Assembly: GCA_014874185.1 (NCBI GenBank)
Contig: JACWAF010000035.1
Location: 1-64,000 of the forward strand
DNA: 64,000 nt
Origin: Nitrospirota bacterium
GTDB lineage: Bacteria > Nitrospirota > Thermodesulfovibrionia > Thermodesulfovibrionales > JdFR-88
Direction of reading: 5' to 3'
Each line of letters opens with the position of its first letter. Position 1 is the stretch's first letter. The notes under the pieces were generated by a model. That model saw only the letters and a program-made list of their open reading frames with translations. It did not search any database and was not told where the DNA came from. Both the position numbers and the translations under genes were made by a program. This document shows, piece after piece, positions 1 through 64,000 of the stretch.

Positions 1-170
1 CCTTCTTCTCCTTCTTTCTGGCCGCCCCCGCCGCCGAACCCGTATGAGACCTTGGCTACCGGGATCACCGTCCTGCCCCCGGCTGAAACGGGCTCGCCGT
101 AGATGGTCTTCGTGCTCGCCCCTTCCTTCAGGGCTTCCCCGATGTTCTGAAGGTAATCGCTCGTTTTCAT
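1..170 (-). CDS. GerW/YtfJ-family protein (partial, runs off window start)
   Basis: Reverse-strand translation [51 protein letters not shown]... matches the family pattern; ATGA overlap with the upstream DUF1328 gene. Confidence 0.75.
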
Positions 171-346
171 CTGCCTGAAATCCTCCTTGCTATCCCATAC
201 CCGATGATGAGGAATATGAGAAAGAGAATTACGAAGATGATGACCAGTATCTTCGCTATTGTTGCCGCCACTCCCGCTATGCCGGTAAACCCCAGGAGGG
301 CCGCGATGATCGCGATAACGAGAAAAATAAACGCCCATCTAAGCAC
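167..346 (-). CDS. DUF1328-like small membrane protein
   Basis: [43 protein letters not shown]; probable GTG start inside the 84-aa ORF. Confidence 0.7.
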
Positions 347-540
347 TGTAGACCTCTCCTTATTTACCGCCGGATGCCTGGAATGCCGCACATGGGGAAA
401 CCTCTCATTACAGTTTCCCATTCTTTTAGACGGTTTTCAAGAGGGCAGTTGACATCAAGGCGCCCTTCTGGCAATCTTGCCTTAAGAGCACCACATGGCG
501 CGGGCTCACCCGTTCAGGGGAGTCCTTCCGGAGGAAGAAG

Positions 541-879
541 ATGAATACCCTGACAGCTGCGGCCATTTCCGTTTTTCTTTTCGTTGGAGGGGCGGCGGGA
601 TTGGGCTCCGCCTGGGCCGGTCCGGGAGGAAGCTGGGGGGAACGCGCGCCCGGCGGCGGCATGAACATGGAAGGCGTCCGGGGGATGACCAACGCGGCCG
701 GGGCCAGGGTCCCCATGCTGAAAGACCATAAAAGCGGGCCTTTCACGGCCGCCTCCAGGGAGGAGGCAGAGGTCATTTGCGCGCGGGTTGCCGCGAAGAA
801 CAATAAAAACCTGTGCAGCGCGCGGGAAGCGGGGGGCTTCACCCCGAAGGCAGGCAACTGGTACTGCGTCTGCCAGTAA
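541..879 (+). CDS. Small secreted protein of unknown function
   Basis: 112-aa ORF with N-terminal signal peptide and conserved-looking Cys residues at the C-terminus (NWYCVCQ). Confidence 0.5.
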   Translation: MNTLTAAAISVFLFVGGAAGLGSAWAGPGGSWGERAPGGGMNMEGVRGMTNAAGARVPMLKDHKSGPFTAASREEAEVICARVAAKNNKNLCSAREAGGFTPKAGNWYCVCQ

Positions 880-978
880 AAACCGGGGCCCCTTGACCGC
901 CGGTTTTCGCTGAATTTGTCAAGTCCGCTCCGGCCCGCCCTTTTGCAAATAGAAAGGGGTAAGTTATATAATTTTTGA

Positions 979-3285
979 ATGAAACTCAGGTTCATCCTGC
1001 TTCTGCTCTTCATCCCCCTTATAGCAGGGACGGCGGTCGGAGGGTATCTTGGAATAGTAAAGGGCACGCCCTCCCTGACCGATCTGAAAAGGCAGAACAT
1101 AACCGGCACCAGGATATATGCCGATGATAATTCGCTTATAGCGGAGATCTCGCCCCAGAAGGGGGTCTATGTGCCCCTTGGCCAGATACCGCAGAATTTA
1201 AGGGACGCGGTGGTGGCCGTGGAGGACACGCGCTTCTACAAGCACGGCGGGGTTGACTATTTCGCCATCGGGCGCGCGCTGCTGACGGACCTCTATCACC
1301 GCGAACTGAAGGAAGGCGCGAGCACAATCACCCAGCAGCTTGCAAAGATAACCTTTCTCTCGCCCGAGAAGACCTTCAAGCGCAAGATCCGCGAGATGGC
1401 CCTGGCCTACAAGATAGAAAAGAACCTCACCAAGGACCAGATACTGGAGCTTTATCTGAACCGGGTCTATTTCGGCCACGGGGCTTATGGGGTGGAGATG
1501 GCGGCCAAGACGTATTTTGGCAAGCCTGTGAGCGATCTCACCCTTCCGGAGGCCGCCCTCATCGCGGGCCTTATCCAGTCCCCGGAGGGTTATTCGCCAT
1601 TCTATCACGCCAGAAAATGCAAAGAGCGCCAGCTGGTAGTCCTTGACCGCATGAGGGTGGGGGGGTATATAAACAGAGAGCAGATGGAAAAGGCCGGCAA
1701 TGCGCCTCTTAAGCTCTCCTCCAGGAGGTCCCCATCCGAGGCCTACCAGTATTTCCTGGATTATGTAAAGCGCTACCTGGAGAAGCGCTACGGAGAGGAA
1801 AGGGTTTACAAGGGAGACCTCAGGGTCTATACCACGCTGGTGAAGGACCTGCAGGTTGAGGGGCAGAAGGACCTGCGGCAGGGGCTCAGGGATCTGGACA
1901 AAAGGCGGGGCTGGCGCGGCCCGCTGAGACACCTGACGGACCTGAAAGACGTAAAAACCGCGGGGGTGGCCCTTACCGTGCAGCCCGCCCCCCATGACGT
2001 GACCCAGGCGGTAGTGCTGAACGTGGCCCCTTCCAAGGCCACACTGGACGTGGGCGGGAGGACCGGGACGCTTCTGAAACAGGACGCACTCTGGGCCCAG
2101 AAGGTCATCGGCGCCAACGGCAAGGTACAGTTCATCAAGAAATTCAACCTGCAGAAGATCCTGCGGCGCGGCGACGTGGTGGAAGTGCGCATAAAATCCA
2201 CCGGCCCCAAGGGGTTCGCCCTTTCCCTGGAGCAGGAGCCCACGAGCGAAGGGGCCCTGGTTTCGATAGACCCCAAGACCGGGTTCATCCGCGCGATGGT
2301 GGGCGGGTATGATTACCGCCAGAGCGAGTTCAACCGAGCCGTCTCCGCCAGGAGGCAGTGCGGAAGCGCCTTCAAGCCCATAATCTACGCGGACGCCATG
2401 GAATCCGGCATGAGCCCCACAACCGTTATAGATGACGAGCCGATAACCTTCGAGTGGGGGCCGGAGGGGAAGTGGTCGCCGCAGAACTACGATGACGAGT
2501 TCTGGGGGCCCACTACCCTGAGGAAGGCCCTGGCCTATTCAAGGAACGTGGTGACCGTGAAGCTCCTGGACCAGCTTGGCATAGACCGGGTGATAAGCTT
2601 CGCGCAGAATATGGGCATAACGGAGCCCATGCCCCGGAACCTCACGCTGGCCCTGGGGTCGCTGAGCATCACCCCGCTGGAGCTTGTGACCGCCTACGCC
2701 CCGTTTGCAAACGGCGGCATAAAAGTGACCCCCTCCGCCATCAAGTACATTACGGACAGCAGGGGGAGGATACTGGAGTCCAACGAGCCCCCGGGCGTGC
2801 CCGTGATCTCGCCTGATACGGCCTTCCTCATCACATCGATGCTGGAGGACGTAATAAACTATGGCACGGGCCATGAGGCGAAATCCCTAGGCGGCCTTGT
2901 GGCGGGCAAGACCGGCACCACCAACGACTACAAGGACGCCTGGTTCGTGGGATACAGCCCCTCGCTGGTTGCGGGGGTCTGGGTGGGTTTTGACGATATG
3001 AAGCCGCTTGGGCACGGCGAGGTCGGCGGCGTTGCGGCAACCCCGGTGTGGACCAGGTTCATGAGATACGCCCTTTCAAAATATCCCTCAGGAGGGTTCG
3101 GGGCCCCGCCCGAAGACATCGTAAGCTATACGGTGGACGCCAAGACCGGGCAGATCATCCAGGTGCCGGTCGTGAACGCCCCCGGCACATATCAGGAGTA
3201 CTTCAAGAAAGGCAGCGAGCCGCAGCCGGGACAGCCCCTGCCCCCGATGCAGCAAGAGAACAAGGAAAACGCGAACATAGACTAG
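979..3285 (+). CDS. mrcA: Penicillin-binding protein 1A (transglycosylase/transpeptidase)
   Basis: EDTRFYKHGGVD transglycosylase motif, SARRQCGSAFKP (SxxK region) and AGKTGTTNDYKDAWFVGYSP (KTG). Confidence 0.93.
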   Translation: MKLRFILLLLFIPLIAGTAVGGYLGIVKGTPSLTDLKRQNITGTRIYADDNSLIAEISPQKGVYVPLGQIPQNLRDAVVAVEDTRFYKHGGVDYFAIGRALLTDLYHRELKEGASTITQQLAKITFLSPEKTFKRKIREMALAYKIEKNLTKDQILELYLNRVYFGHGAYGVEMAAKTYFGKPVSDLTLPEAALIAGLIQSPEGYSPFYHARKCKERQLVVLDRMRVGGYINREQMEKAGNAPLKLSSRRSPSEAYQYFLDYVKRYLEKRYGEERVYKGDLRVYTTLVKDLQVEGQKDLRQGLRDLDKRRGWRGPLRHLTDLKDVKTAGVALTVQPAPHDVTQAVVLNVAPSKATLDVGGRTGTLLKQDALWAQKVIGANGKVQFIKKFNLQKILRRGDVVEVRIKSTGPKGFALSLEQEPTSEGALVSIDPKTGFIRAMVGGYDYRQSEFNRAVSARRQCGSAFKPIIYADAMESGMSPTTVIDDEPITFEWGPEGKWSPQNYDDEFWGPTTLRKALAYSRNVVTVKLLDQLGIDRVISFAQNMGITEPMPRNLTLALGSLSITPLELVTAYAPFANGGIKVTPSAIKYITDSRGRILESNEPPGVPVISPDTAFLITSMLEDVINYGTGHEAKSLGGLVAGKTGTTNDYKDAWFVGYSPSLVAGVWVGFDDMKPLGHGEVGGVAATPVWTRFMRYALSKYPSGGFGAPPEDIVSYTVDAKTGQIIQVPVVNAPGTYQEYFKKGSEPQPGQPLPPMQQENKENANID

Positions 3286-3304
3286 GTTTTGGATTCTCCC
3301 CTCC

Positions 3305-3508
3305 TTGGAAAAAGCCCAAAAGTGCAGCCAAATGCTGGCCCTTGTGAGATACCATCTGGAGCAGCGTTTGATAACGCACCTGCGCAAGCGGCATAAGGTC
3401 AGAAACAGGAAGACGGGATACGTCCGGTTTCCACAACGGGCGTTATATGAACGGTACGGGCTTTACAAAGTGCCAAAATCAGCGGCCTGGAAGAAGGCGC
3501 ATGCCTAA
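3305..3508 (+). pseudogene. C-terminal fragment of group II intron-encoded reverse transcriptase/maturase
   Basis: RLITHLRKRHKVRNRKTGYVRFPQRALYERYGLYKVPKSAAWKKAHA is the characteristic IEP C-terminus; the RT domain is absent. Confidence 0.85.
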
Positions 3509-3665
3509 TGGTGAAGAACATCGGAAAGCCGTGTGCGGGAAAATCGCACGCACGGTTTGATGAGGGGAGACTGATGATCGAACCCAGTCTGCTGACACGT
3601 AATAGCCGCGTGCGGCGAGGCGTTCCCAAAGTCCTGGCTGGCTCAGGGACTCAGTTTCCTACTCT
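3509..3665 (+). mobile_element. 3' end of a group II intron (domain V/VI region), remnant
   Basis: AAAGCCGTGTGCGGGAAAATCGCACGCACGGTTTGATGAGGGG forms a domain V-type hairpin directly downstream of the IEP fragment. Confidence 0.75.
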
Positions 3666-3691
3666 ACCCGGAATTCGGAATTCCGGAATTC

Positions 3692-3808
3692 AGTAGGTTC
3701 GAGTTCTATAACAGGCAACGACCACATTCAAGCCTAGACGACCGAACCCCTTATGAGGCATACTGGAATCTACCCAGGGCCGGATACCCGGCATTGCAGG
3801 CGGCTTGA
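3692..3808 (+). pseudogene. C-terminal fragment of IS3-family transposase
   Basis: Translation RFEFYNRQRPHSSLDDRTPYEAYWNLPRAGYPALQAA*, the typical C-terminus of IS3-family OrfB, without the upstream catalytic domain. Confidence 0.8.
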
Positions 3809-3974
3809 TGAACAGGGTTTTCCACCTTAAATTGGCCGCTAAACTGTACAAACAATGGGGACCACCTCTCCTTGCCTGGATGCGCAAAGAAGGATTCGTG
3901 CCCGTGGGTTTTGGTAAACCTACAAAAGTATTAATATTAAATAATGAAACTAGAAATACTTATGAGGATCGATA

Positions 3975-5663
3975 ATGGCTAAGGCTGAAGCTACTGTAGA
4001 AGAATTAGTTGGGATGATTGAACGTGGAGAACTCAGACTACCCGAGATGCAGCGCCGATATGTTTGGCGTTCGACACGAGTTCGAGATCTTATGGACTCT
4101 CTCTACCGTGGATATCCTTCTGGAGCTATTTTGCTCTGGGAAACTGATGAAACAGTTCCGTTGCAAGAATTTGCTATTAATCAGCAATCAAATCCATACC
4201 GAAGCACGCGTCTTTTGCTTGATGGTCAGCAGCGCCTAACTTCATTATCGGCCATTATCCGTGGTGAACTGGTCACAGTAAGAGGACGTCAACGCCCAAT
4301 CGAATTACTTTTTAATTTGGAACACACAGATGAATTAGTGGTTGTCACTGAAGTCGATGAAGATAATGGAGATGAAGATTTAGTTGAAGATGAGGCGGAT
4401 TCCACAGAAGACGACATTCAAAAACGTTTTGATAAAATGACTTTTGTCGTTTCCACCAAAAAGCTCATACAACATCCCCACTGGGTTAAAGTAACAGATG
4501 TCTTTAAAACAGATGAGGATGCGCCATTTCTTGAAAGAGCAGGAGTGGAAAAGGTCAGCGATCCAAGATATAAAAAATACAGCCAACGTCTTGCTCGACT
4601 AAGGGCCATCCGCAGATATATTTATCGCATGGATGTATTAGAACGCGGACTTTCGTATAACGAGGTAACAGAGATTTTCGTCAGAGTAAATTCTTTGGGT
4701 GCCAAGCTTAGGAGTTCAGATTTGGCATTGGCACAGATTACGGCTAAATGGCGCAATTCTCTTAAAATATTCCAAACATTTCAACAGCAGTGCGCTAGGA
4801 CAGGATTTGATCTTGATCTTAGTGTATTTCTTAAAAATATGATTGTGTTTGCAACTGGGCAATCACGTTTTCTCACAGTTGGCAGCTTATCAATAGATAC
4901 ATTGCAATCGGCATGGAACGAGAGTCGTGAAGGGATGGAATTTGCGCTCAATTTTTTAAAGAATAATGCAAAGATTGATAGCGTTGCTCTTTTGTCCTCT
5001 CCATACATACTTATTACCCTTGGATACTATGCGAATAAACTGGATTATCAATTATCTCTTGCTGAATCTGAACGCTTATGCTATTGGATATTGGTTGCTA
5101 ATGCTAAAGGTCGCTATTCACGTGGGTCCAGTGAGTCAATACTCGATCAGGATTTGGCAACATTGAAACAAGGCAGAGGCGCTCAGGAATTAATTGAACG
5201 GCTTCGGCTCCAAGTCGGCCGATTGGATATCTCTCCACAGGAACTAGAAGGCCGAAATCAGCGCAGCGCGCTTTTTAAAACAATGTTTCTTGCATTTCGC
5301 TCAGATGGAGCCAGGGACTGGCGTTCGAATATAGCTATTGCTTTAGATCATTCTGGAGCTCATCATCAATTGCAGTTCCATCATATTTTCCCAAAAGCGG
5401 TTCTTAAAAACAGTTACACTGCTCGCGAGGCTGATGATATTGCAAATCTATGCTTTATTGCTGGTAAAACCAATCGAAATATTAGTGATAAGGCCCCCGT
5501 GGAGTACTTTCCTCAACTTGTAGAGAAAATTGGAGTGTCAGCTTTTCAGTATCAGCAGATACCCATTGACGAAGCCCTGCTTGGAGTTGATAATTACAAA
5601 GCGTTTCTTGCGCGTCGCCGAGATCTTATTGCTCAACGGCTTAATGCGTTTCTTAGGAATTGA
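3975..5663 (+). CDS. DUF262 (ParB-like NTPase) protein with C-terminal HNH/DUF1524 domain; GmrSD/SspE-like candidate defence protein
   Basis: RLLLDGQQRLTSLSAI (DUF262 motif) and HHIFPKAVLKNSYTAREADDIANLCFIAGKTNRNISDKAP (HNH-like). AT-rich relative to neighbours. Confidence 0.85.
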   Translation: MAKAEATVEELVGMIERGELRLPEMQRRYVWRSTRVRDLMDSLYRGYPSGAILLWETDETVPLQEFAINQQSNPYRSTRLLLDGQQRLTSLSAIIRGELVTVRGRQRPIELLFNLEHTDELVVVTEVDEDNGDEDLVEDEADSTEDDIQKRFDKMTFVVSTKKLIQHPHWVKVTDVFKTDEDAPFLERAGVEKVSDPRYKKYSQRLARLRAIRRYIYRMDVLERGLSYNEVTEIFVRVNSLGAKLRSSDLALAQITAKWRNSLKIFQTFQQQCARTGFDLDLSVFLKNMIVFATGQSRFLTVGSLSIDTLQSAWNESREGMEFALNFLKNNAKIDSVALLSSPYILITLGYYANKLDYQLSLAESERLCYWILVANAKGRYSRGSSESILDQDLATLKQGRGAQELIERLRLQVGRLDISPQELEGRNQRSALFKTMFLAFRSDGARDWRSNIAIALDHSGAHHQLQFHHIFPKAVLKNSYTAREADDIANLCFIAGKTNRNISDKAPVEYFPQLVEKIGVSAFQYQQIPIDEALLGVDNYKAFLARRRDLIAQRLNAFLRN

Positions 5664-5754
5664 TAAGAAAGTAAATTTGAAAAAGAAGGTGCCTGCTCCG
5701 AGCTCGATTTAATAATAAAGATATTAAAGAAGCCATATGCGGGCTCTTGTCAAT

Positions 5755-5895
5755 AGGTGTGTAAAAAGCCATCAGGCGGCCATCCTTACAAGCGCCTTTG
5801 AAGCATCCTTTGCGACCCCATCGATAAACTCTTAGTTGATTGATCCCAACTTGAAAGGATACACCGCCTTTAACTATTTACACACTTTTTGATAA
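5755..5895. mobile_element. Short IS/MITE-like remnant with GTGTGTAAA...TTTACACAC terminal inverted repeats
   Basis: GTGTGTAAAAAG near 5757 and TTTACACACTTTTT near 5877 in inverted orientation; no intact transposase. Confidence 0.5.
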
Positions 5896-5934
5896 TACCC
5901 CCTGTGAGCGTCTATAATTCATTAATCGGAATTT

Positions 5935-5960
5935 GTCGGGTTACGCTCCGCTAACCCGAC
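5935..5960. repeat. REP-like palindrome
   Basis: GTCGGGTTA-CGCTCCGC-TAACCCGAC: 9-bp perfect stem with 8-nt loop, typical REP sequence. Confidence 0.65.
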
Positions 5961-6124
5961 CTACACGAAAAAATTGCTAGTCGAAATCTGCACAATTATA
6001 ACAAATCCAAATGCGAGCGCTTCATTGCTTCCAGGCAAACAACATTTGCACTGTTGAAAATCTGCCCGGTTTGGGTATTATTTAATATGTTTGATCCCCT
6101 CGGGGTGACAAGGAGGAATTCATC

Positions 6125-6436
6125 ATGCTTAAAAGGTTCATCGGGGCGGTGTTATGTCTGGCGGGGCTTTCCTTTTTTACCCTGGCTTTTGCCGCGGACC
6201 CCTATCAGGAGGCCCTCTCCGCCTACCAGAAAGGCAACTACAGAAAGACGGTAGAGGTGCTTCAGGACTATGTGCAGAAGACCCCCTCGGCGGAGGCCTA
6301 TTATCTGCTGGGCTATGCAAACTATAAACTCGGGAACCTGATAGAGGCGGACAAGTACTTCGATGAGGCATACCTTATAAACCCCGACCTCGCGCCGGAG
6401 AAGATAATACCGTCCGGAGGACAACAATCCAAATGA
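6125..6436 (+). CDS. Small exported TPR-repeat protein
   Basis: Signal peptide plus TPR pattern (AYYLLGYANYKLGNLIEADKYFDEAYLINPDL); overlaps the next gene by 4 nt. Confidence 0.75.
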   Translation: MLKRFIGAVLCLAGLSFFTLAFAADPYQEALSAYQKGNYRKTVEVLQDYVQKTPSAEAYYLLGYANYKLGNLIEADKYFDEAYLINPDLAPEKIIPSGGQQSK

Positions 6437-7791
6437 TCCAATCTCAAATCTTCAGGGAATACGATATACGCGGGGTCTGGGGGAAGGACCTCACGGAGGA
6501 GGCTGTCTACCAGATAGGCCGGGCATTCGCGGTCTACCTGAAGGAAAAGACCGGGCTCGGGCGCCCGAAGATCTCGATAGGCTGGGACGCGAGGCTAAGC
6601 TCCCCGCGCATCTTCGAGGTCCTCTCGGAGGCCTCGCTTAAAAGCGGCCTGGACGTGGTGGAGCTGGGCATGTGCCCCACCCCCGTGCAGTATTATTCGC
6701 TCTTCAACCTGAAGATTGACGGCGGCATCATGGTAACGGCCAGCCATAACCCGGCCGAGTTCAATGGCCTGAAGCTCTCTGTGCGCACGGAGACGCTCTT
6801 CGGCGACCAGATACAGGAGATAAGGCGCTACGTGGAGGCCGGCAGGCATACGGACGGCAAGGGCTCCATGGAGGCTTATAACATAATCCCGGAATACATA
6901 AGCTACATGGAGAAGCAGTTCAGTTCCTTTAGCGGCATACATGCCGTGGCGGACTGCGGAAACGGCGTGGCCGGGCTTGCCGGGCCGGAGATAATCGAAA
7001 GCAGGGGAGGCAGAGTTACAAGGCTCTACTGCGAGCCAGACGGCAGGTTCCCCAACCATCACCCGGACCCCGTTGTGCCCGCCAACATAAAGGACATGAT
7101 AGAGCGCGTGAAGCGGGACGGGGCCGACGTGGGCATCGGCTGGGACGGCGACGCCGACCGCCTGGGCATTGTGGACGGCGAAGGGGACATGATCTGGGGC
7201 GACAAGCTGATGATAATTTTTTCCCGCGATATACTGAAGGCCCATCCGGGGGCAACGGTAATAGGCGAGGTGAAGTGCTCGCAGACGATGTACGACGACA
7301 TAAAGGCGCACGGCGGAAACGCGGTGATGTGGAAGACGGGCCACTCGCTTATCAAGCACAAGATGAAAGAGTCCGGCGCGGTGCTGGCCGGTGAGATGAG
7401 CGGGCACATATTCTTTGCGGACCGGTACTTTGGATATGACGACGCCATCTACGCCAGCCTGCGCCTGCTGGAGATACTGAAAAAGAACGGCCCCCCATAT
7501 TCGGTAAGGAAACTGCTGGAGGGCGTGCCCAAAATGGTGGCCACGCCGGAGATTCGAGTGGACTGCCCGGACGACAAGAAGTTCAAGGTGGTGGAAGAGA
7601 TGAAGAAGGCCCTCGCCGGTTATCCCACCATTGACATAGACGGTGTCCGCGTGCAGATGGCGGGCGGATGGGGGCTTATCAGGGCATCCAATACGCAGCC
7701 CGCGCTGGTTATGAGGTTTGAGGCTGAGGACGAGGCCGAAATGGACGCCATCCGCCGGAAGGTGGAAGGCGAGTTAAGGAAGCTGCTTTAG
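6433..7791 (+). CDS. Phosphomannomutase/phosphoglucomutase
   Basis: IFREYDIRG, TASHNP catalytic loop and DGDADR metal loop. Confidence 0.93.
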   Translation: MIQSQIFREYDIRGVWGKDLTEEAVYQIGRAFAVYLKEKTGLGRPKISIGWDARLSSPRIFEVLSEASLKSGLDVVELGMCPTPVQYYSLFNLKIDGGIMVTASHNPAEFNGLKLSVRTETLFGDQIQEIRRYVEAGRHTDGKGSMEAYNIIPEYISYMEKQFSSFSGIHAVADCGNGVAGLAGPEIIESRGGRVTRLYCEPDGRFPNHHPDPVVPANIKDMIERVKRDGADVGIGWDGDADRLGIVDGEGDMIWGDKLMIIFSRDILKAHPGATVIGEVKCSQTMYDDIKAHGGNAVMWKTGHSLIKHKMKESGAVLAGEMSGHIFFADRYFGYDDAIYASLRLLEILKKNGPPYSVRKLLEGVPKMVATPEIRVDCPDDKKFKVVEEMKKALAGYPTIDIDGVRVQMAGGWGLIRASNTQPALVMRFEAEDEAEMDAIRRKVEGELRKLL

Positions 7792-7857
7792 TATGATGGG
7801 TGCAGGGACGAGTCCCTGCCGGGGGATTGGGGGCAGCGCCCCCAAAGGTATTGTTTT

Positions 7858-8304
7858 TTAAGGAAGCTGTTTTAGTTGCTTTTTCTCTTTCAGCTTGGCC
7901 GCTATGTAGACCACGCAGTCTTCGCAGATCTTGCCGGTTGCCTTGTTGCAGATCATCCGGTTAAGCTCCCAGCAGGGCTTCGTCTTGTCGATGTAAGCGG
8001 AGCAGTTGGATTTGCGCTCTTCGGAGCAGCCGGTTATCTCCCAGCAGGGGGCGTACTGGAGCAGCCTTTTTATGCCCTCTATGCTTATCTTCTTGGTGTG
8101 TATGAGTTCCCGGATGCACATGAGCCATTTGATATCGTTTTCGGAGTAGAAGCGGTTCTTGTTCCTTCTGGAGGGTTTCAGGAGGCCGTGCTTCTCGTAA
8201 AGCCTGAGGGTCTGGTCGGTGGTGCCCACCAGCTCCGCAACCACCCCGATGGGGTAAAGCGGCATGTCCTCTTTCTGCTTTCCGGTTAAAACTTCTTTCC
8301 TCAT
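7858..8304 (-). CDS. MerR-family regulator with Cys-rich C-terminal domain
   Basis: MerR HTH (IGVVAELVGTTDQTLRLYEKHGLLKPSRRNKNRFYSENDI) followed by repeated CWE.../PCWEL Cys motifs. Confidence 0.85.
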   Translation of the reverse strand: MRKEVLTGKQKEDMPLYPIGVVAELVGTTDQTLRLYEKHGLLKPSRRNKNRFYSENDIKWLMCIRELIHTKKISIEGIKRLLQYAPCWEITGCSEERKSNCSAYIDKTKPCWELNRMICNKATGKICEDCVVYIAAKLKEKKQLKQLP

Positions 8305-8589
8305 TCTCCCCTAAACCCGGTATTGTTAATCATAAATTTAAGTTATTTACTATTTAAACCTTTTTCAAAAATAAAAAGCAAGAAGGGTAATTATTAAAAA
8401 TATTTATAAATATTAAAGGTTGGGGGCTGAAGGGGGATTCGTCGACCCTCACCCTCCGCTTTGCTCCTCCCTCTCCCGATGGAGAGGGCCGGGGTGAGGG
8501 AGGTAAAAGTTCTCTTGCCCAAGGCGGATAAAATCCGCCGTATCTGATGTTCTCTTACAAGAGAAAGAACAATCTTTTATTTCTTATCC

Positions 8590-10005
8590 TTACTCTTTTG
8601 CCTTTTCCCCTATGACATAGAGTCTCATCAGGCTTGTAGTGCCGGTCTTGTTGGGGGTGCCCGCGGTGATGACTATGAGGTCGCCCTTTTTTACCAGCTT
8701 TGCGGAGAGGAGTTCCCGTTCCACTTCCTGGAAGATGCCGCGCGGGGTTTTAAGGTGGCGTATTTTCCTGGGCAGCACGCCCCAGAAGAGGGCCATCTGC
8801 CTTCTGACCTTTTCGGAGGAGCTGAAGGCAAGCACCTCCACATTGGGCCGCAGCATGGAGACCAGCCTTGCCGTGTATCCCGATTGGGTGAGGGCCACGA
8901 TGAATTTGGCGCCCACCTCCTGGGCGGCGCCCGTGGCGGCCTTGGCCACGGCCTCGCTGAAGGTGCCTTTGGGTTCGTAGCGGCTCTTTTCCTGCCTGGC
9001 GCGCCCGGTGGTCTCGATTATCTTTTTCATCATGTCCAGGGCCTGGAGGGGGTATTTGCCGACCGATGTCTCCTGTGATAGCATCACGGCGTCCGCGCCG
9101 TCCAGGACGGCGTTGGAGACGTCTGTGGTCTCGGCCCTTGTGGGGCGGGGCCGCTCGGTCATGCTCTCAAGCATCTCGGTTGCCACGATGACCAGCTTTC
9201 CGGCGCGGTTGGCCTTCGCGATGAGCTTCTTCTGTTCTATGGGGACGTCCTCGGGGGGTATCTCCACGCCCAGGTCCCCGCGGGCCACCATGATGCCGTC
9301 TGCGGCCTCCAATATTTCATCAATATTTTTGAGCCCCTGGCGGGTCTCTATCTTCGCGATGATGGGGATGTGATCTTTTTTTTGCCCGGAAAGAAATTCC
9401 CTGAGGGCGAGCACGTCCTCTTTTCTGCGGACGAAGGAGAGGGCCACGTAATCCACCCCGTGCCGTAGGCCGAAGAGGACGTCTTCCTTGTCCTTTTCGG
9501 TGAAGGAGATGTCCACGGGCTTCAGTCCCGGGAGGTTCACGCCCTTTCCGGCCTTCAGCTCGCCCCCGGTTATGACCTGCGCCCTCAGAAAGCCCCTGCC
9601 CTTCTCCAGCACTTTCAGCTCCAGGAGGCCGTCGTTCATCAACATCCTGTGGCCGGGCTCGGTGGCTTTTATGATGGGGGCGTATTTTATGTAGATGTTG
9701 TTTTCGTCACCGGGGCCTTCGCCCGCATGGATGGTTACGGCCCGGCCCTCTTCAAGGGTAATAGGGCCCTCTTTGAAATCGCCGACGCGGATCTTGATGC
9801 CTTGCAGGTCCTGGATGATCGCCACTGTCCTGCCAAGCCGCGCGGCCTCTTTGCGTATCCTTTTTATGGCCTTCTCGTGGTCGGCGTGCGAGCTGTAGGA
9901 GAAGTTCAGCCTCGCCGCGTTCATCCCCTCGCGCACCAGGCCGCGTATCATATCCGGCCTCATGGTGGCCGGCCCTATCGTGCAGATTATCTTTGCCTTG
10001 TTCAT
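8590..10005 (-). CDS. pyk: Pyruvate kinase
   Basis: KAKIICTIGPAT N-terminus, MVARGDLGVEIP and ATEMLESM motifs. Confidence 0.95.
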   Translation of the reverse strand: MNKAKIICTIGPATMRPDMIRGLVREGMNAARLNFSYSSHADHEKAIKRIRKEAARLGRTVAIIQDLQGIKIRVGDFKEGPITLEEGRAVTIHAGEGPGDENNIYIKYAPIIKATEPGHRMLMNDGLLELKVLEKGRGFLRAQVITGGELKAGKGVNLPGLKPVDISFTEKDKEDVLFGLRHGVDYVALSFVRRKEDVLALREFLSGQKKDHIPIIAKIETRQGLKNIDEILEAADGIMVARGDLGVEIPPEDVPIEQKKLIAKANRAGKLVIVATEMLESMTERPRPTRAETTDVSNAVLDGADAVMLSQETSVGKYPLQALDMMKKIIETTGRARQEKSRYEPKGTFSEAVAKAATGAAQEVGAKFIVALTQSGYTARLVSMLRPNVEVLAFSSSEKVRRQMALFWGVLPRKIRHLKTPRGIFQEVERELLSAKLVKKGDLIVITAGTPNKTGTTSLMRLYVIGEKAKE

Positions 10006-10153
10006 TTGCCCACTGGCCCGGAGTCAAAAACCGTCCGTGCCATCTCCTTATAGAAATAATACTTCTTCGAAATCTTTTTTGAAGGGATTAAAAATTTAAG
10101 CAGTAGATATTTTAACATCTTTAGGCGCGCCTTAATTAATCGGCAAGGTATGG

Positions 10154-10358
10154 TTATTAACAGTCTCGGAATAGGATGCACTTAATTATTAGAAAATCCC
10201 TCCTAACCTACCCTTTGTCAAAGGGCATTTACCAAAGGGAGGAATTACCCCTCTTTGGAACGGGGTCCCCTAAAAGTCGCAGACTTTTTGGGGTGCGGGT
10301 TGAGGGGTGAGGGGAGATTTTCCGGTCAAAATGTCTGTTCAATTATGAGACCCTTAAT
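10154..10358. repeat. Dispersed MITE-like intergenic repeat, family A copy 1
   Basis: Reverse complement closely matches 54481-54632; termini TTATTAACAGTCTC... and ...ATTATGAGACCCTTAAT. Confidence 0.75.
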
Positions 10359-10397
10359 ATGAGCCTAAATGGGAGGGAGACCAGGTTCTTTTAAAAC

Positions 10398-11450
10398 TCA
10401 CTCCACGTTTACGGCATTAAATGGGCTCAATTTTAATTTGTACATGAATTTTTTAATAAGGTACTTCATGTACCAATGCAGGCTGCTTCCAATTAGTCTT
10501 TTTCTCCATAATTTTTTACCGTACAATCTCATCTCTTTGTAGTTTCTCGGCATCTGCAAAGGAGTATCGGCCCAGGGTGACATGCCCATATAACGGGAAT
10601 AAAGATGCTGGTTGGGGCTTTCATAGCTTATGCTCCATGGTTTTGGCTGTAAGTAAAAATGAAGAAAGATTGTATCGGCTGGCGCCGGTTTGTCCTGATA
10701 ATGGATCATCTTATTCCATTTACTATTCAGAAACCCTACCCTTCCATTGTTGAGAACTACATTTAAAGCATCTTGATCCAGATACTTAAAGGCCCTGGCC
10801 TCTGTTGAGGACAATATCTTTCTAGTGTCAGATGAAACATCTTGACTGTTCCATTTCTCGACATCTATTAAAAGTACCCCGGCATTAAAATAGTGTTTGT
10901 TTTGCAGGTGAAATCCCGGGATTTGCGCTAATTCCGCATCTTCATCGAAAGCTAAAACAGTATATCGGCTTATATCCATTCCGGTCAGTTCATCGATCGC
11001 GTTCTGACATATGATATCCGCATCCAGATAAAGCAGGCGCTCAGCCTTTCCTTCAAGGAATAACGGAAGCATTAATCGATAATACGTAGCAGAGGAAATA
11101 TTCGGCACTGTGGGAAATGCCGCAAAGAAGGTGTTGTCGATGAAGTAAACGTGAATGGCTATATTGGGGTACATCGCGGCAAGGCGGGAAAAGCGCTTTA
11201 AATCTGGTTCTTTTATAGAGTCGGTAAGGACATGAAATATCAATTTGATATTGGGATTGTTGGCGGCCACAGAGGTAATGCTGACCCCCGCCGGGCGGGC
11301 AAACAGGGCATCAATGCCATAGCCGATATGAAGCGTTTTTGTCAGCGCACAGGGCGTATCCGCTTCGAATACCAGCTTTCTTTTGATCAATGACCCCGGT
11401 GACGGCAGAGTAAATGAATCGACTTTAACACTCATTGCCTTACTCCGCAA
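10398..11450 (-). CDS. Family 8 glycosyltransferase
   Basis: LHIGYGIDALFARPAGVSITSVAANNP, LLYLDADIIC (DxD) and FLHFYLQPKPW. Confidence 0.88.
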   Translation of the reverse strand: MRSKAMSVKVDSFTLPSPGSLIKRKLVFEADTPCALTKTLHIGYGIDALFARPAGVSITSVAANNPNIKLIFHVLTDSIKEPDLKRFSRLAAMYPNIAIHVYFIDNTFFAAFPTVPNISSATYYRLMLPLFLEGKAERLLYLDADIICQNAIDELTGMDISRYTVLAFDEDAELAQIPGFHLQNKHYFNAGVLLIDVEKWNSQDVSSDTRKILSSTEARAFKYLDQDALNVVLNNGRVGFLNSKWNKMIHYQDKPAPADTIFLHFYLQPKPWSISYESPNQHLYSRYMGMSPWADTPLQMPRNYKEMRLYGKKLWRKRLIGSSLHWYMKYLIKKFMYKLKLSPFNAVNVE

Positions 11451-12489
11451 TTACGGAATTGTACGGAGCCAGTTTTAATTTGAACGTAAGCTTTTTGACT
11501 AATGACCTCATGAACCAGTAAAGACTGCTCCCAATCAATCCCTTTTTCAATAATTTTAGAGCATAGAGCTTCATCTCCCGGTGGTTCCTGGGCATCTGTA
11601 AAGGGGTGCCAGCCCAGGGGGAGACGTTCATATAACGGAAATAAAGGTGCTGATTGGGGCCGAAATAGCTTATGCTCCAGGGTTTTGGCCGGCGGCAGAA
11701 ATGAAGGAAAACTACATCCGACGGTGCTGGTTGAATTATGTCCGGCATTGCATTCCATTTGCGATCCAGAACACCTGTCTTTCCATCCAGCACTATATTC
11801 AATGCGTCCTGGTCGGGGAAATCAAGGGCCCTAGCATCAGGAGAGGACAGGAGATTCAATGTGTCCAGCAATACATTTTGCAATTGCCATTCATTTACAT
11901 TTATTAGCAGCACCCCAGAATTGAAATAACGGCCGTAATTTAATTTAAATCCGGGAATATGAACAGCTTCGGCGGCTCGCGTATCATCAACTGTCAAAGC
12001 CACAAATTGGCTCAGGTCGGCTGCGATAAGCTCATCAATTGCGCCAAGGCATACGATATCTGCATCAATGTAAAGTAAACGTTCCGCATCTCCTTCCAGA
12101 AGCAAAGGGAGCATTAATCGATAATACATGGCGGAAGTAAGATTCAGCACTATGGGATAATCAGCAAAAAAACCATTATCAATTAAATAAACGTTGACGG
12201 TTATATTGGGGTACATCTCGGCAAGGCGGCGGAAGCGATCCAGGTCGCCCTGCTTAATCGAGCTTGCCAGGACATGGAATATCAATTTGATATCGGGGTT
12301 GTTGGCGGCCACGGAGGTGATGCTCACCCCCGCCGGGCGGGCGAAGAGGGCGTCAATCCCGTAGCCTATATGAAGAGTTTTATCCAGCGCGCAGGGGGCC
12401 CTATTTTCAAAGACTATCTTCTTGCGGATTATCGAGTCAAGGGGGGGCGGGGAAAAAGCTTTATCTTCGTCTTTCATTTCGTCTTTCAT
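11440..12489 (-). CDS. Family 8 glycosyltransferase, tandem paralogue
   Basis: Near-identical architecture to the neighbouring ORF (LHIGYGIDALFARPAGVSITSVAANNPDIKLIFHVL; LLYIDADIVC). Confidence 0.88.
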   Translation of the reverse strand: MKDEMKDEDKAFSPPPLDSIIRKKIVFENRAPCALDKTLHIGYGIDALFARPAGVSITSVAANNPDIKLIFHVLASSIKQGDLDRFRRLAEMYPNITVNVYLIDNGFFADYPIVLNLTSAMYYRLMLPLLLEGDAERLLYIDADIVCLGAIDELIAADLSQFVALTVDDTRAAEAVHIPGFKLNYGRYFNSGVLLINVNEWQLQNVLLDTLNLLSSPDARALDFPDQDALNIVLDGKTGVLDRKWNAMPDIIQPAPSDVVFLHFCRRPKPWSISYFGPNQHLYFRYMNVSPWAGTPLQMPRNHREMKLYALKLLKKGLIGSSLYWFMRSLVKKLTFKLKLAPYNSVIAE

Positions 12490-13433
12490 TATGAAGAAGC
12501 CGAGCCAAATACCGTCCGGGCCATCTCCCTGTAAAACTTGTATTTCCTCGAGACTCTTTCAGAAGGAAATAGAAACCTGAGCAGGAGATATTTTAACATT
12601 TTCTGCCGCACCTTAATAGAATCGGCCAGGTAGATAAGCCTGCGGTGGGCGGGGCCCAAGTCCTTCTCATAGAAGAGGTATTTGTGCCTGTAAAAGAGTA
12701 TGCCTTTGTTTTTGGGGCTGGACTGGCCCCCAAGATGGATGATGCTTTGGCCTGGCAGAATAAAAGACCTCACGCCGGATTTACTCAGCCTGTAGGCGAG
12801 GTCTGTGTCTTCAAAATAAAAAAAGAAATCCTCATCGAAGAGCTTTCCATCGGGGCAGAGCGAGGAGCGCAGGAAGAGAAACCCGCCCATGAGGCCGTCC
12901 ACCTCAAGCGGCTTGCTGGAATGTTTTATCTTCTTCTTCATGTAAGAGGAATAATATCTGTTCAGTATGTCCGAATAGAAGAAGGGCAGGCCGAACTTGA
13001 AGAAGAACCCCTGCATGCCGCCATTAGGCCAGCGGACCACGGGCGAGCATACGCCCGCATCGGCATCGGCTTCCATGAAATCAAAGCACTCCTGGAGAGC
13101 AGCCTCATTCAGTATCAAATCCGTATTCATCACGCATATGTACTTGCTCTTTGCTAACTTGATGCCCTGGTTAACGGCTTTCGCATAGCCCAGGTTCTCC
13201 GGGTTTTTTATGATGGTTACGTTCTTGCGCCCGGCTGTGCATTCCGCCGAACCGTCATGGGAGGCGTTGTCCACCACTATCACCGTATGGCCGAAAGGCA
13301 AAGGCGCACGGGCGAAAAAATCCAGCAGGTCTGTTAAAAGCCGCTTGGTGTTGTAGCTTACGATGATAAAAGAGACCTTGGGGATGGCCGCCTTTGTTTT
13401 TTTCTGTCCGTTCACCCGGCTATTATCGCACAA
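12489..13433 (-). CDS. Family 2 glycosyltransferase (rhamnosyltransferase-like)
   Basis: VSFIIVSYNTKRLLTDLL, VVDNASHDGS, NPENLGYAKAVNQGI, VMNTDL. Confidence 0.9.
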   Translation of the reverse strand: MCDNSRVNGQKKTKAAIPKVSFIIVSYNTKRLLTDLLDFFARAPLPFGHTVIVVDNASHDGSAECTAGRKNVTIIKNPENLGYAKAVNQGIKLAKSKYICVMNTDLILNEAALQECFDFMEADADAGVCSPVVRWPNGGMQGFFFKFGLPFFYSDILNRYYSSYMKKKIKHSSKPLEVDGLMGGFLFLRSSLCPDGKLFDEDFFFYFEDTDLAYRLSKSGVRSFILPGQSIIHLGGQSSPKNKGILFYRHKYLFYEKDLGPAHRRLIYLADSIKVRQKMLKYLLLRFLFPSERVSRKYKFYREMARTVFGSASS

Positions 13434-13448
13434 CTGAAAATCAGCTGG

Positions 13449-14366
13449 CTATCTCAGATATGACCCGCCCAGGGTATAGACGAAATGCCCCTCCACGGTG
13501 AAGCCGTCCTTGCCCCATTTCTTCGGGAGGGGCCAGAAGGGCTGGGCGTCCTTGAGCGCCTTCATGGCCGCATCATCGAGTATCTGGTAGCCCGATGTGC
13601 GCTTAAGCTCCACCGCGCCCAGCGAGCCGTCCGGCCTTATGGTGAAGTCGATTACCAGCTCCCCGTAAAGCCCCTTCTGGGCCGCATAGCTGGGATACAT
13701 CCAGATGCTCTCGATCTTTTCTTTCAGCCTCTGCATATAGCCGTAGTATTTGAATTCTTTGGTGCTGAAAGTGATGGCGGACTCTCCGGGCTTTTTTATG
13801 TCCGCCCTGGCTATCTCCTGCTTTTCCACCTGCTCCAGCTCTTTGCGCATGGCCCCCAGGCCGAATTTCGGGACAATCTTATTCCGGCCCTTTCCGGCCG
13901 CCTCCAGACCGTATTTATTTTCGGCCTTTGCGGCCTCTTGGTTGGGGGCTGCGCCCGCACTGCTCCCCGGTGCTTTTGGATTCAATACCCCTTCATGCGC
14001 CCTGGTCTGCGGCTCCAGCTGGGGCCTGGGCAGGGTCTTGGGGTGCGGCGAGGAAGGCACGGCGCTTTTCACCTTCGGGGGCGGCTCATTGGGCCTTATT
14101 TTGGGGGCCCGCACGGGCGGCGGCGGGGGTGGGAGCTGTTTTTGAATGACATGAGGCCTCGGCGGGGCCGGAAACTTTTTTGCAGCCGGGGGAACGGGCA
14201 TCGGCTTTGGCCTTGGCAGGGAAAGGAGTTCGCGCGGGGTGATCAGCCTTGCTATCAGGGGCTGCTGCTCCAGGGGCGTTTTTGCACGCTTCAGGCTGAT
14301 CAGGAGGCCCGCAAACAACACAAGGTGGAACAGTATGGAGACTATGATGAAATTCTTAAAGCTCAA
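13449..14366 (-). CDS. TonB-family energy transducer
   Basis: N-terminal TM helix, Pro-rich linker, C-terminal YGELVIDFTIRPDGSLGAVELKRTSGYQILDDAAMKALKDAQPFWPLP. Confidence 0.88.
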   Translation of the reverse strand: MSFKNFIIVSILFHLVLFAGLLISLKRAKTPLEQQPLIARLITPRELLSLPRPKPMPVPPAAKKFPAPPRPHVIQKQLPPPPPPVRAPKIRPNEPPPKVKSAVPSSPHPKTLPRPQLEPQTRAHEGVLNPKAPGSSAGAAPNQEAAKAENKYGLEAAGKGRNKIVPKFGLGAMRKELEQVEKQEIARADIKKPGESAITFSTKEFKYYGYMQRLKEKIESIWMYPSYAAQKGLYGELVIDFTIRPDGSLGAVELKRTSGYQILDDAAMKALKDAQPFWPLPKKWGKDGFTVEGHFVYTLGGSYLR

Positions 14367-15496
14367 AACAGAAGATGTCTGCCCAGCACATTCGCGAATG
14401 CAATGAGGCTGCCCTTTGAATTCGATTTGTCCAGAAAGAGCTGGATGCCCCTCTCCTGAACGGGGCGGAACCTGAGCGCCTTCAGAAGCCGCTCCGTGGC
14501 CGCGTCGTCCTTAAGATAGCGGCTCCAGATCTCTTTCATAAGCCTGAACCTCACGCTGAAGGCCTTTTCCCAGTCTTTTGGATAGCTCTGGGGCCTGTCT
14601 TTGATTATAGCATCCGCCGCGAGTTCGCCGGAACGGATGGCGTAATATATCCCCTCGAAGGTAAAGGGCATCACAAGCCCCCCGGCGTCCCCGGCGAACA
14701 GCACCTTTCCCAGGGCCAGACGGCTGGCGTCCGCCTTCCAGAGAGGCACCCTGTATCCCCTCAGGCTGATCCCCTTCTCCCCGCTCAACCCCCTCTTTGA
14801 AAGAAAGCGGAATGCCTTCTCTTTCAATTCCCGGGCCTGCCAGCTGCCCGTGCCCACCGAGACGTGGTCTTTCTTGGGGAACACCCAGGAGTAGCCCCAT
14901 TGTGAATGGGCGCTGAAGTGGAACTCGCAAAGGTCGCTCGCGCCGGGTATCTCATCACGGGGCAATCTGCCCGATAAGGTGAACAGGGATTCAACCGGCT
15001 TCATGCCGGCCGCGGCCCTCACCCTGGAGTTCACCCCGTCGGCCGCTATGATGTACCCCGAGCGGATTATCACGCGTCTGCCGTCCACCTCGGCCTCCGA
15101 GACCAGCCCCTTTGCGCCCTCCCTGAAGGAAATGAAGGCGCCGGCAACCATGCAGGCCCCCTCCCTCACGGCTTCTTCCCTCAGCCTCCTGTCGAAGTTC
15201 GTGCGGTCCACCATGGCTATGCAGCCTTCTTTGAAGGGGACTTCGAATGGGCCGCTCTTTGGCGGGAACACCCTCAGTCCGCGTGACCTGAGGACTATCT
15301 CCTCTTCGGGGAGGCCAAGTTCGGAAAACGCGCCCGATGGGATGCCGCCGCCGCAGGGCTTTGCCAGGCCCGGGGCCGGCTGGGGGTTCCTCTCCAATAT
15401 GAGGGCGTCAACACCCGAGGCGGCAAGCGCCCGGGCCGCCCTGGCCCCGGCGGGCCCGCCGCCCACGACGAGCACACTCGCTGAATACTCTCTCAT
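14363..15496 (-). CDS. Geranylgeranyl reductase-family FAD oxidoreductase
   Basis: VLVVGGGPAGARAARALA FAD site, CGGGIPSGAF, FAGDAGGLVMPFTFEGIYYAIRSGELAA. Confidence 0.85.
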   Translation of the reverse strand: MREYSASVLVVGGGPAGARAARALAASGVDALILERNPQPAPGLAKPCGGGIPSGAFSELGLPEEEIVLRSRGLRVFPPKSGPFEVPFKEGCIAMVDRTNFDRRLREEAVREGACMVAGAFISFREGAKGLVSEAEVDGRRVIIRSGYIIAADGVNSRVRAAAGMKPVESLFTLSGRLPRDEIPGASDLCEFHFSAHSQWGYSWVFPKKDHVSVGTGSWQARELKEKAFRFLSKRGLSGEKGISLRGYRVPLWKADASRLALGKVLFAGDAGGLVMPFTFEGIYYAIRSGELAADAIIKDRPQSYPKDWEKAFSVRFRLMKEIWSRYLKDDAATERLLKALRFRPVQERGIQLFLDKSNSKGSLIAFANVLGRHLLF

Positions 15497-16008
15497 TACC
15501 TTTCAAAACCCGGGGGAAAGGGGCAGTGTATCTTTGATTTCCTGGGTCCTCCGCCCCCGTTCAGGTAATAGGCGGATATCTTGAAAAAGTACTTCCCGGC
15601 GCTGCCCGAAACCGTCCCGTCCCTGTTCTCCTTCCATCCGATATTCTTGGAGTTATTATTAATGGCGATTATGAAATAAATATGATTGCGCTCCATCCCC
15701 ATCACGTCCTCCTTGCTGGGGATCGGCAGCCCCTTCAAGTCCCCGTACTGGGTATGCGAGTGGAAGTCCCCTATTATCTGCACGCGGTGGAATTTGTCCA
15801 GTATGGGTTCTATCTTGCGCTGGCCTACCTCATTCAGGGCAACCCCCCGGTGGTGGCGCGAGGCGCTCTGCAGGCAGAAGGCGTGCTCCACTATGAACCT
15901 GTCCTCCAGGCCGTAGCCAAGCAGGTAGCCAAGGCACTCTTTCTTGTATACCTCGGCCGAACTCAGGAGGAGATCCATGAAAGCGGTCTCGGAGAGATAA
16001 ACCCTCAT
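15496..16008 (-). CDS. JAB/MPN (JAMM-like) domain protein
   Basis: ECLGYLLGY and IGDFHSHTQYGDLKGLPIPSKEDV (HxH...S..D). Confidence 0.75.
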   Translation of the reverse strand: MRVYLSETAFMDLLLSSAEVYKKECLGYLLGYGLEDRFIVEHAFCLQSASRHHRGVALNEVGQRKIEPILDKFHRVQIIGDFHSHTQYGDLKGLPIPSKEDVMGMERNHIYFIIAINNNSKNIGWKENRDGTVSGSAGKYFFKISAYYLNGGGGPRKSKIHCPFPPGFER

Positions 16009-16024
16009 AAGGGGCCCCGCCCTT

Positions 16025-16477
16025 TTATGCGGAAGAGCCTTTCGGCCTTACCGTAAGCACGGCGCAATGCGCGCCCTTTACAACCTTGTCCGCCGTGCTG
16101 CCGTAGAATACCCTGTCCATTCCCGTCCTGCCGTGGGTCCCCATTATTATAAGGTCCACATTGTTTGCTTCGGCGAACCGGATGATCTCCTCTTCGGGAA
16201 TCCCTATCAGCACGTCCCGTTCTATATTCGGATAGCCTCTCAGTTCTTCCAGAAGGATTCCGTCCAGCTTCTGCTTTGCCCCCTTCTCAAGCTCGCTGTA
16301 AAACTCGTCCGTGGAGATATGGGGCACATACCAGCCGGTGATCCGGGCTATGTCATGAAGCACATGGATTATATAAAGCTTCGCGCCGTATTTGCGGGTC
16401 ATATCGGCCGCAAATGAAGCCGCCGCTTCGGACCCATCGGTAAAGTCCACCGGGTAGAGTATGTTCCTTATTTCCAT
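16025..16477 (-). CDS. Universal stress protein (UspA family)
   Basis: ILYPVDFTDGSEAAASFA and IIMGTHGRTGMDRVFYGSTADKVVKGAHCAVLTVRP. Confidence 0.93.
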   Translation of the reverse strand: MEIRNILYPVDFTDGSEAAASFAADMTRKYGAKLYIIHVLHDIARITGWYVPHISTDEFYSELEKGAKQKLDGILLEELRGYPNIERDVLIGIPEEEIIRFAEANNVDLIIMGTHGRTGMDRVFYGSTADKVVKGAHCAVLTVRPKGSSA

Positions 16478-16588
16478 TGTTCAAGCCTCCTTTATGTATT
16501 TGGCCGCATCCTTCGGGATTTGGCAAGGCGGAAGGGGCCTGCGATTCCCCAGGCACGGGCGCCCCGTCTCTTCAGGAGGGGGTCTTTT

Positions 16589-17362
16589 CTAAGTTTGTGC
16601 ATCTTTCGGGCTGTCCTTGTAGATCATTGCCATTCCCTTGAGGACAAGCGCGGGCTCCCTGTAGTCAAGCCTTTTCAGGTAGGGCGCTATGACGTCTCCG
16701 TATCCGCCGGTGAGGGCTATCTTGAAACTCTCGAGCCGTTCCAGTTCGGCTTCCTCCACGATCCTTCCGATGGCCCCCGAGGTGCCGTAGACGAGGCCCG
16801 CCAGGATGCTCTCTTCCGTGTCCTTTCCAAGCGGCTTGCCCGGTTTCGAAAGCTCAACGCGGGGCAGTTTCGCCGTGCGCTCCTTCAGGGAATCCCGCAT
16901 CAGTATGAGGCCGGGCAATATCGCCCCGCCCAGGAACGTGCCGTCCGCCGTGACGAAATTTATGGTGGTTGCGGTACCCATGTCCACCACGGCCACGGGC
17001 CCGCCATAGAGCTTCCATGCCCCGTATGAGGCCGATATCCTGTCCGCCCCGACCAGCTCCGGGCTCTTTACGGCGAATTTCATCTCCGGCACCGTGCGGT
17101 GGCTTACCACCAGCACCGGCCCGCCGCCGCTTGCCCTTGCGAGCGCGTCCTTTAAAGGATTGGTGATTGCCGGGACGACCGAGGTGAGCACGCCCGCCTC
17201 AGGGGAGGGGAGGCCGAATTCCTCAATGGCCCCGTCAATGGCCTTCCGGTATTCCTCGACCGTCTTGAAGGGCCTTGTGGGCAGCCTTTTTATTATAGGT
17301 TCCCCATCTTCGAAGAAGCCCAGGTAGGTGGACGTGTTCCCTGCGCAAATGGTTATGAACAT
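16589..17362 (-). CDS. coaX: Type III pantothenate kinase
   Basis: CAGNTSTYLGFFEDGEPI, VGADRISASYGA, VVDMGTATTINFV, GGAILPGLILM. Confidence 0.92.
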   Translation of the reverse strand: MFITICAGNTSTYLGFFEDGEPIIKRLPTRPFKTVEEYRKAIDGAIEEFGLPSPEAGVLTSVVPAITNPLKDALARASGGGPVLVVSHRTVPEMKFAVKSPELVGADRISASYGAWKLYGGPVAVVDMGTATTINFVTADGTFLGGAILPGLILMRDSLKERTAKLPRVELSKPGKPLGKDTEESILAGLVYGTSGAIGRIVEEAELERLESFKIALTGGYGDVIAPYLKRLDYREPALVLKGMAMIYKDSPKDAQT

Positions 17363-17554
17363 GTCGATTCAATCTAACATCAAAGAGCATCCATGTCAAT
17401 CCGGAAAGCAATAAATGATTTCGGGGGAAACGGGCCAAGTAATTGATTCTTAATGGATTTTCCCAAAACGGACCCACTCCCAAAAAAAATGGAAGCCCTT
17501 CATTGGGGAAAGCAAAGAAAAAAATTTCTTTTTTGGTTATCCTAAATGGCCCAT

Positions 17555-18151
17555 ATGAGAATAGTGGCCGCAACCCGCAATAAAAAGAAGCTCTCCGAGC
17601 TTGCCCGGCTCCTTGGGGATATAAAGGGTCTGGAGCTGTTGGGCCTGGATTCATTTCCTGATTGCCCGGAGGTGGAAGAGACCGGCGGCACTTTCGAGGA
17701 GAACTCGCTCCTGAAGGCCCGGTCCGCCGCGAAGTGTACGGGATTATGGGCCCTAGCCGATGATTCCGGGCTGGAGGTGGACGCTTTGGGCGGCGCCCCC
17801 GGGATTTTTTCGTCAAGATATGCCGGGCCGGATGCTGATGACAAAAAGAACGTGCAGAAGCTCCTCTCCGCCCTGGAAGGGGTGCCCCCTGAAAGAAGGA
17901 CGGCCCGGTTCAGGGTGGTGGTAACACTTATCTCGCCCGAAGACGAAACTCACCTGTTCGAGGGCAAGGTGGAGGGTTCAATCGGGCATAAGGCGGAAGG
18001 CGGGAGCGGTTTTGGTTACGACCCGGTCTTCTATCCCCGGGGCTTCGACCTCACTTTTGCCCAGATGCCCCCCGCCGAAAAGGACAAAATTAGCCACAGG
18101 GCGGAGGCCCTGGGCCGGCTCAAAGCCCATCTGAGACGAATTCTGGCCTGA
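17555..18151 (+). CDS. rdgB: XTP/dITP diphosphatase (RdgB/HAM1)
   Basis: MRIVAATRNKKKLSEL, ETGGTFEENSLLKARSAAK, ADDSGLEVDALGGAPGIFSSRYAG. Confidence 0.93.
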   Translation: MRIVAATRNKKKLSELARLLGDIKGLELLGLDSFPDCPEVEETGGTFEENSLLKARSAAKCTGLWALADDSGLEVDALGGAPGIFSSRYAGPDADDKKNVQKLLSALEGVPPERRTARFRVVVTLISPEDETHLFEGKVEGSIGHKAEGGSGFGYDPVFYPRGFDLTFAQMPPAEKDKISHRAEALGRLKAHLRRILA

Positions 18152-18435
18152 AAATGGCCTTTTTTCACCAAACTTCTTGCTGTCAGGACCGTCCGGCAGG
18201 GGTGCGCGGTTTTTTTCAAGTGCCGCCTAAGGGCTTCTATTTATTTCATTTTTCAAGGACCATAGCTAAATTAAACTTGCAATTATAAGAAATATAAAAA
18301 AATTTTATCCTTGGATTTTATAAAACTATTTGAAAATGTATGTATTTCCTATCTAAGATTAAAGCTGTTTTCTCATTAGAGAGAGCTATTTCAACCTGCC
18401 GCGGGGTATAAACGGGCAATATAAGGGGGTTGTAC

Positions 18436-19086
18436 ATGAGAATTGTTCTGTTAGGGGCGCCGGGGGCCGGAAAAGGCACTCAGGCAAAGAAACTTATTGA
18501 AAAATATAAAATTCCTCAGATCTCGACTGGTGATCTGCTGAGGGCCGCGGTAGCCCAGGGCACGCCTCTCGGGAAAGAGGCCAAGAGCTACATGGATAAA
18601 GGCGAGCTGGTCCCGGACAAAGTGGTCCTCGGGATGGTTGAAGAGCGCCTGAAACAGCCGGATTGCCAGAAGGGCTTCATACTGGACGGGTTCCCCCGCA
18701 ACACCGCCCAGGCCGATGCCCTGGACAAGATGCTTGTTTCCATCAACATGCCCCTGGAGCTTGCGCTAAGCATAGACGTGCCCTTCGGGGACCTCATGAA
18801 GAGGCTCACCGGAAGGCGCACCTGCAAGTCCTGCGGGCAGATGTACAACATATACTTTTCCCCCTCCGGGAAGGAGGGCGCCTGCGACAAATGCAGCGGA
18901 GAACTCTATCAGCGCGACGACGACAAGGAAGCCACGATAGAGAAGCGGCTGAAGGTTTACGAGTCCCAGACGGCCCCGCTTATTGACTATTACGGCAAAA
19001 AGGGCATACTTGTGAGGGTTCCCGGCACGGGGAGCATCGACGACATCTTCGGCAAGGTGACCGCCGCGCTGGGCAAGGTGGCATAA
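18436..19086 (+). CDS. adk: Adenylate kinase
   Basis: MRIVLLGAPGAGKGTQAKKL, FILDGFPRN, Cys4 lid CKSCGQMYNIYFSPSGKEGACDKC. Confidence 0.96.
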   Translation: MRIVLLGAPGAGKGTQAKKLIEKYKIPQISTGDLLRAAVAQGTPLGKEAKSYMDKGELVPDKVVLGMVEERLKQPDCQKGFILDGFPRNTAQADALDKMLVSINMPLELALSIDVPFGDLMKRLTGRRTCKSCGQMYNIYFSPSGKEGACDKCSGELYQRDDDKEATIEKRLKVYESQTAPLIDYYGKKGILVRVPGTGSIDDIFGKVTAALGKVA

Positions 19087-19112
19087 GAGAAAATTCATTA
19101 AAGGAGGAATAA

Positions 19113-20321
19113 ATGGCTCTTGTCAATCCGCATGGAAAAGAAAAAAAGCTGAAGCCCCTTCTCCTGCAGGGCGCGGCCCTCGAAGAAGAGAAGAAGCGCG
19201 CCAAAAGCCTGAACCAGGTGAGGATCAGCTCCCGCGAGGCGGGCGACCTTATAATGATGGGCATCGGCGGCTTCACACCCCTCACCGGCTTTCAAACCAA
19301 GGCCGACTGGGAGGGCATCTGCAAGAACTTCACGATGGCCGACGGCACGTTCTGGCCGATCCCGATAACCGTCTCCACCACCAAGGGGCAGGCGGACGGC
19401 CTCAAGATAGGTGAGGAAGTGGCCCTCATCTCCGAGGAATCGGGCGACATCATGGCCACCATGAAGATAACCGAAAAGTACACGATAGACAAGGAATTCG
19501 AGTGCAAGTGCGTATTCGGAACCACCGACACCGAGCACCCCGGCGTGGCGATGGTGATGAAGCAGGCCGACGTGAACCTGGCCGGCCCGGTGAAGGTGCT
19601 CTCAGAGGGCGCATTCCCGTCCGAGTATCCCGGCATCTATCTCCGCCCGTCCGAGACCCGCAGGCTCTTCGACGAGAAGGGCTGGTCCACCGTGGCGGCA
19701 TTCCAGACCAGAAACCCCATGCACCGCTCGCACGAGTACCTGGCCAAGATAGCCATCGAGACCTGCGACGGCGTGTTCATACACATGCTCCTTGGCAAGC
19801 TGAAGCCCGGCGACATACCCTCGGACACCAGACAGAGGGCCATCGACGTGCTGATGGAAAAATACTTCGTGAAGGACACCGTCATGGTGGGCGGCTATCC
19901 GCTGGACATGAGATATGCCGGGCCGAGGGAGGCGCTTCTGCACGCCCTCTTCAGGCAGAACTACGGCTGCAGCCACCTGATCGTGGGCCGCGACCACGCG
20001 GGCGTGGGCGATTACTACGGGCCGTTCGACGCCCAGAAGATATTCGACCAGATACCGGCCGGCGCCCTGGAGACGAAGCCCCTGAAGATAGACTGGACGT
20101 TCTACTGCACGAAGTGCGACGGCATGGCCAGCATGAGGACCTGCCCGCACGGCAAGGAAGACAGGCTGATCCTCTCGGGCACCAAGCTCCGGAAGATGCT
20201 CTCCGAGGGCTCGGAAGTGCCGGACCATTTCTCCAGGCCCGAGGTGCTTGAGATACTCCGCGCTTACTATGCCGGTCTTACTGAAAAGGTTGAGATAAAG
20301 ACTCATAAGTATTCGGGGTAA
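19113..20321 (+). CDS. sat: Sulfate adenylyltransferase
   Basis: [14 protein letters not shown] (QxRNP), [17 protein letters not shown]; starts the apr operon. Confidence 0.96.
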
Positions 20322-20419
20322 AAGGAAAGGGGGTGACCCGCAGCTTTTCCGGCTGTAAAAGATTTTTGATTAAAGCGCCTGCCGTGGGCGGGCAAAATTG
20401 AAAAGGAGGTCACAGCAAG

Positions 20420-20860
20420 ATGCCGAGTTTTGTGATAACTGAAAAGTGCGATGGCTGCAAGGCCCAGGACAAGACGGCCTGCCAGTACATCTGCCCCAAC
20501 GACCTCATGACCCTTAACAGGGACCTGATGAAGGCTTACAATCAGGAACCCGACCAGTGCTGGGAGTGCTACAACTGCGTGAAGATTTGCCCCCAGCAGG
20601 CCATCGAAGTCAGGGGTTATGCGGATTTCGTGCCGCTTGGCGGAAGCGTTATCCCGATGAGGGGTTCCGATTCCATAATGTGGACCGTGAAGTTCCGCAA
20701 CGGGAAACTGAAGAGGTTCAAGTTCCCCATCAGGACGACCGCGGAGGGCTCGGTTGACCCGTACAAGGGCCTGCCCGAGGCAAATCTCGATAACCTGAAG
20801 AAGCCCGGTTACTTTACCCACCAGGGCGCGGGCAAGGCTCTGCCCTCTATAAAGAAGTAG
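20420..20860 (+). CDS. aprB: Adenylylsulfate reductase beta subunit
   Basis: CDGCKAQDKTACQYICPNDLM and CWECYNCVKICPQQAIEVRGYADF two 4Fe-4S motifs. Confidence 0.96.
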   Translation: MPSFVITEKCDGCKAQDKTACQYICPNDLMTLNRDLMKAYNQEPDQCWECYNCVKICPQQAIEVRGYADFVPLGGSVIPMRGSDSIMWTVKFRNGKLKRFKFPIRTTAEGSVDPYKGLPEANLDNLKKPGYFTHQGAGKALPSIKK

Positions 20861-20879
20861 GAAAGGAGGCCTAATAACA

Positions 20880-22835
20880 ATGGAAAAAGAAACCTGCACG
20901 TTTTCATATTGCAAGAGGCCCGAGGTCGTAACGATCGAGAGCGACATCCTGATCGTGGGCGGCGGCATGAGCGCCTGCGGCGCGGCTTTCGAGGCCGTCA
21001 GATGGGCACAGGCCACCGAGAAGGCCGGCAAGAAGATAAAGATAACCCTCGTTGACAAGGCGGCAATGGACCGCTCCGGCGCCGTCGCGATGGGCCTTTC
21101 GGCCATCAACACCTACATGGGCGAGAACGACCCGGCCGACTACGTCCGCTACGTCCGCGGCGACCTGATGGGCATCATCAGGGAAGACATCGTATATGAC
21201 CTCGGAAGGCACGTGGACGACTCCGTCCAGCTCTTCGAGGAGTGGGGCCTGCCGGTCTGGAAGAAAGACGAGGCCGGCCATACCCTGGACGGCGCGGCTG
21301 GCGGCGCGAAGCTTAAGGACGGCGGCAAGCCCGTGCGCTCCGGCAAATGGCAGATAATGATAAACGGCGAGTCCTACAAGGTCATCGTGGCCGAGGCCGC
21401 GAAGAAGGCCCTCGGGCTCGAGAACATCTATGAAAGGGTGTTCATAACCAAGTTCCTCCTCGACGAGAAGGAAGACAACAGGATCGCAGGCGCCATCGGT
21501 TTCAGCGTCCGCGAGAACAAGGTCTACCTCTTCAAGGCCAACGCCATCCTCTCCGGCTGCGGCGGAGCGGTCAACGTCTTCAGGCCGCGTTCCACCGCCG
21601 AGGGCCAGGGCCGCGCGTGGTATCCGGTATGGAACTCCGGCAGCGGCTACGCCACAGGCGCGATGGTCGGCGCAGAGATGACCATGATGGAGAACAGGTT
21701 CGTCCCGGCCAGGTTCAAGGACGGCTACGGCCCGGTCGGCGCATGGTTCCTCTTCTTCAAGGCCAAGGCCACCAACGCCATGGGCGAAGACTACTGCGCG
21801 GGCGAGAACTTCGAGGAGACCAAGAAGCTCTACAGCCCCTATGCCGAGAAGCTTGGCACCTGCATCCGCAACCACATGATGATGATGGACATGAAGAAGG
21901 GCAAAGGCCCCATCCTCATGAACACCGACAAGGCCATGGCAGAGCTTGCCAAGACCATGGACGCCAAGCAGATAAAGCACCTCGAGGCCGAGGCATGGGA
22001 AGACTTCCTTGACATGTGCATCGGCCAGGCGGGCGTCTGGGCCGGTATGGACATCGAGCCCGACAAGGCCCCGTCCGAGATCATGCCCACAGAGCCCTAC
22101 CTCCTGGGCTCCCACGCCGGCTGCGCGGGCTTCTGGGTAAGCGGCCCTGACGACCTGGGCGCTCCGGCCGACTGGAGCTGGGGTTACAACAGGATGAGCA
22201 CCGTGAAAGGCCTCTTTATGATGGGCGACATCTGCGGCGCCTCCGGCCACAAGTTCTCCTCCGGCTCCCACGCCGAGGGCAGGATAGCGGCCAAGGGCGC
22301 GCTGGCTTTCGTCCTGGACAACAAGGACTTCAAGCCGACTATCTCCAAGCCGGCCGACGAGATAACCGCGGAGATCTACCTGCCGTTCGAGCTGTACGAG
22401 AAATACAAGAACCACTCGACCGCGCCGGAAGTGAACCCCAATTACATAAAACCCAGAATGCTGCAGGCCAGGCTCCAGAAGATCGCCGACGAGTACTTCG
22501 GCGGCGTGTCCACCTGGTACATGACCTCCGCCACCCTGCTGGCCGAAGGTCTGAAGCAGCTTGCCATGCTGAAAGAGGACGCCGCGAAGACTGCCGCCAA
22601 GGACCTCCACGAGCTTCTCAGGGCATGGGAGAATTATCACAGGATCTGGGCCTTGGAGGCCCACGCCAGGCATATCCAGTTCCGCGAGGAGTCCAGGTAT
22701 CCCGGCTACTACTACAGGGGCGACTTCCTGCCGATAGACGACAAGAACTGGAAGTGTTTCGTGAATTCCAGGTTCGACCCGAAGACCGGCGACTGGAAGT
22801 GCTTCAAGAAGGATTACGTCCAGCTCGTTGACTAA
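20880..22835 (+). CDS. aprA: Adenylylsulfate reductase alpha subunit
   Basis: FAD site DILIVGGGMSACGAAFEAV, DRSGAVAMGLSAINTYMG; directly after aprB. Confidence 0.97.
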   Translation: MEKETCTFSYCKRPEVVTIESDILIVGGGMSACGAAFEAVRWAQATEKAGKKIKITLVDKAAMDRSGAVAMGLSAINTYMGENDPADYVRYVRGDLMGIIREDIVYDLGRHVDDSVQLFEEWGLPVWKKDEAGHTLDGAAGGAKLKDGGKPVRSGKWQIMINGESYKVIVAEAAKKALGLENIYERVFITKFLLDEKEDNRIAGAIGFSVRENKVYLFKANAILSGCGGAVNVFRPRSTAEGQGRAWYPVWNSGSGYATGAMVGAEMTMMENRFVPARFKDGYGPVGAWFLFFKAKATNAMGEDYCAGENFEETKKLYSPYAEKLGTCIRNHMMMMDMKKGKGPILMNTDKAMAELAKTMDAKQIKHLEAEAWEDFLDMCIGQAGVWAGMDIEPDKAPSEIMPTEPYLLGSHAGCAGFWVSGPDDLGAPADWSWGYNRMSTVKGLFMMGDICGASGHKFSSGSHAEGRIAAKGALAFVLDNKDFKPTISKPADEITAEIYLPFELYEKYKNHSTAPEVNPNYIKPRMLQARLQKIADEYFGGVSTWYMTSATLLAEGLKQLAMLKEDAAKTAAKDLHELLRAWENYHRIWALEAHARHIQFREESRYPGYYYRGDFLPIDDKNWKCFVNSRFDPKTGDWKCFKKDYVQLVD

Positions 22836-22873
22836 TTAGCCTTCGAGACGGACTGTACAAGCTGTAGACATGC

Positions 22874-22903
22874 GGGGGGCGTGCTGAACGCCCCCCTTTT
22901 TTT
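22874..22903 (+). terminator. Rho-independent terminator after aprA
   Basis: GGGGGGCG-TGCTGAA-CGCCCCCC-TTTTTTT. Confidence 0.9.
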
Positions 22904-22937
22904 GAGCGAGTGGGGTTAGTATAAAAAATAAAGAACT

Positions 22938-23060
22938 ACCTTTCTTTTTTGCAAAAAAGAAAGGTAGCCAAAGAAAAAACTCTTAGATTTTTCCGCTCCG
23001 TTTGGAGCGGAAAAATACAAAAGTTCTTTTTGGCTCTTTTTTCTTACAAGAAAAAGCAGC
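22938..23060. repeat. Dispersed palindromic intergenic repeat, family B
   Basis: CTTTCTTTTTTGCAAAAAAGAAAGGTAGCCAAAGAA ... TTCTTTTTGGCTCTTTTTTCTTACAAGAAAAAG; related copies near 8505, 53975 and 58015. Confidence 0.6.
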
Positions 23061-23270
23061 GCATTTTTTGCAGTTTAAAGGGCGGAGCCCCTTATAAAAT
23101 TGCTTATTAGCTCTAGTTATAAACTTTATAAGGTTATAAGAGAAAGAAATTTCCTTTCGGACACTGATTTGGGTTATTATTCTCATTGATTTCGCGCCGC
23201 CCCTTTTGAAGAGGGGGGTTTAAATAGATTGGGAAATCCTGATTTCAAGCCTTTTAAAGGAGGCATTTAA

Positions 23271-24530
23271 ATGGCTGAGGAAAGCATCTTGGTAATAGGC
23301 GGCGGCATCAGCGGCCTGACCGTGGCCCTGGAAGCGGCCGAGGCCGGGCACGATGTTACCATTGTGGAGCGAAACCCATACCTGGGCGGGCGGGTGGCCC
23401 AGTTGAACAAGTATTTCCCCAAGCTCTGTCCTCCTCTCTGCGGACTGGAGATAAACTACCGCAGGGTGAAGGAGAACGGCCGGGCGAAGTTCTACACCAT
23501 GAGCGAGGTCGAGAAGGTGTCCGCGAAGGACGGCGGCTTCGACGTGGGCATAAAGGTGAACCCCCGGTATATAAATGACAAGTGCGTTGCCTGCGACGCC
23601 TGCGCGCAGGCATGTCCCGCCGAGAGGTCAGACGACTTCAACTTCGGGATGTCGAAGACGAAGGCGGCCTATCTGCCGTTTGAGCAGGCATTCCCGCAGA
23701 GGTATGTGATAGACGGGAAGGCCTGCAAGGGCGACTGCGGCAAGGCCTGCGAGGCGGCCTGCAAGTACGGCGCGGTGGATTTGGCGATGAAGCCGGAGAC
23801 GGTGAACGTGAAGGCCGCGGCGATAGTGGTTGCCACCGGCTGGAACCCTTATGAGATAGCCAAAGCGGACAACCTGGGGTTCGGCAAGGTAAAGAACGTT
23901 ATAAACAACGTGATGATGGAGAGGATTGCTGCCCCGAACGGCCCCACGGAGGGCAGGATACTCCGCCCCTCGGACGGCAAGGAGGCCAGGAAGGTGGCCT
24001 TCGTGCAGTGCGCGGGCTCCAGGGACGAGAACCATCTCCCCTACTGCTCGTACATATGCTGCATGGCCAGCCTGAAGCAGGTCACTTACTTGAAAGAGCA
24101 GTATCCGGACTCGACTGCCACTGTTTTCTATATAGATATCCGCACCCCGGGCAGATATGAGAAGTTCTACTGGAAGGTGCGCGACATGGAAGGCGTGACG
24201 CTCACCAAGGGCAAGGTGGCGAAGGTGGAGCAGGCCGCGGGCGACGACGTTACGGTCACACTGGAAGACGTGCTCAGCGGCAAGAAGGTGCAGGAGACCT
24301 TCGACATGGTAGTGCTGGCCAGCGGGATGGAGAGCGCACTCCGGGAGAAACCCCTGCAGCTTGGAATAAAGTACACGGGCGAGGGGCTTATAATACCAGG
24401 CTCCCTTGTGCCGGGCATATATGCCGTAGGCTCCGCGAAGAGCCCCGTCGATGTCACGAAGAGCGTGCAGGAGGCGACGGGGGCCGCCTTGAAGGCGATA
24501 TACAGCCTCGCGGCAGGAGGTAGGAGATAA
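23271..24530 (+). CDS. qmoA: Quinone-interacting membrane-bound oxidoreductase subunit A (HdrA-like)
   Basis: HdrA-like FAD protein (LVIGGGISGLTVALEAAEAGHDVTIVERNPYLGGRVAQLNKYFPKLCPPLCGLEINYRR) in apr-qmo context. Confidence 0.95.
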   Translation: MAEESILVIGGGISGLTVALEAAEAGHDVTIVERNPYLGGRVAQLNKYFPKLCPPLCGLEINYRRVKENGRAKFYTMSEVEKVSAKDGGFDVGIKVNPRYINDKCVACDACAQACPAERSDDFNFGMSKTKAAYLPFEQAFPQRYVIDGKACKGDCGKACEAACKYGAVDLAMKPETVNVKAAAIVVATGWNPYEIAKADNLGFGKVKNVINNVMMERIAAPNGPTEGRILRPSDGKEARKVAFVQCAGSRDENHLPYCSYICCMASLKQVTYLKEQYPDSTATVFYIDIRTPGRYEKFYWKVRDMEGVTLTKGKVAKVEQAAGDDVTVTLEDVLSGKKVQETFDMVVLASGMESALREKPLQLGIKYTGEGLIIPGSLVPGIYAVGSAKSPVDVTKSVQEATGAALKAIYSLAAGGRR

Positions 24531-26758
24531 TGGAAAAGAAATACGCGGTATACGTGTGCAAGGGCTGCGGGATCGCGGAATCAGTCGATGCCGACAAGGT
24601 CATAGCGGCCGCTTCCAGCCATACGAAAGTCCCTAAAGACAAGTTCAAGAGCCACGACATCCTCTGCGGCCCCGAGGGCGTGGCTATGATAAAGGCCGAT
24701 ATGGCGGGCGAGGGCGTGAACGCCATAACTATCGCCGCCTGCTCCTGGAGGACCAAGAGCGACGAATTCAATTTCCCGGGATGCGTGGTGAGCAGGGCCA
24801 ACATCAGGGAGCTTGTGGCCTGGAGCCAGCCCCCGCAGACGGAAGAGACCCAGGCCCTTGCGGCGGACTATTTGATAATGGGCATAGTGCGCACGCAGAA
24901 GGCCGAGCTGCCCGAGCCGGGAATCCTTCCGGACCTGAACGACACCATAATGGTAATAGGCGGCGGGGTGACCGGGCTCACGGCCGCGCTTGAGGCCGCG
25001 AAGGCGGGCTACGATGTTGCCCTGGTTGAGAAAGAGGCCGAGCTTGGCGGCTGGGCCGCGAAGCTATACAAGGAGGCCCCCGGCCAGTACCCTTATGAAA
25101 AGCTGAACGAGCCCACCGTCTTCGCCAAGATAAAAGAGGCCGAGGCGAACCCGAAGATAAAGATATTTAAATCCACCAGCGTGGAAAAGACTGACGGCCA
25201 GCCGGGCCTTTACGATGTGACCCTTGCCTCAAACGGCAATACCGAGCAGATAAAGGCCGGCTCGATAGTGCTTGCCGCGGGCTGGAAGCCTTATGACGCG
25301 ACGAAGCTCTCCCATCTGGGTTACGGGCTGGCGAACGTGGTCACTAATGTTGAGTTCGAGGAGATAGCCAAAAAGGGCAAGATAACCAGGGCTGACGGGA
25401 AGCCCGCCAGGAAGGTGGCCTTCATACAGTGCGCGGGCTCCAGGGACGCGGAGCACCTGCCCTACTGCTCGCATTTCTGCTGCTCCACAAGCCTGAAGCA
25501 GGCCAGGTATGTGCGCGAGGCCAACGGCGATGCCATGGCCATGATCTTCTACAAGGACATCCGCACGCCCGGCCAGACGGAGCTTTTCTACAAGAACATG
25601 CAGAACGACCCCGGCGTAATGCTCACCAAGGCCGAGGTGAAGGGAGTTGCCGAAGAGGGCGGAAAGCTCTTCGTGCACGCAACGGACACCCTGCTTGGGA
25701 GCGCCATAAAGGTGGAGGCCGATATGGTGGTCCTCGCCACCGGAATCGTCCCGGCCACCGCCCCGTTCCAGACCTGGTGGGACGGTATGACAGAGGCCGG
25801 AAAGAAGGGCGACGCCGAGCGGAACAAATTCACCGAGGAAAACCCCAGGCCCGACGGCATCCTGAACCTGGGCTACAAGCAGGGGCCGGAGGTGCCCTCG
25901 CTGGAGGGCGGCTTCGGGTTTGTGGACTCGAACTTCCTCTGTTTCCAGTACGAGACCAGGAGGACTGGCATCTACGCCGCGGGCTGCGTGCGTCAGCCGA
26001 TGACTATCAACGAGGCCGCCGAAGACGCGACCGGCGCGGCCATGAAGGCCATCCAGGTGCTGGACCATATCGCCAAGGGCCAGGCCGTTCACCCAAGGGC
26101 GTGGGACCTCACATATCCAGACCCCATGATGACCCGCTGCACATCCTGCAAGCGCTGCACGGAGGAATGCCCGTTTGGCGCCATAGACGAGGACGCGAAG
26201 GGCACACCGTTCTACAAGATAAACCGCTGCCGCCGCTGCGGCACGTGCATGGGGGCCTGCCCCGAGAGGATAGTCAGCTTCAAGGACTACAACGTGGACA
26301 TGATAGGCTCCATGATAAAGTCGATGGAAGTGCCCGAAGAGGGCCTGAGGGTAATCTGCCTGGCCTGCGAGAACGACGCCTACCCGGCGCTGGACACCGT
26401 GGGGGTGCGGAAGAAGCTTAAGCTGAACCCGGCGGTGAGGTTCATCCCGGTGAGGTGCCTGGGCTCCACGAACCTGGTGTGGGTGGCCGACGCGTTCTCC
26501 CGTGGTGTGGACGGCCTGCTGCTGCTGGGCTGCAAATTCGGCGAGGACTACCAGTGCCACTTCATAAAGGGCAGCGAGCTTGCCAGCTACCGTTTCAGCA
26601 AGGTTCAGGAGACCCTGGACAGGCTGCAACTCGAGGCCGAGCGCTGCCAGATGATGCAGGTGGGGATAGATGATTACTCTAAGCTGCCCGACATAATCGA
26701 GGCCTTCGTCAAGAAGATAGAGGACGATTTGGGCCCGAACCCGTTCAAGGGCTTCTAA
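24530..26758 (+). CDS. qmoB: Quinone-interacting membrane-bound oxidoreductase subunit B (HdrA/MvhD-like)
   Basis: HdrA-like FAD domain, two 4Fe-4S motifs (CTSCKRCTEECPFGAI, CRRCGTCMGACPERI), C-terminal MvhD-like domain. Confidence 0.95.
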   Translation: MEKKYAVYVCKGCGIAESVDADKVIAAASSHTKVPKDKFKSHDILCGPEGVAMIKADMAGEGVNAITIAACSWRTKSDEFNFPGCVVSRANIRELVAWSQPPQTEETQALAADYLIMGIVRTQKAELPEPGILPDLNDTIMVIGGGVTGLTAALEAAKAGYDVALVEKEAELGGWAAKLYKEAPGQYPYEKLNEPTVFAKIKEAEANPKIKIFKSTSVEKTDGQPGLYDVTLASNGNTEQIKAGSIVLAAGWKPYDATKLSHLGYGLANVVTNVEFEEIAKKGKITRADGKPARKVAFIQCAGSRDAEHLPYCSHFCCSTSLKQARYVREANGDAMAMIFYKDIRTPGQTELFYKNMQNDPGVMLTKAEVKGVAEEGGKLFVHATDTLLGSAIKVEADMVVLATGIVPATAPFQTWWDGMTEAGKKGDAERNKFTEENPRPDGILNLGYKQGPEVPSLEGGFGFVDSNFLCFQYETRRTGIYAAGCVRQPMTINEAAEDATGAAMKAIQVLDHIAKGQAVHPRAWDLTYPDPMMTRCTSCKRCTEECPFGAIDEDAKGTPFYKINRCRRCGTCMGACPERIVSFKDYNVDMIGSMIKSMEVPEEGLRVICLACENDAYPALDTVGVRKKLKLNPAVRFIPVRCLGSTNLVWVADAFSRGVDGLLLLGCKFGEDYQCHFIKGSELASYRFSKVQETLDRLQLEAERCQMMQVGIDDYSKLPDIIEAFVKKIEDDLGPNPFKGF

Positions 26759-26773
26759 GGAGGAGGAAGATAA

Positions 26774-27937
26774 ATGAGCGAGAAGGTTTTAAGTCCTGAC
26801 CTTGGGTTTGTAAAAGACGTTATGAAGTCGGGCGGCGAGTCGCTGAAGAAATGCTACCAGTGCGCCACCTGCTCGGTGGTCTGCAACGTGACGCCGGAGG
26901 ACAACCCCTTCCCGAGGAAGGAGATGATACAGGCGCAGTGGGGGCTGAAGGACCAGCTCTTCGGGAACCCCGACATATGGCTCTGCCACCAGTGCAGCGA
27001 TTGCACGGCCTATTGTCCCAGGGGGGCCAAACCGGGCGAGGTGCTGAACGCCATACGGAAGCTCTCGATAAGGAAGTACTCCAAGCCAGGATTCCTGGCG
27101 GCCATGGCGGGCGACCCCAGGTTCCTGATATTCCTGCTGGCGGTGCCGATAGTGATACTGCTGGCCATCCTGGGTTCGCTGGGTCATCTCTCCAACATCC
27201 CCAGGGGAGAAAACGGAGAGATCGTCTACGCGCGCTGGATGCCGGTGCCGTTCATAGATATGACGTTCGGGGCCGCGGCGGCATTTGCCGTGCTGGTCTT
27301 CGTCTTTGGGATAGTGAGCTACTGGAAGGACCTGGTCAGGAACGTGGACACCCGGAGGATAAACCCCTCCAATGAGATCGGATTGGGCCTTGGAGCCGCC
27401 ATAAAGGACATTTTCGCGCACAGGAAATTCCAGAACTGCAATGAGACAAAGGCCCGCGGCACAAGCCACATGTTCGTGTTCTACGCCTTCATAGGGCTTG
27501 CCATTACGACCACCTGGGCCATCTTCTACCTGTATGGGCACGAGTTCCTGGGCATCCAGAAATTCGCCATCTTCAACTTCGGCGAATCGCCCTATCCGCT
27601 TTCAGACCCCATGAAATGGCTTGCCAACATAAGCGCCATTGCCCTTATCGTGGGCATACTGATGGTTATATCCAACCGGATAAAGAACAAGGAGAAGCTG
27701 GGCGGGGGCTCTTATTACGACTGGCTTTTGATACTGGTAATAGCCGGTATAGCCCTTACCGGGCTCCTTTCGGAGTTGTTCAGGCTTGGCAATATGGCCG
27801 GGGTTGCCTATCCCACTTATTTCACGCACCTCGTGCTTATATTTTTCCTGTTCGCTTACGCGCCGTTTTCCAAGATGGCGCACATGGTATACAGGGGGAC
27901 GGCCATGGTGTTTGGGAAGATTACGGGCAGGGCATAG
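26774..27937 (+). CDS. qmoC: Quinone-interacting membrane-bound oxidoreductase subunit C
   Basis: HdrC-like CYQCATCSVVCNV and CHQCSDCTAYCPRGAKPGEV, then a multi-TM NarI-like domain. Confidence 0.95.
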   Translation: MSEKVLSPDLGFVKDVMKSGGESLKKCYQCATCSVVCNVTPEDNPFPRKEMIQAQWGLKDQLFGNPDIWLCHQCSDCTAYCPRGAKPGEVLNAIRKLSIRKYSKPGFLAAMAGDPRFLIFLLAVPIVILLAILGSLGHLSNIPRGENGEIVYARWMPVPFIDMTFGAAAAFAVLVFVFGIVSYWKDLVRNVDTRRINPSNEIGLGLGAAIKDIFAHRKFQNCNETKARGTSHMFVFYAFIGLAITTTWAIFYLYGHEFLGIQKFAIFNFGESPYPLSDPMKWLANISAIALIVGILMVISNRIKNKEKLGGGSYYDWLLILVIAGIALTGLLSELFRLGNMAGVAYPTYFTHLVLIFFLFAYAPFSKMAHMVYRGTAMVFGKITGRA

Positions 27938-28092
27938 GGATAAAAAAACGGGATGCTGCGGCCTGGAAAGGAAAATAAAAATAGCCGCAAAAAATCCTTG
28001 CTTATATATAATATGGAACTTCCGCGCCCTGGCGGGCGCGGGGCGAAACGGTTTTTAAAGGCTGTTAAAACTTATACGGAGGAGGTTTTTTG

Positions 28093-30174
28093 ATGAGCGG
28101 TATCATCGTGTTCGCATTGTTGTGCGGTGCCGCGGGGGTTGCCTACGCCCTTATAACGGCGGCGTGGGTCAGCAAACAGGATGCCGGAACCGAGCGCATG
28201 CAGGCCATTTCCGGCGCTGTCAAGGAAGGCGCAATAGCATTTCTTACCCGCGAGTACAAGACAGTCGCAATGGTCGCAGTCGTATTATTCGTTATCCTTT
28301 TTGCGGTACCGAATCTTGGTATGTGGACGGCAATCGGATTTGCCATCGGCGCGATAGGCTCGGCCCTGGCCGGCTATATCGGCATGATGGTCTCGGTGCG
28401 CGCCAATGTGCGCACGGCGCAGGCCGCATCGAAAGGCCTGCAGAAGGCGCTCACTCTTTCATTTAAGGGCGGTTCCGTTACCGGCCTCATGGTCGTGGGT
28501 CTTGCCATCATAGCCCTCACGGGCTATTTCACAATTGTCAGGGGCATAGTGGGCGAGAGCAGCGCCCTCCATGCGCTCATTGGCCTTGGCTTCGGCTGCT
28601 CCCTGATGAGCGTCTTCGCCCGTATCGCGGGCGGCATCTACACGAAGGCCGCCGACGTAGGCGCGGACCTCGTGGGCAAGGTTGAGGCGGGCATACCCGA
28701 GGACGACCCGAGGAACCCCGCCGTTATCGCGGACAACGTTGGCGACAACGTTGGCGACTGCGCCGGAATGGCCGCGGACCTGTACGAGACCTACACGGTC
28801 ACCCTGGTTGCGGCGATGCTTCTGGCCAAGTCCGTCTTCGGCGCGGACAGCCCCTGGGTGGAGTTCCCGCTCCTTCTGGGCGGTGTTTCGATTATCGCCT
28901 CCGTCATCGGCACGTTCTTCGTCCGCCTCGGCGCGAAGCAGTATATAATGGGTGCTCTTTACAAAGGTCTGGCTGTCTCGGGCATACTGGCCGCAATAGC
29001 CTTCTACTTCGTGTCCGGCTGGTTCCTGAACCAGGTTCCCGCTGACCAGCAGATTTTCTCCCAGGCGGGTGTCTTCGGCATCGCCCTTGTCGGCCTTATA
29101 CTGACCGGGCTTATCGTCTGGATCACTGAGTACTATACCGCCAAGGAATACAGGCCGGTGAAAGCGATTGCCCAGGCCAGCCTTACCGGCCATGGCACAA
29201 ACGTGATCGCGGGCCTTGCCATGAGCATGGAGTCTACTGCCCTTCCCGCGCTGGTCATAGTCGGCGCAATCCTTAGCGCGTACGGCTTGGGCGGCGGCTT
29301 CGCTGGTAACACCGGCAACGGTCTCTTCGCCATAGCCCTTGCCGCGGTTGCGATGCTTTCAATGACCGGCATAGTTGTAGCCATCGACTCTTACGGCCCG
29401 ATCACGGACAACGCGGGCGGTATCGCCGAGATGGCGGAACTTCCCTCCTCGGTCAGGGACATCACGGACCCGCTGGATGCGGTTGGCAACACCACAAAGG
29501 CTGTTACAAAGGGTTATGCCATCGGCTCCGCCGCGCTTGCGGCCCTGGTTCTCTTCGCGGAGTACTCCAGAGAGCTCGCAACGAAGATGACAGATGTGAA
29601 TTTCCGGCTCTCGGATCCCTTGGTTATAGCGGGCCTCTTCATCGGCGGCCTCATCCCGTACTATTATGGCGGCAGGCTTATGCTTGCGGTCGGCAGGGCG
29701 GCGGGCGGCGTTGTTATTGAAGTGCGCAGACAGTTCCGCGAGATCAAGGGGATCATGGAAGGCACGGGCAAACCCGAATACGGGAAGTGCGTTGACATAG
29801 TTACAAAATCGGCGATAAGGGAGATGATGCTGCCAGCCCTTATCCCGGTTGTGGCCCCCGTGCTCGTGGGTTTCATACTCGGGCCCAAGGCCCTGGGCGG
29901 CCTCCTCATCGGAACCATTCTTACGGGTCTCTTCCAGGCCATCGCCATGACTTCCGGCGGCGGCGCCTGGGACAACGCCAAGAAATCTTTCGAAGATGGA
30001 GTTACCGACGACAAAGGTGTTGTGCATAAGAAGGGAAGCGAGGGGCACAAGGCCTCCGTCACCGGCGACACGGTCGGCGACCCTTACAAGGACACCGCAG
30101 GCCCGGCCATCAACCCGATGATCAAGGTCATAAACATCGTGGCGCTCCTCATAGTGCCGCTTTTAGCTAAATAA
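28093..30174 (+). CDS. hppA: Membrane-bound H+/Na+-translocating pyrophosphatase
   Basis: [46 protein letters not shown] and [22 protein letters not shown]. Confidence 0.97.
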
Positions 30175-30190
30175 TCATAAGCAGGACAAA

Positions 30191-30222
30191 GGCCGTCCGG
30201 TCCCACGGACGGCCTTTTTTTT
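30191..30222 (+). terminator. Rho-independent terminator after hppA
   Basis: GGCCGTCCG-GTCCCA-CGGACGGCC-TTTTTTTT. Confidence 0.93.
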
Positions 30223-30300
30223 ATTGATGCCCCCTACTTACCCTTTTTGAAGAAATATGTTATTTTTATATATAGAGCTTTGCCAAGGAGGATACTCAAA

Positions 30301-30504
30301 ATGTTCGATGGCATATTTCAGCCGATGCACCTGCTGATCATCCTTTTCATAGTGCTTCTGCTGTTCGGCCCCGGAAAGCTTCCGGAGCTTGGGGCGGGAC
30401 TTGGAAAGGGGATCAAGGAATTCAAGAAGGCGCTGTCCCAGGACAAGTATATTGAAGCCGAAAAGGTGAAAGAGGGAGAGGGAGAATCCGGGAAGAAGGC
30501 CTGA
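30301..30504 (+). CDS. tatA: Sec-independent translocase TatA/E
   Basis: [45 protein letters not shown]. Confidence 0.92.
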
Positions 30505-30545
30505 TAAGCCTTTTCAGATAAATTCTATTCAAGGACTCTTACAAA

Positions 30546-30575
30546 AAGCCCCGCCAGGGACTCCCGGCGGGGCTT
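30546..30575 (+). terminator. Strong hairpin after tatA (terminator-like, weak U tract)
   Basis: AAGCCCCGCC-AGGGACTCCC-GGCGGGGCTT. Confidence 0.6.
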
Positions 30576-30784
30576 ATCTAATTAAAGGCGGGCTCAAGGG
30601 GCCGTCATTTCTCAAGCCGGGCCGGACTTGGTTTCATCTATGAAAAATAGGGGAATTTTTGCCGCAGGCCCCCGTTCGATCAACGCCCCCCGGCATTGTC
30701 AAAGGGAATAAAAACCGGATATTTGTGATAGCATTTTTATTAGACGATGGATTTATTGCTGGTAAAAAGAAAGAGTCAAAGCAG

Positions 30785-32446
30785 ATGAAGGTTTACAAGT
30801 CAAATGAAGAACTGCTGAAAACACTGGAAGAGATCCGCGTAGAACTCAAGGAATTGCAGAACAGGTATGCGATGCTCCTGGAGTCTACCCCGGACGCCTG
30901 GGTATTCGTCAACAGGGAAGGCAGGATAACGTTCATGAATACCCAGATGGAAAGGCTGTTCGGATATGAGGAAGAAGAGCTGGTCGGAAAAGACCTGGGG
31001 ATTTTGATGCCGGAACAGTCCCGCACCGCGCACCGTGAATATCTCGCCGGCTATTTTTCCAATCCCCGCATCCGCCCGATGGGGACGGGGCTTAAAACCA
31101 ATTGCCTGAAAAAGGACGGCTCGGAATTCCCGGCCGACATCAGCCTGAGCCCGGTAGAAATGGACGGGGAACTGCTTGCCACGGCCTCCATCCGTGACAT
31201 CACGGAGCGCAAGCGCGCGGAAGAGAAGATAGAGCAGAATTTTTTCATTCAGAGGGCCATCAGTTCGGTCCTGGAGGTCTCGCTGAAGCCGGTCTCCCTG
31301 GATGAGAAGCTGGACCGGATAGCCGATCTGGTCCTGACGGTCCCGGGGCTCTCCCTCAAGCCAAAGTGCTGCATTTACCTGGCGGGGAAAGAGCCTGGCG
31401 CGCTTGTATTGAAGACCTCGCGCGGGGTGCCTGATGCCGGGATGGCTTGCTGCCATGAGATACTTCCGGGCAGATGCCTTTGCGGCCAGGCCGTGTCCGC
31501 CCGCAAAATTATATTTGCGGGGTGCGTGGACGAGCGGCATGAAATCCTGCATGAGAAGGAACCCCCCCATGGCCATTATTGCGTACCTGTCATGGCTGGA
31601 GAAAAGGTGAATGGGTTAATAAATGTTTTCACAGCTGAAGGCCACCGGCGGACACGGGAGGAAGAGGAATTCTTTTCGACGGTCGCAAACACCCTTGCGG
31701 GCGTTATCGAGCGGCACCGGTCTGAAATCGAGAGTGAAGAGCTTAACAGGCAGCTCATAGAATCCGAGAAATTGGCTGTCCTGGGCAGGGTCACAGCCAG
31801 CGTTGCGCACGAGATCAGGAACCCCCTCACCATAATCGGCGGCTTCACAAGGAGGCTCGGCCAAAAATTGGCTGAGGGGACGAGGGAAAAGGAATATACC
31901 GGACTGATCATCTCCGAAGTGGTCAGGCTGGAAAATATTCTCCGCAACGTCCTTTCTTTTACGCGCCGCGCCGGCCCTCTCAAGGAGGATTGCGACATCC
32001 GCGAGATAACCGAGCAGGCGCTGAGGATCTTCGGGGAGGTCTGTGCTGAAAAATCCATAACCCTGCGGAGGTCATTTGGAGACATTCCCCTGATATCGGC
32101 CGACAGGGAACTGGTTTTGGAGGCAATAGAAAACCTCGTCTCCAATGCCACGGACGTGATGCCGTCCGGCGGCACCCTTACCGTTATAACCGAAAAGGGA
32201 ACAGTTGATGGAAGACCCTATGCGGCTGTCAGGGTAAAAGACACGGGCACAGGCGTAAGGCCTGAAGATATGGCCAGGATCTTTGAACCATTTTACACCA
32301 CGAAATCGGGTCTGCGGAGGACCGGGCTGGGTCTTTCGATTACAAAGAAAATAATGGAGGACCACAAGGGTTTTATCCGCGTCGAAAGCAAGCCGGGTGA
32401 GGGCTCAACCTTCAGCCTCTATTTCCCCATGGATGATGGCAGATGA
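30785..32446 (+). CDS. PAS-GAF sensor histidine kinase
   Basis: PAS box (WVFVNREGRITFMNTQMERLFGYEEEELVGK), GAF-like region, VAHEIRNPL H-box, GLGLSITKKIMEDH. Start placed at the ATG at 30785 in the longer ORF. Confidence 0.88.
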   Translation: MKVYKSNEELLKTLEEIRVELKELQNRYAMLLESTPDAWVFVNREGRITFMNTQMERLFGYEEEELVGKDLGILMPEQSRTAHREYLAGYFSNPRIRPMGTGLKTNCLKKDGSEFPADISLSPVEMDGELLATASIRDITERKRAEEKIEQNFFIQRAISSVLEVSLKPVSLDEKLDRIADLVLTVPGLSLKPKCCIYLAGKEPGALVLKTSRGVPDAGMACCHEILPGRCLCGQAVSARKIIFAGCVDERHEILHEKEPPHGHYCVPVMAGEKVNGLINVFTAEGHRRTREEEEFFSTVANTLAGVIERHRSEIESEELNRQLIESEKLAVLGRVTASVAHEIRNPLTIIGGFTRRLGQKLAEGTREKEYTGLIISEVVRLENILRNVLSFTRRAGPLKEDCDIREITEQALRIFGEVCAEKSITLRRSFGDIPLISADRELVLEAIENLVSNATDVMPSGGTLTVITEKGTVDGRPYAAVRVKDTGTGVRPEDMARIFEPFYTTKSGLRRTGLGLSITKKIMEDHKGFIRVESKPGEGSTFSLYFPMDDGR

Positions 32447-32478
32447 AATAAAATTCCGCCGGGGCGCGGTCCTGTTCA

Positions 32479-33171
32479 CTAATTCTTTCTTGAAAGCCTC
32501 ACGTTGTGCGCTGAATTGGCTACCGCCTCAGGCCTGGTCCTGCCTCCATCCTGGAAGTCCACATAAATCGGCCTGATTACTTTCTTGGTCTCGGGCTCCA
32601 CCTCGGCATTGGGCAGGAAATTGTCCTTCAGGTTTTCGTCTTCCACGTCATTTATATGGAAGAACCATCTGCCTCCCTCGGCCTCTATAAAACCGAATCC
32701 TTTTTCCTTCACATACTTGGCTATCGTTCCGTGCAGGAAACCGTTTTTCTCCTTCGCCACCGGGTCGTCGGCATCTTCCAGTTCGAAGAACTCGTAGGTC
32801 ACGTCGGGGTTTATCATCACCCCCAGGACGTACTTTTGCTTCAGGTCCTCCTGGAAGGAGAACGATACGATGGCGTTGTAAATAAGTTCGGCGCCCCAGT
32901 GGTCTATGTCCACTCCGGGTGCCACCTTCACGTAAAGACTCCTGTCCACGAGGGTCTTTTTCTTTCGTTCGCGGACAAACTCTCTCTGTTTTGCCGGATC
33001 ATTCGGGTTGGTTGTAACCTGCACGCCGATATGGATGAGCTTGTCAATGTTTTTGAACCTGTCCACTATGAAATCGAGCTTGTACTGATGGTCGTACACG
33101 GCATCGCGCTTGAGGTCGCACTTCTGCTCGAGTTTCGCTATGATCAGGTTCTCGCTGTAAAAGCCGTTCAC
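32479..33171 (-). CDS. Protein with nuclease-fold-like N-terminus and cold-shock-like domain
   Basis: CSD-like GFLHGTIAKYVKEKGFGFIEAEGGRWFFHINDVED; N-terminal KLDFIVDRF...IHIGVQVTTNP recalls PD-(D/E)xK proteins. Confidence 0.55.
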   Translation of the reverse strand: MNGFYSENLIIAKLEQKCDLKRDAVYDHQYKLDFIVDRFKNIDKLIHIGVQVTTNPNDPAKQREFVRERKKKTLVDRSLYVKVAPGVDIDHWGAELIYNAIVSFSFQEDLKQKYVLGVMINPDVTYEFFELEDADDPVAKEKNGFLHGTIAKYVKEKGFGFIEAEGGRWFFHINDVEDENLKDNFLPNAEVEPETKKVIRPIYVDFQDGGRTRPEAVANSAHNVRLSRKN

Positions 33172-33311
33172 GGCACCTCCTTTCGGTTCCGCGGACCGGC
33201 CCCGGCGTTTTCAAAGAGCTATGGGCTTATTATAGTCCCGTCCGGGGCCATATTCAAACAGGGGTCGAGGGTTCTGGAAGAGGCTTTGGATTTAAGAAGA
33301 GAAAGAACCAA

Positions 33312-33962
33312 TTACTTTTCTATTCTTTTTTTCACTTCTCCGGCCAGGTCTGTTATCATCCGCCCGGCAAGTTCAAAGCCGGTCGCGGCCGTGTTTATGG
33401 AGAGGTGATAGCAGCGGGCGTCCGTCCAGTCATGTCCCGAAACGGTTTCCACGAATTTTCTTCTATTGGCGTCCGACTCCTTTATTATTGAGGCGGCCTC
33501 GTCCCTGTTTGGTACCTTGTAAAATTCCATGACCCGCTTCAGGCGGAACTCCAGGGGGGCGTGGGCGAAAATGCTTACAAGCCCCGGCCGGTCTTTCAGG
33601 ACGTGAAAACCCGCCCTGCCCACTATGACGGCATCGTCCTTATCGGCTATTTCTCTGATAATGCGGGCTTCCGTCTCGAAGAGGTCGGTATCGTAGATAA
33701 GCCGCAGCGGGGGCGGCACATAGGCCGTCTCGGGCGTGCCGTATATGAAGACCCTGATAAGGTTTTCAAGGAAACCGGAAGTGCGCTCCTCCCGCGAGGA
33801 GATGTTTTCCTCGGATTCCTTCAGGTATTCGGTGGCCCGGCTCAGTATCTCCCTGTCCACGTATTTATAGCCAAGCCTTCTTGCCGCCTGCTGGGCCAGA
33901 TAGGCCCCGCCGCTTCCAAGCTGCCTGGATATGGTGATAAGTATCTTCTGGCCGCCTGCCAT
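33312..33962 (-). CDS. Cytidylate kinase-like family protein
   Basis: ITISRQLGSGGAYLAQQAARRLGYKYVDREIL, IVGRAGFHVLKDRPGLVSIFAHAP. Confidence 0.85.
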   Translation of the reverse strand: MAGGQKILITISRQLGSGGAYLAQQAARRLGYKYVDREILSRATEYLKESEENISSREERTSGFLENLIRVFIYGTPETAYVPPPLRLIYDTDLFETEARIIREIADKDDAVIVGRAGFHVLKDRPGLVSIFAHAPLEFRLKRVMEFYKVPNRDEAASIIKESDANRRKFVETVSGHDWTDARCYHLSINTAATGFELAGRMITDLAGEVKKRIEK

Positions 33963-33966
33963 ATTT

Positions 33967-35544
33967 TTACTCTACCAGAATCTCCCCCGCGTGTGAGCGG
34001 CCTTTTTCCCTCAGGAAGAAGATAAGCGGCAGGGAGATGATGAAGATATATGAGACCAGGGCGAATACGTGGTCATAAGCCAGCATCCCCGTCTGCCTTG
34101 CCAACTGGCCGTCCAGGAACCGGAGGGCCTCCTCATGCGCCGTTACCGGGTCGGCCCCTTTCTGTATGAAGGCGCTGGCAAGGGCGCTCACCCTGTGGTC
34201 CATGACCGGGTTCAGGAAACTGAGGTCATGCAGGAAGAGTTTGCGATAGACGGTCTCGTTCCGGGTGAGTTCGGTGGCGGTTATTGCTATCCCTATGCTG
34301 CCGAAGACCTGCCTTATGACGTTATATAGCCCGGTAGCGGCCGTCATCTCCTCTTTTTTGATGGTGGATAGGGCGGCGGTGCTCAAGGCCACGAATATGA
34401 ACCCGAACCCTATCCCCTGCAGGAATTGCGGGATGAAGATGTCCCAGAACCCCACGTCCAGCGACATCCTGGCAAGCTGCTGGAAGGAAAAGGCCGTAAG
34501 CACCAGGCCAAACCCGATGAGCACCCTGGGGCCAAGCCTGTTATAGAACCGGCCACCCAGGGGCATGGCAAGCGCCATGGCCAGGCTTCGGGGCATCAGT
34601 ATCAGGCCGGAATCGAATGCCGGGTAGCCCAAAAGCTGCTGCAGGAAGAGGGGCAGAAGAAAGAGGCTTCCATAAAGCCCTATTCCCAAAAGACCGCCAA
34701 GCACCGTGCCCGAGGTGAAGTTCAGGTCCTTCAGCACGCGGAGGTCCACGGCGGGCTTTTTCGCCGTCAGCTCCCGTATCACAAACAGGAAAATCCCGGC
34801 TGCGGCGATGACAAGCAGATAAACGATATAGTCGGAGGCGAACCAGTCCTTCTGCTCGCCTTTTTCCAGCATCAACTGCAATGCGCCAAGCCCCGCTATC
34901 AGGAAGAAAAGCCCCGAGAAGTCTATCTTGCCCTTCTCGCGTTTCAGATAGGGCGGGTCGTACAGATACCGCTGCACAAGGACGATGTTTATTATGCCGA
35001 TCGGGACATTTATGTAGAAGATCCACGGCCAGGAGTAATTGTCCGTGAGCCAGCCCCCCAGGGTGGGCCCTATTGCCGGGCCAAGCACCACCCCGAAGCC
35101 GTAAACCCCCATGGCAAGCCCCTGCTCCTCGGGCGGGAAGGATTCTCTCAGTATGGCCTGAGAGACGGGTATGAGGGCCCCGCCCCCTATGCCCTGGATG
35201 ATCCTGAAGACCACAAGCGAGGAAAGGCTCCAGCTCATGCCGCAGAGCATCGAGCTTACGGTAAACAGGAGGATGCTTGCCCCGTAGACCCTTTTTCTGC
35301 CGAAACGGGCGCTCAGCATTGCCACGATGGGCATTACTATGACGCTCGACAGGATATAGCCCGTGGCCACCCAGGCTATCTCCTCGATGGAGGCCCCCAG
35401 GTAGCCGCGCATGTACGGCAGGGCCACGTTTACTATGCTTGTATCCAGGGCGCTCATGATGGTGCCCATAATGACCGTGAGCGCTATAAGCCACTTCTCC
35501 GGATTCTCTTTACTCATTCTAAAAGGGCCTTTCAAGGGCGACAT
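33967..35544 (-). CDS. DHA2-family MFS drug efflux transporter (EmrB-like)
   Basis: MGTIMSALDTSIVNVALPYMRGYLGASIEEIAWVATGYILSSVIVMPI and about 14 TM segments. Confidence 0.92.
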   Translation of the reverse strand: MSPLKGPFRMSKENPEKWLIALTVIMGTIMSALDTSIVNVALPYMRGYLGASIEEIAWVATGYILSSVIVMPIVAMLSARFGRKRVYGASILLFTVSSMLCGMSWSLSSLVVFRIIQGIGGGALIPVSQAILRESFPPEEQGLAMGVYGFGVVLGPAIGPTLGGWLTDNYSWPWIFYINVPIGIINIVLVQRYLYDPPYLKREKGKIDFSGLFFLIAGLGALQLMLEKGEQKDWFASDYIVYLLVIAAAGIFLFVIRELTAKKPAVDLRVLKDLNFTSGTVLGGLLGIGLYGSLFLLPLFLQQLLGYPAFDSGLILMPRSLAMALAMPLGGRFYNRLGPRVLIGFGLVLTAFSFQQLARMSLDVGFWDIFIPQFLQGIGFGFIFVALSTAALSTIKKEEMTAATGLYNVIRQVFGSIGIAITATELTRNETVYRKLFLHDLSFLNPVMDHRVSALASAFIQKGADPVTAHEEALRFLDGQLARQTGMLAYDHVFALVSYIFIISLPLIFFLREKGRSHAGEILVE

Positions 35545-35644
35545 TTAGGATAACAGATTCGGAGCGGGGCGGAATGATTGCGGTTGAGCGAAAATGGCTG
35601 GGAGAAAAAAGACGGATTGAAAAGGGCTTGCGGCAGACCCGTCC

Positions 35645-35830
35645 TTATTTTTCCGGGCCCTTTTCAGTAAAGAAACGGACCAGGAATTCGGCGTCCTTCG
35701 GGGGCAGGTCGAACTTCAGGGAGGCCTCTTCGATCAGCTTGAACAGGCTGGCCCCCGGATTATCGACGCGTTTGTCCGATATCCATTTCATGGCCCTTCT
35801 CAGTTGTTCGCCTTCAGGCAGAATGCTCAT
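35645..35830 (-). CDS. Conserved-looking small hypothetical protein
   Basis: 61-aa ORF MSILPEGEQLRRAMKWISDKR...; plausible but unsupported by motif. Confidence 0.5.
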   Translation of the reverse strand: MSILPEGEQLRRAMKWISDKRVDNPGASLFKLIEEASLKFDLPPKDAEFLVRFFTEKGPEK

Positions 35831-36002
35831 GAACCCCCCCTGGTTTCAGTATCCCACAAATTCCGGTCTTTGGAGTCAGGCCCTCACATTGTACATCAAT
35901 TTACAAGTTTAGTTAAATATAGAATTCTCTTTATAAATTGACAGGTTATCAAGGCGATGATTATAGTAGAGCAAAGAAGGTTTATTCCGGGAGGGGAAGG
36001 GA

Positions 36003-37098
36003 GTTGTGCTCTATTTTTTTCATAGTTTCGAGCCAGCTCTTGGCTGGCCTTGCTCTTGGGGCGATACTCCAGAGGTCGGATTTCTGCATGGCGGGCGCTT
36101 TTCGGGACATCTTCCTGTTCGGGGATTACCTGAAGGCGCGGGCCATCTTCCTGGCTGTTTCCCTGCTTGTGCTGATCGTTTACCTGGAGAGGGTGGGCGG
36201 CCTTATCGGGTCATATCCGCCCTCTTTCTTCGCATCGCCTTCCGGGGCAGACCTCCTTGGGGGAGCGCTCTTTGGCATGGGGATGGTGCTTGGCGGCGGG
36301 TGCATGCTGGGCACATTGTACAAGATGGGCTCCGGCAAGGTGCTGAACCTTTTTACTTTCGCGGGGATGATCGCCGGCGGGATTTTCTATCCGGTGTTCC
36401 TGCCGCTCAAGCTGAAACTGGTCTCGGCCACCGGGTTTTTCCCGCGATGGACGGCCCTGGAGCAGATTGCGGGCATGCACGCAACGGCCGCCGGGTTCCT
36501 GTTAATATCAGCCCTGTTCATTGCAAGATGGGCCGGGAAAGGCCTCCTCTCCCAGAAGGGATACGCCGAAGGATACCTGCAGCTCTGGAAGGCGGCGCTG
36601 GCAATCGTGCTGGTCGTCTCGGCCCAGTACGTCTTTTCAGGCCGGCCCCTGTCGGTGACAAGCGGCATCTTCAAGATGAGCGCCCTGATGGCTCACGCGG
36701 CAACGCCCGCGGCATTCGCCTCGGTGCAGCCTTTTACCGGCAACTCCGTCAGGCTTGTCTATGGGCGCATAATGCCGGAGAGACTCATGAACGCCTTTGA
36801 CGCCGTGGGGATCACCCAGTTCCCGCTGATAGCGGGGATAGTGGGCGGCTCGTTCCTCTCGGCCCTCCAGTTGCGGGAGTTCAAGCCGCTGGGGGTTCCG
36901 CCCTTCGGACAGATAATCTCTTCCATATCGGGCGGGGCTCTCATGTCCGTGGGGGCCCTCATGGCCTCGGGCTGCAACCTGTGGCACTTCTTTGGCGGGC
37001 TTCCCGTCTTCGCGCTCCAGAGCATTCTTTTTCTTTTCGGGATAATACCCGGCAGCTATGCCGGAAGCCTCATAATAAAAAAGGCGGTCTGCAGATGA
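36003..37098 (+). CDS. YeeE/YedE-family (DUF395) sulfur/selenium-compound transporter 1
   Basis: LGAILQRSDFCMAGAFRD, GGALFGMGMVLGGGCMLGTLYKMGSG, GALMASGCNLWHFFGGLPVFALQS. Likely TTG start at 36003 after GGGAGGGGAAGG; the ORF extends to 35938. Confidence 0.88.
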
Positions 37099-37337
37099 CA
37101 AAAGACATAATGCTGGACATCAGGGGGCAGATATGCCCGGCCTGCCTGCTGATTACTCTCAGGGAGATTGCAAACAATAAATTCTCTCTGAAGAGGGGGC
37201 AGTCCAGGCTTGTCGTGAAGACGGACCACCGCGACGCCACCCGGACCATCCCCGGCGCGGCCGTTTCGATGGGTTATGAGACCAGGACCGAGAAGACGGA
37301 CGGCTATTACGAGATAACCATAGAGTACAGGAAATGA
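37095..37337 (+). CDS. TusA/SirA-like sulfurtransferase 1
   Basis: MLDIRGQICPACLLITLREI... TusA fold; ATGA overlap with the YedE stop. Confidence 0.88.
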   Translation: MTKDIMLDIRGQICPACLLITLREIANNKFSLKRGQSRLVVKTDHRDATRTIPGAAVSMGYETRTEKTDGYYEITIEYRK

Positions 37338-38632
37338 AATCCCCAGCCGCCACCCGGACGAAGAAGCCCCGGGCCGGGAAGTCCCTGGCCGGACTCGAAA
37401 AAGAAAAGAAGAAATTAAACGAATACATCAGGGACAAGGTAAACCAGCTCCTTACGGTCATGGGCACCAAGGCCCTCGATGAGCACGAACTGGACGAGAG
37501 CGATTTCCTGCAGCTTGACCCCATCGGCATAATCGCGCTCTCCTTCGAGCAGGTGCTGGAGCACCTGAAGGAGACCAACAAGAGCCTGGGCGTGGCAAAA
37601 AACCAGCTGCAGGCAGTCTTCGACACGGCAGGGGTATGCATCTCGATAGTGGACAGCGACATGCGCATAGTGAACTGCAACGAGAAGCAGAAGGAGCTTC
37701 TTGTCTCAGACCGCGATGAGATAATAGGCCACCACTGCTATGAGGTCTACTGCGGCAAGGAATCCCCCAGCCTGGACTGCCCCGCAATAGAGACCCTTGC
37801 CACGGGACGGCCCGTCCTGGTAAGGGAGGTCAAGAAGAAATCCAGGCATTTCCAGATAGTGACCTCCGCCCTCAAAGACAAGGCGGGCAATATTACAGGG
37901 GTCATAGAGGTCTCGATGGACGTGACCGAGAAGAAGAAGGCCGAGGAGGCGATGAGGCAGGCCGAAAAGCTCTCCGCAATCGGCCTCCTGGCCGCCGGGG
38001 TGGCCCACGAGCTTAACAACCCGCTTGGGAACATCCTTGGCTATGCCCTTCTGGCCCTGAAGGACCCGGCGCTCCAGGCGGACCAGCGGGAAAAGCTGGA
38101 GATAATAGTGGAGCAGGCGAAGAAAGGCAGCGAGATAGTGAAAGGCCTCCTGAACTTTTCGCGCCAGTCCCAGCCGCTCTTCGAGGAGATATCGATTGAG
38201 GACGTGATAAGAAAGGCGCTTAAGAACCTCTCCAGCCGCCTCTTGGCCCAGTCGGTTGAGGTGACCCTTGATATCGGAGATATGCCCAGAGTAATGGCGG
38301 ACCCCAAGCAGATGGAGATAGTCCTGATGAACCTCCTTATAAATTCCATGCAGGCCCTGGAGGGCAGGCCGGACGGGCTGATAAAAATAGCGGCGGGGAA
38401 AAAGGACGGCTTTCTTGAGGTGAGCATAAAGGACAACGGCCCGGGGATCCCGAAGGAGCTTCTGCCGGACATCTTCGATCCCTTCTGCACCACGAAGCCG
38501 GTGGGGCAGGGGGTGGGGCTTGGGCTTTCCATCTGCTCCGGCATTATCAAAAAGCATAACGGCTCCATAAGCGCCGGGAGCGCCGAAGGGGCTGTCTTCG
38601 CCTTCGCCATTCCCCTTGAAAGGAAAAACTAA
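37334..38632 (+). CDS. PAS sensor histidine kinase
   Basis: PAS domain with CYEVYCGKESPSLDCPAI, LLAAGVAHELNNPLGNILGYALLAL H-box, GVGLGLSICSGIIKKHNG. Confidence 0.92.
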   Translation: MKSPAATRTKKPRAGKSLAGLEKEKKKLNEYIRDKVNQLLTVMGTKALDEHELDESDFLQLDPIGIIALSFEQVLEHLKETNKSLGVAKNQLQAVFDTAGVCISIVDSDMRIVNCNEKQKELLVSDRDEIIGHHCYEVYCGKESPSLDCPAIETLATGRPVLVREVKKKSRHFQIVTSALKDKAGNITGVIEVSMDVTEKKKAEEAMRQAEKLSAIGLLAAGVAHELNNPLGNILGYALLALKDPALQADQREKLEIIVEQAKKGSEIVKGLLNFSRQSQPLFEEISIEDVIRKALKNLSSRLLAQSVEVTLDIGDMPRVMADPKQMEIVLMNLLINSMQALEGRPDGLIKIAAGKKDGFLEVSIKDNGPGIPKELLPDIFDPFCTTKPVGQGVGLGLSICSGIIKKHNGSISAGSAEGAVFAFAIPLERKN

Positions 38633-38641
38633 GGAAACAGC

Positions 38642-39979
38642 ATGGAACGGATACTGGTAGTCGAGGACGACCTTCGGATGAGGGAGCTTGTAACCGGGCT
38701 TTTGCAGAAGCAGGGTTATTCGGTGAAGGCCTGCGCCGAGGGCAAGAGGGCGCTCATCTCGCTTAAAGAGGAGGACTTTGACCTGGTCGTGACCGATCTC
38801 AAGATGCCCGACCTGGACGGCATAGACGTGCTTGCCTTTTCCAAGGAGACAAGCCCCACCAGGCCCGTCGTCGTCATAACCGGCTATGGCACGATAGAGA
38901 CCGCCGTGCGGGCCATGAAACTGGGGGCCTTTGATTATATGCAGAAGCCCTTCGACCCCGACGAGCTTTTGATGCTCGTGAAAAGGGCGCTGGAGTTCAA
39001 CCGCCTCTTCAGCCCCGGCCTTATGCTCTCGCCACGGTTCGAGGAATCCATGCAGGCGGATTTCGTGGGCACTAATAAATCCATAGTGGAATTGAAAAAG
39101 ATGATAGAGATAATCGCCCCTCTGGACGCAACCGTGCTTGTACAGGGCGAGACGGGGACGGGAAAGGAGCTTGTGGCAAAATTAATCCATAAGCTCAGCT
39201 CCAGAAATGCCGAAAAGTTCCTGCCCGTAAACTGCGGGGCCTTTGCGGAACCCCTGATAGAGAGCGAGTTCTTCGGCCACGAAAAGGGCTCTTTCACCGG
39301 GGCCGCGGGCATGAAGAAGGGCCTCTTCGAGGCCGCCCACAAGGGCGCAATTTTCCTGGACGAGATCAATAACTCGAGCCAGGGCTTCCAGATAAAGCTC
39401 TTGAGGGTATTGCAGGAAGGCATTTTTACAAGAGTCGGCGGGCTGGAGCCAATCAGCGTGGACGTGCGCGTCATAGCCGCATCCAATGCGGACCTGGTCC
39501 GCGAGGCCGCCGAGGGCAGGTTCAGGAAGGACCTCTTCTACAGGCTGAACGTCATCTCTCTTACGATCCCGCCCCTCAGGGAGCGCAGGGACGACATCCC
39601 GCTCCTCGCCCATTATTTCCTCAGGAAATATAACCGGAAATTTTCAAAGGAGGTCAAAAACTTCAGGCCGGAGGCCCTGGAGGCGCTCGTCTCCTATCAG
39701 TGGCCGGGCAACGTGCGCGAGCTGGAGAACAATATCGCCCGCGCCCTGATAGTGGAGCCCGGCGAGGAGATAGCCCTCAAGTCCCTTCCCGCGGAGATGA
39801 AGGGCAGAAAGGGCCTGGAGGTTGAAGGCTCCTCCTCCGTAAGCATCGAAGAGATGGAAAAGACCCTTATCGAGATGACCCTGAAGGGCAACGGCGGCCA
39901 GAAGGCGCGGACCGCCCAGGCCCTGGGCATAAGCGTCTCCACCCTCTGGAGAAAGCTGAAGAAATACAGTCTCGCCTGA
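38642..39979 (+). CDS. NtrC-family sigma-54-dependent response regulator
   Basis: Receiver (ILVVEDD...DLVVTDLKMPDLDGI), GETGTGKELVAKLIH, GAFTGA-type ESEFFGHEKGSFTGAAG, C-terminal Fis HTH. Confidence 0.95.
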   Translation: MERILVVEDDLRMRELVTGLLQKQGYSVKACAEGKRALISLKEEDFDLVVTDLKMPDLDGIDVLAFSKETSPTRPVVVITGYGTIETAVRAMKLGAFDYMQKPFDPDELLMLVKRALEFNRLFSPGLMLSPRFEESMQADFVGTNKSIVELKKMIEIIAPLDATVLVQGETGTGKELVAKLIHKLSSRNAEKFLPVNCGAFAEPLIESEFFGHEKGSFTGAAGMKKGLFEAAHKGAIFLDEINNSSQGFQIKLLRVLQEGIFTRVGGLEPISVDVRVIAASNADLVREAAEGRFRKDLFYRLNVISLTIPPLRERRDDIPLLAHYFLRKYNRKFSKEVKNFRPEALEALVSYQWPGNVRELENNIARALIVEPGEEIALKSLPAEMKGRKGLEVEGSSSVSIEEMEKTLIEMTLKGNGGQKARTAQALGISVSTLWRKLKKYSLA

Positions 39980-40100
39980 TTCCGGTAATGGTACAGTTTG
40001 AAAATTAGGCTCTTCCGGGAATCGTGTGGGTAGTCCCCCCCCCTTTGGAAAAGGGGGGAGAGGGGGGATTTTAAAAATAAATGCTCCACTAAAAAGATTG

Positions 40101-40170
40101 GCATTCTTGCGGGGGCTTAGAAAAAACATGGCGGATGCCGAAAAGTATCTATGGTCAAGGTTTCCATAGC
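40101..40170 (+). pseudogene. N-terminal fragment of a DUF559 (Vsr-like endonuclease fold) protein
   Basis: Translation AFLRGLRKNMADAEKYLWSRFP*, resembling the DUF559 N-terminal motif; truncated at the junction with the transposase fragment. Confidence 0.55.
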
Positions 40171-40302
40171 CGGAGTAACTCTCAGGCTTTGATGTATCCG
40201 GCAGAAATTGTAATACATGAAGTGTAAGGCTACTGAATGGGCCAGGTTTTCCACTTTCTTAGAAAAGGCATTTGTTAAGCGGGTAAACCTTCTCATGCTC
40301 AT
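40117..40302 (-). pseudogene. C-terminal fragment of an IS1-type/DDE transposase
   Basis: MSMRRFTRLTNAFSKKVENLAHSVALHFMYYNFCRIHQSLRVTPAME, a common transposase C-terminal motif; rest missing. Confidence 0.75.
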
Positions 40303-40498
40303 ACGCTACCCTGATTCCGTTCAAAATGAAACGGCTTTTCATTTTGAATTGCCCCGCAAACCGCTCCAACAGGACCGCTTAAACAAGAACTATTTGATTT
40401 AAAACCAATTTTCCTCTTTTAAACCTATTACGCCCGCCTGGCATTGTTATTGCCATTACCTGAGCAAGCAAATCTCGTTTTGGGGAGGCGGCAAGTTC

Positions 40499-41095
40499 AT
40501 GTGGATGTCTTTATTGTGTGCCGGCGGGCAGGGCCGGGCGGAAGAGCGGATTGAAGGCCCGGCTATAAATCTACTGGTGTTTTCATCGAGGACGGCCCTG
40601 GTCGCCTCCGGAATAGCGCCCATCCTCGGCCAGAACTTCTCCGCCCGCATTGAGACATTCACGGCGGAGATGCCCTCCGGGGTGGAATCCAAAAAAACTT
40701 CTGATCCCGTAAGGTATTCGGCAGTCTCATTTCTGGAACATATGCGGGGGGTGCGGCAGGACGGGGTAATGCTGGCCCTCACGGATGCGCCCCTATATTA
40801 TCCGGGATTCAGCCGCGTATTCGGCCTTTCACAGCCCTCATACGGGGTCTCGGTGGTCTCGGTGGCATTCTTCGGCTCGCGTGAAGGGGACCTCTGCGAG
40901 CGGGCGGTAAAGACGGCCACACATGAACTGGGCCATCTCTACGGCCTGGCGCACTGTACGGACCCCTTTTGCGCGATGTTCTTCTCCTACGGGCTTTCCG
41001 ATACCGACCGGAAACTTGCCCGGTTTTGTCCCGGATGCGAAGAAAAGCTCTCAATAAACCTGGAAAGGAGGCATATGACATGGCTGGAGAGGTAA
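40499..41095 (+). CDS. Archaemetzincin-like (M54) metalloprotease
   Basis: THELGHLYGLAHCTDPFCAMFF...CPGC: HExxHxxGxxHC zinc motif plus Cys residues. Confidence 0.85.
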   Translation: MWMSLLCAGGQGRAEERIEGPAINLLVFSSRTALVASGIAPILGQNFSARIETFTAEMPSGVESKKTSDPVRYSAVSFLEHMRGVRQDGVMLALTDAPLYYPGFSRVFGLSQPSYGVSVVSVAFFGSREGDLCERAVKTATHELGHLYGLAHCTDPFCAMFFSYGLSDTDRKLARFCPGCEEKLSINLERRHMTWLER

Positions 41096-41262
41096 AAGCG
41101 GGACTGACGCTCCCGTGGATATGGGTGGCTTTCATAATAGCCTACTTGTCGGTGGGGTTCATGCTGCCCCCCTTTGATAAACCGTTAAAGCAGCTTGGCA
41201 AGACCAAGGTCCAGATGCAGGAGCAGGACAACAGCAAGGGCAACAATGACATCGTCTTCTAA
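41080..41262 (+). CDS. Small single-TM protein
   Basis: MAGEVKAGLTLPWIWVAFIIAYLSVGFMLPPFDKPLKQLGKTKVQMQEQDNSKGNNDIVF; AAAGGAGG RBS and overlapping operon position. Confidence 0.65.
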   Translation: MAGEVKAGLTLPWIWVAFIIAYLSVGFMLPPFDKPLKQLGKTKVQMQEQDNSKGNNDIVF

Positions 41263-41668
41263 AACAGTTCTTTTGCTGGCGGCGTTTTTATCCGTCCCGT
41301 TTGCCGCGGGGGCGGCCTGTCCGCCCGCAAGCGGCCGGTTCGAATGGTCTTCATCCGGTGCGCCCGCCAAAGTGGTAACCGGACGTAAAACCGAAATCGG
41401 CTTCGAGTTCCAGGCACCGGGGGAAGTGCGCGAGGCGTCTTTCCGCATTTCCGCGGGCGCGGAGCGGATGGGGATAAGACTTGTTCCCGTGAAGGCCGCC
41501 GTTTCAAATGGCAGGGTGAGCGGAAAGGTCCTCTTCCTGGTGCCCAGGGGGATGCCGCTTGGCAGACACGAACTCACGATAGAGGCCTTCGACCAGGACG
41601 GATGCCCGATAGGGACGGGCACGATGCCGTTCATACTTCTGCCTTCCGGCAGTGAATGCCTGTGCTGA
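41246..41668 (+). CDS. Secreted protein with C-terminal Cys (candidate sulfur/selenium carrier), paralogue 1
   Basis: Signal peptide; GMPLGRHELTIEAFDQDGCPIGTGTMPFILLPSGSECLC*; paralogous to the next ORF. Confidence 0.75.
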   Translation: MTSSSKTVLLLAAFLSVPFAAGAACPPASGRFEWSSSGAPAKVVTGRKTEIGFEFQAPGEVREASFRISAGAERMGIRLVPVKAAVSNGRVSGKVLFLVPRGMPLGRHELTIEAFDQDGCPIGTGTMPFILLPSGSECLC

Positions 41669-41694
41669 GCACAAAAAAGCATAAAGGAGGAATG

Positions 41695-42168
41695 ATGCGG
41701 AAAAGTTTTTTGTTAATCGCGCTGGTTGCTGGTTTTCTGGCCGCTGGGCTGATCGACTTCACCCTTCCGGGCGCAAAGAGCGGGGTCAGCGTCCCGGCCC
41801 TGGCCGATGAGGCGGGCGCGCAGTTTGCGTGGCATCCCAACAGGCCGGGAGTGACCAGGGCGCAGATAGCACTGGGGAGGGCCGCCACACTGAAATTCGA
41901 ATTCACCGTAAGGGGGCTTCCGGACGGGACGCCGGTTAAATTCGGCATCCCGAAGAAGTACGTGGAGATCGGCGTAGTGGTAGACCCGAAGGAAGTAGTT
42001 GTCAAACAGGGCGTGGCCCGTTCGATGGCGATCTTCGCCGTTCCGCCGGGCATGCCGCTTGGCAGGTTCGATATGCCCGTAGTGGCCGTGAACGCGAATA
42101 CCAACAAGGAGCTTGGCAGGGGGGCGATACCTTTCATGCTGCTTCCGGCCGGCGTGGGCGGGTGCTGA
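41695..42168 (+). CDS. Secreted protein with C-terminal GGC (candidate sulfur/selenium carrier), paralogue 2
   Basis: Signal peptide; GMPLGRFDMPVVAVNANTNKELGRGAIPFMLLPAGVGGC*. Confidence 0.78.
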   Translation: MRKSFLLIALVAGFLAAGLIDFTLPGAKSGVSVPALADEAGAQFAWHPNRPGVTRAQIALGRAATLKFEFTVRGLPDGTPVKFGIPKKYVEIGVVVDPKEVVVKQGVARSMAIFAVPPGMPLGRFDMPVVAVNANTNKELGRGAIPFMLLPAGVGGC

Positions 42169-42198
42169 AAAAACAAATCAGGAGCAGGGGGGAAAAAC

Positions 42199-43203
42199 AT
42201 GAGGAGAAAGGGTTTCTTGATTCTGGCTTTGGCGGCAATGGGACTGGTGTTTTCGTTATGCGTGGCGGCGTATGCGGGCGAGACAGGCATACTGATGTCC
42301 CCATCGGACGTGGCGCAGATCGCAGCCAGCCCGGACTGGGTGGTCCTGGATTGCAGGCCGAAGAAGAAGTACGACAAGGAGCACATCCAGGGGGCCATTA
42401 CGCTTGGAGACTCTTGCAGGACGGTGCTCAGGGACGGCACGCAGAGGGCCCTGCCCGCGCCGAAGATCGAGAAGATACTGGGCGCGGCGGGCATAAACAA
42501 TGACAAACACGTGGTTGTCTATTCGGACGGCGACCTGGTCCATGCCTCTGTTGGTTATTGGGTGATGGAGTACATGGGAGACAAACACGTGCATTTCCTG
42601 GACGGCGGGATAATCCAGTGGAAGGCCGAAGGCAGGCCGGTCAGTTCTCAGCAGACGAAGCTTGCGCCCGCAAGGTTCACCGCCCATGTGCAGAAGCGGC
42701 TCATCGCGACAACCCCCGAGGTGCTGAAGATCGCAAGGGGGCGGCTGCATGAGCAGGTCGTGGACAGCCGCACGGCCAAGGAGCACGACGGCTATGATGT
42801 CCGCGCCCTTAGGGGCGGCTATATACCCCATACCACAGTGAACATCTCGCACGAGCTTACCTTCGACAAGGCAACCGGCAAGCTGCTGCCCCTTTCGGTG
42901 CTTGGCTCTCAAAGGTTTTTCGGCCAGCTTGACAGGAACAAAAGGACGGTCACCTACTGCCAGACCGGTTCCCGCTCCACACTCCTCTACATAGAGCTGA
43001 AGCTCCTCGGGTTCAAGGACGTGGCCAACTACGACGACTCCTGGGTCGTATACGGCGACCACTTCAACCCGCCCTATCCCATTGCCAACGAGCAATGGAT
43101 GAACCTGGAGCCGATGCAGAAAGATATGCCGAAGATGGAGAAGGAGATCGAAAAGCTGAAGAAAGAGGTCGAAGAGCTTAAAAAGGCCAAAGAGGCCCAA
43201 TAA
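42199..43203 (+). CDS. Exported tandem-rhodanese sulfurtransferase with C-terminal coiled coil
   Basis: Signal peptide, two rhodanese domains, active loop TYCQTGSRS in domain 2; heptad-like Lys/Glu-rich tail. Confidence 0.92.
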   Translation: MRRKGFLILALAAMGLVFSLCVAAYAGETGILMSPSDVAQIAASPDWVVLDCRPKKKYDKEHIQGAITLGDSCRTVLRDGTQRALPAPKIEKILGAAGINNDKHVVVYSDGDLVHASVGYWVMEYMGDKHVHFLDGGIIQWKAEGRPVSSQQTKLAPARFTAHVQKRLIATTPEVLKIARGRLHEQVVDSRTAKEHDGYDVRALRGGYIPHTTVNISHELTFDKATGKLLPLSVLGSQRFFGQLDRNKRTVTYCQTGSRSTLLYIELKLLGFKDVANYDDSWVVYGDHFNPPYPIANEQWMNLEPMQKDMPKMEKEIEKLKKEVEELKKAKEAQ

Positions 43204-43214
43204 AGGACTGTGCA

Positions 43215-43517
43215 ATGAAACTTGGAATACTCGTAAACACGGACAGTCACCTGGCCCACGTAGTGGGGCTTGCGAATGCCGCAGTGCGCCAAGGGCACGG
43301 GGTCTTCATATTCGCAATGGACGAGGGGACAAAACTCCTGGAGCAGGAGGACTTCCGCAAGCTCTCCGGGTTGGACGGAGTCGAGGTCTCTTTCTGCGAC
43401 CACGGCGCCTGCCTCCTGGGTGTGAACAAGGAAGGGCTCCCTGAAAAAATAATCTGCGGAAGCCAGTACAACAACGCCGTGATGTGCCAGGACTCGGACA
43501 GGGTGATAGTCCTTTGA
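43215..43517 (+). CDS. DsrE/TusD-like protein
   Basis: MKLGILVNTDSHLAHVVGLANAAVRQGHGVFIFAMDEG... VSFCDHGACLLG; first of three small ORFs. Confidence 0.75.
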   Translation: MKLGILVNTDSHLAHVVGLANAAVRQGHGVFIFAMDEGTKLLEQEDFRKLSGLDGVEVSFCDHGACLLGVNKEGLPEKIICGSQYNNAVMCQDSDRVIVL

Positions 43518-43530
43518 AGGAGAGACTGCA

Positions 43531-43797
43531 ATGGCTGGGAAGATAGCGGTGCTTGCGGGGGGTAGACAGGCCGAGGCCCTGAGGATGGCCATAGGCCTTA
43601 CCCTGCTTGACGACACGGTGGACGTCTTCCTGACGGCCCCGCTTCAGGCCGGGGATGAAGTGGCCGCCCAGCTCGAGGGGGCGCGCGAGCTTGCCGTAGG
43701 GCTCTATTCCAATATGGCGGAGCAGGGGTTCGAGCCCATCGGGGTCAGGGAGATGGCTGAAAAAATCCTCGAATACGACCACATACTGCCCTATTAG
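43531..43797 (+). CDS. DsrF/TusC-like protein
   Basis: KIAVLAGGRQAEALRMAIGLTLLDDTVDVFLTAP; Rossmann-like DsrE-family pattern, middle of the trio. Confidence 0.65.
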   Translation: MAGKIAVLAGGRQAEALRMAIGLTLLDDTVDVFLTAPLQAGDEVAAQLEGARELAVGLYSNMAEQGFEPIGVREMAEKILEYDHILPY

Positions 43798-43809
43798 GGA
43801 GGGTTGCAA

Positions 43810-43980
43810 ATGAAGGTGCTGCACATAATGGGCTCCCGGCCGGAAGAGGTTGCCTTTCAAATTTTGGAGGCGCACGCCGGGATGAGGGATGTAAAGCTGA
43901 TAGACCTGAAAAACACCGGTCTCACGTATGACGAGATCGTGAAAGAGATCTTCTCCGCGGACAAGGTCATCTCATGGTAA
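43810..43980 (+). CDS. DsrH/TusB-like protein (56 aa)
   Basis: MKVLHIMGSRPEEVAFQILEAHAGMRDVKLIDLKNTGLTYDEIVKEIFSADKVISW*; not in the supplied ORF list (below 60 aa). Confidence 0.6.
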   Translation: MKVLHIMGSRPEEVAFQILEAHAGMRDVKLIDLKNTGLTYDEIVKEIFSADKVISW

Positions 43981-43993
43981 GGAAGGAGGAACA

Positions 43994-45397
43994 ATGGACG
44001 ACGAATTCGGATTGAAGGGCTGGTGGAAGGAATGGAACCAGAAATTCTTCAGGGAGAAATGGCCCCTGTGGCTTTCGGCCGTGGTGATGGCCCTCTCCGG
44101 GATAATGGCATACGGCGTGGCGGTCTGGAGCCTTTCGAGGACCGTCTCCGGCCATAACCCCTATGACCAGGCCAAGCCCCTGGGCACGTTTCTGGGGCTG
44201 AAGGAGCTGGGGGGGATGATAAACAGCCTTCTTGGCAGGATCGGGCTGCCCCATTATCCGTTCTCCGGATATATATGGCCCGACGGGGTGACGGTGAGTT
44301 TCTTCAGGCAGTACCCGAACCCGCTTCTGGAGCCCACGGCGGGCACGATGCTGGGGATACTCTTCGGCGGGCTGATAGCGGCCCTCCTGGCCAGGGAGTT
44401 CTCCCTGAAGGTGCCGCTGGACAAGACGGAGTACGCCCTTGCCGGCTCCGGCGGCGTAATGATGGGCGTCGGCGCGGTCTTCATGTTCGGCTGCCCGCTG
44501 GTGAGCACCACCAATATTGGCGCCATGGGCGTGCAGGCCATCCTGATGGTGATCGGCATGACTATTGGCTCATACTTCGGGGCGAAGGTAATCGTCTGGC
44601 TTGAAAAGCGACGGGTCGCGGCAAGCATGGCCTATGCCGACGGCATACATTACAAACCGCTCATGCTTTTTGAAAAAACAAAGACCATCTGGCCCAGGGT
44701 GCCCGAGTACGCGGACGGGGCCGAGCTGGCCGCCATACGCTACCAGCCGCAGGTTGCGGTGCTGCTCATAATCGGCGTGCTCCTGGCGGTTTCGAGGTTC
44801 GCCTCCATAGGCTTTCCGGCCCTCTCGCTCTCTTTCCTGGTGGCCTCGCTCACCGGCTTTGCCATGCAGAGGGGCGGCATCTGCTTCGCCCACGCCTACA
44901 GGGAGCCATTCCTCTCCGGGTTTGCGGACATGAGCCGTTCGATGGCGCTCCTTTATATCCTGCTGGTCATTGGCTTTTTGCCGATGAAGCTCCTGGGGGC
45001 GACCAACCCGGACCTGGCCTACGCGGAGATATTCGCCATAAGCCCGGCCGGGGTGGGCGTGCTTTTGGGGGCCGCGCTTTTTGGCATAGGGATGGCCCTT
45101 AACGGCGCGTGCGTGAGCGACAGCCTCTGGAGGACCGCCGAGGGGCAGGTAAAGATATGGGTGGGGCTCATCACGCTGATATGTGTTTCCTCCTGGCTCT
45201 TCCCGATGAGGGATGAGGCGTGGTTCAAGAACTACTTCGCCCCCTACGGCGCCAAGAATATAAGAGACGTGTACCTGCCGCAGATATTCCACAGCTATCC
45301 GCTGGCCGTGGCGTTCACGATAGGCGTGATACTCATCTGGGCCCTGATGATGACATGGTTCAGCGGACGGACATTTAAAAAATACATGGAAGGCTAG
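43994..45397 (+). CDS. YeeE/YedE-family (DUF395) sulfur/selenium-compound transporter 2
   Basis: MMGVGAVFMFGCPLVSTTNIGAMG, MQRGGICFAHAYREPFLSGF, GIGMALNGACVSDSLWRTAEGQ; multi-TM. Confidence 0.9.
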   Translation: MDDEFGLKGWWKEWNQKFFREKWPLWLSAVVMALSGIMAYGVAVWSLSRTVSGHNPYDQAKPLGTFLGLKELGGMINSLLGRIGLPHYPFSGYIWPDGVTVSFFRQYPNPLLEPTAGTMLGILFGGLIAALLAREFSLKVPLDKTEYALAGSGGVMMGVGAVFMFGCPLVSTTNIGAMGVQAILMVIGMTIGSYFGAKVIVWLEKRRVAASMAYADGIHYKPLMLFEKTKTIWPRVPEYADGAELAAIRYQPQVAVLLIIGVLLAVSRFASIGFPALSLSFLVASLTGFAMQRGGICFAHAYREPFLSGFADMSRSMALLYILLVIGFLPMKLLGATNPDLAYAEIFAISPAGVGVLLGAALFGIGMALNGACVSDSLWRTAEGQVKIWVGLITLICVSSWLFPMRDEAWFKNYFAPYGAKNIRDVYLPQIFHSYPLAVAFTIGVILIWALMMTWFSGRTFKKYMEG

Positions 45398-45410
45398 AAA
45401 GGAGGAGCAA

Positions 45411-45644
45411 ATGTCTACAGTCAAAGCCGACAAGGTCCTGGACGTGAAGGGCCTGGTCTGTCCGCGTCCGGTGGTAATGACCATGAACACCCTGAAGATC
45501 ATGGACAAGGGGCAGGTCCTGGAAGTGGTCGCGAACGACTCGAGCGTCAAGCACTCGATTCCCTCCCTCTGTCAGCGGGCGGGGTATCAGCTCATTGAGC
45601 AGGGCGAGCGCGAAGGCAGTTTCATTTTCCTGATAAGGAAATAG
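45411..45644 (+). CDS. TusA/SirA-like sulfurtransferase 2
   Basis: KVLDVKGLVCPRPVVMTMNTLKIMDKGQVLEVVANDSSVKHSIPSLCQRAGYQLIEQ (CPxP). Confidence 0.93.
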   Translation: MSTVKADKVLDVKGLVCPRPVVMTMNTLKIMDKGQVLEVVANDSSVKHSIPSLCQRAGYQLIEQGEREGSFIFLIRK

Positions 45645-45661
45645 CAAAAGGGGAGGCAGGC

Positions 45662-47008
45662 ATGTTTAAAAAGGGAGGCAGCAAGGCGCTACTCATATTA
45701 ACTCTGCTCCTATGCGCCCTGGCCCTGGTGGCATTCCAGGGCTGCGGCGGAGGAGGGAGTTTCCAGGCCCCGTCCACCACCAGTTCCGGGACGATAATAA
45801 CGGCGGACACGTTAAAGAGCTGGGTGGACCAGGGTTTCACTAACGGGACTTCGGGATATAACGGGAAGGTAGTCATTCTGGACGTGAATCCTTCGCCCGG
45901 CATGTACAACACGACCGGCCATATACCGGGCTCTTATTACTTCAACGCAAACGACATGTACGAGACCCGGTTCGAGGGCGTGATAAACGGCGTCAACATG
46001 GTGCCCGACGGGCCCACGATGGACTCTTTGGTTGACAGGTACGGAATCGACCAGAACACCACCATCGTCTTCACCAGCTCAACCGGTTCGTACCCGAGCC
46101 CTGGCATTTACCTTTCCGTATGCAGGCTTTATTTCACCTTCCGGTACTGGGGGTTCCCCAAGGAAAGGCTCAAGATCCTGAATGGGCTTGATGCGGCATA
46201 CGGCTTCAAATACGGGCTTACGAACGCGTCCACCCCGCCGCCGGTGCCATCCGCTTTCAGCGTGCGGAGCAACACATTCGCCCCCCAGGTGAGGGCGTCC
46301 CTGATGGAGATGATCAACGTTGCCGACGGCAAGGAGCCTAATACGGTCCCCATAGACGGGCGTGGCAAAGACGGCGACCCTGGCGTCGTGAACTCTTCCT
46401 ATTCCGGCGACCCGCTTCAGACCCCGGGGGTTTTTATCACAACCCCAACCCCCAAATCCTATGTCGCCTTCGAGGGGCATATCAGTGGGGCGAAGGCGGT
46501 CGTCTGGACGTCCCTCTTCAACGGGGTGGACGCCAACGGCGATGGGAAAATCGATTACCAGCAGTTCCTTCCACCCGACGAGATGGCGGCCAAGTTCACG
46601 GCCCTGGGGATGGACAGCACCAAACAAGCGCGAGTGTATTGACGAACCGGCGTTATCGCCTCGTCGCTGTATGCGGCGCTTGATGCTGAACTGAACTGGG
46701 ATGTTGCCCTTTATGACGGCTCCTGGAGCCAGTGGGGACAGCTGGCGGGCACCTCGAATGGCGGATTCCTGAACGACAGTTCGCCCTGGAGGACGGACAC
46801 ACCCTCCCGCACGCAGGACCTGAAATTCAACGCGGGCTTCGTGAACGGGGTAGGGACGGTAATCGAGAACCCCGCCTTGGGAGGCCCCGTGGTTCCTTTT
46901 GACACAGACCTTAACCGCATAGAGGAGCAGGACTCGACCTATATGGGTTCCGGCTCCGGCGGTGGCAGCTCCGGCGGAGGCGGCGGAGGAGGCAGGGTAG
47001 GATGCTAA
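45662..47008 (+). CDS. Selenocysteine-containing tandem-rhodanese lipoprotein (UGA at codon 327 read as Sec)
   Basis: Lipobox VAFQGC; two rhodanese-like domains. ORF stop TGA at 46640-46642 sits at the active-site Cys position (RVY-U-RTGVIASSLYAAL). Same frame continues 121 sense codons, VYURTGVIASSLYAALDAELNWDVALYDGSWSQWGQLAGTSNGGFLNDSSPW...GSGGGSSGGGGGGGRVGC, to TAA at 47006-47008. Confidence 0.87.
46640..46642 (+). other. Predicted UGA selenocysteine recoding site
   Basis: TGA exactly replaces Cys of the rhodanese C-R-T-G loop; the paralogous domain in 42199-43203 reads YCQTG. Confidence 0.87.
46655..46684 (+). promoter_or_regulatory. Candidate bacterial SECIS (bSECIS) hairpin
   Basis: ATC-GCCT-CGTCGC-[TGTAT]-GCGGCG-CTT-GAT: 6-bp stem (one G-U) plus outer 3-bp stem; the apical loop starts 25 nt after the UGA with G at loop position 2. 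Confidence 0.65.
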
Positions 47009-47043
47009 GGCCAACGATGAAAACGAATAAGGAGGTTTTTTCA

Positions 47044-48225
47044 ATGAGACGCCTGGTTTTCATATGCCTGGCATTTGCCGCGGCCCTGTTCGCCGTGAAC
47101 GCCCATGCGTTCGAGCCTATCACCTTCGGGCAGGAGGGCGCGTTCCTGAAGTTCGACTACCAGGGACAGCTCTATCTGCAATGGAGGGACACGGGCTCCG
47201 GTCCGGACGGGACAAAGGACACTTCGGACATATACTTCCGCCGCAACAGGCTCACCTTCTGGGCCCATGGGCCGGGCAATTACGGCGGCATAGTGCAGCT
47301 TGAGTACGTTGGGGCCAGGAACATAGACGACCTCACCGTGAGCGACCAGCCCGAGACCAGCTTCAGCGTGCTGGACGCCTACTTCATGTACGAGCCGGCA
47401 AACGAGTTCCGCATATATGCCGGCAAGCAGAAGATACAGTTTACCAGGGAGAACCTGGAGGACTGTTTCGTACCCCTGACACTGGACCGCTCGCTCTTCA
47501 TCTACACCCTGGACCACAGCCGCGACACGGGCGTGGTCTTCTGGGGCAACGTCCCCGACGTGAAGGGCCAGTACCGCTTCGAGATATCCAAGGGCAACGA
47601 CGGCGGCGCCAATACCCCCAAGAGCACGTTCATGTTCACCGGCAGGGCCGCTGTATCCCTCCTGACCCCGGAGTACGCCTATGGCTACAAGGGCACATAT
47701 CTGGGCAAGGAAAAAGTGCTCACCATCGGGGCGGGCGCGCAGTATCAGCCGGACGCCGTCTTCAGCGACATAACGGCCAAGACCGGCGCGAAGAACTACA
47801 AGGCCTGGACGGCCGATATCTTCTTCGAATACCCGTTTCCAAAGGCGGGCGCCGTTACGCTCTCAACCGCATATTTGCAGGAGGAATTCGGAGGGGCGTA
47901 CAAGGGCGCTAACCCGGACCCCGTTGCCGTCGGGATAGACGGGGAGAAGCACGGCTGGTACGCGAAGGCCGCGTATCTGCTGCCGGGCAAGGTGGGCCCC
48001 GGCCTGGTGCAGCCGTTCGTCAGATACGAGGACTGGAACTTCGCCGAGATAAACGGCGTCTATGCGCAGAAGATAAAATGGACGGGCGCGGGCGTGAATT
48101 ATCTCATTCACGGGGAGAGCCTGAGGGTTACGCTCCAGTATTCGAGGACCGATTTCCAGAAGGAACTGAACCCCGATTCCAGAAGCTTCAATACGCTGAC
48201 CGCGATGTTGCAGTACCGCTTCTAG
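47044..48225 (+). CDS. Outer-membrane porin (phosphate-selective porin O/P-like)
   Basis: Signal peptide, beta-rich sequence, FDYQGQLYLQWRD...FRRNRLTFWAHGPG, C-terminal aromatic MLQYRF*. Confidence 0.82.
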   Translation: MRRLVFICLAFAAALFAVNAHAFEPITFGQEGAFLKFDYQGQLYLQWRDTGSGPDGTKDTSDIYFRRNRLTFWAHGPGNYGGIVQLEYVGARNIDDLTVSDQPETSFSVLDAYFMYEPANEFRIYAGKQKIQFTRENLEDCFVPLTLDRSLFIYTLDHSRDTGVVFWGNVPDVKGQYRFEISKGNDGGANTPKSTFMFTGRAAVSLLTPEYAYGYKGTYLGKEKVLTIGAGAQYQPDAVFSDITAKTGAKNYKAWTADIFFEYPFPKAGAVTLSTAYLQEEFGGAYKGANPDPVAVGIDGEKHGWYAKAAYLLPGKVGPGLVQPFVRYEDWNFAEINGVYAQKIKWTGAGVNYLIHGESLRVTLQYSRTDFQKELNPDSRSFNTLTAMLQYRF

Positions 48226-48246
48226 CGATAGGAGCGGTCTCCCCGG

Positions 48247-48276
48247 GGGGGCCTTCGGGCCCCCTTTCTTCTTTTT
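48247..48276 (+). terminator. Rho-independent terminator after the porin
   Basis: GGGGGCC-TTCG-GGCCCCC followed by TTTCTTCTTTTT. Confidence 0.85.
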
Positions 48277-48436
48277 GTGTCAGAAGTCACAAAACCCCGT
48301 CAGGTCTTCATAATTCTTCCAAAAGGTTTCATCAGTTCTTCAAAACAAAGATTTATTTTATGCTATAAGGTAAGTTCCTCATGTATTTTGAACCGGGAAC
48401 GGGCTCCGGCCCTTCCCCAATTGAAAGGAATAGGCC

Positions 48437-50281
48437 ATGAAAAGGCAAACCGGCAAAACAAAAGAGAGTTCGAAGGGCTTTCCTGCGCTCGGATTCCTGC
48501 TTTTCCTTTTTCTGCTCCTCCCGCTTCGCGCGCACGCGGACAGCCTGGGCGACGCGCACATAAGCCTCCTGGAAGGCGACGTGCAGATAATAACCAGGGA
48601 CACGGGCGACTGGGTCCCGGCCTCCGCCAATATGCCCGTCAGCGAGGGGGACAGGATATGGGTGCCATCCGGGGGCAGGCTGGAACTGGAACTCATGGAC
48701 GGCTCTACCTTGAGACTGGACCAGGACTCCACGCTGAGCGTCCTCCGGGTGGACGACCGCTCGGTCCAGGCCTCCCTGGATAACGGGCGCGCCTATGTGC
48801 ATTTTAACGGAGGGCGGGACAGCAGCCTGCAGATGGACACCCTTACTGGCTCCATACTGGTATACGGCAGGGCCAGATTCCGTGTGGACCTGCCGTATAC
48901 GGATGAAACACAGGTCTCGGTCTTCGCGGGCGAGGTCCAGGTGGAAAATAATCGCGGGCGCACCCCCGTCAACGAGGGCGATATGCTGACCCTTCGGGGC
49001 GGCTCTTATGCCTCCGTGGATCCGGTGGGGCCGTCCGACGACTGGCAGAGATGGAACCGCCGCCGTGACAGGACGCTTTACGGGCGCGGGTATTATTCTT
49101 CCAGCTATCTGCCTGACGGCCTGGCCTCTTACGAGCCCAATCTGGACGCAAACGGCAGGTGGGAGTACATTTCCGGTTACGGCTACTGCTGGACCCCGCT
49201 GGCGGTCTCGATCGGCTGGGCCCCTTACAGGGACGGGCGATGGGTCTGGATGGGCGGCGATTACGTTTGGGTGCCCTACGAGAGCTGGGGCTGGGCGCCA
49301 AGCCATTACGGCAGATGGATGTTCTACGGCAGTTCATGGTTCTGGGTGCCCCCGGCCCGGGGCGCGGTCTATTGGGGTCCCGGCTACGTTGGCTGGGTAT
49401 ATACGCCAAGCTACGTTGGCTGGGTTCCGCTTGCCCCCCGCGAGGTCTATTACGGCCGCGGCTATTACGGCCCCTACAGCGTGAATATAAATAAAACGGT
49501 CATTAACCAGACTACGGTCATCAACAACGTGAACGTCTACAGAAACGTGCGCGTTGGCAACGCCGCCACCGTGGTAAACCGCGGCAGCTTTATGCGGGGC
49601 AGGCCCACAATAGTCAAAGTGCCGCGAGGGGAAAACCCCTTCTTCCGGGTAAGAAGACCGATGCCCAGCCCGGATATCAAGCCGGTAAGGGCCCTCACCA
49701 TGCCGGTTATAAGGCCTATCCCCGCGGCAAAGCTTCCGCCCAGAGCGATAAGAGACGCGTCGATCCAGCAGATCAGGGAAAGGCACCCGTTTAAACTGGC
49801 TGTGCCGGGCAGGCCGGGACAGCCCGGCAATTTTCAGAAGGGCGGGAATTTCAACAGGCCAAAACCCTTCGAGAGGCCCCTGCCGCAAAACCATGAAAGC
49901 GGGCATGCACTGCCGGACGCGCAAAAAGGGCGGCCTTCGCCTTTTGCCAATTCCGGCCAGAGGCGCCCTGAAAGGCCCTCGGCAATCTTCAACTCCGGGA
50001 AACCGGCCCCGCCAATCGAGAACAGGCCGGTCATTATCAACAGGCATGGGTCTGCTCAGGAGAAGGGGCCGGGACGCGTGCAGTCCAGGCCGGAACCGCG
50101 GGGCTTCGATCTGAGGGGAAACATCCTTCGCCCCGGACAGTACCAGGCCCCTCTGAGGCAAAGGGGACCGGTCAGGAATCTAAGGCCCCTTCCCGCGAGG
50201 GCGCACGTCCAGAATGCCACGGCTAAAGAGGACAAGCGCCTGAAAATAACCCTCCCCAGGCCCGAAAAACAGGGAGATTAA
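48437..50281 (+). CDS. FecR-domain exported protein with W/Y/G-rich (DUF6600-like) region
   Basis: FecR-like LLEGDVQIITRDTGDWVPASANMPVSEGDRIWVPSGGRLELELMDGSTLRLD; YVWVPYESWGWAPSHYGRWMFY repeats. Confidence 0.8.
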   Translation: MKRQTGKTKESSKGFPALGFLLFLFLLLPLRAHADSLGDAHISLLEGDVQIITRDTGDWVPASANMPVSEGDRIWVPSGGRLELELMDGSTLRLDQDSTLSVLRVDDRSVQASLDNGRAYVHFNGGRDSSLQMDTLTGSILVYGRARFRVDLPYTDETQVSVFAGEVQVENNRGRTPVNEGDMLTLRGGSYASVDPVGPSDDWQRWNRRRDRTLYGRGYYSSSYLPDGLASYEPNLDANGRWEYISGYGYCWTPLAVSIGWAPYRDGRWVWMGGDYVWVPYESWGWAPSHYGRWMFYGSSWFWVPPARGAVYWGPGYVGWVYTPSYVGWVPLAPREVYYGRGYYGPYSVNINKTVINQTTVINNVNVYRNVRVGNAATVVNRGSFMRGRPTIVKVPRGENPFFRVRRPMPSPDIKPVRALTMPVIRPIPAAKLPPRAIRDASIQQIRERHPFKLAVPGRPGQPGNFQKGGNFNRPKPFERPLPQNHESGHALPDAQKGRPSPFANSGQRRPERPSAIFNSGKPAPPIENRPVIINRHGSAQEKGPGRVQSRPEPRGFDLRGNILRPGQYQAPLRQRGPVRNLRPLPARAHVQNATAKEDKRLKITLPRPEKQGD

Positions 50282-50296
50282 GATTTAAAAGAACCT

Positions 50297-51184
50297 TTAC
50301 TCCTCGTGCAGCTCGCAGAAGATGCCCTTCTCCTCGCACTCGGCGCACTGGAACTCCAGGGTCACATGGTTGATGTCCATGGCCGCGAGTCTTTTCTTGA
50401 TCTCATCGCTTACGGCCTGGCATCTGCTCACGGACTGGTCGTGTACCCAGACGTGCGCCGTGAACGCGGCCTGCCCGTGCGTGAGCGACCACAGGTGCAC
50501 GTCGTGCACGCCCAGAATGCCCGGCATCCCGCAAATCTCTTTTGCGATCTCCTCCACGTTGTGCCCTTTGGGCACAAGCTCCAGGAACACGCCCATGGCC
50601 TCTTTCACCACTCTGAGGCCCCCCACTATGATGATAATTCCGATGAAGATGCTGGCCACGGGGTCGGCATAATGCCATCCGGTAAAGACGATTATCACGC
50701 CCGAGGCGATAACGCCGGCCGAGGAGAGCGTATCCCCAAGCACGTGGAGCCAGGCGCTTTTGATGTTCATGTCCTCGTGCCCGCGGCGCAGGATAAAAGC
50801 CATGAAGATATTGGATGCGAGCCCCACGGTGGCAACGCCCAGCATCAGCGATGTGTTTATGTGGGGGGGCACGCGAAGCCTTTCATAAGCCTCACGGAAG
50901 ATGATCACGGAGATGATGATCAGGCTGAGGCCGTTTATCAGGGCAGCCAGCAGACCCACGCGCTGATAGCCGTAAGTGGCCCTGCGGTCCGGGCTCCAAC
51001 GGCTTATCCGGGCCGCAATAAGGCTCAGGCCCAGGGCGAACGAGTCCGTAAACATGTGCCCGGCATCACTAAGGAGGGCAAGGCTGTTGCTCAGGAAACC
51101 GGCCACCAGCTCCGCCAGCATGATGGCGAACGTTATTAAGAGACTGAACGAGAGCCGTGCCTCTGTGCTGTGCTCGTGGGCCAT
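50297..51184 (-). CDS. Cation diffusion facilitator (CzcD/ZitB-like)
   Basis: LALLSDAGHMFTDSFALGLSLIA, HVLGDTLSSAGVI, VHDVHLWSLTHGQAAFTAHV. Confidence 0.94.
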   Translation of the reverse strand: MAHEHSTEARLSFSLLITFAIMLAELVAGFLSNSLALLSDAGHMFTDSFALGLSLIAARISRWSPDRRATYGYQRVGLLAALINGLSLIIISVIIFREAYERLRVPPHINTSLMLGVATVGLASNIFMAFILRRGHEDMNIKSAWLHVLGDTLSSAGVIASGVIIVFTGWHYADPVASIFIGIIIIVGGLRVVKEAMGVFLELVPKGHNVEEIAKEICGMPGILGVHDVHLWSLTHGQAAFTAHVWVHDQSVSRCQAVSDEIKKRLAAMDINHVTLEFQCAECEEKGIFCELHEE

Positions 51185-51306
51185 TGTCCTCCTCTAAAAT
51201 GATTATCTCATAAGTGCCGGCAAAAATGGCCCGGACCGGAGGGAGGAGCTTTTATTCCATGCCGTCCGGAAATTCCCGGCAGCTCTGCTCTGACATGAAT
51301 AGCGGA

Positions 51307-53031
51307 CTATCTTATGTAAGCTTCGGTGACATAGCGGAGCATCATCCGGTGGGTATTGAAATAATAGGCGTTCTTCCCGATGGCGTTCTGCATCATCTTT
51401 ATCCACGTGCGCCGGTTCTCGTAAAACATTGGGATCACTATATTCTCAAGTTTCGCGTATAAATCCTCCGCGTCCTGCTGGTCGCGTCCCCCGATATAGT
51501 CCATCTCCTCCGAGGGGGGCGGGCCGATGGACCATCCGGTATATCCCTCGATGTGGCCTTCTATCCACCAGCCGTCAAGGACGCTGAAATTAGGCACGCC
51601 GTTGTGCGCGGCCTTCATCCCCGATGTGCCGGACGCCTCGCGCGGCCTCTGGGGCGTATTCAGCCAGACATCGACCCCGGAGATCAACTTCAGGGCCATC
51701 TCCATGTCGTAATTCTCTAAATAGGCGGCTTTGACGCTCCCCCGGAGTTTCTTTATGCATTCGAATACGTGCTTGATCATCATCTTGCCGGGGTTGTCCT
51801 TCGGGTGGGCCTTGCCGGCGAAGACCAGCTGTATCTTGCCGTTGCCGATGCGGGCAAGCCGTTCCAGGTCGCGGAAGAGGAGGTCCGCCCTCTTATAGGC
51901 CGTCGCCCTCCGGGCGTAGCCGATGGTAAGCGCATCGCAGTTCATGCCCGCGCCGGTTTTGGCATTCACGTAATCTATGAGGTTTTTCTTCGTCTCCATG
52001 TGGGCGCCCCACAGCTCCTCTTCGGGAATGCGGCCCACGCGCACAAAAAGCTCCGGCTCGTTGGCCCAGCCCTGCAGGTACTTGTCGTAAACCCTGCGCA
52101 TGCTGTCGCACGTCCAGGTGAAGGAATGCACGCCGTTTGTAATGGAGGAGAACTCGTACCCGGGGAACATCCGCATCGAGACCTCGCGGTGCTTCTTGGC
52201 CACCCCGTTCACATACTCGCTGAGGTTCAGGGCGAGATGCGTCATGTTCAGCCTGTCCGGCCCGGCAAGTTTTTTAAGGACCCTTAGAGGGATTACCTCA
52301 CCTACTATCTCCCTGAAGAGTTCGTAGGAGAACCTGTCATGGCCCGCCTCCACTGGCGTATGGCTTGTGAAGACGCAAAGCTCTTTCACGCGGTCCACGT
52401 CCCAGATCAGGTCTTCCTCCCATACGGATTCGATGTCCTTCCGGTACTCCAGAAGCAATTCCAGGGTCAGGAGGCTAGCGTGCCCCTCGTTCATATGGTA
52501 TTTTTTAATGTCCAGCCCCAGTTTCCTCAGTATCCGCACGCCGCCTATGCCCAGGATGGCCTCCTGCTTCAGCCTGTAGCGGTCATCCCCGCCGTACAGG
52601 TAAGAGGTAAGCTCCCGGTCTTCAGGAGTGTTCTCAGGCAGGTCGGTATCCAGGAAGAATATCGGCACCTTCCCGCCGGTCACGCTCCGCTGTACGAATA
52701 TCCACGCGCGTATCGCCACCGGTCTTCCGCTCAGTTCCAGATAGACCTTCTCCGGGAGCGCGTCCATGAATTTTTCGGGCTGCCAGAGCGCGGGCCTTTC
52801 CGTCTGGTTGCCTTCGGCATCCAGCACCTGCCTGAAATAGCCCTTCCTGCTGATAAGGGTTACGGCCACCATGGGCACCTTCAGGTCCGCCGCCGAACGG
52901 ATGGTGTCGCCCGCCAGCACCCCAAGGCCGCCGCTGTAGGTGTGTATATCGTTCTGAATGCCTATCTCCATGGAGAGATAGGCTATTTTTGGCTCCCGGA
53001 GGAACTCGGCCAGGATTCGAGAGGGCTCCAT
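51307..53031 (-). CDS. glgP: Alpha-glucan (glycogen/maltodextrin) phosphorylase
   Basis: IAYLSMEIGIQNDIHTYSGGLGVLAGD, YHMNEGHASL, RPREASGTSGMKAAHNGVPNFSVLDGWW. Confidence 0.93.
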   Translation of the reverse strand: MEPSRILAEFLREPKIAYLSMEIGIQNDIHTYSGGLGVLAGDTIRSAADLKVPMVAVTLISRKGYFRQVLDAEGNQTERPALWQPEKFMDALPEKVYLELSGRPVAIRAWIFVQRSVTGGKVPIFFLDTDLPENTPEDRELTSYLYGGDDRYRLKQEAILGIGGVRILRKLGLDIKKYHMNEGHASLLTLELLLEYRKDIESVWEEDLIWDVDRVKELCVFTSHTPVEAGHDRFSYELFREIVGEVIPLRVLKKLAGPDRLNMTHLALNLSEYVNGVAKKHREVSMRMFPGYEFSSITNGVHSFTWTCDSMRRVYDKYLQGWANEPELFVRVGRIPEEELWGAHMETKKNLIDYVNAKTGAGMNCDALTIGYARRATAYKRADLLFRDLERLARIGNGKIQLVFAGKAHPKDNPGKMMIKHVFECIKKLRGSVKAAYLENYDMEMALKLISGVDVWLNTPQRPREASGTSGMKAAHNGVPNFSVLDGWWIEGHIEGYTGWSIGPPPSEEMDYIGGRDQQDAEDLYAKLENIVIPMFYENRRTWIKMMQNAIGKNAYYFNTHRMMLRYVTEAYIR

Positions 53032-53079
53032 AGAATTAAATTTTAGGGGAAACCCCCTCCCGATACAAGCTTTAATCTT

Positions 53080-53125
53080 GAACCTGTCTCAAACTCGCTT
53101 CAGAACCGATTTTTGAGACAGGTTC
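53080..53125. repeat. Long perfect inverted repeat in divergent intergenic region
   Basis: GAACCTGTCTCAAA (53080-53093) / TTTGAGACAGGTTC (53112-53125), 14-bp stem, 18-nt loop. Confidence 0.8.
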
Positions 53126-53170
53126 TTATGTTAGAATAGGTGAATTCCGTCAGAAGCGAGGTTTGGCCCG

Positions 53171-53968
53171 ATGTTCAATTTGAAAGCCGTCGAAAACCGC
53201 CATCTTGGCCTGGACTACAGGTTCAAATTCAAATGCCATAAGGGAATATCCTGCTTCACGCAGTGCTGCTCCAACATAGATATCATGCTCACCCCCTATG
53301 ACATCCTGCGCCTTAAAAAACGGCTTGGCATGACGAGCTACGAATTCCTGGATAAATACGCAGTCATAAAAGAGGACGAAAAGTCCTCCCACCCCTACGC
53401 CTATCTCAAGATGGACAGCACCCCCGAACGCAGATGTCCTTTTGTTGTGGTGCCGGACGGCTGCACCCTTTATCCCGACCGCCCCGTAAGCTGCCGGTAT
53501 TATCCCGTGGGCCAGGGCACCCTGAAGAAAAAAGACGACCAGGACAACATCGTCCACGAGGAGTTTTACTTTTTCGTAAAAGAACCCCATTGCAAGGGGT
53601 TCCTGGAACCGGACCTCTGGACAATAGCCAGCTGGAAAGACGACCAGGAGATCACCCTCTACGACGGCATGAACCGCGAGTGGAAACAGCTTTTGATGAG
53701 GCGCAACCTCCCCAACACACCCGCCCTGAACCCTAAAAAGAAGGCCCAGTTCCTGATGGCAAGCTACGACCTGGACACATTTAAAAAATACGTCTTCGAG
53801 AGCAAGTTCCTGCAGGTCTTCGATGTCCCCGATGCCGAATTGGAAGAGCTGAAGAACTCCGAAGAGGCGCTCATGAAACTGGGTTTCAAATACCTCAAGT
53901 TCATCCTCGGCCTGGAAAAGACCCTCCAGGTGCGCGACAGCGCTTTGAAAGAAAAGAAGAAAGAGTAA
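53171..53968 (+). CDS. YkgJ-family Cys-cluster protein
   Basis: CHKGISCFTQCCSNIDIMLTPYDILRLKKRLGM, CPFVVVPDGCTLYPDRPVSCRYYPVG. Confidence 0.88.
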   Translation: MFNLKAVENRHLGLDYRFKFKCHKGISCFTQCCSNIDIMLTPYDILRLKKRLGMTSYEFLDKYAVIKEDEKSSHPYAYLKMDSTPERRCPFVVVPDGCTLYPDRPVSCRYYPVGQGTLKKKDDQDNIVHEEFYFFVKEPHCKGFLEPDLWTIASWKDDQEITLYDGMNREWKQLLMRRNLPNTPALNPKKKAQFLMASYDLDTFKKYVFESKFLQVFDVPDAELEELKNSEEALMKLGFKYLKFILGLEKTLQVRDSALKEKKKE

Positions 53969-54107
53969 AGGACCACTTTTCTTTTTTGTAAAAAGCAAAG
54001 TAGCAAAAGAAGAGAAACATTAAATACGGGGCTGAAGCCCCTTGGGTCTCTTTGCTGTCCCACGGTCCGTGGGCTTTCTCTTATAAGAGAAAGAAGAATC
54101 CGTTGAC

Positions 54108-54467
54108 TTACTCTGCTTTTTCCAGTTCCTGTTTGATCCAGGTCTCCAAGGCGGGGCTGAGGGGGTACATGCCCTGAATGTCTTTTACTCCCTTTACGGC
54201 GTCCCAGAGGAATTCCTCGGGAGCGTCTGTGACCTCTCCGACGGTTTTAGACCGGAGCTGGTAGTTTTTCATGAGCATGAGGATGGGTTTCGGCATGCCT
54301 TCCATGAAATCGACATAGAGGAAAAACCCCTGTGTTTCATTACAAAGGTCTTCGGGGCTTTTCCCCTGCGGGAAACGCGGCCTGAACAAAAGCTCCGGCG
54401 TGAGGTCGAAGCGCAGGTTCTGTACGAAAGTCTTGTTTTTTACGAGGCGTGAGATTTTTACTTCCAT
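54108..54467 (-). CDS. Hypothetical protein
   Basis: 119-aa ORF, plausible coding composition; no recognised domain. Confidence 0.55.
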   Translation of the reverse strand: MEVKISRLVKNKTFVQNLRFDLTPELLFRPRFPQGKSPEDLCNETQGFFLYVDFMEGMPKPILMLMKNYQLRSKTVGEVTDAPEEFLWDAVKGVKDIQGMYPLSPALETWIKQELEKAE

Positions 54468-54480
54468 GGTCTCCTTCTAA

Positions 54481-54632
54481 TTATTAACAGTCTCATAATT
54501 GAACAGACATTTTGACTGGAAAATCTCCCCTCACCCCTCTTTTCCAAAGAGGGGTAATTCCTCCCTTTGGCAAAGGGAGGTCAGGAGGGATTTTCCAATA
54601 AATAAGCGCATCCTATCATGAGATGTTAATAA
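54481..54632. repeat. Dispersed MITE-like intergenic repeat, family A copy 2
   Basis: TTATTAACAGTCTCATAATTGAACAGACATTTTGACTGGAAAATCTCCCCTCACCCCTC ... GGAGGGATTTTCCAATAAATAAGCGCATCCTATCATGAGATGTTAATAA; inverted relative to copy 1. Confidence 0.78.
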
Positions 54633-54696
54633 ATCATGCGATCAAAAAGAAAAGCGGCCCATGCCGCTTTGCTAAAAAGCCTTTAAAAAAGGCCGG

Positions 54697-55071
54697 TCAG
54701 GCATGACCTATGCCGCCCCCGGACTCTTCCTTCCATTTCTCTATGGCGGCCCCTTCCACGTCCTGGAGCATCTCTTTCTTGGCCCTCTCCAGTCTCTCAA
54801 GGGGGAGCTTAAGTTTTTTGGCCAGGTCATTCAAGCTCTGCCCCGCCATGAAATGCAGCTCCGCTATCAGCACCTTGAGGGAATCGTCCAGGATGGCCGT
54901 CTTGAGGGCCTCGTCCTTGACCTCCACAAGCCCCGCGGCCTGTTCGAATGAGAGCCCCTGCTGGACGGCGCTCTTCACCTTCTTCATGGATTCCTCGTAG
55001 AGCTTGTCCTCTTCGGACTCCGGCACGTCTTTATACCATGGGCCTTCCGCCATGTGTAAATGATAGCACAA
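54697..55071 (-). CDS. Hypothetical protein
   Basis: 124-aa ORF, helical, no recognised domain. Confidence 0.55.
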   Translation of the reverse strand: MCYHLHMAEGPWYKDVPESEEDKLYEESMKKVKSAVQQGLSFEQAAGLVEVKDEALKTAILDDSLKVLIAELHFMAGQSLNDLAKKLKLPLERLERAKKEMLQDVEGAAIEKWKEESGGGIGHA

Positions 55072-55169
55072 AAATATTCTTCATTCCCGGCCGGGATAGG
55101 TGGATAAGGAAAACTAATCGGGGGAAAAGACATTTTTAACCCCCCGCGCCCAAATGTTATCCTAAAAAT

Positions 55170-56105
55170 ATGAACAAGGTAATCATCCTGCTGGGCCCCA
55201 CCGCAGTGGGCAAATCGGGTGCCGCGGTCCTCCTGGCAAAAGAGCTTCACACAGGGATAATCAGTGCCGATTCGATGCAGGTCTACAGACATATGGATAT
55301 CGGCACGGCAAAGCCCCCGCCCGCCGAACTCGCCCAGGTCCCCCACCACCTTATAAACATAGTAGAGCCCCGGGAAGAGTTCAGCGCCGGAAGATTTCTG
55401 GAGCTCGCCGTCCCCATAATCGAAAGGCTGCATTCGGAAGGGAAAATACCTGTAATCGCGGGCGGCACCGGCCTTTACATAAGGGCCATGACCAGGGGGC
55501 TCTTTCCGGGGCCCTCCGCAGACAGGGAACTCCGGGGCGAACTCCTCGAACAGGAGGCCGCCTCGCCCGGCTGTCTGCATTCCCTGTTAAAGGAGATTGA
55601 CCCGGAGAGCGCGGCAGGGCTTTCAGAAGGCGATGCCAGACGGATAGTGCGCGCATTGGAGGTTTCTTATAAATCGGATGGAAAGGCGGCAAGCGGGCTT
55701 AAAAAGGCCCTTACCGCCCCGCTCCCCTACGAGTTCATAAAAATAGGCATCACGCGGGACCGGAAAGAGCTTTATTCCCTTATCGAAAAACGGGTGGACG
55801 AAATGCTCGCGGATGGGTTTTTGCAGGAGGTGCAAAGGGTGCTTTCCATGGGCCCCTCGCAGACCGCGATGCAGGCAATCGGCTACAAGGAGCTTTCCGG
55901 CTGTCTGAGAGGCGAATGCAACCTGGAGGAGGCAATCAGGCTTGTAAAAAGGAACACCAGACGCTATGCGAAAAGACAGTTCACCTGGTTTAAAAAGGAA
56001 GAGGGCGTAACCTGGGTGGACGTGACCGGGATATACTACCCCGGGGGTATTTACCGCAAACTGAAGGAGGGTTGCGGGGCCGTCCTGAAATCTCATGACG
56101 GTTGA
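55170..56105 (+). CDS. miaA: tRNA dimethylallyltransferase
   Basis: VIILLGPTAVGKSGAAVLLAKEL, ISADSMQVYRHMDIGTAKP, IGYKELSG; followed by hfq. Confidence 0.95.
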   Translation: MNKVIILLGPTAVGKSGAAVLLAKELHTGIISADSMQVYRHMDIGTAKPPPAELAQVPHHLINIVEPREEFSAGRFLELAVPIIERLHSEGKIPVIAGGTGLYIRAMTRGLFPGPSADRELRGELLEQEAASPGCLHSLLKEIDPESAAGLSEGDARRIVRALEVSYKSDGKAASGLKKALTAPLPYEFIKIGITRDRKELYSLIEKRVDEMLADGFLQEVQRVLSMGPSQTAMQAIGYKELSGCLRGECNLEEAIRLVKRNTRRYAKRQFTWFKKEEGVTWVDVTGIYYPGGIYRKLKEGCGAVLKSHDG

Positions 56106-56170
56106 ATTTCCCAGCGGAATGCATTATGGTAAAATGAATGCCGCAGCTATTTATTTTAGGGGGAGGACAG

Positions 56171-56407
56171 ATGATCGCCAATAAGACCCAATCCTTGCAG
56201 GACGCCTATCTTAACAGGCTCAGAAAAGACAAAGTCCCGGTTGTAATCTATCTGACAAACGGCATACGGCTGCGGGGTACGATCAAGGGCTTTGACAGCT
56301 TCGTCGTTCTGCTGAAAGGTGCCAGCCCGCAGCTCATCTACAAGCACGCCATATCCACCATCCTCCCCGAAAAGGAAATAGAGACGGACACTAATGACGG
56401 GGTATAA
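56171..56407 (+). CDS. hfq: RNA chaperone Hfq
   Basis: [58 protein letters not shown]. Confidence 0.96.
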
Positions 56408-56792
56408 AAACCCGGTCCCCACAGTGGACATAATCATAGAGTGTGGGGGCGGGGTAGTGCTGATAGAGAGAAAGAATCCGCCTTTTGGATGGGCCATCCC
56501 CGGCGGATTTGTGGACTGGGGTGAAACGATAGAAGAAACCGCGGTTAGGGAGGCCAGGGAAGAGACCGGTCTGGACGTGCGGCTTATAAGGCAGTTCCAT
56601 ACCTATTCCGATCCGAAGAGGGACCCCCGGCACCACACCATAACGACCGTGTTCATCGCTGAAGGCGGAGGCGATCTTCAGGCGGCCGATGACGCGAAAG
56701 CGGCAGGCGTCTTCACCCGCGGCAATCTCCCGGCCCCGCTCGCTTTCGACCACGAACAGATACTGGATGATTATTTCAACAGGAGGTATTAG
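56394..56792 (+). CDS. NUDIX hydrolase
   Basis: [24 protein letters not shown] Nudix box. Confidence 0.93.
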
Positions 56793-56798
56793 AGTTAG

Positions 56799-57467
56799 AT
56801 GCTGAAGGAAATGAGGAGGCACGCCAAGTACTTCTATGTCCTTTTCATTATAATCATACTCTCGTTCATCTTTTGGGGCATTGGGAGCAGCAGGCTGGAA
56901 AAGGGGAACAAGGACGAGGTAGTGGCCGATGTAGGCGGTCAGAAGATCAGTATTCAGGACTACTGGACGGCTTACGATAACGTGGAGCAGTCCTTCAGGG
57001 CCCTTCACCCGGACCAGTTCGACGACAAGATGCGGGCGGAACTGAAAAAACGGATGCTCAATGAGCTGATAATCCAGAAAGTGCTCCTCATAGCGGCGCA
57101 TAAGGCCGGCTTGCAAGTGAGCGACCGGGAACTGCAGGACGCGATAACCAGCGACCCGAATTTCTCCCGCAACGGCATGTTCGTGAAGGAGATATACCTG
57201 CGCACACTTGAGCTTAACCATCTGGACCCCGGCACGTATGAAGCGGCTAAAAGGCAGGAACTCCTGGCCAACAAGATGAGAAGGCTGGTCGAAGACCCGG
57301 TAGAGCTGAGCCCGGCGGAGATCGCCTCGCTTCCGAAGGACCCGAAGACCGCCCAGATGGTGGAAAGCACAGTCCTCGGCATGAAAAAGGAGCGCGTGCT
57401 CAACTCCTATCTGGCCGGCATCGAAAAGAATATCACGATAACCGTGAACGAAAAACTCACCTCATAG
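56799..57467 (+). CDS. SurA/PpiD N-terminal-like chaperone without obvious PPIase domain
   Basis: N-terminal TM anchor, VVADVGGQKISIQDYWTAYDNVEQSFR..., SurA_N-like helices; only 222 aa. Confidence 0.75.
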   Translation: MLKEMRRHAKYFYVLFIIIILSFIFWGIGSSRLEKGNKDEVVADVGGQKISIQDYWTAYDNVEQSFRALHPDQFDDKMRAELKKRMLNELIIQKVLLIAAHKAGLQVSDRELQDAITSDPNFSRNGMFVKEIYLRTLELNHLDPGTYEAAKRQELLANKMRRLVEDPVELSPAEIASLPKDPKTAQMVESTVLGMKKERVLNSYLAGIEKNITITVNEKLTS

Positions 57468-57491
57468 CTGCCGGAATCGATTCGTGAGAAA

Positions 57492-57523
57492 GGGGGATTG
57501 TGAATCCTGAATCCCCCTTTTTT
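57492..57523 (+). terminator. Rho-independent terminator
   Basis: GGGGGATT...AATCCCCC-TTTTTT. Confidence 0.8.
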
Positions 57524-57606
57524 GTGCCCGGCGGGCCCCGTCTTCATTGACTTTTGTCGAAGGGGTCTTTTATATTTCTTTTAAAGTTTTTTTTAAAGGA
57601 GCCTTT

Positions 57607-57987
57607 ATGCGCAAGAGCTTTGCAGCCGTGGTCCTGATCGCTTCCCTCCTGGCCTCCGGATGTGTGCCGCTCGTTATCGGAGCAGGGGCCGGGGCGGCTG
57701 GAATGACCTGGTACAGGGGAAAACTGGAAGACAATCTGGCGGTCCCCATACAGAAGGCCCATGCGGCCTTCATGGCGGGCCTTAAAGACCTGAAGATACA
57801 GGTCGATGAAGACAAGGCCGATAACCTGGTGGGCCATATAGTGGGCAGGCTGGCAAGCGGCGACCCTGTGAACATAGATTTCAAGTCCATTAGCAGCAAT
57901 ACCACGCAGGTCACTATCAGGGTGGGCCTTTTCGGCAACAAGGAATACGCCGAAAGGATCCTGGAAGCCGCCCGCGCGTACCTGTAA
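57607..57987 (+). CDS. DUF3568-like lipoprotein
   Basis: Lipobox LLASGC; IDFKSISSNTTQVTIRVGLFGNKEYAERILEA. Confidence 0.75.
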   Translation: MRKSFAAVVLIASLLASGCVPLVIGAGAGAAGMTWYRGKLEDNLAVPIQKAHAAFMAGLKDLKIQVDEDKADNLVGHIVGRLASGDPVNIDFKSISSNTTQVTIRVGLFGNKEYAERILEAARAYL

Positions 57988-57992
57988 AGCAA

Positions 57993-58065
57993 TGGGGACG
58001 AAGCCCCGCAAAAAAGTAAAAGTTCTTTTGGTTCTTTTCTTACAAGAAAAGAACGGTCTTTGCCT
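57993..58065. repeat. Family B palindromic repeat, short copy
   Basis: AAAAGTTCTTTTGGTTCTTTTCTTACAAGAAAAGAA, cf. 23020-23055. Confidence 0.55.
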
Positions 58066-58182
58066 TTATTTGCTTTAAAATCCTTTCTTATGCTATAACT
58101 TATAATCCTTGCTCCTTTCTTATGGGGAAGGGGCTGCTGGCCGCCTTTGGCGGCCCAATGACCACAAGGAGGCGCACAGAAG

Positions 58183-58563
58183 GTGAATTATTACGAAAAC
58201 TCCGTTATTCTCACCCCCACCCTCTCCGAGGACGCTGTCAAGGGCACCATCGAGAAGATAAAGTCCGTCATGCAGGAGGCCGGAGGGCAGGTCATCAAGG
58301 CCGATGAGTGGGGCTCGCGCAAGCTGGCCTACGAGATCAACAAGCAGAAAAGGGGCTTTTACGTCTTCTTCCTGCTGAAGGGGCCGGCCACTCTTGTGAA
58401 GAGGCTGGAAGAGCTTTACAAGGTCACGGACAATGTGATGAAGTTCATGGTTATAAAGCTTGGGCCCAAGGAAGTGAAGGCGCTTGAGGCGCAGCTCCAG
58501 CAGGCGCAAGCCCAGCAGGCCCAAACTTCGCAGGAGCAGGGAGAGGCCAAGCCAGGTGTTTAA
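58183..58563 (+). CDS. rpsF: 30S ribosomal protein S6
   Basis: MNYYENSVILTPTLSEDAVKGTIEKIKSVMQEAGGQVIKADEWGSRKLAYEINKQKRGFYVFF (GTG start). Confidence 0.95.
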   Translation: MNYYENSVILTPTLSEDAVKGTIEKIKSVMQEAGGQVIKADEWGSRKLAYEINKQKRGFYVFFLLKGPATLVKRLEELYKVTDNVMKFMVIKLGPKEVKALEAQLQQAQAQQAQTSQEQGEAKPGV

Positions 58564-58963
58564 CAAGGTAATCCTCATGGGCAACCTGACCAAGGACCCC
58601 GAACTCCGCTACAGTGCCCAGGGCACGCCGATAGGCACATTCAGGCTGGCCGTGAACTCGCGCGTGAAGCAGGGTGGAGAGTACAAGGACGAGACGCTCT
58701 TCATAGACGTGGTGGTATTCGGCAAGCAGGCCGAGCTTGCGGGCCAGTACCTGTCGAAGGGCAGGCCCGTCCTGGTGGAGGGCAGGCTCAGGGAGCGCAG
58801 CTGGGAGACCGATGGTCAGAAGCGCTCCAAGATGGAAGTCCTGGCCCAGTCCGTGCGGTTCCTTGGCGGCGGAGGAAGTAAACAGGAAGAAGGGGCCGCT
58901 CACGCCCCTGCGGACGAATTCGGCCCGCCTCCAGACGAGGCGGGGGATGTGGAGCCATTCTAG
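58556..58963 (+). CDS. ssb: Single-stranded DNA-binding protein
   Basis: VFNKVILMGNLTKDPELRYSAQGTPIGTFRLAVNSR; GTG start overlapping rpsF. Confidence 0.95.
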   Translation: MFNKVILMGNLTKDPELRYSAQGTPIGTFRLAVNSRVKQGGEYKDETLFIDVVVFGKQAELAGQYLSKGRPVLVEGRLRERSWETDGQKRSKMEVLAQSVRFLGGGGSKQEEGAAHAPADEFGPPPDEAGDVEPF

Positions 58964-59224
58964 ATGATAAAAAGCTCGAACAATAGAGGAGGAAGCAAAG
59001 TGCACAAGAAGTTCACTCACAGGAGAAAATTTTGCCGGTTTTGCGCCGACAAGGTGCCGTTTATAGATTACAAGGACCTGAAGACCCTTCGCGGCTATCT
59101 GACCGAGAGGGGGAAGATTCTGCCACGCAGGATGACCGGGGCCTGCGCCCTTCATCAGAGGGAGCTTACCGCGTCCGTGCAGAGGGCAAGGACTATAGCG
59201 CTTCTGGCCTTCATAGAAAAATAA
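58964..59224 (+). CDS. rpsR: 30S ribosomal protein S18
   Basis: [64 protein letters not shown]. Confidence 0.95.
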
Positions 59225-59506
59225 ATGCGCATCCCCAAGACATGGGTGCGGCCCCTGACCGGGCGGATCATCCATGACCTTCTTGAAAACCGCCAGATAG
59301 AGCCGCTCGTTGCCCCGGAGAAGCTCCTTGACGAGGCCGAGGCCATAATATTCGGGGAGCTTTCCGTGGAGGACCGGCTGAACGAAGAGGTGCGCGAGAT
59401 TTTAAAGAGGTACGACTCGGAGATCGAAAAGGGCCGGGTTGACTACAAGTCGCTCTTCGACAGGGTGAAGCAGAAGCTCGTGCAGGAAAGGAACATAGTC
59501 CTTTGA
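59225..59506 (+). CDS. DUF507-like protein 1
   Basis: MRIPKTWVRPLTGRIIHDLLENRQIEP...AEAIIFGELSVEDRLNEEVREILKRYDSEIEKGRVDYKSLF. Confidence 0.8.
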   Translation: MRIPKTWVRPLTGRIIHDLLENRQIEPLVAPEKLLDEAEAIIFGELSVEDRLNEEVREILKRYDSEIEKGRVDYKSLFDRVKQKLVQERNIVL

Positions 59507-59787
59507 TGCTCTCTGATGAAAAGATAACCCACCTGAGCCACGTGCTCCTCAGGGGGCTGGAGGACCGGGGGCTCATAAAGAAGCCCGCGGATCCCGCTGC
59601 GGCGAGGAAGACGATAAAGCGCGTCATCGCCGGCGAGCTCAAGGCCGGGGAGGCCATAGATGCGGCAGTGCGCAAGAAGCTCGAATCATACTCCAGGAAG
59701 ATCATCGAAGGGAGCCCCGAGTGGGAAGTCCTGTACAGGAAGTTCTACCAGGAGGAAGAGCTGAAAAGGGGAAGGTCCGAAGGATAG
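59503..59787 (+). CDS. DUF507-like protein 2 (tandem paralogue)
   Basis: KITHLSHVLLRGLEDRGLIKKP...IKRVIAGELKAGEAIDAAVRKKLESYSRKIIEGSPEWEVLYRKFYQEE. Confidence 0.8.
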   Translation: MMLSDEKITHLSHVLLRGLEDRGLIKKPADPAAARKTIKRVIAGELKAGEAIDAAVRKKLESYSRKIIEGSPEWEVLYRKFYQEEELKRGRSEG

Positions 59788-61700
59788 ACCCCGGAGGGCG
59801 TCTGAAGACCCGCCGCGCGGTGGCCGGAAGGGCGGGGGCCGTCCTCGTGATCGCCGCTCTGGCTGCGGGCGTTTCCCTGAAATTTCCGAGTGCCCATCCC
59901 AGGTGGTTTTTCATTTCCGCCTCAGCCGCCGTCATCTGTTTGTTCCTGGATTCGATTAGAAGCAGAGGGGGCTTCAAGGCGGGCCTTTTCTTTTCAGCAG
60001 CTGTTGTCTGGATTTCCGGGGCCGCCATATCACACCCCTTCCTGAGGTTTCTGTATATGCCTTTTTTTACGGGCATATCCGCGTTCTTCGGGCCCCCCGT
60101 TTTCCTTCCCGCCTGGGCCAGCCTTCTTTTAGCGGAATCAAGGGGGATCTGCCGCCTGAAGCCGGAATCCGTCTTTTCCGCCGGAGCGGCCTTGGTCTGC
60201 GGCGGATCGGCCTGGCTTGCGGTAAGAGGACTCAGGGCCAAAACTCTTGAACTCAGGCAGGAACTGCACGAATTCAGGGACAGCCCGCAATCCCCGGCTT
60301 CCGGGTTGCCGGACGCCTCTGCCGGCGAGCTGGCCGGGGCCTTGCGGTTTATTAAAGCCGCGCTCGGGGCCGATGCCCTTACCTTGTTTCTGGCTAAAGG
60401 GGACGGGCTTGCGGTAAGAGGGTCAACCGCAAGCGGGACGGGCCTCAGGCCGGGGGGCCTGATATGGCTCTGTTATCAAAAAGGCCAATCCATAATAGGC
60501 GAGTTGAAAGGGCAGGAGGCCGGATATGATTTGGGGCCCGGCCAGGTCTCCCTGATCGCCGTACCGGTTATGGAAGACAGGGTCGTGCTTGGGGCGCTTG
60601 CGGCGAATTCCGCACGGCCCGGCGCTTTCGGAGACGGGGAGCTTGAAACCCTTGAGGAGGCATCCGGCTTTCTATCGGCAATGCTGAAAGCAGAGCGCAT
60701 TCAGACGGAAAAAAACCGCAGGCTTTCGGGCTTTGAGTCCCTTAAAGAGGAAAGCTCGCGCCTTCTGAACCTGCTTGATCCCGACATGGTGGCGAAAGAG
60801 GCCATAAACGGGATATTGAAGATAGCCCCGGTGAAGGCGGCCTTTTTCATAAAAGGGAGGGATGGATACAGGCCCTCAGGCCTTTACGGGCTTCAGAAGC
60901 CGGAAGAAAAATTCTTCCCGACCCTGAAGGGCACGCTCCTGGAAAACGCCATCCGCAACAGGGAGCATCTCTATCTTTCGGACCTGTCTTCATACAGGAT
61001 ACCGCCCCTTCCATTTGCGGCGGGCCGCCCGCGGGCCGCCCTTATGGCCCCCCTTATCTATGAGGACGAGACGCTTGGCGCCCTGGCCCTCCTCTCGGAG
61101 GAGAAAGACCCGCTCACCGCCTATCAGGTGGAACTGGTCAAGCTCCTCTCGGACCAGCTTTCGCTGGCCCTCTCCCGGGCGCTCCTGCACGAGCGCGTAA
61201 AACTCCTTGCCACAACGGACGGCCTTACAGGGCTTTTCAACCACAGGCATTTCCAGGAGAGGCTGTCCGGCGAGTTCAGGCGTATAGCCCGTTATCCGAG
61301 ACCCCTTTCCCTTTTGATTATCGACATAGATTTTTTCAAAAAGGTAAACGATAATTACGGCCATCCGGCGGGGGACGCCGTGCTTAAGGGAGTTGCCGAT
61401 GCGATAAGGAAGGCCCTGAGGGAGACGGACATCCCCGCCCGTTACGGGGGCGAGGAGTTCGCCGCGGTGCTTGTAAATACCGATACCGGCGGGGCCGTGA
61501 ACCTCGCCGAGAGGCTGAGGAATACCATATCCGGGTGTGCCTTCCAGGCGGACGGGAAAAATATGCGGGTTACGGTCAGCATCGGAGTCGCTTCCTGCCC
61601 TGTCCATGCCCAAACCAGGGAAGAACTTGTCAAATTGGCCGACACCGCCCTATACCGGGCCAAAAACGGCGGGCGCAACCGCGTGGAAGTTGCGGGATAA
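59721..61700 (+). CDS. Membrane GAF-GGDEF diguanylate cyclase
   Basis: DIDFFKKVNDNYGHPAGDAVLKGVADAIRKALRETDIPARYGGEEFAAVL; N-terminal TM segments. Exact start uncertain (ORF overlaps the previous gene). Confidence 0.88.
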   Translation: MGSPVQEVLPGGRAEKGKVRRIDPGGRLKTRRAVAGRAGAVLVIAALAAGVSLKFPSAHPRWFFISASAAVICLFLDSIRSRGGFKAGLFFSAAVVWISGAAISHPFLRFLYMPFFTGISAFFGPPVFLPAWASLLLAESRGICRLKPESVFSAGAALVCGGSAWLAVRGLRAKTLELRQELHEFRDSPQSPASGLPDASAGELAGALRFIKAALGADALTLFLAKGDGLAVRGSTASGTGLRPGGLIWLCYQKGQSIIGELKGQEAGYDLGPGQVSLIAVPVMEDRVVLGALAANSARPGAFGDGELETLEEASGFLSAMLKAERIQTEKNRRLSGFESLKEESSRLLNLLDPDMVAKEAINGILKIAPVKAAFFIKGRDGYRPSGLYGLQKPEEKFFPTLKGTLLENAIRNREHLYLSDLSSYRIPPLPFAAGRPRAALMAPLIYEDETLGALALLSEEKDPLTAYQVELVKLLSDQLSLALSRALLHERVKLLATTDGLTGLFNHRHFQERLSGEFRRIARYPRPLSLLIIDIDFFKKVNDNYGHPAGDAVLKGVADAIRKALRETDIPARYGGEEFAAVLVNTDTGGAVNLAERLRNTISGCAFQADGKNMRVTVSIGVASCPVHAQTREELVKLADTALYRAKNGGRNRVEVAG

Positions 61701-61992
61701 TGAAAGCCTCAAGCCAGCCCAAAAGCCATTCGGGGCCAAATTCAGACTTGCCCTCTGCTGCCAGATCCCATCTCAAAGCGCACTGACCTGATTTTGCCGG
61801 CTTATTGACGGATAATGTCAATCCGCCGCACCTGAAATCCTACTTTCCTTAAAATTCAGGAACTTTCCCTTGGCATGCTGTTTGTTTGCGGAAGGGATAT
61901 GCGCAAAAAAGATGGTTCTTTGTAAAAAAACCTTGATTATTTAAGGGGTTTTCTGGTATAAAAGAGCGGCTTCATGGAGGGTTAAAGGTCTT

Positions 61993-63804
61993 ATGACTAC
62001 AAGGAAAAAGAGGACCTTTATCAGTTTAGCGGCGCTTCTTGTCATATTCCTGTGCCTTTTGCTGCCTGTAAAATCCCATGCGGCCGTAAGCTACAGGGTC
62101 AGGCGCGGCGACAGCCTGGCCAGGATCGCAAAAAGGTTCAGGGTGAATGTCAGGGCCCTTAAGAAGGCCAACCACCTCTCCTCGGACAGGCTGAAACCCG
62201 GCAAACGGCTCATCATAGCGAAGCAGGGCCAATCCCGGCATAAGGCAAAGAGGAAGACCTCCGGTGTCAGCCGGAAAAAGGCCGGCAAAGAGGCCGGGCC
62301 TGTAACCGCCGCAAAAAAATCCGCCGCGGGCCGCACGATTTACCATACCATCCGGAAGGGAGACACCCTTTACGCGCTCTCCAGAAAATATTCCATTCCG
62401 GTAAAAGAGCTGATGGCAATGAACGGGATCCACTCCGGGCGCGTCAGGCTGAGGCCGGGCCGGAAGCTTGCAATAACCGGATTTGAAATGCGGAAAACGG
62501 AAAGGGCTTCCCGGGCGGCAAGCGCCTCAAGCGCCTTAAGCGCCCAAGCCGATAAAAAGGAGAACCGGAGGGCGGCTGTAAAAGACCAGGACGTGAAGTC
62601 CGTTATTGCCGCGGAGGCCAAATCCGCCATCCCGGCTGCCCGGAAAGAACCACAACCCGAGGTGCGGTTAAATATGCCGCCCCTGGAAAATGCCGCATCG
62701 GCGGAAGCCGTCTCCAATTCGCAGACGGCTGGGGAAAAAGTCAGGCAGACGGTTTTGGCGAAAAGCTCCGCCCTTGATAACACCCCGGTGGAAGACCGGG
62801 AAACGGAAGAGGAACCGGATATAAGCATCCAAAACGCGGAGCCGGCCGGCGGGCAGGCGGCCCTTTCAAACACCCCGGCTGGCGAGGGGCTGCCCACGGC
62901 GGCCTTACTGGGTCAGGCGGCAATAGAAAGGATCATCAAGAGGTCTTTAAATCCCGTTCAGGACACTTATCATCTTGTAAGGAGAGGGGACACCCTGGCC
63001 TCGGTTGCAAGGAAGTATCATGTCTCCATAAGGCAGATCCGCAGGCTGAATGATTTCAGGGCTAAAAGAGTGCGCCTGATACCCGGGGAGTCCATAATCG
63101 TGAGAAAGGGCTCGGCCAGCCATAAGGGCTTCGCGCGGATAGAGAGGACTTACAAGGTCAAAAGGGGCGATACCCTTTACGGGATTGCAAGGAGGTTCGG
63201 AAAGACCACGCGGGCGCTTGAAAGGCTGAACGGTCTCAAGTCGGCCAGATTGAAGCCCGGCAGGCACTTGATAGTAGAGGTCCGGAAAGAGCCGGCACCC
63301 GGCATGTCCGATGACAGGGGGCTCACCCGCGCGCGGGCCCAGGCCCGGATAGCAACTGAACTGCGCGCCCTGACCGAGTCCCCGCAAGTGAAAGAGCTTA
63401 GCACCAGGGAAAAACTTGTAAAGCTTGCCAAGAGCATGCTGAATATACCGTACCGGTTTGGGGGGAGCACTTTTTATGGGATAGACTGCTCCGCCTACGT
63501 GCAAAAAGTCTTCAGCTTTCTGGGCATAAACCTCCCGAGGACCGCGCGAGAGCAGTTTGAAGAGGGCGAGACCGTGAGCCTGGACAAGCTGGCCATAGGC
63601 GACCTTATCTTCTTCCACACCTATGCGTCCTTCCCCTCGCACGTGGGCATCTACCTGGGCCAGAACCTGTTCATCCATGCCTCCTCAAAGGAGCACAAGG
63701 TAACCATAGACAGTCTGGACACGCCCTTTTTCATGAAGCACTTCATAGCCGCCAAAAGGCTCATATCCGATTCGAACGGCAAGGAATCGGATGACAAGGA
63801 CTGA
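61993..63804 (+). CDS. Four-LysM NlpC/P60 peptidoglycan hydrolase
   Basis: Four LysM repeats (YRVRRGDSL, YHTIRKGDTL, YHLVRRGDTL, YKVKRGDTL) and GIDCSAYVQKVFSFLGINLPRTAREQ ... HVGIYLG. Confidence 0.93.
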   Translation: MTTRKKRTFISLAALLVIFLCLLLPVKSHAAVSYRVRRGDSLARIAKRFRVNVRALKKANHLSSDRLKPGKRLIIAKQGQSRHKAKRKTSGVSRKKAGKEAGPVTAAKKSAAGRTIYHTIRKGDTLYALSRKYSIPVKELMAMNGIHSGRVRLRPGRKLAITGFEMRKTERASRAASASSALSAQADKKENRRAAVKDQDVKSVIAAEAKSAIPAARKEPQPEVRLNMPPLENAASAEAVSNSQTAGEKVRQTVLAKSSALDNTPVEDRETEEEPDISIQNAEPAGGQAALSNTPAGEGLPTAALLGQAAIERIIKRSLNPVQDTYHLVRRGDTLASVARKYHVSIRQIRRLNDFRAKRVRLIPGESIIVRKGSASHKGFARIERTYKVKRGDTLYGIARRFGKTTRALERLNGLKSARLKPGRHLIVEVRKEPAPGMSDDRGLTRARAQARIATELRALTESPQVKELSTREKLVKLAKSMLNIPYRFGGSTFYGIDCSAYVQKVFSFLGINLPRTAREQFEEGETVSLDKLAIGDLIFFHTYASFPSHVGIYLGQNLFIHASSKEHKVTIDSLDTPFFMKHFIAAKRLISDSNGKESDDKD

Positions 63805-63822
63805 CCGCTCCCGCCAGCGGCT

Positions 63823-64000
63823 TTAATTGCCTGTAACCGTCAGTTCTTCCTCTTCAACACGGCCGTCCCTGATTATGAAACCCTTCACTTCGGGCCCTTC
63901 GCCAAGAAGGCCGATTATGATGTAGACCGCGTCCCAGAGGGCGAGGGAGATGTCTTTTGGAGAGGGCCAGGCCCGCCCGGCGGGATGGCTGTGATAGATG
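63823..64000 (-). CDS. JAMM/MPN-domain protein (partial, runs off window end)
   Basis: Reverse-strand IYHSHPAGRAWPSPKDISLALWDAVYIIIGLLGEGPEVKGFIIRDGRVEEEELTVTGN*; HxHPxGxAxPSxxD. Confidence 0.85.
   Translation of the reverse strand, partial: IYHSHPAGRAWPSPKDISLALWDAVYIIIGLLGEGPEVKGFIIRDGRVEEEELTVTGN

Follow-up and report, generated by a model that had tools for sequence, protein, structure and literature searches.

The window, by which we mean the whole 64,000-nucleotide stretch of Nitrospirota DNA analysed here, contains a gene that is very probably a selenocysteine (Sec) form of ExtH, in which the UGA at codon 327 would be read as Sec. Read through this UGA, the gene is, as judged from its sequence, the ExtH of the Geobacter selenite/tellurite ext cluster. 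The gene and the codon in question are as follows:

45662..47008 (+), extH, 448 codons with an in-frame UGA (putative Sec) at codon 327; assigned by NF040901, PF00581, alignment and predicted structure
46640..46642 (+), TGA codon for the putative Sec327 of the rhodanese loop U-R-T-G-V; the aligned codon of homologues is TGC/TGT or TGA, and GGC in one divergent copy

Translation of the window gives one 448-codon frame (45662-47008, + strand) that is interrupted at 46640-46642 by TGA. The first-pass annotation had claimed an in-frame UGA at the catalytic residue of a rhodanese followed by 121 open codons, and this is confirmed by the translation: 326 codons ending ...DSTKQARVY lie upstream of the TGA, and the frame after it, RTGVIASSLYAALDAELNWDVALYDGSWSQWGQL..., is open for 121 codons, its sole further stop being TAA at 47006-47008. 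Residue 327 falls where the second rhodanese domain would have its catalytic Cys (...QARVY-U-RTGVIAS...), and the N-terminal rhodanese domain has the loop TSSTGSYPS, without Cys, as had also been noted. The layout of the protein is a signal peptide with a presumed lipobox Cys28, an inactive N-terminal and an active C-terminal rhodanese domain, and a Gly-rich tail ending in Cys. Cys28 lies behind a hydrophobic helix, in the sequence FQGC, which departs from the canonical lipobox, and is invariant in 30/30 proteins of our alignment A1, from which the divergent copy L054 was omitted. At two positions of that alignment only, Cys28 and residue 327, does every protein have Cys or UGA.

The Gly-rich C-terminal tail (46946-47005) is conserved widely among ExtH proteins, most of which have -GC or -GY at the end. 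We considered the C-terminal Cys448 as a general resolving partner of Sec327 and rejected it; the tail ends in Cys in only 18/30 proteins. PGY is the C-terminus of three of the other UGA-containing proteins (L048, L052 and L060), two of which (L052 and L060) are without any Cys beyond the lipobox, so Cys448 is not a general partner of Sec327. Inside the second rhodanese domain there is also an EF-hand/dockerin-like loop, DANGDGKIDYQQF (46526-46564, residues ~289-301 of ExtH), which is possibly Ca-binding; it gives a weak PDB match to an EF-hand protein, and the region is variable in length.

The read-through protein scores 262 bits (cut-off 200) against NCBIfam NF040901, the model for ExtH, selenite/tellurite reduction operon rhodanese-like protein, with residues 8-427 aligned to profile positions 4-430 of 430. 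The Pfam Rhodanese domain PF00581 is found at residues 271-359, spanning the UGA (E 2.2e-11). An AlphaFold model of the protein (pLDDT 85) predicts a tandem rhodanese in which residue 327 is flanked by strand 322-326 and helix 330-343, where a rhodanese normally has its active site, and its top PDB matches are tandem thiosulfate sulfurtransferases (1uar, E 1.3e-16).

If the TGA were a stop that had silenced the rest of the gene, decay downstream of it might be seen, as the first-pass annotation had pointed out; none was. Identity of the window protein to eight homologues is 50-58% before the UGA and 51-65% after it, a homologue-guided alignment runs through the TGA without frameshift to residue ~430, and codon-position bias persists across the UGA.

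ExtH above the NF040901 cut-off was found in 26 of 396 genomes of the phylum Nitrospirota (22 of 177 in an order-level search) and in 7/395 genomes of the phylum of Desulfurivibrio, and a plasmid collection yielded distant sulfurtransferases only and no ExtH. In a set of 32 genes that includes the window gene, the codon aligned to its TGA is TGC/TGT in 26, TGA in five and GGC in one, so the expectation of Cys or UGA at codon 327 is borne out with one exception. The five TGA genes come from four genomes and comprise the window gene, L031 (G168), L048 and L060 (both G352) and L052 (G162), the last four all from other Nitrospirota; none of the seven ExtH genomes among the 395 searched in the phylum of Desulfurivibrio has an ExtH with a stop. 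On a maximum-likelihood tree of ExtH, in which U was counted as a gap, at least four Cys/Sec changes are needed, a single clade of the UGA genes is rejected (p-AU 0.00026), and the nearest neighbours of the window gene are Cys forms.

Several variants of the family were seen in these searches. GSDG replaces the C/U-R-T-G loop in a divergent ExtH copy (L054, G190; also L024), which leaves it no catalytic chalcogen; the catalytic residue can therefore be lost. Two UGA-ExtH paralogues coexist in G352, the second of which (L060, G352:C74) has the loop UGGGV. In Desulfurivibrio (L025 8001-10217) a single 807-aa frame joins two ExtH units, each with Cys, and fused frames of 833 and 843 aa occur in two further genomes. 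An apparent UGA match in G220 proved to be a distant rhodanese and not ExtH.

The genes selA, selB, selC and selD, which the first-pass annotation had proposed to look for, are all in the genome. Profile searches found selA (627 bits), selB (360 bits, cut-off 242) and selD (348 bits), and a tRNA-Sec with UCA anticodon is present. The selD gene itself has one TGA, in the motif SSCAG-U-AAKF (L018, G000:C12:134861-135784), and two full-length fdhA genes each have one internal TGA at ...CAR(V/L)-U-HAPTVA.... Together these genes indicate that Sec decoding of UGA is in general use in this genome. Formate dehydrogenase-type genes with one internal TGA each, at the Sec site, were seen at L083, L084 and L087 (G000 contigs C23, C39 and C27). 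All four genomes with UGA-ExtH have selA; its presence was rejected as a discriminator between Cys- and Sec-ExtH, being found over the cut-off in 26 of the 29 genomes searched and so in most genomes with Cys-ExtH too.

The SECIS-type hairpin that follows the UGA had escaped the first-pass annotation, as had the identity of the protein as a member of the ExtH family. Its position is:

46655..46684 (+), SECIS-like hairpin; inner stem 46662-46667/46673-46678, loop UGUAU 46668-46672, outer stem 46655-46658/46681-46684

The hairpin (CGUCGC-UGUAU-GCGGCG) has a loop that begins 25 nt past the UGA and a folding energy of -10.4 kcal/mol, and so lies within the published bacterial SECIS model, which has a loop of 3-9 nt with G in the first two loop positions, a spacing of 16-37 nt and an MFE <= -7.5 (PMC13188914). 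The four other UGA-ExtH genes have hairpins with 5-nt loops (AGUUC, AGUUA, CGUGA and CGUUG) at a spacing of 18-20 nt. Among 500 synonymous-codon shuffles of each of the five UGA genes, 2 (window), 0, 19, 8 and 4 gave a hairpin as good or better. Hairpins with 5-nt NGUNN loops occur in 5/5 UGA-ExtH genes and, at the homologous place, in 0/25 Cys homologues. This loop class was framed after inspection of the five UGA-ExtH hairpins and that of selD; independent support comes from the published G[G/U] loop rule and two fdhA sites. The selD hairpin has the loop CGUGC 32 nt downstream of its UGA, and the two fdhA Sec codons are followed, at a spacing of 18 nt, by the NGUNN loops GGUCU and AGUUU; no NGUNN hairpin is present at the third fdhA-like Sec site of the genome (L087). 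Global fold stability after the UGA was tried as a signal and was not significant (z -0.75, 46640-46700); the signal is the specific hairpin.

Two other accounts of the UGA have to be weighed. It might be a true stop or an assembly error, in which case the gene would be a pseudogene or encode a 326-aa protein only, and ORF callers do end extH at the TGA, while the overall fold downstream of it is not unusually stable. Against this, identity after the TGA equals or exceeds that before it with no frameshift, four other genes also have TGA at this codon, where all remaining homologues bar one have Cys, the hairpin is confined to UGA genes, and a 326-aa product would be without the active loop; we consider this account very improbable. 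It is also hard to credit that the UGA is read as another residue, for example as Cys through a selC-like tRNA-Cys or as Trp through a near-cognate one. The genome does have an unusual tRNA-Cys with a long variable arm (G000:C37:56224-56316; L011 1497-1593, - strand) that scores above the tRNA-Sec gathering score; it fits the selC* type known from Nitrospirae (PMC7609411), and UCA is the anticodon of some selC* tRNA-Cys elsewhere. The anticodon of this one is GCA, however, which pairs with UGC/UGU and not UGA. Of the tRNA-Sec search loci run through ARAGORN, tRNA-Sec alone has a UCA anticodon, and a SECIS-type hairpin is present after the UGA. Sec at codon 327, as the first-pass annotation had it, is supported by the machinery, the Cys/UGA exchange, the intact downstream frame and the hairpin, and we propose that SelA, SelB, SelD and tRNA-Sec would decode the UGA under the direction of the hairpin ~25 nt downstream.

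The neighbours of extH, all on the same strand, are:

35938..37098 (+), YedE/TsuA-type transporter 1, cluster-conserved
37334..38632 (+), sensor histidine kinase, cluster-conserved
38642..39979 (+), sigma-54-dependent response regulator, cluster-conserved
41195..41668 (+), small protein ending -CLC, paralogous to the next, cluster-conserved; weak sub-cut-off Pfam matches only
41656..42168 (+), small exported protein ending -GGC, cluster-conserved; no family at E<=1
42199..43203 (+), second tandem rhodanese, Cys-type (CQTGSR loop), by profile matches
43215..43517 (+), possible DsrE-like small protein, a weak match (PF02635 E 0.088, below cut-off)
43994..45397 (+), YedE/YeeE-type transporter 2 (Sulf_transp); a 77-80% identical orthologue is at the same place in four Cys-type loci
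45411..45644 (+), TusA-type sulfur/selenium carrier (PF01206); adjoins extH in most close homologous clusters
47044..48225 (+), extI, outer-membrane porin-like partner (NF040900, 441 bits, cut-off 150)

The extI gene was listed as an ORF from 47002, and a start at 47044 behind the AGGAGG at 47030-47035 is more plausible. The order yedE1 - histidine kinase - sigma-54 regulator - small proteins - [yedE2 - tusA] - extH - extI is kept wholly or partly in Nitrospirota genomes, whether of the Cys or the UGA type, and to a lesser extent in Desulfurivibrio, which points to a regulated sulfur/selenium module. The YedE-type transporters also match selenium-metabolism YedE models, below cut-off. The paralogous small exported proteins (41195-41668 and 41656-42168 here, L062 3372-4449 elsewhere) have -CLC/-CMC and -GGC ends and belong to no above-cut-off family; their tails are reminiscent of SoxY-type swinging arms.

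What might such a protein do? We suppose that ExtH is exported and probably lipidated on Cys28; a lipid-anchored, outer-membrane location facing either the periplasm or the surface is probable. It would fold as a tandem rhodanese with an inert N-terminal domain and a C-terminal domain that holds Sec327 at the usual persulfide-carrying position, and it would most likely work with the ExtI porin as an acceptor and transferase of chalcogen (sulfur or selenium), on substrates in the cell envelope that may be oxyanions or polysulfur species. We regard such a chalcogen-transferase role as evenly poised between right and wrong. Sec327 would be expected to give an Se-S intermediate that is faster or easier to reduce. 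Loss of extI in Geobacter impairs selenite and tellurite reduction (PMC5877670; PMC6148476), and a part for ExtH in selenite chemistry is carried over by analogy from that porin; we came across no report on the activity of ExtH itself. The further idea that selenium/tellurium oxyanion reduction in the envelope employs an enzyme that is a selenoprotein in its own right, with Sec327 as the residue that accepts the chalcogen (through an Se-S or Se-Se intermediate), is tentative and in our judgement somewhat doubtful. A chalcogen-accepting Sec327 would account for the repeated Cys/Sec exchange in ExtH, and which form is present may follow selenium supply.

The Sec rhodanese might instead handle reduced sulfur, transferring it from thiosulfate or polysulfide to TusA, and be unconnected with selenite or tellurite, which we hold to have a little under an even chance of being correct. 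The YedE/TsuA-type transporters, TusA and the second rhodanese are suggestive neighbours in this respect, the best structural matches are thiosulfate sulfurtransferases, and the URTGV loop is similar to the loops of those enzymes (CRKGVT). On the other hand, both ExtH and ExtI match equivalog models that are named for selenite/tellurite reduction, the Geobacter ExtI mutant is defective in that reduction, and the neighbouring transporters also have sub-cut-off matches to selenium-metabolism models.

Sec-ExtH would place Sec in a family of proteins associated with the reduction of selenite and tellurite. It would be a selenoprotein of the sort that standard annotation splits or truncates, and Nitrospirota ExtH genes whose annotation shows an apparent internal stop would have to be corrected. 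The exchange of Cys and Sec at least four times at one catalytic residue also provides natural Cys/Sec pairs of a single enzyme for testing what is gained from Sec.

ExtH of Geobacter sulfurreducens (GSU2940; NF040901) is, like the window gene product, a rhodanese-like lipoprotein (~49 kDa) whose gene immediately precedes that of the ExtI porin; it has been described as an ordinary rhodanese-like protein, whereas the catalytic residue of the window ExtH is UGA-encoded. The predicted selenoprotein of the Geobacter cluster is a different one, ExtKL (PMC5877670, PMC6148476), which shares the ext gene cluster but is a pentahaem cytochrome and no rhodanese. That cluster has multihaem cytochromes of the ExtKLMNOPQS kind; none is present in the 64-kb window. 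The tandem thiosulfate sulfurtransferases (bovine rhodanese and T. thermophilus 1uar) and YnjE, to which the ExtH fold matches with E 1e-16 to 1e-12, are likewise built of two rhodanese domains, of which the C-terminal holds the reactive residue, but they have Cys instead of Sec and are without the lipobox and Gly-rich tail. A 2026 review of prokaryotic selenoproteins describes five rhodanese forms and nowhere mentions ExtH (PMC13188914), and the only paper that a full-text search on ExtI, ExtH and selenoprotein returned was that on Geobacter ExtI; the papers searched describe no ExtH selenoprotein. All five forms have a rhodanese domain with Sec, and forms 2 and 4, whose database entries are MBM9537886.1 and MCY3690685.1, share a UxxG motif with the URTG of ExtH. 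TsoB (form 5, NF045694) gives no match to ExtH at E<=0.001, and forms 1-4 were compared by their published description, so that form 2 or 4 may overlap with it; we therefore claim Sec-ExtH as a new Sec variant of the known ExtH family, and not as a new class of system.
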